From Brunnivagina elsteri CCALA 953 (GTDB taxonomy: Bacteria; Cyanobacteriota; Cyanobacteriia; Cyanobacteriales; Nostocaceae): a stretch of 37,168 nucleotides of DNA. This document shows positions 1 to 37,168 of this stretch, one piece after another (positions within the stretch are counted from its first letter, which is position 1; the number at the start of each line of letters is the position of its first letter). The position numbers were made by a program, and so were the translations under genes. The stretch is from assembly GCF_002289455.1 (NCBI RefSeq), contig NZ_NTFS01000011.1, positions 1 through 37,168 on the forward strand. The letters are read 5' to 3'. The notes below the pieces were generated by a model, which was given only the letters and a program-made list of their open reading frames with translations, was not told where the DNA came from and did not search any database.

Positions 1-237
1 CCCTCCCCCCTCCTGAATCAAGGCACAGTTCCTCGCAAATAGCATTCCCAGCCAGAGACTGGGAACGAGATATGACACAAAAATGGTACGAGCCAAAAGC
101 GTCAAAATTCCATCAAAGTCAACAGCCTAGGCTGGAGCCTGTTAACGAGAGGGTGAGGGTCTTTACCCCTCAACAATTAGCCAACAGTATCCTTAGTAAG
201 GGGAGAGGTTGGAGAGGGGTTCTATATTAGTTAAATT
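1..237. other. Gene-free left edge with hairpins
   Basis: No supported gene. A perfect 7-bp hairpin lies at 45-65 (TTCCCAG, 7-nt loop, CTGGGAA). A second small palindrome, AGGCT-GG-AGCCT, lies at 129-140. The stretch then has C-rich and G-rich text typical of cyanobacterial intergenic repeats. It sits downstream of the minus-strand TPM gene, so the hairpins could stabilise or end that transcript, although no T-run follows them. This role is inference. Confidence 0.5.
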
Positions 238-1047
238 TTAAGACTCCGCATTAGAAGGAGGTCGTCCAAAAACCGGTGAAAGAAAAGAAACAATAGCACC
301 CATTCCGAAACCTGCAACATTGCGAACCAAAGGCAACCATTCCGAAGTTCGCGTCACAACTGGTCCAATACCAAAAGCTAAAAATAAAATCCCCCATAAC
401 GGCGAAAGAATCAATGCCCACTGCCAAGCAAAAATCTCTCCTTCCTTACGTGGTTGTGCTGCAAAACCACAAATGACACCACCAATAGTCGAACTAATCA
501 AAGTCAAAATCCATTGTTCCCGTGGAAGCCCTGGTACGACGCTACAACCACCTTTCAGCAAACAACCCTCAACAGTCTTCAATGTATCAAGAATTGCTTG
601 GTCTTCGCCATTTTCGCGCACATAGTACAAATTCCCAAACCGGGTTTGCAGTTCAATCCAAAAGGTGCGAGATAACAAATCGTATACGGAGTCACCAACG
701 CTAAAGCTGAGAATATTACCCCCACGGGCATCAGCCACAAGCAAAATACTCTTATCATCCAAACCCCAAAAATTAATCACTGCTCGACCAGGACTTTTTT
801 CATACTGAGTTAATACCCGCAATTTCCAACCAGTTTCCTCCTGAAAATTATTCAATTCCTTAATCAAGTTATTTTCTTGTATATCGGTAAGGGTTTTAGC
901 TAAATCGACAACTGGGGTTGCATGATCTGGTAATAAATCTGGGTTGTCATAGGCATAAGCTGGGGTTGGTTGTGTTATCCAAATTGAACCAGCCAAGAAA
1001 AATACCGCCAAAAATGCCAGAATTCGCCGCCAAAAACAGTTTTGCAT
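238..1047 (-). CDS. TPM-domain (Psb32/TLP18.3-like) membrane protein
   Basis: This 269-aa protein is likely a thylakoid or plasma-membrane member of the TPM family (formerly DUF477; Psb32, TLP18.3), whose plant and cyanobacterial members are linked to photosystem II repair. A hydrophobic N-terminus (about residues 8-27) ends in TPAYA, a good signal-peptidase site near residue 32. The TPM domain covers about 40-165, including the VVDLAKTLTDIQ start and the segment ILLVADARGGN. Three hydrophobic segments follow (about 179-196, 209-231 and 243-260). The start is an ATG at 1047 with no upstream alternative needed. It stands alone, with 406 bp separating it from the DUF948 gene. The family call is firm; a Psb32-like role in this organism is inferred. 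Confidence 0.8.
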   Translation of the reverse strand: MQNCFWRRILAFLAVFFLAGSIWITQPTPAYAYDNPDLLPDHATPVVDLAKTLTDIQENNLIKELNNFQEETGWKLRVLTQYEKSPGRAVINFWGLDDKSILLVADARGGNILSFSVGDSVYDLLSRTFWIELQTRFGNLYYVRENGEDQAILDTLKTVEGCLLKGGCSVVPGLPREQWILTLISSTIGGVICGFAAQPRKEGEIFAWQWALILSPLWGILFLAFGIGPVVTRTSEWLPLVRNVAGFGMGAIVSFLSPVFGRPPSNAES

Positions 1048-1453
1048 GGATTGTATATATATAAATCTAAACAGTAATTACCATCAGCTCGTTTTAAAAG
1101 CTTAGAAGAAAAGAGACACATCGTTACACTTTTTAACTTTAATCTAATCTTGGCAACGAAAGCAAAGGGTTTCTACCGACTTCTGGATGATTTTTTCAAA
1201 AAAAGGCAGTTTTCTGAGTGGTAGATGTCAGATTTAGAACTATTGCGATCGCAACAGTTTTTTGAGGAATTCAGGGAAAGTCGAAAAATCCAGGTTTGAA
1301 ATCGTTGTGGTGTCGCAAAGTGAATCAATAGTGAGTTTGAAACAGCTTTTGCCCAAATTATGGTAGGGGCAAACGGTTGTTTGCTCTTATTTCTGCGATT
1401 CTAGTAAAGCTGAAAAATCCAGGTTTGAATAGCAGAATCCTTAAATTCATCAA
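1048..1453. other. Gene-free stretch with 18-bp direct repeat
   Basis: No credible gene in this 406-bp interval. It holds two exact copies of an 18-mer (GAAAAATCCAGGTTTGAA) at 1283-1300 and 1412-1429, 129 bp apart, and a hairpin around 1366-1386 built on GGGGCAAACGGTTGTTTGC. A related GGCAAACGGTT hairpin follows nadC near 34973. These look like dispersed intergenic repeats; their function is unknown. Confidence 0.55.
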
Positions 1454-2059
1454 CTAATCAGAATCTTCCCAATCATCACCAACAGAAGGTTTCATTGATT
1501 TAGGATGCACCTCTTGATCGTCAAATTGACCATCATAACCATTAACCCAACTAACAGATTCTTCATATGTATCCCCATTACGATACATCTCATCCGCAGA
1601 ACGACGACTTTCTTGACGGTATTCCCAGTCATCCCGTGCAGGTAATGGTGATTTTTGATTAGAAGGATATCTTTCATTGCTTCGCTTGACAGGTTTCGCT
1701 CTCGTAAAACTTTTCCAAGCAGCTTTAACCCCAACAAACAAACTACGAGTTCCAACTTGAACATTTTGCGCTTGCTGACGGGCAGAATCTAAACTGCGAT
1801 CGACTTGCTTAACAACCTGCCCCGCACTTTTAACACCTTCACTGACATCATCCGTTAAATCGGTAATTTCCAAACTCGTCATCCGAATTGCATCAAGGGT
1901 AGGTGGTAATTCTCGCGATATAGTATCGAATAACTTTTCAGCACTGCGAGCTGCACGTGCTAATTCCTGCAATACTGGTATGGCAGCTACTAATAACGCA
2001 GCCAAACTAATCGCAACAAAAAGTAGGGATAATCCCAGCCAAAACAGGGGTTCAGTCAC
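1454..2059 (-). CDS. DUF948-family single-TM protein
   Basis: A 201-aa protein with one strong N-terminal membrane segment (about residues 5-30), then a coiled-coil-like helical region (about 33-110) containing the conserved LARAARSAEKLFDTIS stretch typical of cyanobacterial DUF948 proteins. A hydrophilic acidic tail (about 120-201) is probably disordered. The start is GTG at 2059; the MTEPLFWLGLSLL beginning matches the family, as remembered. It follows the YtxH-domain gene by only 21 bp, so the two are likely co-transcribed. This pairing recurs in cyanobacteria and Gram-positives and suggests an envelope or stress-associated complex. The molecular function of the family is not established. 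Confidence 0.8.
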   Translation of the reverse strand: MTEPLFWLGLSLLFVAISLAALLVAAIPVLQELARAARSAEKLFDTISRELPPTLDAIRMTSLEITDLTDDVSEGVKSAGQVVKQVDRSLDSARQQAQNVQVGTRSLFVGVKAAWKSFTRAKPVKRSNERYPSNQKSPLPARDDWEYRQESRRSADEMYRNGDTYEESVSWVNGYDGQFDDQEVHPKSMKPSVGDDWEDSD

Positions 2060-2080
2060 AGTGATGCAATTACCTAAGTA

Positions 2081-2434
2081 TTAACTATCTATATGCTGAG
2101 GCAGATTATCAGAATCCAAGTCTTCTGAAATATTTTCCCTTGCCATTGCTTGCCGATCGCGTACACTCGCTTCAATGCCAGCTGCGATCGCATCTTTCAA
2201 CCTATCTAATGTATCATCCCAATTACGCAAGGCTTGTGTCGAAATTCTGTCAGCCTGAATTTGTACGCTTGTCGATAAATCTTCAGCCAATTCTGGGAGC
2301 GCATTTGCTGATTTTTTCAGTATTTGACGTGTTTCTCGTCCAGTACGTGGTGCTACCAATAAACCTGTTAAGGCTCCTATTGTAGCTCCCAACATTAAAC
2401 CACCAAAAAACTTTCCAGAATTATTATTAGACAT
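2081..2434 (-). CDS. YtxH-domain protein
   Basis: A 117-aa protein of the YtxH family. The N-terminus has the glycine-rich membrane-associated segment GKFFGGLMLGATIGALTGLL (about residues 7-26), followed by the family signature APRTGRETR. The rest is an amphipathic helical region (about 40-100) with a short acidic tail. A strong Shine-Dalgarno, GGAGG, lies 6 nt before the ATG at 2434, fixing the start. It sits immediately upstream of the DUF948 gene on the same strand. YtxH proteins are stress-linked in Bacillus, but their mechanism is unknown. Confidence 0.85.
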   Translation of the reverse strand: MSNNNSGKFFGGLMLGATIGALTGLLVAPRTGRETRQILKKSANALPELAEDLSTSVQIQADRISTQALRNWDDTLDRLKDAIAAGIEASVRDRQAMARENISEDLDSDNLPQHIDS

Positions 2435-2565
2435 CCTATTCCTCCGTCTCTTATACCCATTCTATGCGGGTTTAAACACCTTGCAAAACCCAAAGGCATA
2501 TTATTCCATTTAGCTAGTCTGACATTGAATCAAACCCAAAAGTTGCAGAATATAAGCTCCACTCC

Positions 2566-2880
2566 CTAATTCAATAGCTTTAATTTGCCAAAATAACGGG
2601 AATACAACTGGTACATGAACAATAACAAGCTCAAAAGCTGCCGTATTTGCTGAATTTGCAGTTCCAATACTTGATTGCGTAACCGCAAATTAGAAATGTT
2701 GCCCTGTCGAACATATAAAAAACCTGGTGCTTTTGAAAGAACCACATTAGTGCTACGTTCGGCTACTAATAGAGCATTTGCAGCATTTGTCAGCAACTTT
2801 CGTAGTCGCAACAATCGCCAAGCTGCATAGAGCAACATTAGCGAAATTAAGATATTGATAACAATAACTAACTCTACCAT
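2566..2880 (-). CDS. Small single-TM conserved protein
   Basis: A 104-aa protein with an N-terminal membrane segment (about residues 3-24) followed by a basic stretch (RLLRLRKLL), suggesting an N-out topology. The remainder is Leu/Gln-rich and helical, ending in a second hydrophobic helix (about 80-95, LLSLLLFMYQLY). I do not recognise a named domain. It lies 131 bp upstream of the YtxH gene on the same strand and may share its transcript. The ATG start at 2880 and protein-like composition support a real gene. The context suggests an envelope role, but this is inference. Confidence 0.6.
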   Translation of the reverse strand: MVELVIVINILISLMLLYAAWRLLRLRKLLTNAANALLVAERSTNVVLSKAPGFLYVRQGNISNLRLRNQVLELQIQQIRQLLSLLLFMYQLYSRYFGKLKLLN

Positions 2881-3480
2881 TGCTTGCTTTCTATCCGATT
2901 AAGTACCTTACACAAACTTTATATTCTTGGCAAACCTGTATCTCTAAATCTACGGAGAAAGATTGTCAAAAAATCATGAACCATTGTTCCGAACTAGGGT
3001 ATATACGTAAGTATACTCAGTCAGTACTTGTTATTTTGTTACGTAATTGAACTTATCTGTTAAAAAATATACCTTTTTCTCCCATAGTATTTAACAACGT
3101 GAAGAATATTTTATTATATTTTTTTGATGAAATAGAGGTATAAATACTTGCGTCATCAAAAATGAAATGTAAGTATTAAATCGTTTAATGGATTTAATCC
3201 ACCATATGAACCTAAGTATTATTTATCCCATAGGGTACACTCAAGATGGTTAAAATTTCTACTTTCTAGTCCTAAGAATTAAGTTTTTCAGCCTTTCCCC
3301 ATTATCGCTAAGAGCATTTTTACACTAATTAGAGAGAGATTTAATTCAAACTTTGAACTGCTGACCGTATGGTTTAAATTCAAGGTTAGCAAAATGATTA
3401 CCAGAATGGGTTATATAAACGTTAAGTTTAGGCATCAAATATCGTTTAAGATTAAAGTCTTTGTGTTTTTTTAAAGATAA

Positions 3481-3502
3481 TTCTACGAATATATTCGTAG
3501 AA
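3481..3502. repeat. Perfect 22-bp palindrome, operator-like
   Basis: TTCTACGAATA followed directly by its own reverse complement TATTCGTAGAA, with no spacer. A spacer-free palindrome of this length suits binding by a dimeric regulator, or a cruciform. It lies about 120 bp upstream of the orphan terminator and so near the 5' side of the candidate small RNA. Operator function is inference. Confidence 0.5.
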
Positions 3503-3569
3503 ACACATATTGAGCTACTAACTTTCACCAACAACTAGTCAAACTGAAAAATGATAAGCATTATAAAAT

Positions 3570-3712
3570 CCATTACACAAAATCTCAAATTCATCCTCAA
3601 GTAGGTTTGTGTAATGGTCGAATAGCATCATGCTAGTTGTATTGAATCGAGATAAAAATTACAAGTTTCCCTCAGCTAAACTGCGAACTTCCCGCAAAGA
3701 AGTTCGCTTTTT
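3570..3712 (+). ncRNA. Candidate small RNA with intrinsic terminator
   Basis: Three ordered structures lie on the plus strand and no gene uses them. First is a 12-bp inverted repeat, CCATTACACAAA (3570-3581) with TTTGTGTAATGG (3606-3617). Next comes the short palindrome TAGCATCATGCTA. Last is a 9-bp perfect stem, GCGAACTTC/GAAGTTCGC (3683-3707, 7-nt loop), followed by TTTTT. A possible -10 hexamer TATAAA lies just before the first stem (about 3562), but I see no good -35. The next plus-strand gene starts 300 bp further on, so this is not a gene terminator. No known RNA family is recognised. Confidence 0.4.
3683..3712 (+). terminator. Strong intrinsic terminator
   Basis: A perfect 9-bp stem with a 7-nt loop (CCGCAAA) followed by five T residues at 3708-3712. 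This is the cleanest Rho-independent terminator in the window. No plus-strand gene precedes it within the window, so it implies an unannotated transcript. Confidence 0.75.
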
Positions 3713-4017
3713 CTTAGGATTTAGGGACTTCCAGAAAATAAAATATCCCAATTATATAATTATCAATCATATCATTAGTAGGGGCTGGGTATCCCCGCCC
3801 CTTATATATTGGGACTCTTAGATTCTTAGTTATTACCATAGGATTCGTGAGAGAGGAAGAAATATTTAACAAACAATCATAATTATTAATCAAACTTAAA
3901 ACTAAGTAATTGTGGCAATATATAAAACTTTAATGTAGATCGATCGATACATTGGATATTTAACCCTGAATATAGGTAAGATTAAATGTAATCCTGTTAA
4001 CTAAAGTTGGCAAATAT

Positions 4018-4617
4018 ATGGACACTGAGAGTCTAAATATGTTTACTGCGGAGAGTTTAAGCGACGAAGAGTTTCACAAACTATGGGTAGCAAATAAACA
4101 GTGTCAATTAGAACTCACTGAAACAGGAAAATTAGTGATTATGCCGCTTGATACTTATGGAACTAGTCTCATCAACTCAGAGTTAATAGCTGAATTAGCT
4201 AATTGGAATCATTACAAAAAAGCAGGATATGTATTTTCTGCGACGACAGAATTTCATTTACCCAATGGAGCTTATCGTTGTCCTGATATTTCCTGGATAG
4301 TCTTGGAACGGTGGCAAGCATTGTCACCATCTGAACAAAAGCGTTTTCCTCCCCTTAGTCCTGATTTTGTTGTGGAAGTTGGATACCCCGCAGTCGAGGA
4401 AATGCGGGAAAAAATGTGCGAGTATCTGGAAAATGGGACTCGTTTGGGTTGGTTTATCGATTTGCTAGCATCGCGAGTAGAAATTTATCGGGTTGCGTCT
4501 GAAGTTGAAATCATTAATTTTTCATCAGATAAAACACCAATACTTTCGGGAGAGGATGTGATGCCGGGGTTTAATTTGGATTTGAGTTTGATGTTAGGGA
4601 AGAGAAATTGGGGGTAA
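4018..4617 (+). CDS. Uma2-family (DUF820) PD-(D/E)XK endonuclease-like protein
   Basis: A 199-aa protein of the Uma2/DUF820 family, which has the PD-(D/E)XK nuclease fold and is heavily expanded in cyanobacteria. Visible core: the PD of YRCPDISW (about residue 92), then SPDFVVEV with the catalytic Asp and Glu, then the Lys in MREKMCEYLENG, and the family end motif LGWFIDLLASRVEIYR. The usual SPSD loop after VVEV is replaced by YPAVEE. It is a single gene with an ATG at 4018 and only a weak ribosome-binding site. Many members are suspected remnants or regulators of mobile DNA; their substrate is unknown. Confidence 0.85.
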   Translation: MDTESLNMFTAESLSDEEFHKLWVANKQCQLELTETGKLVIMPLDTYGTSLINSELIAELANWNHYKKAGYVFSATTEFHLPNGAYRCPDISWIVLERWQALSPSEQKRFPPLSPDFVVEVGYPAVEEMREKMCEYLENGTRLGWFIDLLASRVEIYRVASEVEIINFSSDKTPILSGEDVMPGFNLDLSLMLGKRNWG

Positions 4618-4779
4618 TGTATTCTTGGTATTCCCTTACGCAATAAAAGCAAACCCGCAAAATGCGAGATTTATTCCTTCACCATAAAGATTAAAATCCT
4701 TGTAAATGTAACAATTCGGCTAGGATTTTACTAGCAATATATATCAAAATTCCAGGGTATGTAAATTTACAACCCTGCT

Positions 4780-5826
4780 ATGGCTGCTAAGGATTTCTCT
4801 GGTCAAAATGTACTCGGTCAACTTTTTCGCGGTCAAAACCTTAGAAACGCTGACTTTAGCAACGCTATTATTCGCATGGCTGATTTTCGTAATGCAGTTC
4901 TAAAAGAGGCTAATTTTCAGGGTGCAATTCTCGAACAAGCAGATTTACAGTTTGCTGACCTCCAAGCAGCCAACCTCCAGCAAGCAAAGTTACCATTTGC
5001 CAATCTCCAAGGTGCAAATCTCCAAGAAGCGTCACTAATTGAAGCAATGCTTCAAAGTTGTAATCTTCAACAAGCTGACCTCCAAAAAGCTGATTTACAA
5101 AAAGCCAAACTTTCATTTTCCAACCTCCGTCAAGCAACGCTCCAGGATGCAACACTAATACGTGCTGACCTTCAACAAGTAAATCTCGAAGAAGCAATGC
5201 TCCAACGTGCTGATCTTCAGCAAGTAAACCTGCAAAAAGCCAAGCTTAGGGAAGCTAACCTCCAACAAGCAAACTTACAACAAGCGAATCTTCAAGAAGC
5301 AACACTCCAAAAAGCTAACCTCCAGCAAGTTAATCTTCAACAAGCTAACCTCCAACAAGCAAACCTCCAAAAAGCTAATCTCCAACAAGCTAATCTGTTA
5401 TTAGCTGACCTCCAGCAAGCTAAACTTGAAGGTGCTAACCTACAACAAGCCAATTTACAACAAGCAACGCTCCAAAGTGCTGATTTACAAAATGCGGATT
5501 TGCAAAGTGCTGACCTCCAGCAGGCTAAACTTCAATTTGCTAACCTCAGAGGAGCAAGCTTTCAACAAGCAAACCTCCAAAGAGCGAATTTTCAGAGTAG
5601 TAACTTAGAAAATGCTGCCTTTCAGAGTGCAAACCTCCAGCAAGCAAAACTCCAATTTAGCAATCTTCAAGGTGCTGATTTGCAAGGTGCTGATTTGCAA
5701 GATGCTGATTTACACACGACTGACCTGCGGGGAGCTAAGTATTTGACCACAGCACAAATCCAAGCCGCGAAAAATTGGGATAAAGCTATATATAGCGACG
5801 ATTTTCGCAAGCAACTTGATGGGTGA
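4780..5826 (+). CDS. Gln-rich pentapeptide-repeat protein
   Basis: A 348-aa protein made almost wholly of tandem pentapeptides (roughly 60, residues about 15-325) of the A(N/D)LQQ/A(N/D)LQx type. These should fold as a right-handed quadrilateral beta-helix about 60 pentads long. The Gln-Gln bias in the exposed positions is striking; a common motif is A(D/N)LxX. The C-terminal cap LTTAQIQAAKNWDKAIYSDDFRKQL is the standard end of cyanobacterial pentapeptide proteins. There is no signal peptide or second domain, so it is probably cytoplasmic. The repeats make a large shadow frame on the other strand. Function is unknown; some family members mimic DNA or scaffold proteins. Confidence 0.9.
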   Translation: MAAKDFSGQNVLGQLFRGQNLRNADFSNAIIRMADFRNAVLKEANFQGAILEQADLQFADLQAANLQQAKLPFANLQGANLQEASLIEAMLQSCNLQQADLQKADLQKAKLSFSNLRQATLQDATLIRADLQQVNLEEAMLQRADLQQVNLQKAKLREANLQQANLQQANLQEATLQKANLQQVNLQQANLQQANLQKANLQQANLLLADLQQAKLEGANLQQANLQQATLQSADLQNADLQSADLQQAKLQFANLRGASFQQANLQRANFQSSNLENAAFQSANLQQAKLQFSNLQGADLQGADLQDADLHTTDLRGAKYLTTAQIQAAKNWDKAIYSDDFRKQLDG

Positions 5827-5835
5827 ATTGAAATA

Positions 5836-5880
5836 CATTTTTATCGCGCAGAGGCGCAGAGAAGAATATGAGAGTATGAG
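5836..5880. repeat. Purine-rich dispersed repeat, cgcagagg type
   Basis: The CGCAGAGGCGCAGAGAAGAA text after the pentapeptide gene resembles two other places in the window: 25170-25197 (CGCAGAGACGCAGAGACGC) and 32607-32645 (CGCCAAGACGCAGAG). All are intergenic and end in an AAGAAG-like tract. This is one family of short dispersed repeats, of unknown role. Confidence 0.5.
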
Positions 5881-5905
5881 AGTGTGGTCGAAATAGATTG
5901 AATGT

Positions 5906-6556
5906 CTAATCTGGTTCTGTGGGGGTAGTAATAGTAATAGTTTTGCTGTTGCATCGGTTCATTGCTTTTTCGACACCTTGTTTGAGGGATAGTTCGATGC
6001 ATTCCACGACAAAATCAAGTACGTCATTCATTAATTGAGTTTCGGCAACGTTAAATTTACCTAATACGTGGGAGATGCTTCCAGTGTCTTCGACTTTTTC
6101 GTTTTTTGGTCTACCAATACCGATGCGTAATCTGGGAAAATTATCTGTACCCAAATGCGCGATCGCACTTTTCATCCCATTATGTCCACCAGCTGAACCC
6201 GATAGCCGCAATCGTGTTTTTCCTAATGGTAAATCCATATCATCATAAATTATTAAGACGGATTCTGGTTGTAGTTTATACCAATTCATGACGGCGTGAA
6301 TTGACTGTCCCGAAAGATTCATGTAGGTTAAAGGCTTTAATAGACGGACTTTATTACCCTTAGTAGCAGAACCTTCACCGTATTCTCCCTGAAATTTACG
6401 ATTTTCTGATACATTTATTTTCCAAGCATGGGAAAGTGCATCGACAGCAGCAAAACCGATATTGTGGCGTGTGCGATCGTATTTTGGTTCTGGATTACCT
6501 AACCCGACTATTACTTGGGGAATTACTAGAACTTTTTTAGCAGCTGTTTCCGTCAT
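5906..6556 (-). CDS. pth: Peptidyl-tRNA hydrolase
   Basis: A 216-aa cytoplasmic enzyme that frees tRNA from peptidyl-tRNAs dropped by stalled ribosomes. The N-terminal signature VIVGLGNPEPKYDRTRHNIGF is present with the catalytic His at about residue 31; the usual GNPG is GNPE here. Further family blocks are LLKPLTYMNLSGQS, IYDDMDLPLGKTRLR and SAGGHNGMKS. A tail rich in Thr extends past the usual end. The ATG is at 6556. It is followed upstream by tatA and psbH on the same strand, but a 115-bp gap holding a dispersed hairpin separates it from tatA, so co-transcription is uncertain. Confidence 0.95.
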   Translation of the reverse strand: MTETAAKKVLVIPQVIVGLGNPEPKYDRTRHNIGFAAVDALSHAWKINVSENRKFQGEYGEGSATKGNKVRLLKPLTYMNLSGQSIHAVMNWYKLQPESVLIIYDDMDLPLGKTRLRLSGSAGGHNGMKSAIAHLGTDNFPRLRIGIGRPKNEKVEDTGSISHVLGKFNVAETQLMNDVLDFVVECIELSLKQGVEKAMNRCNSKTITITTPTEPD

Positions 6557-6587
6557 CTGAAAATATTTAAATTGGTTAATGATTAGA

Positions 6588-6615
6588 AGAGACGACCCGC
6601 CGAGTCGTCTGTACG
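6588..6615. repeat. Dispersed 28-bp hairpin repeat, copy 1
   Basis: Stem AGACGAC (6590-6596) with GTCGTCT (6604-6610), followed by GTACG. The 28-bp unit matches 9544-9571 at 26 of 28 positions. This copy sits between pth and tatA; the other is inside the alpha-mannosidase reading frame. Confidence 0.75.
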
Positions 6616-6671
6616 GGAGTTGGGAGTTAGGAATTATTTCACCATTATCCTCTTTTTACCCATTATCTAAT

Positions 6672-6920
6672 TTAAACTTCTTCCTTCTGTGCTGATTCAA
6701 TTTGCTTTGGTTCAATTTCTGCGGTAGTCTTGACAGCTTCTTGTAACTGTGTAGCTTCTTTTTGGAATTCGTCTTGAAATTCGCGGGAAGCATCTTGGAA
6801 TCCACGAATTGCTTTACCCACACTTTTACCTATTTCCGGTAATTTTTTTGGACCGAAAACTAGTAATGCAACTACCATAATTAGAGCCATTTCTGGCAAG
6901 CCAATACCAAAAAAATTCAT
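6672..6920 (-). CDS. tatA: TatA/E-family twin-arginine translocase subunit
   Basis: An 82-aa Sec-independent translocase component that forms the pore-like assembly moving folded proteins across the plasma or thylakoid membrane. It has the diagnostic order: a short N-terminus, one membrane segment (about residues 4-21, FGIGLPEMALIMVVALLVF), the FGPKKLPEIGKSVGKAIRGF hinge and amphipathic helix, and a charged tail. The FGPKKLPE motif fits TatA/TatE rather than TatB. The ATG is at 6920, with GAGAGAAT just upstream serving as a ribosome-binding site. psbH lies 300 bp upstream, behind its own terminator, so tatA probably has its own promoter. Confidence 0.93.
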   Translation of the reverse strand: MNFFGIGLPEMALIMVVALLVFGPKKLPEIGKSVGKAIRGFQDASREFQDEFQKEATQLQEAVKTTAEIEPKQIESAQKEEV

Positions 6921-7090
6921 AATTCTCTCCTATAGATTTAAATATCATGCCAGCCAGATAGTACTATAAAATCATATATACAGAAGATTCCAGATAGATG
7001 AAGTACACTTTCTAAACGTGAAAACTCCTAGAAACGAGACATGTCACGTCTAGTCTATATATTATTTCCCATATTTCTAATCATAAATTA

Positions 7091-7112
7091 AAAAACCCGG
7101 TTTTTCCGGGCT
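7091..7112 (-). terminator. Intrinsic terminator downstream of psbH
   Basis: Read on the minus strand: stem CCCGG, a loop of A residues, CCGGG, then a T-run of six. It lies about 110 bp beyond the psbH stop codon, after a second hairpin (CTCCCC/GGGGAG at 7159-7182). It should end the psbH message before tatA. Confidence 0.7.
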
Positions 7113-7220
7113 ACATTTATGCTCAAAACAACTAAAAAGTAGAGTTTCAGCGAGATTTCTCCCCATTAAGCATAACGGGGAGAGAAATTCTATGTTTAAA
7201 GCATTCTCGCTGTATTAGAG

Positions 7221-7424
7221 TTAACTGCCTAAGCTACGCCAATCAACTAATACATCTTCAATTACAATGCTCTTGTTATAGACTTGCAGGATAATAAGCA
7301 AGAAAACGAAAAACAGCCCAATAAAAACAGCCATGACGGGTGTTGTACCCCAGCCAGGAGCCACTTTACCATATTCAGAATTTAAAGGTCTGAGAATATC
7401 TCCCAACCATGTCCGTTGTGCCAT
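7221..7424 (-). CDS. psbH: Photosystem II phosphoprotein-family subunit PsbH
   Basis: A 67-aa thylakoid membrane subunit of photosystem II, involved in QB-site function and complex stability. The N-terminal [26 protein letters not shown] is the strongly conserved cyanobacterial PsbH start, followed by a single membrane helix (about residues 29-48, [19 protein letters not shown]) and the lumenal end [13 protein letters not shown]. Length is normal for the family. It is transcribed divergently from psbN, with 84 bp between the starts. That gap holds AT-rich hexamers that could act as -10 boxes for both directions. Confidence 0.97.
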
Positions 7425-7508
7425 AGTTCACCTAATATTGATTGCCGAACCAGTTTTAATTTTCTGTAATATTCTATAAGAATAGCACTCATCAACCATC
7501 AGTTAAAT
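7425..7508. promoter_or_regulatory. Shared psbH/psbN divergent promoter region
   Basis: Only 84 bp separate the psbH and psbN start codons, which point away from each other, so both promoters must lie here or overlap the genes. TATAAG on the plus strand (about 7475) could serve psbN, and TATAGAAT-like text on the minus strand could serve psbH. No clear -35 boxes are visible. Confidence 0.45.
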
Positions 7509-7667
7509 ATGGAACTCGCAACATCTCTTAGCAATTTGGAACCCGCAACGGTAATGATTCTCTCTGTAAGTGCCGTAGTCGTTGCTGTAACCGTAATGTC
7601 TATCTACTTGTCGTTTGGTCCTCCTTCCAAGCAACTTGCAGACCCTTTTGATGACCATGAAGATTAA
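7509..7667 (+). CDS. psbN: Photosystem II assembly protein PsbN
   Basis: A 52-aa single-TM thylakoid protein needed for photosystem II assembly and repair rather than being a true subunit. The body EPATVMILSV...YLSFGPPSKQLADPFDDHED is the conserved PsbN sequence, with the FGPPSKQLxDPF motif after the membrane helix. The family's usual protein is about 43 aa, beginning MEPATV. Here the ATG at 7509 gives nine extra residues (MELATSLSN), and the codon aligned with the usual Met is TTG at 7536. Either start is possible; neither has a clear ribosome-binding site. The gene is divergent from psbH. It is short enough to be missed by size-filtered gene finding. Confidence 0.93.
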   Translation: MELATSLSNLEPATVMILSVSAVVVAVTVMSIYLSFGPPSKQLADPFDDHED

Positions 7668-7684
7668 ATATTAGGAATTGGGGT

Positions 7685-7715
7685 AATTCCCAATTCCCAA
7701 TTCCCAATTCCCAAT
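7685..7715. repeat. STRR heptamer AATTCCC, about 4.4 copies
   Basis: Four perfect tandem AATTCCC units plus AAT, lying between the convergent psbN and alpha-mannosidase genes and preceded by GGAATT-GGGGT-AATTCC. Heptanucleotide tandem repeats like this (STRR) are characteristic of heterocystous cyanobacteria. Confidence 0.85.
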
Positions 7716-7718
7716 GTC

Positions 7719-10700
7719 CTATCCCTTATGCCTTCTCATCTTAAAACTAACGACTTTCCAAGGCTGAATTGTGAAGTTTTGTTGATTAGATGAGAATGAA
7801 GGTGTGGGAATAGGGCGTTCAAGTAAATCTACTTGTGTTTCTAAGGTGTAACCGAAATCACTGTGAAGGTGCATTTCGGCGGTTTTGCCCTGACATTCAT
7901 AACATCGTATAATGATGGCTTCTGGGTCGTCTTCGGCTGGTTTGAATGCCATTAATATCACGTTTTCGGCGGATAGGTTTAATAAACTAAAGCTGTCTTG
8001 GATGGGGTTGGGTTTTTCGATACTGTTTATTGCGATCGCAATATTCCCATCTGGTTGTGATTGTTTGGAATTTTTCTCGGTATTTTCCCAATTTTCACAA
8101 TTTAATACCTGTAGGGGCAGGTTTAATTCATATCCTCGTCTTACTGTTTGCGCTTCTTCCCAGCTACCTGCGTGGGGATATAGGGCGTAAGTAAATTCGT
8201 GGATACCTTTATCGGCTTCGGAATCGGGGTATTCTGTTCCTCGCAGTAATGTTAATCGCAGTTGGTTTGGTGTTGCGTCATAGCCGTATTTACAGTCGTT
8301 GAGTAAGCTAACACCATATTTTTGGTGGTTATTTTCTTTCCCATTTTCCCATTCCCCATTTTGAGTTAAATCTGCCCATCTTAATGCTGGTACTTCCCAT
8401 TTCGCTTTTTCTTCTGGGGTTTGGGGTTTGGTGGTACGAGGAATGGCTCCACAGGGAATTTCGTAGGTGGCAAAGCCGGATTCTATCGTTAGGGGAAAGG
8501 CTGCTTTGACTATGATGTGACGTTCTTGCCAGTCTACTTTGGTGACGATTTTCAGGAGGGGGGAATTTGTTACCAGGATGTAATCTTGTTGGAATTGCGA
8601 TCGCTCTATTTGCCGAATCACTCGCAGGCTGGTTTGAATTTGCCCTTGCTCTAGGAATTCGATTGATTTTAGTTCTGAGAAGGGAAGGGGATGTTGAGCG
8701 TAGTTTGGATCGATGTTCCATGCATCCCAATATTGACCACTATCTGTAAATGCTTGGAGTTGATTTCCCTTTCCGTTGAGGATTTCTTTGTTATTAATTA
8801 GGTCAAATATGCTAGTTAAATCTCCTGTTTTCTCGTCTACAATTACTCGCAAAAATTCGTTCTCTATGGCAATTTTTTCGGGAGTTAATGTTATTTGATT
8901 TTTTGAAAATAAAATGCTATCGTTATCTTGGGCTACCCTATTGGGATTTTCTGAATTATTCAAGCAGAGCCAAAATATTTTATACCCAATTGCTGGAATG
9001 TTTTCCGCTAGGAATAGGAGTTTTGAGGGTTTACTGATTTGGGAAGGTATGATTTTTCCATCAGTGGTAAAGATACAAGGGTTAGTGGTTTGATTAGGTA
9101 AGTCGATGATGACGACTTGGGAGCGTTGCCAGTTGAGGGAATTGAAGATGAAAATCGGTTTTGCGTCGGGATGGGGAGGTTTTGGGAGTCGCTTCGGGAT
9201 AATCGCATTTAATGAGTCTTGTAAAATTCGGGTTCCAATGGTTTGGATTTCCTGCCATTCTGGTAATGTGTCGGTATAGACTTCTGTGATGGAGGAACCG
9301 GGTAGAATATCGTGGAATTGGTTAAATAAGAGTTTTTTCCAGCATTTTTCGAGTTCTGAGTGGGGATATTCTAGATTAGAGGCGATTTTTGCCCAAGTTG
9401 CGAATAATTCCGCCTCATACAAAAGGTTTTCGCATTTACGGTTCAAGCTTTTTTGTTCGCCGTGGGTAGTAAAGCAACCGCGATGGAATTCGAGGTAAAG
9501 TTCGTCGTTCCAGGTTGGGAATTGGGAAGATGGGGAAGATGGGAGAGACGACCCACCGGGTCGTCTGTACGAAGGAGAAGGGGGAGATGAAAGATTATTT
9601 AATTCTTCGATTTCTGTTTCTTCCTGTTTCTCAATTACCCATTCCCCAATTTTTTGAATATGACGTAAATAATTTTCTGCGGTAGTAAATTCTAATTCTG
9701 GGAAAAACTGAGATTTTTGCCAACGTTGGGCTATTTCTAGCATATCACGAGTAGGTCCACCGCCGTGGTCGCCGACTCCGGGAAGCCAAAGTGCATCGGG
9801 AATATGGGTTTGGGTTTGCCATTCGCAGGCATATGCAGCCATTTTCAAGGGGTCAATACCTTCACCAATGAGTGCTGACATGTAACTAAATATTTGACTA
9901 CCATCGGGAGATTGCCACCAAAAAGCACCGTGGGGAAATTTATTTGTGTCATTCCAACGTAGTTTTTGGGTGACAAAGTATTCGATTCCAGCTTGCTGCA
10001 TTAATTGGGGTAAAGTCCAACAGAAACCAAAGGTATCGGGAACCCAAATAATAGGTGAAATTATACCGAATTTTTCTTGGGTATAGCGTTGTCCATAAAG
10101 TAATTGTCTGACGATGGATTCCCCGGAAATTAAATTTAAATCGGGTTCGATCCAGAAACCACCGAGAACTTCCCATTTTCCGGTTTTGACTTTGGCTTGA
10201 ATTTTTGTGAATAAGTCGGGACGATTTTTTTCAATCCATTCATATAAAGCTGGTGTGGAATGGCAGAAAGTTAATTCGGGGAAGTCTTCTTGGAGGTTTA
10301 AGACTGATTCAAAGGTGTTTTGTGCTGCTTTCCAAGTTTCCTCGACTTGCCATAACCATGCCATATCGAGATGTGCATGTCCTAATAGGAAGATTTTGGT
10401 ATTTTCCCAATTCTGTGGGATTTTAGAGAGGTTTGCTAATACTTTTTTGAATAATTCTGGATTTTCTGTGGTTGTGTGGTTGGTTATCTCTTCTACAGAG
10501 GAGGCTAAAATCGGCAAATTTTCAGGAGCAAAAGTCTCTAGATACTTTTGAATTACAGCAATCTCATCAGCAATAAATCCAGCATCGAGGGAATTATTAT
10601 TGGTGTTTTCGTAGAGAAGATGCGATCGCATTAATGCTCCATTGTCATGTGCTGGAGTTATTAACCGCACTGCAACAGTAAATTTGTTTCCGGGGGTTAC

Positions 10701-11096
10701 AGCATGGGAAAGTAGTACCCGTGGGGAAAAATCGAATAAATCTCCGGCTGCTGCAAGTTTACCATTTACATATACCTGTGCTGTATCTGCCCACCATATA
10801 AGGGCTAATCGTAATGATAAATCTTGTAATGGGTAACAGGAATGTAGATTTTTAGATACTACAATAGTTTGTGCTAGCCATAATACCTTACGTCCTTTGT
10901 CTCTGGGTATATGTGCTTTTTCGTTGAGAATAGCCAATTCCCAAGTTGATATATCTGAAGCAAAAACTTCGTCGGGGGGGAAATCAACTTCAGAATATCG
11001 CCAAGTATTTTGGATATCGACTTGGCAGTGCGATCGCAGTTGCTCGATTGCTGCGATTATAGATTTAGTATTGGGTGTAGATACGAAAGATGTCAT
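7719..11096 (-). CDS. Alpha-mannosidase, glycoside hydrolase family 38
   Basis: A 1125-aa enzyme expected to remove alpha-linked mannose from glycans. GH38 signatures: HAHLDMAWLW (about residues 238-247), giving zinc ligands His and Asp; the nucleophile region WVPDTFGFCWTLPQL (about 350-364); and WLPGVGDHGGGPTRDML (about 437-453), where a family His/Asp pair sits. There is an N-terminal beta domain and a long C-terminal GH38C beta region. No signal peptide is seen, so it is likely cytosolic. Oddity: about residues 499-529 are a Pro/Ser-rich segment encoded by a dispersed hairpin repeat and CCATCTTCC-type short repeats, inserted in frame before WNDELYLEFHRG. The gene stands alone and converges with psbN. 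The natural substrate is not evident. Confidence 0.93.
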   Translation of the reverse strand: MTSFVSTPNTKSIIAAIEQLRSHCQVDIQNTWRYSEVDFPPDEVFASDISTWELAILNEKAHIPRDKGRKVLWLAQTIVVSKNLHSCYPLQDLSLRLALIWWADTAQVYVNGKLAAAGDLFDFSPRVLLSHAVTPGNKFTVAVRLITPAHDNGALMRSHLLYENTNNNSLDAGFIADEIAVIQKYLETFAPENLPILASSVEEITNHTTTENPELFKKVLANLSKIPQNWENTKIFLLGHAHLDMAWLWQVEETWKAAQNTFESVLNLQEDFPELTFCHSTPALYEWIEKNRPDLFTKIQAKVKTGKWEVLGGFWIEPDLNLISGESIVRQLLYGQRYTQEKFGIISPIIWVPDTFGFCWTLPQLMQQAGIEYFVTQKLRWNDTNKFPHGAFWWQSPDGSQIFSYMSALIGEGIDPLKMAAYACEWQTQTHIPDALWLPGVGDHGGGPTRDMLEIAQRWQKSQFFPELEFTTAENYLRHIQKIGEWVIEKQEETEIEELNNLSSPPSPSYRRPGGSSLPSSPSSQFPTWNDELYLEFHRGCFTTHGEQKSLNRKCENLLYEAELFATWAKIASNLEYPHSELEKCWKKLLFNQFHDILPGSSITEVYTDTLPEWQEIQTIGTRILQDSLNAIIPKRLPKPPHPDAKPIFIFNSLNWQRSQVVIIDLPNQTTNPCIFTTDGKIIPSQISKPSKLLFLAENIPAIGYKIFWLCLNNSENPNRVAQDNDSILFSKNQITLTPEKIAIENEFLRVIVDEKTGDLTSIFDLINNKEILNGKGNQLQAFTDSGQYWDAWNIDPNYAQHPLPFSELKSIEFLEQGQIQTSLRVIRQIERSQFQQDYILVTNSPLLKIVTKVDWQERHIIVKAAFPLTIESGFATYEIPCGAIPRTTKPQTPEEKAKWEVPALRWADLTQNGEWENGKENNHQKYGVSLLNDCKYGYDATPNQLRLTLLRGTEYPDSEADKGIHEFTYALYPHAGSWEEAQTVRRGYELNLPLQVLNCENWENTEKNSKQSQPDGNIAIAINSIEKPNPIQDSFSLLNLSAENVILMAFKPAEDDPEAIIIRCYECQGKTAEMHLHSDFGYTLETQVDLLERPIPTPSFSSNQQNFTIQPWKVVSFKMRRHKG
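9544..9571. repeat. Dispersed 28-bp hairpin repeat, copy 2, inside GH38 gene
   Basis: Stem AGACGACCC (9546-9554), 3-nt loop, GGGTCGTCT (9558-9566), then GTACG. It matches the intergenic copy at 6588-6615 at 26 of 28 positions, and the stem here is longer and perfect. Read on the minus strand it encodes SYRRPGGSS within the alpha-mannosidase. Confidence 0.8.
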
Positions 11097-11365
11097 ATTT
11101 CAGCTAATATATTTTCGTTACTAGGCATGATTGTTGGGTGAATGGCTCTGACTAAATCCAAATTCATCAATGACAGTGTACCGTGTGTTTATTTAAGTTG
11201 ATTGTAGTTTCGTTAGCATGGTAGATAAAAAAAGAAGCCAAAGTCCTATCCTATAAGCTTTTACTGCTAATATTGCGATTACGGAAAAGCTAGTTTCAAT
11301 CTACATTGTATTGTTTGATACTCGAAAAGCTAGATTAATTCAACATCTAAAATCTAAAATCCATT

Positions 11366-12913
11366 ATGCCTTTTGCCTCTGGACGTTATCAAAGTAGATT
11401 GTTCAATTTCCTTCATCGTCGATCGCAAAAATTGAGCGATCGCGTTGGACGAACTTTGCGACAGGTGAAAGTTACGGCAAGTTGGTCTGTACAAGCAATT
11501 ATTTATCCGGTATTTGTTCTCATTCAAAAAGCTGTGGAATCTTCGGGTAAGCAATTTTCAGGAAGTCAGCCGAGCAACCAGTCTTTTTTGGATGGTAATG
11601 TTGATGATACAGAATATAGTCTTAATTCGGATATGGCAATTATTAGGGTGTTGGAAACTGTTAAGAATTTGCCTTCTCGACAAATAGGGTTAGATAAATT
11701 AAGTAAAATTCAGAATATTCGCGAAATTTCAGTTACGGGAATCGCAACGAGTTTGGAAAGTCGCAGATTAGTTCTTGTTGCTGAGAATAATGAAATTTTG
11801 GATATTTTAACTCCGCAACAACAAGTGCGATTGCAGGATAAGATTATTAATGAAGTTGCTGAATATTCGCATTCTTGGCAAGTCAGTCATAATCGGGTTG
11901 GAAAGGCAGATGAAAATCTCAATTTATTCCCAGAAATTGATCGTTTATTAAAAAAGATAACTGCTGGTAATAGGGGAAGTTTGAGGGAAGTAGCAGAAGT
12001 TAGAAGTGAAATTACAGCTTCTAATCATGAAAGTAAACTAGTTTCTTTAGAGTTAATAGATGCGACTGTGGCGAATTTAGAATTTAAGGCTTTAGTTCCT
12101 ATTTCTCGTGCTGCTTTAAAGGTGAAAAATCAAAGTTTGAAGTTAATCGCAGTTATTCAAAGTAATTTTCAGGTATTTCTCTACGGTAAGGAAATTACCT
12201 CAACTCAAAATGCAAATTTAGATGTGTATGATTTGGATAATCAAGAGCGAAAAAATCGAGATTTAAGAATAAAAAATTTAATCAGGAAAGCGATAAATTA
12301 CTTTTTTTATGACTCGACTGGATTCGATAGTAATTTTGGAAATAAATTATCTAACCATCAAACATCAGCAGGGAGTTTTCATCAAAGTCGAAAATTAAAG
12401 ACTTTACCTGGTTATCGAAGAAACAAAGGAATAATTAGAGAAAATCAGATTAATGATCCTTGGTTGACGTTTGATGATTTATTTGCAGAAGATATCATTT
12501 TTGAAAGTGATGAAGAATATCAAATAGATAATCAAACTGAAAATCTAGGTTTACCTGGCAAAGTCAAAAAACAGAAGCTCTTAAATCAATATCAAACAGG
12601 GGGAAATTTAGCTACTACCAAAAAATCAAGTCAAACTTTATCACGATACGCTTTTAGTGAGAAGGGAAACTTAACGCAAGATAAATCTCGGGAATTAACT
12701 GTTTCTCCAGTTGATAGTCTTGAGTATGAAAGTGAGAGTAAAGGAATTCCAAATCAGGAACAAGCTGATTTTATTGAAATTCAAGCTAGCACTGTCAGCT
12801 ATGATAAGCATCCATTGGAAATTATTCTCGAATGGTTGGATAGTTCGTTACTGTGGTTAGAGGAAGTATTTGTTAAGGTTGTTCAGTTTTTTCAAAATCT
12901 ATTATTTAAGTAA
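11366..12913 (+). CDS. Conserved cyanobacterial protein of unknown function
   Basis: A 515-aa protein I cannot assign to a named domain. The basic N-terminus (about residues 1-35, Arg-rich) is followed by an amphipathic stretch (WSVQAIIYPVFVLIQKAV, about 39-56). A moderately conserved-looking core runs about 90-280, with long beta-type segments (LVSLELIDATVANLEFKALVPI and LKLIAVIQSNFQVFLYGKEI). A low-complexity polar linker (about 320-475) precedes a hydrophobic amphipathic end (LEIILEWLDSSLLWLEEVFVKVVQFFQNLLF). No signal peptide is seen. The two amphipathic ends suggest peripheral membrane attachment. Single-gene unit, convergent with the metalloprotease. A real gene on length and composition. 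Confidence 0.75.
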   Translation: MPFASGRYQSRLFNFLHRRSQKLSDRVGRTLRQVKVTASWSVQAIIYPVFVLIQKAVESSGKQFSGSQPSNQSFLDGNVDDTEYSLNSDMAIIRVLETVKNLPSRQIGLDKLSKIQNIREISVTGIATSLESRRLVLVAENNEILDILTPQQQVRLQDKIINEVAEYSHSWQVSHNRVGKADENLNLFPEIDRLLKKITAGNRGSLREVAEVRSEITASNHESKLVSLELIDATVANLEFKALVPISRAALKVKNQSLKLIAVIQSNFQVFLYGKEITSTQNANLDVYDLDNQERKNRDLRIKNLIRKAINYFFYDSTGFDSNFGNKLSNHQTSAGSFHQSRKLKTLPGYRRNKGIIRENQINDPWLTFDDLFAEDIIFESDEEYQIDNQTENLGLPGKVKKQKLLNQYQTGGNLATTKKSSQTLSRYAFSEKGNLTQDKSRELTVSPVDSLEYESESKGIPNQEQADFIEIQASTVSYDKHPLEIILEWLDSSLLWLEEVFVKVVQFFQNLLFK

Positions 12914-12926
12914 ATTACATTTTAGA

Positions 12927-12968
12927 TGCTACCCTGCGGGAACGTGGAACGTACCTTCGTCAGCATGA
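12927..12968 (+). terminator. Possible hairpin after the 515-aa gene
   Basis: ATGCT and AGCAT close a roughly 40-nt G/C-rich region holding CCCTGCGGG. It lies in the 88-bp convergent gap before the metalloprotease stop. There is no T-run, so it may be a dispersed repeat rather than a true terminator. Confidence 0.3.
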
Positions 12969-13001
12969 CAAAGGTTTATATTCTATCCGTTTTGAGTATA
13001 A

Positions 13002-15788
13002 CTAATCTGATTGTAATTCAGCATTTAGTGCTTTGATAATCCGGGAATTGCTTTCTTCTAAATGTGCGAGAGTATATAAATCGAGATTTTTAGACTTTCT
13101 CAAAGTACTATAAATTGCTTTTTTTAGTTGACGTAGTTCATACCAGGCAATTGTACGTCCATCTTCAGGAACTTCCACTTTTCGCAGAACCATTTCTAGT
13201 AAAATATCTAGATATTCACGTTGAATTGCACGACGAATACTAGAAATTGATTGGGGTTTCTCCTTCTTAGCAATGAAAACTTCACTCCAAATACCACTTT
13301 GTAGAGTATTAAAGAGTTGGGGAATAGTCAAAGCATTATCAAGTGTCGTCTTCAATTCAATATCCAGTAACCGACTCAAACGTTCCCCCGCAAAAAGCGA
13401 TCGCAATATTTGGCTTTGCATTTCAAAGATACGCTCATGTATGGGATAATCAAGTCGAGAAATGGGTATATAATTTCCCCAATGCTGCCATCTGGATGGT
13501 GCTAATTGATTGAGTAATTGTGGTGAAAAATTAAATGCATCTTCCGCAAAAACATAATCAACCAATTTCGATAAAGCTGTTTCTTGCTCTAATTGGGAAA
13601 CTGGAACAAAACTATATTGAGTATTTTCACTAGTGTGATTGCGTGTAAAAGACTGCCCACCAATATACTTTACTAGTAGAAATGCATTGCGATCGTAATA
13701 TCGAAAAATCCTATTAAATAGTACGCGCAAATTACCATAACTGTCACCCTGCAAAGGATAGCTTTTATCTAACCTTTCCCACATTAATCGAGCATTATCT
13801 AACTGCCATTGCGAGTAAAGCAAGACATCACTACTCATATCCCAAACATTCGCTAACGGGTTAATATCCCGGATATCCTCATCTGTTGCGTAAGATAATT
13901 CTGGTTCTGGAGATGCGATCGCAATTTCCTCTAAAAAATTCTTTTCTTCAGTGGGATTGATGGAATGATGGGGGGAATTTTGCTTATAACCGTATTTATA
14001 ACCATAAGTAATTGCCCATTCGTCATAAGGACCAATAATTGTGGGAAAATAATCACCTTGCTGTATTCCCTGTGGTGCAATATTTACGGGTAAATAATCC
14101 ATAATCGAACCTACCAATCCTTTTGTATGGGTAATTTCTGGATTATTTAATTCCTGCGGTGTTAACATTGTGCTACCGTGGAAGTTATGACGCAAACCTA
14201 AAGCATGTCCAACTTCGTGAGCGACAAGATAGCATAAGTATTCATGGATGTATTTATGAGTATCATGATTACTTGGTTTCCCATCTTCTAGAAGCGATAA
14301 AGATAATGCTCCCATCGCAGCTTGAAATGATAAATCTGCACCATAGCAAGAGTCATTATTCAAAGAATTATTAGTTTTCAAATAAGTTTTGAAATTGGTT
14401 TTTAAAAACCTTTGCTTTGTATTTTCTTGGCAAGAATAATTTGGATTATCTAAAGAATCCTCCTTCAAAGCAATAGAATTTCCCCTAATTAAAGCACGAT
14501 ATTCCGATTCAACCGAACGTACCATTCCCGCATCAATAATAATATCAGCATCTAATATTTCCCCCGTCAGTGGATTAACCCTTGTTAGTGCCCGTGCAAA
14601 TCCAGCATCAAGGGAATTAAACCAGCGAATCGTATTGTAGCGTACATCTGCGGGATGCCAATCAGCATTATCAGGCATTTGTCGAACTGCGATCGCATTC
14701 TCAAATCCAGCTTTAGCAAATGCTTGATTCCACATCAAAATACCTTCTCGAATCCCATCTCGATATTCTAAAGGAACAGCATTTTCAATCCAGAAAATAA
14801 TCTGTTTTTTAGGTGGAGATATCACTAATTCAGGATTTACTGGTTGCAAATTCCAGCGATTTATATAACGCACAAAAATATCATCTTTGTTTTGACTCGA
14901 AAAATCCTGAAATGCAGTAATAAAATATCCAACTCTGTCATCTGCAAGTCTGGGAATATAATTGTTGTTTTTTAATTTCTGTTCTGGTAATTGTGAAAAA
15001 CTATAATGTACCGCTAAACTTATCGCTCGACTATCAGGTAAAGTCTCCAAAAAAGTTGCACCTTCTTGAGCAGAAAAACCATAATTTGAGTCAATTTCAA
15101 CATTCAAAGGGAAACTATTAATATTACTCAAATACGACTTATTAGCATCTAATTGATAATCAGCATGAAGCGAATCTTTCAGCAACAAAGTTAACCCTGG
15201 AAAATCCTGCATTAATAATTCATCTAAATTCACCAAAATACTTTTATTATGGGGTTCAACACCAATGATTTCCAGTGAGTACAGTACAGAATCGCTAAAT
15301 GAACGCTTGATAGAAAGCATTTCCGGAGCATTATTATCTGTACGGAATTTGACATTCTTAACAACAAATTGCAAGCGATTTTTAACAGGTTGAAAGTAAA
15401 ACAAAAAATCTTGTAAAGGAAGTCCACTATAAATCCCACTTTCACCAATACCAGATTCCAAAGTCGCAGTCGCAATATAACTTTGGTTGAGTTGTTCCGG
15501 TTTAATTTCCATAAAAACTCCCCCTCTCTCTTCATCTTGATATTGATAAAGATTAAATAACCCCTCCAACTTCCGACTATCTTTAATTAACTTTTGATAT
15601 CGTCGTAAATCTTCCTTTATCTCGATAAATTTTGTATCCGCGATCGCAATATTTTCAACAACTGGTTTAAATTCAATTTCTTGTATCTCTAACTGACTTG
15701 CAACTGCACAATTCACACCAAAAAAAACAAACAAACAACTATAAAGTAACAACCCGCAGACTGCTACTAACTCTCTCCAATATTTCAT
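13002..15788 (-). CDS. Exported zinc-dependent metalloprotease (DUF4953/DUF5117)
   Basis: A large metalloprotease with the extended zinc motif HEVGHALGLRHNF (about residues 524-536), that is HExGHxLGLRHN, typical of the metzincin-like DUF4953/DUF5117 family. The N-terminal domain (about 90-300) is the DUF5117-type beta region, and a helical C-terminal part follows the catalytic domain. A possible met-turn lies in GSIMDYLPVN. I place the start at the ATG at 15788, giving MKYWRELVAVCGLLLYSCLF and a signal peptide ending near NCAVA-SQ. The frame stays open to ATGs at 15806, 15818 and 15842, which would put extra residues before the signal. Expected in the periplasm or outside. Substrate unknown. 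Confidence 0.87.
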   Translation of the reverse strand: MKYWRELVAVCGLLLYSCLFVFFGVNCAVASQLEIQEIEFKPVVENIAIADTKFIEIKEDLRRYQKLIKDSRKLEGLFNLYQYQDEERGGVFMEIKPEQLNQSYIATATLESGIGESGIYSGLPLQDFLFYFQPVKNRLQFVVKNVKFRTDNNAPEMLSIKRSFSDSVLYSLEIIGVEPHNKSILVNLDELLMQDFPGLTLLLKDSLHADYQLDANKSYLSNINSFPLNVEIDSNYGFSAQEGATFLETLPDSRAISLAVHYSFSQLPEQKLKNNNYIPRLADDRVGYFITAFQDFSSQNKDDIFVRYINRWNLQPVNPELVISPPKKQIIFWIENAVPLEYRDGIREGILMWNQAFAKAGFENAIAVRQMPDNADWHPADVRYNTIRWFNSLDAGFARALTRVNPLTGEILDADIIIDAGMVRSVESEYRALIRGNSIALKEDSLDNPNYSCQENTKQRFLKTNFKTYLKTNNSLNNDSCYGADLSFQAAMGALSLSLLEDGKPSNHDTHKYIHEYLCYLVAHEVGHALGLRHNFHGSTMLTPQELNNPEITHTKGLVGSIMDYLPVNIAPQGIQQGDYFPTIIGPYDEWAITYGYKYGYKQNSPHHSINPTEEKNFLEEIAIASPEPELSYATDEDIRDINPLANVWDMSSDVLLYSQWQLDNARLMWERLDKSYPLQGDSYGNLRVLFNRIFRYYDRNAFLLVKYIGGQSFTRNHTSENTQYSFVPVSQLEQETALSKLVDYVFAEDAFNFSPQLLNQLAPSRWQHWGNYIPISRLDYPIHERIFEMQSQILRSLFAGERLSRLLDIELKTTLDNALTIPQLFNTLQSGIWSEVFIAKKEKPQSISSIRRAIQREYLDILLEMVLRKVEVPEDGRTIAWYELRQLKKAIYSTLRKSKNLDLYTLAHLEESNSRIIKALNAELQSD

Positions 15789-15974
15789 CTTCAGCCACTC
15801 ACGCATCAAGCAGTTCATATATACAGATAAATGTATATACACCAGTTAAATATAATTAAATACAAATAGGATAGCGGTTTATCGTTTCTTGAATATATAC
15901 CAATGTTACAAAATTGCAAAATAATTTGTTGATGTGGTTAAATAATTCAGGATTCAGGATTCAGAATTTAGATT

Positions 15975-18605
15975 CTACCTCTGTTCCACACCACCAACCG
16001 ATTGACGAACCTCACTGCGATCGCTAAATGGATCGGTTCCTCCACTCCAATTAAAGTCACTGATACGGAAACTAATACCACCTAATTGCTGCACAGGATT
16101 GTATCGTAACGTTATCCCGTAAGTACGACGACTATATTCTAACGAATACTCAGTACTCAAACTATCACCATTATCCAGGTTTAACGACGTTTGAAATCCC
16201 AATCTAAATGGTCCATAGAGCTGCTGTATCAAGCCCAAATTCAGAATTTTATTGTCAACAGAGCGATCGAATAAAAATGGCGATAAACCGCTATTCAACC
16301 CCTGAGAATAACTAATATTAAAACCCGTATAATCCAAAAAAGGCTTAGAAAAATGACCAATTTGTCCCTGCAAACCAACCGTGGCAAATAAGGTATTCTG
16401 ATTGCCCCCATTTGTATAATAACTTGTCGTCCCGTTTAGTTCTCCGTAAGTACTCAAATAAGGCACAACTGGATTCGGTGTATACCTTAATCCTTCATTT
16501 CGTGTAGCTGGTAGCCCTTTTCCAGTCCACAAAGGAACACCACCAAAGAGTTTCATATTCGCTTGCAAACGACCTAAAGAAATCCGGTCATTATCGCGAC
16601 TCGTATTCAGTAAATCTAAACGGTCAGTATTCGCATTGATATATTGGGCACCAACTTGATAAGAAAGATTCAAACCGCTCTTACCCAAAGGTATAACCGG
16701 AGACAGCAAAACCCCACCCAAACTACTTTGAACTCGCTGGAATCCTAACGTTCCATTGTAAAGGCGATCGCGATAGCTATATTCTAAATTCAACAAATGG
16801 GGATTCTTATCTCCTAATGTCTGTTGATACCGCAAACTTGCCCGCAAGGAATCTTCAATTTGACTCAAATCTAGGCTATCAAAAATTGCATTCCCTTCCA
16901 CACGACTTTTTGGACTGAGAACAGCATTAACCCGTGACTTCAAACCGAACCAAGACGCAAAATTACCGCTTCCAGTTACGGCTTTTTGAGCAAAAAGCTG
17001 AGGTGTAATACTTAACCTTGCATTCTCAGTACTGATTGGCTCAAACCCACGCTCAATGAATATACCACCGCGTTTGTCACCATCAAAACCAATCGTCGGA
17101 AATGGATTTGGGTCTCGTTCTCTACGGTCGATAATTTGTTGGTTTTTAGGAATGGGTATTGTTGTCCTTTGGTCAAATACTAAACGCTGTCCTTGGGTTC
17201 TGAGTCTATCTTCCAAAGGAGAAACTCGCGTTAGCGTCACTTTATCAGCGCGGATTTGTAATTCTGGAGGGGAAAATGGGTCATTTGTCAAACGAACATC
17301 CCGTGCTTGCCATCCACGGGGGAAAAAATCAATATGTGCGGCTTCAAATCTAACTCGTCGTACCTGTCCACCTTCTTTGGGAGTGGCAATGTTGCGTGCG
17401 TCTGCCCTACCACCAACATTGATATCCACACCCCCCGAACTGCTAACACCAGTTAAAGGTTGGTTTTGGCGAATGCGATCGCTCAATGGTTGACTTTGGA
17501 CTCCAACTGTTGCACTTGGTGTTCCTGGTTGGGCAAATCCTAAATCAGTACCAGCCGAGGGAATAAATATTTCCCCACTACCAGCTTCGAGTTCACCGTT
17601 ATCTTGAATAAAATTATATGTAAATTTTTGTCCCCGTAATACCTGATCGCCTCTTGTTAAAGCGACATTACCATCACCCACAGCAATCAAGTTATCCAAA
17701 TTGACCTGCAAGCGATCGGCATCAACAACCGCACCATCAAACCTGACAACAACATTACCCTCTGCTGTGACTACCCGTCGTTTTTCGTCATATTCCTGGC
17801 GATCGGAAATTACTTCTACAACCCTTCTTGTTTGTTGTGGTGACTTAGTTTGTCCTGGTTGTGTAGTGGGATTTGATGGATTTGCTGGTGGATTGGATGG
17901 TGTGCTTTGCTCAAGTTCTCGTGATTTAAATTCAATCGTTGAAGGGAAATTTTGCTGTTCTTGGCTGTAAAAATCAACTTTTAAAGGTTGCTGGGTTGAT
18001 GGGAAAGTACCAGAATTAAGTTGATTAGAATTACCACCAACAGAATTACCAGAATTACTCTTGACATTGGTTCGCTTCTGTGATTGAGCCAACTTTTGCA
18101 CCAATACCTCTGCTTTTGGCTGGGATAAACTCCGGCTTTTTGTCAGGGTTTGAGTAATAATTTCCGGTGGTACTGTTGCAAAAGTAACATTTGTTTTACT
18201 AATATTAGTATCATTATTATTTTGCTCTACCGAATAACCAATCGATAGCGCTTCCCCTAGCGCTGCTGCATTTTGATTAACAATCTCAGGTGTAAACTCA
18301 GGTGGAAACTTTTCCGGTTGAGTTGGTTTAGCTAAGACTTCAGTAGATTGCTTGACCCTCGAAGGTATTTTTTTTGTGCTGACTTCGGCGTTTACTACTG
18401 AGGATTTTGTTTGATTTCGGCTAGGATTTGCCACACTCCCTTTGAGGGGAGCGGCAAGTTGAGATTGGTCTGGCGATTGAGTCGGCAAGCTAGAGAGATG
18501 ACTTTCAGAAGAATTTCCAGATTCGGGTTTTTCAGATACTGATTTTTCAGCTTGTGAAACTTCACTAACAGTAGGGTTCGAGGGTGGGGGAATTTGATGG
18601 AGCAT
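15975..18605 (-). CDS. DUF3769 LptD-like outer-membrane protein
   Basis: An 876-aa protein of the cyanobacterial DUF3769 family, thought to be the counterpart of LptD in placing lipopolysaccharide in the outer membrane. Residues 1-260 are Pro/Ser/Gln-rich and disordered. An LptA/OstA-like domain follows (about 262-350, starting RRVVEVISDRQEYDEKRRVV and including AEGNVVVRFDGAVVDADRLQ). From about 500 on, alternating beta strands with Tyr/Leu/Gly suggest a barrel. No ordinary signal peptide appears after the ATG at 18605, and a stop codon lies in frame five codons upstream. This is either a family trait or a sign of an upstream frameshift. Envelope role inferred from the family. Confidence 0.87.
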   Translation of the reverse strand: MLHQIPPPSNPTVSEVSQAEKSVSEKPESGNSSESHLSSLPTQSPDQSQLAAPLKGSVANPSRNQTKSSVVNAEVSTKKIPSRVKQSTEVLAKPTQPEKFPPEFTPEIVNQNAAALGEALSIGYSVEQNNNDTNISKTNVTFATVPPEIITQTLTKSRSLSQPKAEVLVQKLAQSQKRTNVKSNSGNSVGGNSNQLNSGTFPSTQQPLKVDFYSQEQQNFPSTIEFKSRELEQSTPSNPPANPSNPTTQPGQTKSPQQTRRVVEVISDRQEYDEKRRVVTAEGNVVVRFDGAVVDADRLQVNLDNLIAVGDGNVALTRGDQVLRGQKFTYNFIQDNGELEAGSGEIFIPSAGTDLGFAQPGTPSATVGVQSQPLSDRIRQNQPLTGVSSSGGVDINVGGRADARNIATPKEGGQVRRVRFEAAHIDFFPRGWQARDVRLTNDPFSPPELQIRADKVTLTRVSPLEDRLRTQGQRLVFDQRTTIPIPKNQQIIDRRERDPNPFPTIGFDGDKRGGIFIERGFEPISTENARLSITPQLFAQKAVTGSGNFASWFGLKSRVNAVLSPKSRVEGNAIFDSLDLSQIEDSLRASLRYQQTLGDKNPHLLNLEYSYRDRLYNGTLGFQRVQSSLGGVLLSPVIPLGKSGLNLSYQVGAQYINANTDRLDLLNTSRDNDRISLGRLQANMKLFGGVPLWTGKGLPATRNEGLRYTPNPVVPYLSTYGELNGTTSYYTNGGNQNTLFATVGLQGQIGHFSKPFLDYTGFNISYSQGLNSGLSPFLFDRSVDNKILNLGLIQQLYGPFRLGFQTSLNLDNGDSLSTEYSLEYSRRTYGITLRYNPVQQLGGISFRISDFNWSGGTDPFSDRSEVRQSVGGVEQR

Positions 18606-18904
18606 ATTGCAACAGAACTAAGCGTATAGATAGCCGAATCCAAAGTCGGAAGCATAATGACCTGCATTTGAACTTCCGACTTGTAGTTTTGCCTAGCTTG
18701 TGGCAAACCGCCTAATTAGTATGCCTAATTATTAAGGCAGTGCCGTAGGCGAGGACATTGCCTGGAAAAGTTTCCGATTCCGGCAAATGTTGGTAGAGTT
18801 TCCCAGCTTCAACTTCCTGCGGCGCATCTTCGCACTACCATATTTTAAAGTGGGTATCTTATATCTCCCGCCTCCCTTTTCTTAGGGGACAATTGTTCTA
18901 GGAA

Positions 18905-19021
18905 TTACTCGAAATCCCGACGACCAGGGTTACGAGCAGGGTCATTCGACAAGAATCCGAAGACAAACAGCAGGACAAATGAGGCAACAACTACATATAC
19001 AACGATTTTTAAAGCCAACAT
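18905..19021 (-). CDS. psbI: Photosystem II reaction-centre subunit PsbI
   Basis: A 38-aa single-helix subunit next to D1 and CP43 in photosystem II, important for assembly and stability of the reaction centre. The translation begins [21 protein letters not shown] and ends [17 protein letters not shown], matching the almost invariant PsbI pattern (membrane helix, then FGFLSxDPxRNPGRxD). Length equals the normal 38 residues. The ATG is at 19021. It is too short for most automatic gene calls. It stands alone between DUF3769 and a long gene-free upstream region that must hold its promoter. Confidence 0.96.
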
Positions 19022-19063
19022 GATTGATTCCTTTGGGTAACGCGCTATCGGTGCTTTATTTAC

Positions 19064-19100
19064 TGCGATAAGCGAAGCTTAATGCCAAGGGCATATCGCA
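19064..19100. repeat. TGCGATA...TATCGCA dispersed hairpin, copy 1
   Basis: Perfect 7-bp ends TGCGATA and TATCGCA enclose AGCGAAGCTTAATGCCAAG-type text. A second copy with an added internal palindrome lies after the tRNA-Arg gene at 27163-27211. This copy sits in the 5' region of psbI. Confidence 0.75.
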
Positions 19101-19555
19101 AAACACAGAAAATATAGCTCCTATATATTACCCAAATCTTGGACTTTTTTGGTGTATTTATTGTGTAATTGGGCATGGGGGAATACCAATTAACCAATAA
19201 TAAATGACAGCGAAGTCAATCCAACATCCTTCTTCTTGTACTGAGCGACAGCGAATGTATCCAAAATCCTGTTAGCGGATGACCCTTGACAAACGACACA
19301 TAATTACCACGACGTTTGTTAAAGACAGAGGTTTCCTAAACCACAAGAAGAAAAGCTCGCAATACAAATAAGAATACCAGTCTAATTGCAACTGCATCTT
19401 TATTTAAATTTCTTCCATTGGGGTGTTTGCTTTTTACTACTACTTGACTATACAGTAATGAAGTTGCGATTCAATGATTTATTTAATGCCATTTAGACAC
19501 ATGAGAATGACCAAAACCCCGGATTTCTGGTAGAAGGGTATCACATCAGGAGAGT

Positions 19556-19759
19556 TTATAAGTATTTATTCTGATTAAAACTCTGAAAAACACGTATATT
19601 CTTACGTACTAATACATTGTCTCTATTTGTTTTAAATGCTACGTTAGTCTCAGGACTTGCAGCTTTACCGCTTGGGTAAATAAAATTAGTTTTTCTACCT
19701 TTACAAATCGCACTGGCATAAGACTTTGCAATCATTGAGAACCCATTTACAGCATACAT
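19556..19759 (-). CDS. Possible small protein, unrecognised
   Basis: An open frame of 67 codons with an ATG at 19759 and a protein-like, basic composition (for example YPSGKAASPETNVAFKTNRD). It has no visible Shine-Dalgarno, no recognised motif, no signal peptide and no membrane segment. It lies alone in a long AT-rich gap between psbI and the glycosyltransferase. It may be real or chance; conservation would decide. Confidence 0.3.
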   Translation of the reverse strand: MYAVNGFSMIAKSYASAICKGRKTNFIYPSGKAASPETNVAFKTNRDNVLVRKNIRVFQSFNQNKYL

Positions 19760-19882
19760 TCATAGCATTTAAAACTTTTAATTTATTCTTATTCTCTTCC
19801 ACGGGGAAAATCTAATGATTGACTAAAGTGCATGAAAGTCAAGGCTTTCTAGCAGACTGAACCAAATTAACAAATCGCGAAA

Positions 19883-21184
19883 ATGCACATTCTCATTTAT
19901 TCCTACAACTACTATCCGGAGCCAATTGGGATTGCTCCCTTGATGACTGAATTGGCAGAAGGGCTAGTTGAGCAAGGTCATCAAGTCAGGGTAATTACGG
20001 GGATGCCAAATTATCCAGAACGGGAAGTTTACGAGGGATATAGGAATAAATGGTATGTTACAGAGCAAAGAAATGGTGTAACGATTCAGCGTTGTTTTTT
20101 GCGGATTAAGTCAAAGCCGAATTTAGTGGATCGGTTGTTGCTGGAATTGAGCTTTGTATTTAGCAGTTTACCGCAAGCTTTGAATGGATGGCGACCTGAT
20201 GTAATTTTTGTCACTATACCCCCATTATTTGTCACCCTGCCTGCATTTTTTCTGGGTCGGTTCTATGGTTGTCCGGTAGTACTGAATGTACAAGATATTT
20301 TGACGGAAGCGGCGGAGAATGTGGGATTAATTCAGAATAAGTTGATGATTCGCGCTTTGTTAGAATTAGAGAAGTTTGCTTATAAAAATGCCCATTCTAT
20401 TAGTGTAATTGCGGATTGTTTCATTGATAAATTAGTTAAAAAAGGTGTCGATGCAAGTAAAATTGCGCTGATATCGAATTGGGTGAATGTTGACTTTATT
20501 CGTCCTTTGCCAAAGTTAAATAACCCCTTTCGGATAGAGTCTAAATTAGAAGATAAATTTGTGGTGCTTTATTCAGGAAATATTGCTCTGACACAGGGTT
20601 TAGAAACTGCGATCGCATCTGCGGCATTATTAAGAGATATTCCCGAAATTGTGTTTGCGATCGTTGGTGAAACTAAGGCATTGGAGGAGTTGAGAAAGTG
20701 CTGTCGTAAATACAATACGAATAATGTGTTGTTGTTACCCTTGCAACCACGGGAAAAATTACCACAAATGTTGGCAGCAGCAGATTTGGGATTGGTTTTG
20801 CAAAAATGCAACGTTGTTTGCTTTAATATGCCTTCCAAAATTCCCTTATTATTAGCCAGTGGTTGTCCGATAATTGCATCAGTACCCAGTACCGGAACAG
20901 CCGCAAAAGCAGTTCGTCACAGTGGTGGTGGGATTGTGGTTGCACCAGAATCACCCAAATTACTGGCAGCAGCAATTTTGGATTTATACAAAAATCCAGC
21001 TAAAGCGGTGGAATTAGGCAAAAAAGGCAGAAAATTTGCTGTAGAGAAATATTCATTCGAGGATGCGATCGCAGAATACGAAGCACTATTTGCAGATGCT
21101 ATAAACCGACCGTTCGCGAACGCAAAGCAAGTAGATGATTTGCAAATTATACCAAAACTAATAAGTGAAGCCAGTAATAAGTAG
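19883..21184 (+). CDS. WcaI-like glycosyltransferase, family 4
   Basis: A 433-aa GT-B glycosyltransferase resembling WcaI/WbuB proteins of exopolysaccharide synthesis. N-terminal domain: MHILIYSYNYYPEPIGIAPL then EGLVEQGHQVRVITGMPNYP, the usual acceptor-binding start. A bridging hydrophobic section (about residues 85-130, containing PDVIFVTIPPLF) suggests membrane association. The C-terminal domain has FVVLYSGNIALTQGLETAI, then MPSKIPLLLASGCPIIASVP (nucleotide-sugar site; the typical Glu position reads differently here), and ends EKYSFEDAIAEYEALF. Likely transfers a sugar to a lipid-linked or capsular glycan. No sugar-export genes adjoin it. A terminator-like hairpin follows at 21213-21234. 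Confidence 0.88.
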   Translation: MHILIYSYNYYPEPIGIAPLMTELAEGLVEQGHQVRVITGMPNYPEREVYEGYRNKWYVTEQRNGVTIQRCFLRIKSKPNLVDRLLLELSFVFSSLPQALNGWRPDVIFVTIPPLFVTLPAFFLGRFYGCPVVLNVQDILTEAAENVGLIQNKLMIRALLELEKFAYKNAHSISVIADCFIDKLVKKGVDASKIALISNWVNVDFIRPLPKLNNPFRIESKLEDKFVVLYSGNIALTQGLETAIASAALLRDIPEIVFAIVGETKALEELRKCCRKYNTNNVLLLPLQPREKLPQMLAAADLGLVLQKCNVVCFNMPSKIPLLLASGCPIIASVPSTGTAAKAVRHSGGGIVVAPESPKLLAAAILDLYKNPAKAVELGKKGRKFAVEKYSFEDAIAEYEALFADAINRPFANAKQVDDLQIIPKLISEASNK

Positions 21185-21212
21185 ACACTAGGAAAAAGCA
21201 AGTAGATGAAAA

Positions 21213-21234
21213 AAAATAGTAAGGGTACTATTTT
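21213..21234. terminator. Bidirectional-type terminator between glycosyltransferase and ilvC
   Basis: Stem AAAATAGTA (21213-21221), loop AGGG, TACTATTTT (21226-21234). The A-rich 5' arm and T-rich 3' arm are typical of an intrinsic terminator, though the stem is AT-rich and so weak. It lies 29 bp after the glycosyltransferase stop and isolates ilvC. Confidence 0.5.
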
Positions 21235-21275
21235 GCGGTAGAATCAAAAGCCTGAGTAAAACAGGTGCTTGCTGA

Positions 21276-22421
<1,146 letters not shown>

Positions 22422-22523
22422 TGTATCGAAAGGTTTGCATTAATTAAGCCGACCTACATAATTTTACTATCCTCTCCTTTTGGCAATATCCTAGAAGGAG
22501 AATTTTTTTATTTATCCATTCCC
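22422..22523. other. Short gene-free gap
   Basis: No feature seen between the nested-hairpin element and the stop codon of the small membrane-protein gene, beyond AT-rich text. Confidence 0.4.
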
Positions 22524-22745
22524 CTATTTTACCCCCTCAACTGCATCATTAGTTCGCTTGTAGGGGTCAGTTTTTGGTTGCCAAGCAGGAAACATCCCAA
22601 TGACAAAACTATTGATAGATGTTCTAGTTTGGAAACTAGCTGTACTCAAGGGTTTTGGCAAAAAACTATCTCCAAAACCGATAAATATTAATCCTACTAT
22701 GAACAACAATGTCATATTGGCTTTATTAAACAATTTATCCAACAT
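22524..22745 (-). CDS. Small conserved membrane protein
   Basis: A 73-aa protein beginning MLDKLFNKANMTLLFIVGLIFIGFGDSFLP, with one membrane segment (about residues 10-24) and a polar C-terminus. The sequence recalls a short conserved cyanobacterial protein of unknown function. I chose the ATG at 22745 over the GTG four codons upstream because the family-like MLDKLFNKAN start follows it. Function unknown. It converges with ilvC and is divergent from the exported pair. Confidence 0.7.
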   Translation of the reverse strand: MLDKLFNKANMTLLFIVGLIFIGFGDSFLPKPLSTASFQTRTSINSFVIGMFPAWQPKTDPYKRTNDAVEGVK

Positions 22746-23388
<643 letters not shown>

Positions 23389-24363
23389 GTGAATAATTTG
23401 CTGCAAATTTACTTTGGCTTGAGAGTAACCATAGCAGCTAGCCTGTTATTTTCCACCGTTATTTTTTTTGGTTCCTCTGCTGCTTATAGCTTAACAGCAG
23501 AAAATTCTGATTTTGCTTCTAAAACTGAAGAATTACTGACCGAGGAAAGTAGCACAATTACTCTGGACAGAGAACCTCAGATAGTATCACAAGTTACTTC
23601 TACTGAAGTTACTGGTGATACTTTTGGTGATATTAACAAATTACGTCAAGACCTTTTAATCGATCCTATTGTTACAGAAGCAGCATCTCGAAAATCTGCT
23701 CCTGGTTCTAGTGCTGGTACTCCTACAGCTTATGGAGCGAGTCAAGGACAAGCTTATGTTGGTGCTGGGTTATATGTACCCCTAGATAAAGGTAGAAGCG
23801 ATGGCTCTTTGTCTATTGGTGTTGGTGCTGGAGACCCAATTAAATCAGTAGGGATAGAAGTCAGCGCAGATATTACCAGTATTGGCACCCAAGACTTTGG
23901 TGATAGCGGACAAATTGGTCTGAAAATTCATAAGTCTTTTGAAGATGGTGCTGCGATCGCACTTGGTTGGTCTAACGCAATTAAATGGGGAGATGCCAAT
24001 ACCAATGCGAAAGACTCTATCTATGGGGTAGTTACTAAAGCTTTTGAACTTCAACCAAATGCCAATAACAAACTACCTTTAACTGTGTCTTTGGGTGTCG
24101 GTAGTGGTAATTTCCGCAGTGAAGGTGATATCAGAACTAATCAGCAAAACGTTGTTAATGTCTTCGGCAGCTTAGGTTTACGAGTTATCCCTGAAGCCTC
24201 TATAGTTACTAGTTGGACTGGAAATACCTTAAATGCGGGTGCTTCTTTGGCTCCTTTCAAAACAATTCCTGTGGTCATCAATGCTGTTTTCACCGATTTA
24301 ACTAATACTTTTGATAATGGGATTGGTTTCTCTTTGAGTAGTGGTTATAGTTTCCAGTTCTAA
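23389..24363 (+). CDS. Exported beta-barrel-like protein, unknown
   Basis: A 324-aa protein starting with GTG (there is an in-frame stop eight codons upstream and no ATG). A signal peptide (about residues 8-34) ends near SSAAYS. A polar linker with repeated Glu/Ser/Thr follows. From about residue 115 there are alternating Gly/Ser-rich amphipathic strands (AYVGAGLYVPL, SLSIGVGAG, GIEVSADITSI, FRSEGDIRT, GIGFSLSSGYSFQF) and a C-terminal Phe, the pattern of an outer-membrane barrel. About 14 strands look possible. It is followed after 46 bp by a second exported gene, probably in one operon. I recognise no named family. Confidence 0.7.
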   Translation: MNNLLQIYFGLRVTIAASLLFSTVIFFGSSAAYSLTAENSDFASKTEELLTEESSTITLDREPQIVSQVTSTEVTGDTFGDINKLRQDLLIDPIVTEAASRKSAPGSSAGTPTAYGASQGQAYVGAGLYVPLDKGRSDGSLSIGVGAGDPIKSVGIEVSADITSIGTQDFGDSGQIGLKIHKSFEDGAAIALGWSNAIKWGDANTNAKDSIYGVVTKAFELQPNANNKLPLTVSLGVGSGNFRSEGDIRTNQQNVVNVFGSLGLRVIPEASIVTSWTGNTLNAGASLAPFKTIPVVINAVFTDLTNTFDNGIGFSLSSGYSFQF

Positions 24364-24409
24364 GTTCTAAGTTGTCAGTTTTCTGAGAATTATATTTGAG
24401 GCATAAGTA

Positions 24410-25087
24410 ATGAACAAACAAAAACTGACCCTAGGTTTTGGTCTGATGACGGTGTTATTATCTGGTTTGGTAGCTACTGCACCAGTATTTGCAGGTTCTG
24501 GAGCAGCCAAAGGAACTGGTACGGGTTCTGGTAGTTTTATCGGAACTCCAATTGTACCAGGTTCTAATCTGTCGGTTGGTAGAAACGGTATAATTATCGC
24601 TCCACCAGGAATTCAGCTTCAGGTAAATAATATTGCCAGAGGGATAATTGCCCGTCAAGCCCCGATTAATTCGCCCCTAAATATCATTATTATTATTCTC
24701 AGGGGTGGTACTAGTGCGAATACACCAGCAACTCAAGTACAGACTGCTCTCGTGAATGTGAGAGTTTCCCCAGCTTTAGCACAGGCTCTAATTAAATCCT
24801 TAACTGCAATGTTCGGTTCCAAAGTAAGTGCTACGTCAGGTGTTGCTGTTGCTCAATTAGAAGTGTCACCACTGGTAGCTAGCAATAAAGGTTTGGCAGT
24901 TTCTAAGATTGCTCAGGGTGGGGAAAAAGCAGATGTTAATATTAGTCAGTTGAATGCTTCTATTAATGCTTACAACCAAATTATTCTCGAAAGTAGCCCG
25001 GAAACTCTCCGAGAACTGGCTAAGAATGAAGAATTTGTCGCAATTGGTAGTGTTCTTAAAGAATTAAGACAAGCTCTGAATAAATAA
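24410..25087 (+). CDS. Small exported protein, unknown
   Basis: A 225-aa protein with a clear signal peptide (MNKQKLTLGFGLMTVLLSGLVATAPVFA, cleavage after residue 28). The mature protein begins with a Gly/Ala/Ser/Thr-rich stretch, then a very hydrophobic segment (about 80-97, LNIIIIILRGG) within beta-like sequence. The C-terminal half is helical and Ala-rich with LAQALIKSL and a final ELRQALNK. A Shine-Dalgarno GAGG lies 8 nt before the ATG. It follows the beta-barrel-like gene by 46 bp and may be its periplasmic or secreted partner. Function unknown. Confidence 0.72.
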   Translation: MNKQKLTLGFGLMTVLLSGLVATAPVFAGSGAAKGTGTGSGSFIGTPIVPGSNLSVGRNGIIIAPPGIQLQVNNIARGIIARQAPINSPLNIIIIILRGGTSANTPATQVQTALVNVRVSPALAQALIKSLTAMFGSKVSATSGVAVAQLEVSPLVASNKGLAVSKIAQGGEKADVNISQLNASINAYNQIILESSPETLRELAKNEEFVAIGSVLKELRQALNK

Positions 25088-25093
25088 GATGTG

Positions 25094-25118
25094 GAGACGC
25101 GCTTGTTTCTCGCGTCTC
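25094..25118 (+). terminator. Terminator-like hairpin after the exported pair
   Basis: Stem GAGACGCG (25094-25101), 9-nt loop, CGCGTCTC (25111-25118), followed 6 nt later by TTTTT. It begins 7 bp after the stop codon of the small exported protein. The arms share the GAGACG motif of dispersed cyanobacterial hairpins elsewhere in the window. Confidence 0.6.
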
Positions 25119-25169
25119 TAGCAACTTTTTCGATAATATCATGCCGCTTATAGAACCTGAATTGAACTC

Positions 25170-25197
25170 GCGCAGAGACGCAGAGACGCAAAGAAGA
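25170..25197. repeat. cgcagagacgcagagacgc repeat
   Basis: A short tandem-like purine-rich run, CGCAGAGACGCAGAGACGC then AAAGAAGAAG, in the convergent gap before the 109-aa protein gene. It resembles stretches at 5836-5880 and 32607-32645. Confidence 0.6.
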
Positions 25198-25248
25198 AGT
25201 AAAAAAAGTGTTGTGCTAATGTACTTGACATAATGCAGTAATTAATAT

Positions 25249-25578
25249 TTAATTGCTGCTTCTTTTTTTATCTTGCTTAAAGCCAAAATCTTCTTCCTTC
25301 ATTGTGGCAACCCCGTGAATTCCAATAGCCGCGATCGCAGCTCCAATAAATCCCCAAGTCCCGTCGGTGAAGGCATTTACCCGATGTGCTAAACTGCGAT
25401 GATAAGCTAAATCTAACTGCCGTGTAGTGCCTTCTCCGTTACGTGCAAGCCGAGCAATGTAGTCTTCGGTTCTTTCTAAAGCGTTATAATCTATGTCGAA
25501 CGAATAAAGTGATGAACCCATGACGATTAAACCGGGTATCACTAATCCAATTAAAAGAATACTTCTGCCGCCACTCAT
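25249..25578 (-). CDS. Small two-TM conserved protein
   Basis: A 109-aa protein with a hydrophobic segment near the start (about residues 5-25, SILLIGLVIPGLIVMGSSLY) and another at about 76-92 (GFIGAAIAAIGIHGVATM), joined by a polar loop (EDYIARLARNGEGTTRQL). The C-terminus is basic. GAGG lies 5 nt before the ATG, a good ribosome-binding site. It is divergent from the M23 peptidase gene, with 170 bp between starts. No named family recognised. Confidence 0.65.
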   Translation of the reverse strand: MSGGRSILLIGLVIPGLIVMGSSLYSFDIDYNALERTEDYIARLARNGEGTTRQLDLAYHRSLAHRVNAFTDGTWGFIGAAIAAIGIHGVATMKEEDFGFKQDKKRSSN

Positions 25579-25748
25579 TACGACCTCACAAGGGTGATGA
25601 TATATGCAATCAATGCTGACATAGGCGAATTTTGGCGTTAGTATCTGACAAACAATTGACTAAATTGCGAACTGATGGTAGCGAACGGTTTTTTTTGGGA
25701 ATAATACTTTTGTCGTTTGCAGTGTCTAGCTGTGGTGAGTCTAACAGC

Positions 25749-26957
25749 ATGAGAGCCGTTTATTTGAAAAAGAAGCAATTTTTTTTAGGATTTGTTTTTG
25801 TCATCAGTTGCATTATTTGTATTTTTGTCGCATCCGAACCCGTGCGATCGCGAACAGCAGAAGTTAAATCTGTACCTGTCGAAACCTTGAAACAACAACA
25901 GCAGCAACTCCAACAGCAACATCAAGAAGTCGTCAAAGAGCGGACAAAATTGACCAATTTACAAAATGTTGCTGAAGACAGACTCAACAACCTCCAACAA
26001 AATCTGCAAACCACAAATTCCCAAATTCAAGACAGCGAAAACCGTCTTCAGTTAGCAACACAAAGTCTCCAGCAACTCCAAGCTGAATTAGCAACTGCCG
26101 AAAACTCCTTCCTAGATAGACAAAACGCTACAACCGCTAGGTTACGATTTTTACAGCGATCGCCCAATCATCAAGGATGGGCTGTATTGTTGCAAAGCGG
26201 CAGTATTAGCGATTTTCTCAGTCGCCGCAGACACTTAAGGATGGTGTATCAAGCAGACCAAAGTATATTAGGAAAACTTACGGAAGCGGCAAATCAGATT
26301 ATCCAGCAAAAAACCAATGTCGAGCAAGTTAAAAATGAAATTAGCTTGATTCGGCAGCAACTACTCGCCCAAAAATCCGACTATCAAGCCCAGTCTACAT
26401 CCCAGGGGGAATTAATTCAAAGATTAAATAGCGATCGCATTGCCCTTGCCGCAGCCGAAAATCAATTACAACAGGATTCCCAAGCAATAGGTAATCTAAT
26501 TCAGCAAAAAATAACTGAAGCTAAAGCCAGAGAAACTGCAGCTAAAGCCCTTGGTAAACGTTTTTTGGAAGGTACTGGTATATTTGGATTCCCCAGCGAT
26601 GCACCCATCAGCAGTCCTTTTGGTTGGAGAATGCACCCTGTTCTGGGATATCGCCGACTTCATACTGGTATGGATTTTGCGGGTGCTTACGGTAGTGTTA
26701 TCCGTGCTGCCGACTCTGGAACTGTAATATTTGCGGGTTGGTATGGTGGTTATGGGAATGCGGTCATCATTAGTCACGGTAAAAATATTACCACTCTCTA
26801 CGGTCATAGTAGCCAATTATACGTATTGGAAGGGCAATCAGTACAACGAGGGCAGCCAATAGCGGCAGTTGGTTCCACAGGGTTATCTACTGGTCCTCAC
26901 TTGCATTTTGAAGTGCGTCGAGATGGTACACCAATTGACCCAGCAGGGTTTTTGTAA
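25749..26957 (+). CDS. EnvC-like M23 murein peptidase with coiled coil
   Basis: A 402-aa periplasmic peptidoglycan endopeptidase or hydrolase activator. From the ATG at 25749 the N-terminus is MRAVYLKKKQFFLGFVFVISCIICIFVASEPV, a signal peptide or anchor, with GGTGAG-like text about 10 nt upstream; a longer frame begins at a TTG at 25632 but adds an unlikely leader. A Gln-rich coiled coil (about residues 45-150 and 185-260) precedes the M23 domain (about 285-402). The zinc residues are intact: HTGMDF, TLYGHSS and GPHLHFEV. EnvC itself lacks a full site, so this protein may cleave directly. Confidence 0.9.
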   Translation: MRAVYLKKKQFFLGFVFVISCIICIFVASEPVRSRTAEVKSVPVETLKQQQQQLQQQHQEVVKERTKLTNLQNVAEDRLNNLQQNLQTTNSQIQDSENRLQLATQSLQQLQAELATAENSFLDRQNATTARLRFLQRSPNHQGWAVLLQSGSISDFLSRRRHLRMVYQADQSILGKLTEAANQIIQQKTNVEQVKNEISLIRQQLLAQKSDYQAQSTSQGELIQRLNSDRIALAAAENQLQQDSQAIGNLIQQKITEAKARETAAKALGKRFLEGTGIFGFPSDAPISSPFGWRMHPVLGYRRLHTGMDFAGAYGSVIRAADSGTVIFAGWYGGYGNAVIISHGKNITTLYGHSSQLYVLEGQSVQRGQPIAAVGSTGLSTGPHLHFEVRRDGTPIDPAGFL

Positions 26958-26965
26958 GTTGGGTA

Positions 26966-26994
26966 TTACCCTTTTTCCTAAAAGCTGCTATAAT
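26966..26994 (+). promoter_or_regulatory. Likely promoter of tRNA-Arg
   Basis: A perfect -10 hexamer TATAAT (26989-26994), with TTACCC at about 26967 as a weak -35, 16 bp upstream. Transcription would start about 13 nt before the mature tRNA 5' end. It lies directly after the M23 peptidase stop codon. Confidence 0.6.
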
Positions 26995-27013
26995 CATTGG
27001 GTCTATGAGATAA

Positions 27014-27086
27014 GGGCGTGTAGCTCAGTGGATAGAGCGTCAGGTTCCGGTCCTGTAGGTCGGGGGTTCGAGTCCCTCCACGCTCA
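27014..27086 (+). tRNA. tRNA-Arg (anticodon CCG)
   Basis: A 73-nt cloverleaf: acceptor stem GGGCGTG/CACGCTC (with one G-T pair), D-arm TAGCTCAGTGGATAGAGCG, anticodon loop TTCCGGT giving anticodon CCG, variable loop, T-arm around GGTTCGAGTCC and discriminator A. CCA is not encoded. It reads CGG arginine codons. Confidence 0.95.
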
Positions 27087-27162
27087 TAGATATTTTACAA
27101 AATATATATTAAGACAATTTGTCAGTGATGATGAGTTGTCTTTTAACTTTTCTACCAATAAT

Positions 27163-27211
27163 TGCGATAAGCGGCGAAATTTCGCGAGCTTAATGCCTCT
27201 GGTATATCGCA
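27163..27211. repeat. TGCGATA...TATCGCA dispersed hairpin, copy 2
   Basis: The same ends and core (AGCTTAATGCC) as at 19064-19100, but with a 12-bp perfect palindrome GCGAAATTTCGC (27174-27185) inside, so this copy is longer. It lies between the tRNA-Arg gene and the PAP2 phosphatase gene. Confidence 0.75.
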
Positions 27212-27242
27212 TATCAAAATAATCGTTCTTGGTTTTCCCATC

Positions 27243-27959
27243 TCATATTCTCGCGCTTCTTCCGCTTGTCATCTCTCCTTGTTTCAATCTTTGCAGTTTG
27301 AGTATTATAATACATATCATCAACCACAAAAAACCAACACCATAACCAGCAATTATATCTGTGAGCCAGTGAACTCCTAAATATAACCGACTTATGCCGA
27401 TTGCTCCAATTAAAATAACTGCTAAAGTATAAATAATTGGAGAATATTTAGGATAAAAAGTTGTTAATAAAAAAGTAATAAAACCATATAAAATCACAGA
27501 ACCAATTGCATGACCGCTAGGGAAACTATAAGATGTTTCAACAATTAGCTGTTTCCAAAGTTGTGGACGGGGTTTAGAGAAAAATAATTTCAATCCTGTA
27601 TTTAAAATTAATCCACCCAAACAATTTAATATAAATACCATTATTTCTAATCTATAATTTCGCCACCAAAGAATTGCTAAAGTAACACCTGCCACTATTA
27701 TTACTGTAGTTGGGTCGCCAATTTGAGTAATAAATAACATTAACTTATCGAGGGTGGGATTGGCAAATTGATGTAGCCACAATAAAAAAGTTTTATCAAA
27801 TACAAAAGCCTCTTTTTCTAAAACTTCTTCAGCAAGTTTGGCGACGATAAATAAAATAAGTAGAGAAATTCCTAATCCACCAATACCAAGTACAGCGATT
27901 AAAGTAATTAACCGAGGATGTATGTGATGTAACCAAAAGTAGGAAATTTTCCTGAGCAT
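27243..27959 (-). CDS. PAP2-family membrane phosphatase
   Basis: A 238-aa integral membrane protein of the type 2 phosphatidic acid phosphatase family, which removes phosphate from lipid phosphates or undecaprenyl pyrophosphate. The three active-site blocks are visible: KLFFSKPRPQ (KxxxxxxRP), YSFPSGHAIGS (PSGH) and SRLYLGVHWLTDIIAG (SRxxxxxHxxxD). Hydrophobic segments: about residues 15-40, 60-90, 95-115, 150-165, 175-190 and 205-225. The ATG at 27959 lies within a 19-bp tandem duplication; the upstream copy supplies AGGAAA as a ribosome-binding site. It stands alone. Confidence 0.9.
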   Translation of the reverse strand: MLRKISYFWLHHIHPRLITLIAVLGIGGLGISLLILFIVAKLAEEVLEKEAFVFDKTFLLWLHQFANPTLDKLMLFITQIGDPTTVIIVAGVTLAILWWRNYRLEIMVFILNCLGGLILNTGLKLFFSKPRPQLWKQLIVETSYSFPSGHAIGSVILYGFITFLLTTFYPKYSPIIYTLAVILIGAIGISRLYLGVHWLTDIIAGYGVGFLWLMICIIILKLQRLKQGEMTSGRSARI

Positions 27960-27983
27960 AGTTAATTTTCCTGAGCATAGTTA
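27946..27983. repeat. 19-bp tandem duplication over the PAP2 start codon
   Basis: Two exact adjacent 19-bp units (27946-27964 and 27965-27983), each containing CAT (an ATG on the minus strand) and TTTTCCT (AGGAAAA on the minus strand). The gene-distal copy has an out-of-frame ATG; its AGGAAA lies 9 nt before the true start. Confidence 0.85.
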
Positions 27984-28202
27984 ATTTCGATCTATACTAA
28001 TAATAGTAGGTTTTAAATTGATTAAATGGTCAATTCCCCATGTGAAATTTTACTTTATAGAGGCAAATCACGAACCGACAGGTAAGTACTAAGTCCTTCC
28101 GACACATAGCTACATTTACACATCTACTACGTTGAAAAATATTCTCTAATCAATCAATATTTATAAATAAAGCTATAGTACAAGTAATAAATCTAAAATC
28201 CT

Positions 28203-28823
28203 ATGACTACTAATTTCACATCAATATCTAATTGTAATTTTACAACTGAGTTGACACAAGCTGTAAATGCATATCGAGAAAACTCAAAAAATAAACCTGA
28301 CGTAAATCAAGTAGTTGAGGCACTTATTCAAGCAGAAAAAACAGCAAAACAACAACGACTAACATATCCATTGACATCACTTGTTGGAAAATGGCAATTG
28401 TGTTTTGCAACGGGTACTCGTAAAGTACAGAATCGTGGTGGAATTATTTTGGGAAAAGGGTTCTATATACCGAAATTCACTCCAGCTTATATTTCATTTA
28501 CCGTTTCAGAAGATACTCAAAATCAAGGAGAAATTACTAATCAGATTAAATTAGGTTTATTGTCACTAAAATTATCAGGATTATCTCAATATATAGAAAA
28601 GAAAAATCTTCTAGGTTTTGATTTTCACCAAATGGAAATTACTCTATCTAAGCTGAGATTGTATAATGGCAAACTTCCCGGTAGCAAAACTCAAGCAAGT
28701 AATTTTTATGATGCATCAATTGGAAAGTTACCTTTCTTTGCATTCTTTTTAGTCAACGAAGATTTTATCGCTGCTAGGGGTAGAGGTGGTGGTTTAGCTC
28801 TTTGGGTAAAAGATAAGAACTAA
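28203..28823 (+). CDS. Fibrillin/PAP-like lipid-associated protein
   Basis: A 206-aa protein resembling the plastid-lipid-associated (fibrillin) family, which binds lipids at thylakoids and plastoglobule-like bodies. Family-like features: the early helix, LVGKWQLCFATGTRKVQN (the family's GxWxLxF/Y core) and the end RGGGLALWVKDKN, which recalls the conserved last block. There is no signal peptide. It is followed after 24 bp by the truncated rhodanese, probably in the same transcript. The fibrillin assignment is moderate; the remainder is beta-rich without named motifs. Confidence 0.6.
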   Translation: MTTNFTSISNCNFTTELTQAVNAYRENSKNKPDVNQVVEALIQAEKTAKQQRLTYPLTSLVGKWQLCFATGTRKVQNRGGIILGKGFYIPKFTPAYISFTVSEDTQNQGEITNQIKLGLLSLKLSGLSQYIEKKNLLGFDFHQMEITLSKLRLYNGKLPGSKTQASNFYDASIGKLPFFAFFLVNEDFIAARGRGGGLALWVKDKN

Positions 28824-28847
28824 AAAGTTGAAATAGTTCTAATTAAT

Positions 28848-29150
28848 ATGCGAGATATTCTATTTAAAATCATTAATATTCTCATCAAACTTAAGTTTCC
28901 TAAAGTTCAACAAATTAGCATTCAAGAGTTAGCTGAATGGTTAGCAAATACAAATACAAATCAAAAAATAGAACCTCTACACTTACTTGATGTCAGAACT
29001 CAAGAAGAATATACAGTTAGTCATCTCCAAAATGCAGAAAGAGTAGATTTTAATAAGTCTGATTGGGTAAACAGATTATCTATTTCTCTTGATACAGCAA
29101 TTGTTGTCTATTGTTCGATAGGATATCGTAGCGAGGTAAAATACGGTTAG
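28848..29150 (+). pseudogene. Rhodanese-domain protein, 3' truncated
   Basis: An open frame of 100 codons with a rhodanese fold start: LLDVRTQEEYTVSHLQNAERVD and the active-site loop YCSIGYRS, with the catalytic Cys. Cyanobacterial relatives, as remembered, continue for about 40-60 residues after this loop (LxxxGFxNVYNLEGSIFQW). Here the frame stops six codons past it (SEVKYG, stop). No matching continuation appears in the other frames immediately downstream; the following 160 bp read as an unrelated hydrophobic C-terminus. This suggests a deletion or rearrangement rather than a simple frameshift. Possibly expressed, but probably not fully folded. Confidence 0.65.
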
Positions 29151-29296
29151 TTAATCGTATCGTTACTAGTTGCGATCGCCGTGTTGCTCATTGGGGTGTT
29201 TGGAAAGCTACTGCCATTTATTTGTACATTGGAATTTTATGGGGAATTGGTGTTGATGCTAATTATTTGAAGCAATTTTATGAAGATATTCGTTGA
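29132..29296 (+). pseudogene. Orphan C-terminal fragment of an unidentified protein
   Basis: Open in a different frame from the rhodanese, with no start codon, from RGKIRLVNRIVTS to a TGA at 29294-29296. It includes a hydrophobic segment followed by a well-formed tail, WGIGVDANYLKQFYEDIR. It overlaps the end of the minus-strand DUF547 gene by 19 bp. I do not recognise the family. Codon use and composition look protein-like. Confidence 0.35.
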
Positions 29297-30012
29297 TTGA
29301 GATTCCAGTCGTAATCTAAATATTTTACAGATGTTGATGGATTAATTGCTAGGTCTTTGTCTAAGTAGTAGCGAATATATTCAGGTATTGATGGTGCGGT
29401 TTTTAAGAAGTCTGAGCGATACCATTTAAAAATTTTACTACAATAGAGAATATTACTTTTTTCATCGTAACTCACTTTTTCTGGGTTATTGATAAAACGA
29501 CGTGTATCATCATCTAATTGCTGTTGGACTAGTTGTGGAAAATAAGCAGTATTACGTAATAAAGGACAACCAATCGAAGCACAAACAATCGCAAAATGAA
29601 TTCGTGAGTCTTGTAGCTGTTCTCGAAGAATCTTATTTTCGATTCCAGATAAACTATAATATTTGCCACCAATTAGATAAATTCGACGTTGAAAAAAACT
29701 CAGAAATCCCAACCAATTGGGAATTCCTAAAATCCTTGGAAGAATAGATTTAATTGGATAGTATTCTAAAATTGTCGTAATGGTAAAAGCATTATATAGG
29801 TTAATCCAAAAAGCTAGTTTTTCGGAAATATTAGTACTGGGATGAATGATATTAATATCTGGTTGAGCAATACTCAAAAGCCAATCAGCAAGAATTGTCG
29901 GTTGTTCCTGTTTCCATGCAAAATAATTAACCTGTCCTTTTTCATCAACATATTGCCTTAGCAACTCATTCCACAGAGTAAAATCAATTACATTCCCAAT
30001 GACTTTATCCAT
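29278..30012 (-). CDS. DUF547-domain protein
   Basis: A 244-aa protein of the DUF547 family, of unknown function. Family-like segments: QVNYFAWKQEQ near the start, SEKLAFWINLYNAFTITTIL (about residues 64-83, the conserved FWINxYNA block), LSGIENKILREQL, and HFAIVCASIGCPLLRNTAYFPQLVQQQLDD (about 137-166) with the conserved CASxxCPxLR cysteines. The C-terminal part has the FKWYRSDF block. There is no signal peptide in this copy. The ATG is at 30012. It is convergent with the rhodanese fragment. Confidence 0.85.
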   Translation of the reverse strand: MDKVIGNVIDFTLWNELLRQYVDEKGQVNYFAWKQEQPTILADWLLSIAQPDINIIHPSTNISEKLAFWINLYNAFTITTILEYYPIKSILPRILGIPNWLGFLSFFQRRIYLIGGKYYSLSGIENKILREQLQDSRIHFAIVCASIGCPLLRNTAYFPQLVQQQLDDDTRRFINNPEKVSYDEKSNILYCSKIFKWYRSDFLKTAPSIPEYIRYYLDKDLAINPSTSVKYLDYDWNLNQRISS

Positions 30013-30036
30013 AGTTCACTCAACTTATTCGGATTA

Positions 30037-30261
30037 TTAATTAATATTATTTATCATTTTATGTAGTATTTCTAATAATTTTTGCGATGTATATGGTTTG
30101 GGTAAAAAAGCTGTTAGATTCGATTCTTTGCTGATGGGAAATTGTTCATTAGTTAAAAGTCCACTAACTGCAATTACTGGTACTAATGGATTAATTCTGT
30201 GGATAGCATTAATTGCTGTGGAACCATCCATATTTGGCATCATCATTACTAGGAATATCAC
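30037..30261 (-). pseudogene. Response-regulator receiver remnant
   Basis: An open frame of 74 codons that is the C-terminal half of a receiver domain: MMPNMDGSTAINAI, then VPVIAVSGLL (the switch Ser) and LPKPY with the conserved Lys. The N-terminal half with the acidic pair is missing, and the phospho-acceptor Asp expected three residues before the Pro is Val (VMMMP). A stop codon lies directly upstream (TAA before GTG), and further upstream no frame continues the domain. It follows the DUF547 gene upstream on the same strand. Clearly a non-functional remnant, probably of a hybrid kinase or regulator. Confidence 0.8.
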
Positions 30262-30626
30262 TTAATCAAACAAATAATTCCGTATTTAAATCCCACATTT
30301 CGCACTTCATTATGTAATACGTAATGATTACAAAATCTGAGTAGTTTTACGAACGCTTGGATTGAACAAATCAAGTATTTATATTGAAATCAAACGCAAG
30401 CCTACCCCAAATTTTCGTACTACTAGGTATACTACAAGTTGACGTGCGGAATGTGGGTTAAATATACCTGCAATTACTTGATATATAAAAATAGCGTAAC
30501 TTTTGGTTAAGCATGTTGGATTTTCCAATGATGAAATCTATCCTGCGAAAATTAAGAAGCATCACATCAATGCTAATTCTAGGGGAAAATAGATTTTAGT
30601 ATCGAAACCAATCCACAGTAAACTCA
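30262..30626. other. Gene-free region upstream of moaE
   Basis: 365 bp with no supported gene. A 28-codon frame starting at 30513 (MLDFPMMKSILRKLRS) is too short to accept. No molybdenum-cofactor riboswitch structure could be recognised by eye. Confidence 0.45.
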
Positions 30627-31124
30627 ATGAATGCAGATGTTACATCTACTTTGACTTCCCTAGCAAAGCCTCACATTAACGATAGTTTTGCCATTCATTT
30701 TGCACCATTATCTTTGACAGATATCTACGCTCAAGCTGATGATCCTAGCAATGGAGCAGTGGTGGTAATGAGTGGCACGGTTCGCAATCAAACCGACGGA
30801 AAAGCGGTTATTTGTCTAGAATATCAGGCTTATGAACCAATGGCTTTGCAAGTGTTTTACCAGATAGCTGCGGATATTCGCCAAAAATGGTCAGATGTTA
30901 ACCGTATAGTTATTTATCACCGAATTGGACGTTTGCAAATCGGTGAAATTAGCGTTTTAGTCGCTGTTGGTTGTCCCCATCGTGCGGAAGCATTTGCTGC
31001 TTGTCAATATGCCATAGATAGGCTAAAACATCAAGCACCAATTTGGAAAAAAGAACATTGGCAAGATGGTTCTAGTACTTGGGTTTCGATTGGTGCTTGC
31101 GAACAATCGGGAGAAGATTGTTAA
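30627..31124 (+). CDS. moaE: Molybdopterin synthase catalytic subunit MoaE
   Basis: A 165-aa large subunit of molybdopterin synthase, which with thiocarboxylated MoaD inserts two sulphurs into precursor Z in molybdenum-cofactor synthesis. Core blocks: GAVVVMSGTVRNQTDGKAVICLEYQAYEPMA (substrate-binding region with the Arg), VIYHRIGRLQIGEISVLVAVGCPHRAEAFAACQYAIDRLKHQAPIWKKE, containing the catalytic Lys residues. The N-terminus has a 20-residue extension over the usual start; ATG at 30627. No moaD or other Moco genes adjoin it. Confidence 0.95.
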   Translation: MNADVTSTLTSLAKPHINDSFAIHFAPLSLTDIYAQADDPSNGAVVVMSGTVRNQTDGKAVICLEYQAYEPMALQVFYQIAADIRQKWSDVNRIVIYHRIGRLQIGEISVLVAVGCPHRAEAFAACQYAIDRLKHQAPIWKKEHWQDGSSTWVSIGACEQSGEDC

Positions 31125-31245
31125 TTTCTTTAAATAGAGAAAATTACATCAAAATAATTCTTAACTGAGCAACATTGTTATCCTCACAAATTCCTCAAAT
31201 TTGATGTGTAATCTCTAGGTTTGCTAGAAACCAGGGTTAACAATA

Positions 31246-31437
31246 ATGTACAAACTAAACTTTGTTAAATTTATCCGTTTTTTAGAAGCCGATTTAGCAA
31301 TCCCGACGAAAAATTTACTGTTGGCATTACGACATTCAGAGCAAACCCCAAATCTACTACCAATGATTCTTTGGCAGTATGGGTTCGTGACAATTAGCGA
31401 GTTAGACCAAATTTTTGATTGGTTAACATCACCGTAG
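31246..31437 (+). CDS. DUF2949-family small protein
   Basis: A 63-aa cytoplasmic protein with the DUF2949 pattern: a helical N-terminus FVKFIRFLEADLAIP, then SEQTPNLLPMILWQYGFVTISELDQIFDWL, with the conserved LPMxLWQYGxVTxxQLxxIFDWL-like block. This short family is restricted to cyanobacteria and of unknown function. The stop codon TAG lies within the left arm of an inverted repeat. The ATG is at 31246. Confidence 0.85.
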   Translation: MYKLNFVKFIRFLEADLAIPTKNLLLALRHSEQTPNLLPMILWQYGFVTISELDQIFDWLTSP

Positions 31438-31510
31438 AGACGTTCCGGTGGAACGTCTATATTTTTCTATATTTCCATATTTCCATATTTCCATATTAGA
31501 ACGTCTCTAC
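31434..31510. repeat. Inverted repeat flanking an ATATTTCC tandem array
   Basis: A perfect 12-bp inverted repeat GTAGAGACGTTC (31434-31445) and GAACGTCTCTAC (31499-31510). The left arm also forms a local hairpin AGACGTTCC-GGT-GGAACGTCT (31438-31458). Between the arms is an 8-bp tandem repeat ATATTTCC (three and a half copies, ending about 31497). The stop codon of the DUF2949 gene lies in the left arm. Likely acts as a transcript end for both convergent genes. Confidence 0.7.
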
Positions 31511-31531
31511 TCTAATATCGAAAACATCAAA

Positions 31532-32476
31532 TTAATTTTCCGACATTAACAAAACCCATTCCTTTAAAAGTGGATTGACTTGGTTGGGAACTTCATCATG
31601 GGGACAATGACCAGCTTTGAGAAAATGCTCGGTTAACTGAGGATAATATTTGCGGAATTGTTTTGAACGTTCCGATGCATTCATCCACGGGTCAGCTTCC
31701 CCCCATAATAATAGCAAAGGACAAGTTAATTGCTTCAACAATATATCAACTTTTTCCCCTTGAGGTTTACTAGCAAATAGGGAAGCAAAAACATCAAATG
31801 CACCTTCATCACAGGATGGACGATGAATATCTACAATTAATTGTTCTGTAATTGCGCTTTTATCTAAATATACTTTTTCCAGGGTTTGTCTAATTACCCA
31901 ATGTTGACGCATATATTGAAATAAGAGAAACTGCGCTAAAGGCTGTTTAAAAATCCATTTGACGACATCACCCAATAATTTCTGTAATTGTTCGGTTTGC
32001 TTAGGTGGTTGAATCTCACTTTGGATTCCTTCCGGTTCAGCAGTCGAGTCAATTTCGCTAAATGGTCCAGCACTGTTTAATAATACCAATCCCGCAGCAG
32101 CATCAGGACATTGGGAAGCTAAACACAAACTTGCATAACCACCAAGGGAATTACCTGCCAATACAGCCTTCTCACCAATCACTTCGGTGATAAAATCATG
32201 AAGTTGGTCACGCCAGAGATTTCCACCGTACTCTATTTTTGGCTTCTGCGATCGCCCATAACCCAATAGGTCAATTGCATAGACTTCAAAGTCTGACGAC
32301 AACCCGGAAATATTTTTGCGCCAGTGGTCGGTAGATGCCCCAAAGCCATGTACTAATAGTAGTGCTGGACGGTTTGGGTGTTTTTCTCCAGCTTTGACGT
32401 AGTGGACGTTATACCCTCGCCATTGCCAATATTGACCGGGTACTGAGGTTGTGGGATAAGCTGTAGCTGTTTGCAT
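31532..32476 (-). CDS. Alpha/beta-hydrolase fold protein
   Basis: A 314-aa cytoplasmic hydrolase. Signatures: oxyanion region LLLVHGFGASTDHW (about residues 39-52), DLLGYGRSQKP, nucleophile elbow AGNSLGGYAS with Ser110, the acid in LLLWGEADPWMN and His in AGHCPHDEVP, so the catalytic triad is complete. A lid-like helical insertion (about 150-190) is typical of this cyanobacterial group. Length and motif fit the plant-like hydrolases sometimes linked to chlorophyll or lipid metabolism, but the substrate is unknown. The ATG at 32476 lacks a strong ribosome-binding site. Confidence 0.88.
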   Translation of the reverse strand: MQTATAYPTTSVPGQYWQWRGYNVHYVKAGEKHPNRPALLLVHGFGASTDHWRKNISGLSSDFEVYAIDLLGYGRSQKPKIEYGGNLWRDQLHDFITEVIGEKAVLAGNSLGGYASLCLASQCPDAAAGLVLLNSAGPFSEIDSTAEPEGIQSEIQPPKQTEQLQKLLGDVVKWIFKQPLAQFLLFQYMRQHWVIRQTLEKVYLDKSAITEQLIVDIHRPSCDEGAFDVFASLFASKPQGEKVDILLKQLTCPLLLLWGEADPWMNASERSKQFRKYYPQLTEHFLKAGHCPHDEVPNQVNPLLKEWVLLMSEN

Positions 32477-32877
32477 AGGTTATAAAAAAAATTAATGCAA
32501 AGAATTATTAAGTCTCTTTTAATAATTCTAGGATAAGTGTTGGTAAGGTAGCACATTGGCTGAGTGCGGGTTTCCTCCTTTTGAAGGAATATGGATAAAT
32601 AAGGAATTAACCGCCAAGACGCAGAGTACGCCAAGAAGAGAAGAAGGAAGAAAGAATTTTATCGGTTATCTATGATTGTTTCTGTACGTAAGTAAAACAG
32701 AATCATCATTAATAAAAGTTTGAATTAAGTTAGGTGTTAGTACTGGAATAAGCTAACAGATTCTAGGCTAAGTTTATAATTATTAAATATACAGTTTTAA
32801 TACACGATAAATAATCAAAACGAAATTACAGAATACCCGAAATAATAGCTCACTGGCGAATTATTACAATTGTAAAT
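32477..32877. other. Gene-free divergent gap with dispersed repeat
   Basis: 401 bp between the divergent alpha/beta-hydrolase and isoprenoid-fold genes. No supported gene. The stretch at 32607-32645 (AACCGCCAAGACGCAGAG then GCCAAGAAGAGAAGAAGG) is a familiar type of dispersed cyanobacterial repeat. Promoters for both genes should lie here. Confidence 0.5.
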
Positions 32878-33921
32878 ATGAACATGAATATGAATGCACT
32901 ACCAAAAACCTACTTAAAGCCAAAATATAACTTACATCAAACTAATTCTAGTCACACAAACTCGAAAACTAAAATTCTGAATATAGAAGAATGTAAATCA
33001 GTAAATTTTGGTCAGGTGGCACTCGATGAACAACAATCCGCAATTTTAGCATTAATGAATCGTCAAATTATTCTGCTTTGTCGTTCGTTACCAGCTTCAT
33101 TACAAGATTCAGCAGTTATTGTAATTCAGCGCTATTATACCGGGTTTAAAATCTCTAATTTACTAACTTTTTTTACTAAATTTTACGCTCCTAGTTGGTC
33201 ATTAATCCACTGGATGCAGCAAGCAAAGCCAGTTCTACAAGCATCTGAACTTGAAAATGCATTTTCTGCTCAAGCAATGGCTTATTTTGTGCATATGCTT
33301 GACGATCGTCTTGCTAATGGTCAAATTCCCACTAGTCATCTGCTATTGCATCTGCGTTCTTCCGCTTGGGTAAAATTTCATTATGCTGCTATAGATTTAA
33401 CAAAAAATATTGTAAATAGTGAGGAATTAGTCGAGGAATTAATTGATAATTATTTCAGTGGAATTCATGAACCCGCAGAAGTTGACAGTATCAATTCTTA
33501 TTGCAATCTATTTTGTAAGCAATTCAGTACTACTTTAGTTATTCCCATCCTTGTTGCTAAAAATACTGGGTTTGATACTGCATTAGTTCGTCAAGCGTAT
33601 GAATCATTTGGTATTGCTTGGCGACTTTTGGATGATTTACGTAGCTGTAGAGATGATGCTTTTGCGGGAGAATTATCGGCAATTTATTATCTTCTTCCTG
33701 TAGAAGAACGTCAACTTTGGTTAGATTGTCAAGGTGAAGATGAGGAATCAAATTATTGGCAAAAACTCCAATCTTATTTGGAACAACAAGGTATTTTGCG
33801 GAAGTTAATTTCCCATATCTGTACATCTCTAAAGGAAGCTCAAAAAAATGCAGATTTAGCTGGATTAGATGGTTATGCGAACCAATTCCAGCAGTTGGCT
33901 ATGCCACTCAGGGAAATGTAA
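32878..33921 (+). CDS. Class I isoprenoid-synthase-fold protein
   Basis: A 347-aa helical protein resembling trans-polyprenyl diphosphate synthases but divergent. Two Asp pairs sit where the metal-binding motifs should be: MLDDRLANGQ (Asp142-Asp143) and WRLLDDLRSCRDDAFAGE (Asp252-253, Asp259-260, Glu265). The usual FARM DDxxD and RRG are altered to DDRLANGQ, and the GKRTLP-type stretch is GELSAIYYLLP. The first 45 residues are polar and unlike the family. It starts with repeated MN codons, so the start may be any of the first three ATGs. Enzymatic role (chain-elongating or terpene-cyclising) cannot be told; 168 bp upstream of nadC. Confidence 0.7.
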   Translation: MNMNMNALPKTYLKPKYNLHQTNSSHTNSKTKILNIEECKSVNFGQVALDEQQSAILALMNRQIILLCRSLPASLQDSAVIVIQRYYTGFKISNLLTFFTKFYAPSWSLIHWMQQAKPVLQASELENAFSAQAMAYFVHMLDDRLANGQIPTSHLLLHLRSSAWVKFHYAAIDLTKNIVNSEELVEELIDNYFSGIHEPAEVDSINSYCNLFCKQFSTTLVIPILVAKNTGFDTALVRQAYESFGIAWRLLDDLRSCRDDAFAGELSAIYYLLPVEERQLWLDCQGEDEESNYWQKLQSYLEQQGILRKLISHICTSLKEAQKNADLAGLDGYANQFQQLAMPLREM

Positions 33922-33942
33922 TATTACTTGTTGGGATGTATA

Positions 33943-33972
33943 ATATCCCCGAATTTTTATATCCGGGGATAT
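33943..33972 (+). terminator. Hairpin after the isoprenoid-fold gene
   Basis: Stem ATATCCCCG (33943-33951) and CGGGGATAT (33964-33972), 12-nt loop, starting 22 bp after the stop codon. No T-run follows, so it may act as an RNA stabiliser or a weak terminator. Confidence 0.5.
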
Positions 33973-34088
33973 AAAATAAAAAGCAAAAATTAAAATTAGT
34001 GCTTAACATGAGAAATGTTCTGAATTGATAGTAAGAAAGCACATTCTTAATTACAATATTAACTGTCTCGGCTTTTTTCCCACTAACC

Positions 34089-34955
34089 ATGAAAAATTTG
34101 ACTGCTGTTCTACCTCCATTCGTGATTTTGGATCCTTTACTGCAAAGCTGGTTATTAGAAGATATTGGCAGGGGCGATCGCACTACTCAAAGTTTGTTTG
34201 CAATGGATTCTACTGAGGGGCAAGCGGAATGGATTGTCAAAGCATCGGGGGTTATAGTCGGTTTACCTGTTGCAGCGAGGGTATTTCATCTTTTGAATGA
34301 AAAAGTCGGTTTTGTACCCTTTGCTGTGGAAGGACAATATTGCGATCGCGGTTTGGTGATTGCTAGAATGCATGGTTCGATGGATGCACTATTAATGGGG
34401 GAACGGGTAGCACTAAATTTGGTGATGCGCTTGAGTGGGATTGCGACTTTAACTCGTCAGTATGCTGAAAAAATTGCCGATTTACCTGTGAAGTTGGTGG
34501 ATACTAGGAAAACAACTCCGGGATTGCGGATTTTGGAGAAGTACGCAAGTTTGTTAGGTGGTGCTATTAATCACCGCATGGGTTTAGATGATGCTGTCAT
34601 GCTCAAGGATAATCATATTGCTGCTGCGGGGGGAATTAGAAGTGCGATCGCATCTGTTAGAGAACACATTCCCTATCCTCTCAATATTGAAGTCGAAACG
34701 GAGTCTTTAGACCAGGTGAAGGAGGCTTTATTACATAAGGCTGACATCATTATGTTGGATAATATGCCTTTGGAAATGATGCGAAAAGCAGTGCAGATGA
34801 TACGTCAACAAGATAGTCGAATCAAAATTGAAGCTTCGGGAAATATTACTTTGGATACGATTCGCACTGTTGCCGAAACTGGTGTTGATTATATTTCGAG
34901 TAGTGCCCCAATTACTCAGTCTAAGTGGTTAGATTTGAGCATGAAAATGAAATAA
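34089..34955 (+). CDS. nadC: Nicotinate-nucleotide pyrophosphorylase (carboxylating)
   Basis: A 288-aa quinolinate phosphoribosyltransferase, which joins quinolinate and PRPP and releases CO2 to give nicotinate mononucleotide in NAD synthesis. Diagnostic segments: EDIGRGDRTTQSLF near the N-terminus, VDTRKTTPGLRILEKYASLLGGAINHRMGLDDAVMLKDNHI (the active-site Arg/Lys/His cluster), then NIEVETESLDQVKEAL and IEASGNITLDTIRTVAETGVDYISSSAPI. Length is normal. The ATG is at 34089. A GGGCAAACGGTT-type hairpin follows at 34973-34994. Confidence 0.97.
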   Translation: MKNLTAVLPPFVILDPLLQSWLLEDIGRGDRTTQSLFAMDSTEGQAEWIVKASGVIVGLPVAARVFHLLNEKVGFVPFAVEGQYCDRGLVIARMHGSMDALLMGERVALNLVMRLSGIATLTRQYAEKIADLPVKLVDTRKTTPGLRILEKYASLLGGAINHRMGLDDAVMLKDNHIAAAGGIRSAIASVREHIPYPLNIEVETESLDQVKEALLHKADIIMLDNMPLEMMRKAVQMIRQQDSRIKIEASGNITLDTIRTVAETGVDYISSSAPITQSKWLDLSMKMK

Positions 34956-34972
34956 ATTCTCCTTTCATTTTC

Positions 34973-34994
34973 AGGGCAAACGGTTACTTGCCCT
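34973..34994. repeat. GGGCAAACGGTT dispersed hairpin after nadC
   Basis: Stem AGGGCAA (34973-34979) with TTGCCCT (34988-34994), 8-nt loop ACGGTTAC. A related hairpin with the shared GGCAAACGGTT core lies at 1366-1386. No T-run, so this is a dispersed repeat that may work as a transcript end. Confidence 0.5.
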
Positions 34995-35166
34995 CATTTA
35001 TATTGCATCTAAGCGAAAAATTCTATGTGTAGCTGGGAGATTATATTTTCTGGAAGTCCCTTATCCTCACTAGACTTAGGTAGAAGAAGGGTGAGTTTCA
35101 CCGAATAGTACCGACGATGAAATGAGATTGTGTGGTAATTTTGATTTTGGAAATCACCTTAGAACA

Positions 35167-36942
35167 ATGATTTTATTACGTCGAAAACCGCAAAGATTTC
35201 TAGCTTTGGGATTATGCATCACATTACTATTCTTTGGCTGTATACCAACAACTAAACAGCAAGTAATCCCCGGTAATGGCATTAATGTTATTTTAGCGAT
35301 TGGTGATGGGATGGGATGGGAGATGACTCGTGCAGGTGCGATCGCAAATGGTAATCCCATGTACGCAAGTGGTCAAGGTCAAGGTTTAAATTTTCAAAAG
35401 TTAACTGGATACACCCTTGCATCAACCTACGGGACAATTATCACAGGTAGCGATGGGAAATTATCTGCGGTTAACTCGGCACTGGATGGTTCCAATCCGG
35501 CAACTGGGAAAAGCTCTGTATTGAAGGGATTTAATTTTAATCCGGCTTTCAATAATGGGGATTCTGGAAATCTTGTTGGTTATGACATTGCCCGTGGTGG
35601 AGCTAATCCTTGGACACAGGGTAACGACAAAGAATATATTAAACAAAATCCTCCCGACTCTGCAAATACAGCGACAGAACTGTACACAGGGGTGAAAACT
35701 TACAATAATGCAATGGGGGTGGATATCTACGAACAACGACAAACAACCATCTTAGAACAAGCAGCACGCCATAGTAAATCCACAGGATTAGTTACATCAG
35801 TCCCAATTAACCATGCTACCCCAGGTGCGGCAGCATCCTTCGTAAATCGCCGTAACAAGTTTAGCAATCCTAGCCCAGATTTAGATAATATTCTCCAACA
35901 AACCCTAACTATATTTAAACCTACAGTTTTACTGGGTGGTGGTCATCCCCTGGATACGGAAAATAGTAATGCGGTGGGGGGATGGTATAACTGGAATTAC
36001 ATCGATAAATTTACCTATTACGAACTCACAACCAAGCCCAAATCTAATTCCTATGGTTACACCTTTTTAGAGCGGGGTAAAAATGCAGCTAAAACCTTAC
36101 TGGAAACTGCTGCAACAATTGACCCGAATAAAGGGGAAAAATTGTTAGGAATATATGGCGCTCGCGGGCAAAATGGTAATCTACCTTTTAGTACGGCGAA
36201 TGGTGACTATAGTAGTACGGGTTTGAATGGTTCTTCGTTATTCTCCACAACCGACGAAAACAATCAGGTTCCCTTACCAGATAAAGTACGTCCCCTCAAT
36301 TCGGGTGAAACTGATGCCAAATTTATCAAAAAAGAAATTAATGAAAACCCTACCCTTGCAGATTTAACCCAAGCTGCATTAACTGTTTTATCCAAAGATA
36401 AAGATGGTTTTTGGTTGATGGTGGAAGGAGGGGATATTGATTGGGCTGCCCACGATGATAATATGGATAACTTAATTGGAGCGGTCAAAGATTTCGACAA
36501 AGCTGTGGGAACCATAATTAACTGGATTGGTAAAAATGGTGGTTGGGAGAAAAATTTGCTGATTGTCACCGCAGATCATGACCACTATTTGACCCTAAAC
36601 CCCAATTTCCCCAAGTTGCTAGCAGAATTTGGTGCGGAAAAGTTGACTTACGAAAAGCATAAACCCGAAGAAGCAGGTCATTTTTGGGGTAGCGATGCCA
36701 AAATTAAATACGGTTGGGGAAGTCATAGTAATCATTTAGTACCAGTTTACTACCAAGGAGGTCCCGTCAAGCTCGATAAATACGTAGGTAAAGAAATTAC
36801 TTTTGTGGATCATCACCCTGGAGGGAATGCTGAGACATATAATGTTCCTGGGGTTGCTAGTGCGGTAGACCAGACTCATATCTATCAATTAATGCTGGAA
36901 ACAATTAATGCACCTGCGGCAAAGCCTAAGGAATCTAAATGA
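35167..36942 (+). CDS. Alkaline phosphatase, PhoA type
   Basis: A 591-aa exported phosphomonoesterase expected to free phosphate from organic esters in the periplasm. From the ATG at 35167 the N-terminus MILLRRKPQRFLALGLCITLLFFGC is a signal peptide with a lipoprotein-like Cys (lipobox LFFGC, weak). The frame stays open to an ATG at 35122. Catalytic features: VILAIGDGMGWEM (metal Asp), PPDSANTATELYTGVKT with the nucleophile Ser, VEGGDIDWAAHDDN, VTADHDHY and WGSHSNHLVPVYYQGG. Insertions (for example about 130-160 and 320-360) make it longer than E. coli PhoA. No Pho box could be placed with confidence. Confidence 0.93.
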   Translation: MILLRRKPQRFLALGLCITLLFFGCIPTTKQQVIPGNGINVILAIGDGMGWEMTRAGAIANGNPMYASGQGQGLNFQKLTGYTLASTYGTIITGSDGKLSAVNSALDGSNPATGKSSVLKGFNFNPAFNNGDSGNLVGYDIARGGANPWTQGNDKEYIKQNPPDSANTATELYTGVKTYNNAMGVDIYEQRQTTILEQAARHSKSTGLVTSVPINHATPGAAASFVNRRNKFSNPSPDLDNILQQTLTIFKPTVLLGGGHPLDTENSNAVGGWYNWNYIDKFTYYELTTKPKSNSYGYTFLERGKNAAKTLLETAATIDPNKGEKLLGIYGARGQNGNLPFSTANGDYSSTGLNGSSLFSTTDENNQVPLPDKVRPLNSGETDAKFIKKEINENPTLADLTQAALTVLSKDKDGFWLMVEGGDIDWAAHDDNMDNLIGAVKDFDKAVGTIINWIGKNGGWEKNLLIVTADHDHYLTLNPNFPKLLAEFGAEKLTYEKHKPEEAGHFWGSDAKIKYGWGSHSNHLVPVYYQGGPVKLDKYVGKEITFVDHHPGGNAETYNVPGVASAVDQTHIYQLMLETINAPAAKPKESK

Positions 36943-37168
36943 AATAAAATACAACTCTGTAATTATGTAGATTGATGTTGGGTTACGCACTCGCTGACAA
37001 CATTACTTGTCATAACACGGGGGTAGACGCGCTTCTTCGGCTTCTGTAAGTACCCCTGCAAAACAGTGACTCCCCAACAAAGAATTGTATATTAATAAAT
37101 TCTCGTTCTTTAGCACGTGCGATCGCGAAACAAATATTTGCGGATGAGACCAAAATTAAATTTCAAGT
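36943..37168. other. Gene-free right edge
   Basis: No gene supported. A TTGGGTTACGCACTC stretch and a partly pairing GGGGGTAGACGCGC/CTTCGGCTTCTG hairpin region look like dispersed repeats. A short open frame at the very end has no start codon and cannot be judged. Confidence 0.4.

Follow-up and report, generated by a model that had tools for sequence, protein, structure and literature searches.

A short palindromic repeat, here called REP-A, and the short tandem repeats beside it have very likely been inserted in frame into the linker that joins the GH38N domain of a GH38 alpha-mannosidase to its middle domain, a tolerant joint at which the active repeats of a lineage accumulate. The gene lies in a stretch of 37,168 nucleotides from Brunnivagina elsteri CCALA 953, the whole of which is called the window below, and its features are given in Table 1. 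Its product carries GH38N (residues 234-489), Alpha-mann_mid (536-632), GH38C (744-959) and C2 (1045-1118) domains, and with the N-terminal, middle and C-terminal GH38 domains all present in order it is a member of this family; the nearest PDB structures are those of yeast Ams1 and related enzymes. When we checked whether the protein is full length, as proposed in a preliminary description of this DNA, the open reading frame was found to span 1125 residues with all GH38 domains. The same description placed the repeat within the catalytic domain, which was not borne out, as the repeat is located in the inter-domain linker between GH38N and the middle domain. In a weak structure model of the protein (mean pLDDT 63.5), the linker scored below 50, and disorder of the linker is not proven by this model because part of the conserved core also scored below 50.

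Table 1 Features of the GH38 gene and of its repeats in the window.
Feature	Position	Strand	Remark
GH38 alpha-mannosidase gene, Ams1-like	7719-11096	-	Full-length ORF, 1125 aa
Hypervariable linker, residues 482-528, at the GH38N/Alpha-mann_mid joint	9513-9653	-	
Short tandem repeat CCCATCTTCCCCATCTTCCCAATTCCC	9515-9543	-	Mostly absent from Calothrix sp. CSU_2_0 (alignment)
REP-A unit, in frame	9544-9571	-	Codons 9543-9572 encode SYRRPGGSSL, residues 509-518
CCCATTCC-type repeat, linker start	9627-9652	-	Family shared with 7686-7711 and 8337-8362
Second in-frame CCCATTCC-type repeat	8337-8362	-	About residues 912-920, NGEWENGKENN; not in solved relatives
REP-A copy, intergenic, tatA-pth	6588-6615	-	Site empty in both closest relatives

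The pair of 28-bp repeats on which the preliminary description was built (9544-9571 and 6588-6615) was found again with 26 of 28 positions identical (93%), and this resemblance is beyond chance. On the gene strand, the in-gene unit consists of a CGTAC tag, AGACGACCC, a GGT loop (ACC on the forward strand), GGGTCGTCT and CT, and the two arms form a perfect 9-bp stem, whereas one stem position is mismatched in the intergenic copy. The stem is indeed read in frame within the GH38 gene, where the unit encodes residues 509-518, and the REP-encoded residues of the linker include RPGGSSLPSSPSSQFPTWNDELYLEFHR. The short repeats reported to flank the unit are also real. However, the exact CCCATTTTCCCATTCCCCA unit has a single other near copy in the genome, and this insert is therefore tied only loosely to a dispersed family. 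Using pattern searches of the draft genome (7.0 Mb, 801 contigs), we found 57 copies of the REP-A 26-mer with up to three mismatches, compared with none for a reversed-pattern control, and about 80 copies of a looser REP-A core; these counts are lower bounds because the draft is split into 801 contigs. With its 9-bp stem and 3-nt loop, REP-A has the shape of a REP palindrome (20-40 bp, a 5-13 bp stem and a short loop), and its 57-80 copies are dispersed and mainly intergenic, with only 2 of the 57 in recognised genes. The tag is GTAG in most of the 57 copies and GTAC in a large minority, to which the in-gene copy belongs. By its anatomy, REP-A resembles a GTAG-type REP palindrome, and its in-gene copy is tagged GTAC.

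Comparison of the three members of the genus, namely the window's genome (G000), Calothrix sp. CSU_2_0 (G002) and Calothrix sp. NIES-4101 (G001), gave an order of events for the linker. REP-A is present in about 80 copies in the window's genome and about 95 in CSU_2_0, and it is absent from NIES-4101. In the GH38 linker, it is found in the same frame in the window's genome and in CSU_2_0, and NIES-4101 lacks it. Since REP-A is missing from both the genome and the linker of NIES-4101, it would most simply have entered the linker after the split from that lineage. About 21 nt of a CCATCTTCC-type repeat follow REP-A in the window and are missing in CSU_2_0, so that this tandem repeat would have been added later, in the window's lineage. 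The spacer between tatA and pth records a more recent event. The REP-A copy there is missing at the matching place in CSU_2_0, in which TatA is 98% identical, and because of this absence REP-A appears, on sequence comparison, to have been mobile more recently than its arrival in the GH38 linker. In the window this copy adjoins a short stretch of CTCCTAA-type repeat, and the CSU_2_0 spacer is filled with CTCCTAA-type tandem repeats. Across the whole spacer (window 6557-6671; about 9849-10036 in the CSU_2_0 locus, L105), CSU_2_0 carries long CTCCTAA and TGGGCAA repeats, and NIES-4101 has neither REP-A nor these tandem repeats.

To see how far this behavior extends, the linker was extracted from 80 named genomes in addition to the relatives of the window's genome. 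Its length in the 80 named homologues ranges from 18 to 222 nt (median 72), and all 117 distinct linkers have a length that is a multiple of three and contain no stop. In other families of the order, ten genomes have linkers of 21-51 nt and one has a linker of 171 nt, and six Nostoc-like species have a linker of six residues (QADFPT type). Nostoc sp. FACHB-280 has a linker of this length. Because the linkers of other families are mostly short and these six species have only six residues, the long linkers can most simply be read as gains. Among 170 homologue pairs that share 94% identity or more across 412 flanking residues, the linker length is equal in 6%, compared with 100% for the GH38N length. 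The filling itself varies by lineage and includes REP-A, a second palindrome (REP-B, GTAGAGACGCGATT.ATCGCGTCT) in two frames, and several heptamer-type short tandemly repeated repeats (STRRs), with units such as CAGAATTCAG, TCCAAAATC, GGAGGCAGG and CCTGCCTCC. For 32 of the 80 linkers, none of the listed repeat motifs was matched, and 11 of these 32 are just 18-36 nt long. The alignment of close homologues proposed in the preliminary description thus gave homologues without the same segment, its genome search with the 28-mer gave dozens of further copies, and its central claim that a dispersed repeat has become protein-coding is supported, as neither of the two findings that it named as refuting this claim was obtained. 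Its remark that such in-frame insertions are rare does not hold for GH38, where they are common across heterocystous cyanobacteria.

An alternative reading is that this is an ordinary low-complexity Pro/Ser linker whose length is driven by slippage and whose likeness to intergenic repeats reflects shared composition. Serine and proline do make up 37% of the linker residues, and many linkers consist of PAS, SPS or heptamer units in tandem. However, the REP-A and REP-B palindromes cannot come from slippage, and as a source of the REP part of the linker it is refuted. The origin of linker DNA was also followed through its 15-mers, of which 21.6% recur in 1.4 Mb of locus flanks, compared with 1.7% for the adjacent domains, a 12-fold difference from the neighboring coding DNA. 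These matches are mainly non-genic, with 83% lying outside ORFs of at least 120 codons, compared with 30% of the flanking DNA. The per-locus Wilcoxon test of linker against domain recurrence gave a p-value of 8e-7, uncorrected for relatedness and thus indicative only, because related sequences are not independent. In addition, a linker 15-mer recurs inside its own 20 kb at 15 of 80 loci, compared with 0 of 80 for a control of the same length. We therefore consider composition and slippage quite improbable as the whole explanation. Slippage probably accounts for growth of the linker after seeding, and much of the STRR content could have arisen by local slippage without insertion. Taken together, the comparative data indicate that, across the heterocystous cyanobacteria, the GH38N/middle linker acts as a sink for repeats.

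The reading frames of the palindromes follow the same rule as the linker lengths. REP-B is read as VETRFIASV (pattern VETRxIASV) in the linkers of a set of Nostoc species, and as RDAINRVS or close variants in those of Scytonematopsis, Nodularia and others. Its two stop-free frames are exactly those observed, and the third has stops. For REP-A, a GTAG-tagged copy would place a TAG stop in the frame of the window's gene, and the in-gene copy is tagged GTAC. Where the linker carries REP-B, the genome holds about 10 to 350 copies elsewhere, and NIES-4101 has one. In the tree, the REP-B label missed one locus (L121), in which the first stem base is changed, though REP-B is seen there.

It can also be proposed that the gene is in decay and that insertions are tolerated because it is no longer needed. 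The homologue of CSU_2_0, a low-coverage draft, has an in-frame stop and a frame break at about residues 732-770. Nearly all relatives, in contrast, have full-length ORFs, every linker is in frame, and dN/dS of the GH38 domains is 0.16-0.23 (0.17 against CSU_2_0, the closest relative, and 0.16 against NIES-4101), from which the domains are judged to be under purifying selection. Decay thus has next to no probability. The break in CSU_2_0 (locus L105, G002:C298, residues 732-770), which has a short overlap, is possibly an assembly error of the low-coverage draft. Another proposal is that the hairpin has been retained because it serves the mRNA or the protein, for example through a translational pause between domains or a tuning of domain movement. 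The hairpin does sit at a domain boundary, and a 9-bp RNA hairpin is possible. However, when the folding of the linker region was examined, nothing unusual was found (z -1.1), a hairpin of this kind is missing at this place in most homologues, and some linkers are just six residues long, which makes such a function highly improbable.

In our preferred explanation, that of insertion into a tolerant joint, mobile REPs and expanding tandem repeats would land at many sites of the genome, REP-A presumably being moved by a RAYT transposase and the STRRs growing through slippage. The linker would tolerate almost any in-frame, stop-free and hydrophilic sequence, and an insert there would be neutral, so that active repeats could accumulate and turn over at this joint, and selection would purge insertions elsewhere in the gene. 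The dispersed repeat that is active in a lineage may thus accumulate in the linker, slip and get replaced.

The movement part of this explanation was examined through the transposases. The window's genome has a RAYT gene (NF047646) with a score of 198 bits, where the cut-off is 80, and a close relative of it is present in CSU_2_0 and was not found in NIES-4101; this distribution fits RAYT-driven movement of REP-A. Two RAYT transposase genes of the window's genome (G000:C76:12972-13511 and G000:C216:2140-2679) share 84% identity, and one of them contains an internal TAG. Two points stand against this part of the explanation. First, no REP-A was found beside the RAYT genes, in a search restricted by contig ends. 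Second, a genome of another genus, assembled as a single contig (G021), has about 300 REP-A-like palindromes and no RAYT that is closely related to the one in the window's genome. The GH38 linker of this genome is short (L175). In one relative (L196), a different GTAG hairpin lies near the RAYT gene.

Outside the linker, four further variable sites were seen in the GH38 protein, three at or near domain joints (about residues 226-234, 714-737 and 1000-1030). The fourth (912-927) falls within the C-terminal region. These sites are enriched in dispersed k-mers (22-50%, compared with 8% for the rest of the gene). Lineage-specific repeat inserts are found at such sites in several loci (L063-L142), of which L121, with two REP-B copies, and L128, with an insert of 79 residues, are examples. 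The two REP-A copies in recognised genes, those of GH38 and of an SLH/OprB iron-uptake porin, are both in frame and both in linkers. The porin copy (contig C158, about 9323-9348; L150) is located in the N-terminal linker before the SLH domain; at this linker (L169-L171), CSU_2_0 also has REP-A and NIES-4101 has other repeats. Since recognised genes hold just 2 of the 57 copies although the genomes are mostly coding, these data suggest that a REP-A insertion into a gene is almost always lost again. A broader proposal is that inter-domain joints in GH38, the SLH porin and other proteins are general sinks that convert repeats to linkers, giving near-identical enzymes with unrelated linkers, and that this turnover alters enzyme behavior and is partly selected. 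We regard this broader version as unlikely.

Compared with known systems, REP-A shares several features with the GTAG super-family of REPs, which has families in Nostoc and Anabaena (GTAG-12, GTAG-15 and GTAG-16 being cyanobacterial) and includes copies within ORFs (Di Nocera 2013, PMC3733652). As in those REPs, a short palindrome, with an end tag that is GTAG in most copies, is present in dozens of copies, mainly intergenic and some in ORFs. Unlike in those REPs, the window copy is tagged GTAC, and across dozens of species one linker has been entered by REPs and by tandem repeats of several types. It was proposed that REP insertions in flexible linkers are possibly neutral, and in two Xanthomonas species, recB carries REPs that differ from each other but lie at nearly the same position (PMC3733652). 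The REPtron, a RAYT flanked by its REP, is common, can be lost and is missing in some REP-bearing species (PMC3733652); in the window's genome a RAYT is present, but no REP-A was found beside it as far as the contig ends allow. REPINs are REP doublets associated with RAYT transposases (PMC3116915), and the window's genome likewise has opposite-orientation REP doublets (for example in contigs C44 and C785) and RAYT genes; however, the in-gene REP-A occurs as a lone unit and REP-A does not flank the RAYT genes. Rickettsia palindromic elements (RPEs) are in-frame palindromic repeats in ORFs that are likely still functional (PMC3733652), and REP-A in GH38 and the porin resembles them at the sequence level in its in-frame insertion into apparently functional ORFs. 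In contrast, the CGTC that forms the unpaired terminal tag of RPEs sits within the paired stem in REP-A, and RPEs are scattered over many genes rather than found in one recurrent linker.

In-frame REP and RPE insertions and their proposed neutrality in flexible linkers are already known, and what is new here is that one linker has been filled recurrently by several repeat families. In the open-access literature that we searched, we found no report of this GH38 linker, nor of a single joint that several repeat families without relation to each other have filled anew across an order. The GH38 joint can be used as a natural experiment in the origin of protein linkers, as the same joint was repeatedly filled and the surrounding enzyme is intact. 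It provides a replicated series in one enzyme, in which a single site was filled in many lineages, by several repeat families and in different frames, and in which the remaining protein serves as an internal control. This makes it possible to test directly whether new protein segments are seeded by mobile palindromes. Nostoc-type genomes also reportedly contain small dispersed repeats (SDRs) and STRRs, described by Elhai in 2008 as tiny and often nested in heptamer repeats; the window's repeats, compared by description alone, are likewise tiny and nested in heptamer repeats. Elsewhere in the window (4780-5826), a pentapeptide-repeat-like protein of 348 aa is encoded by DNA with very regular 15-nt repeats.
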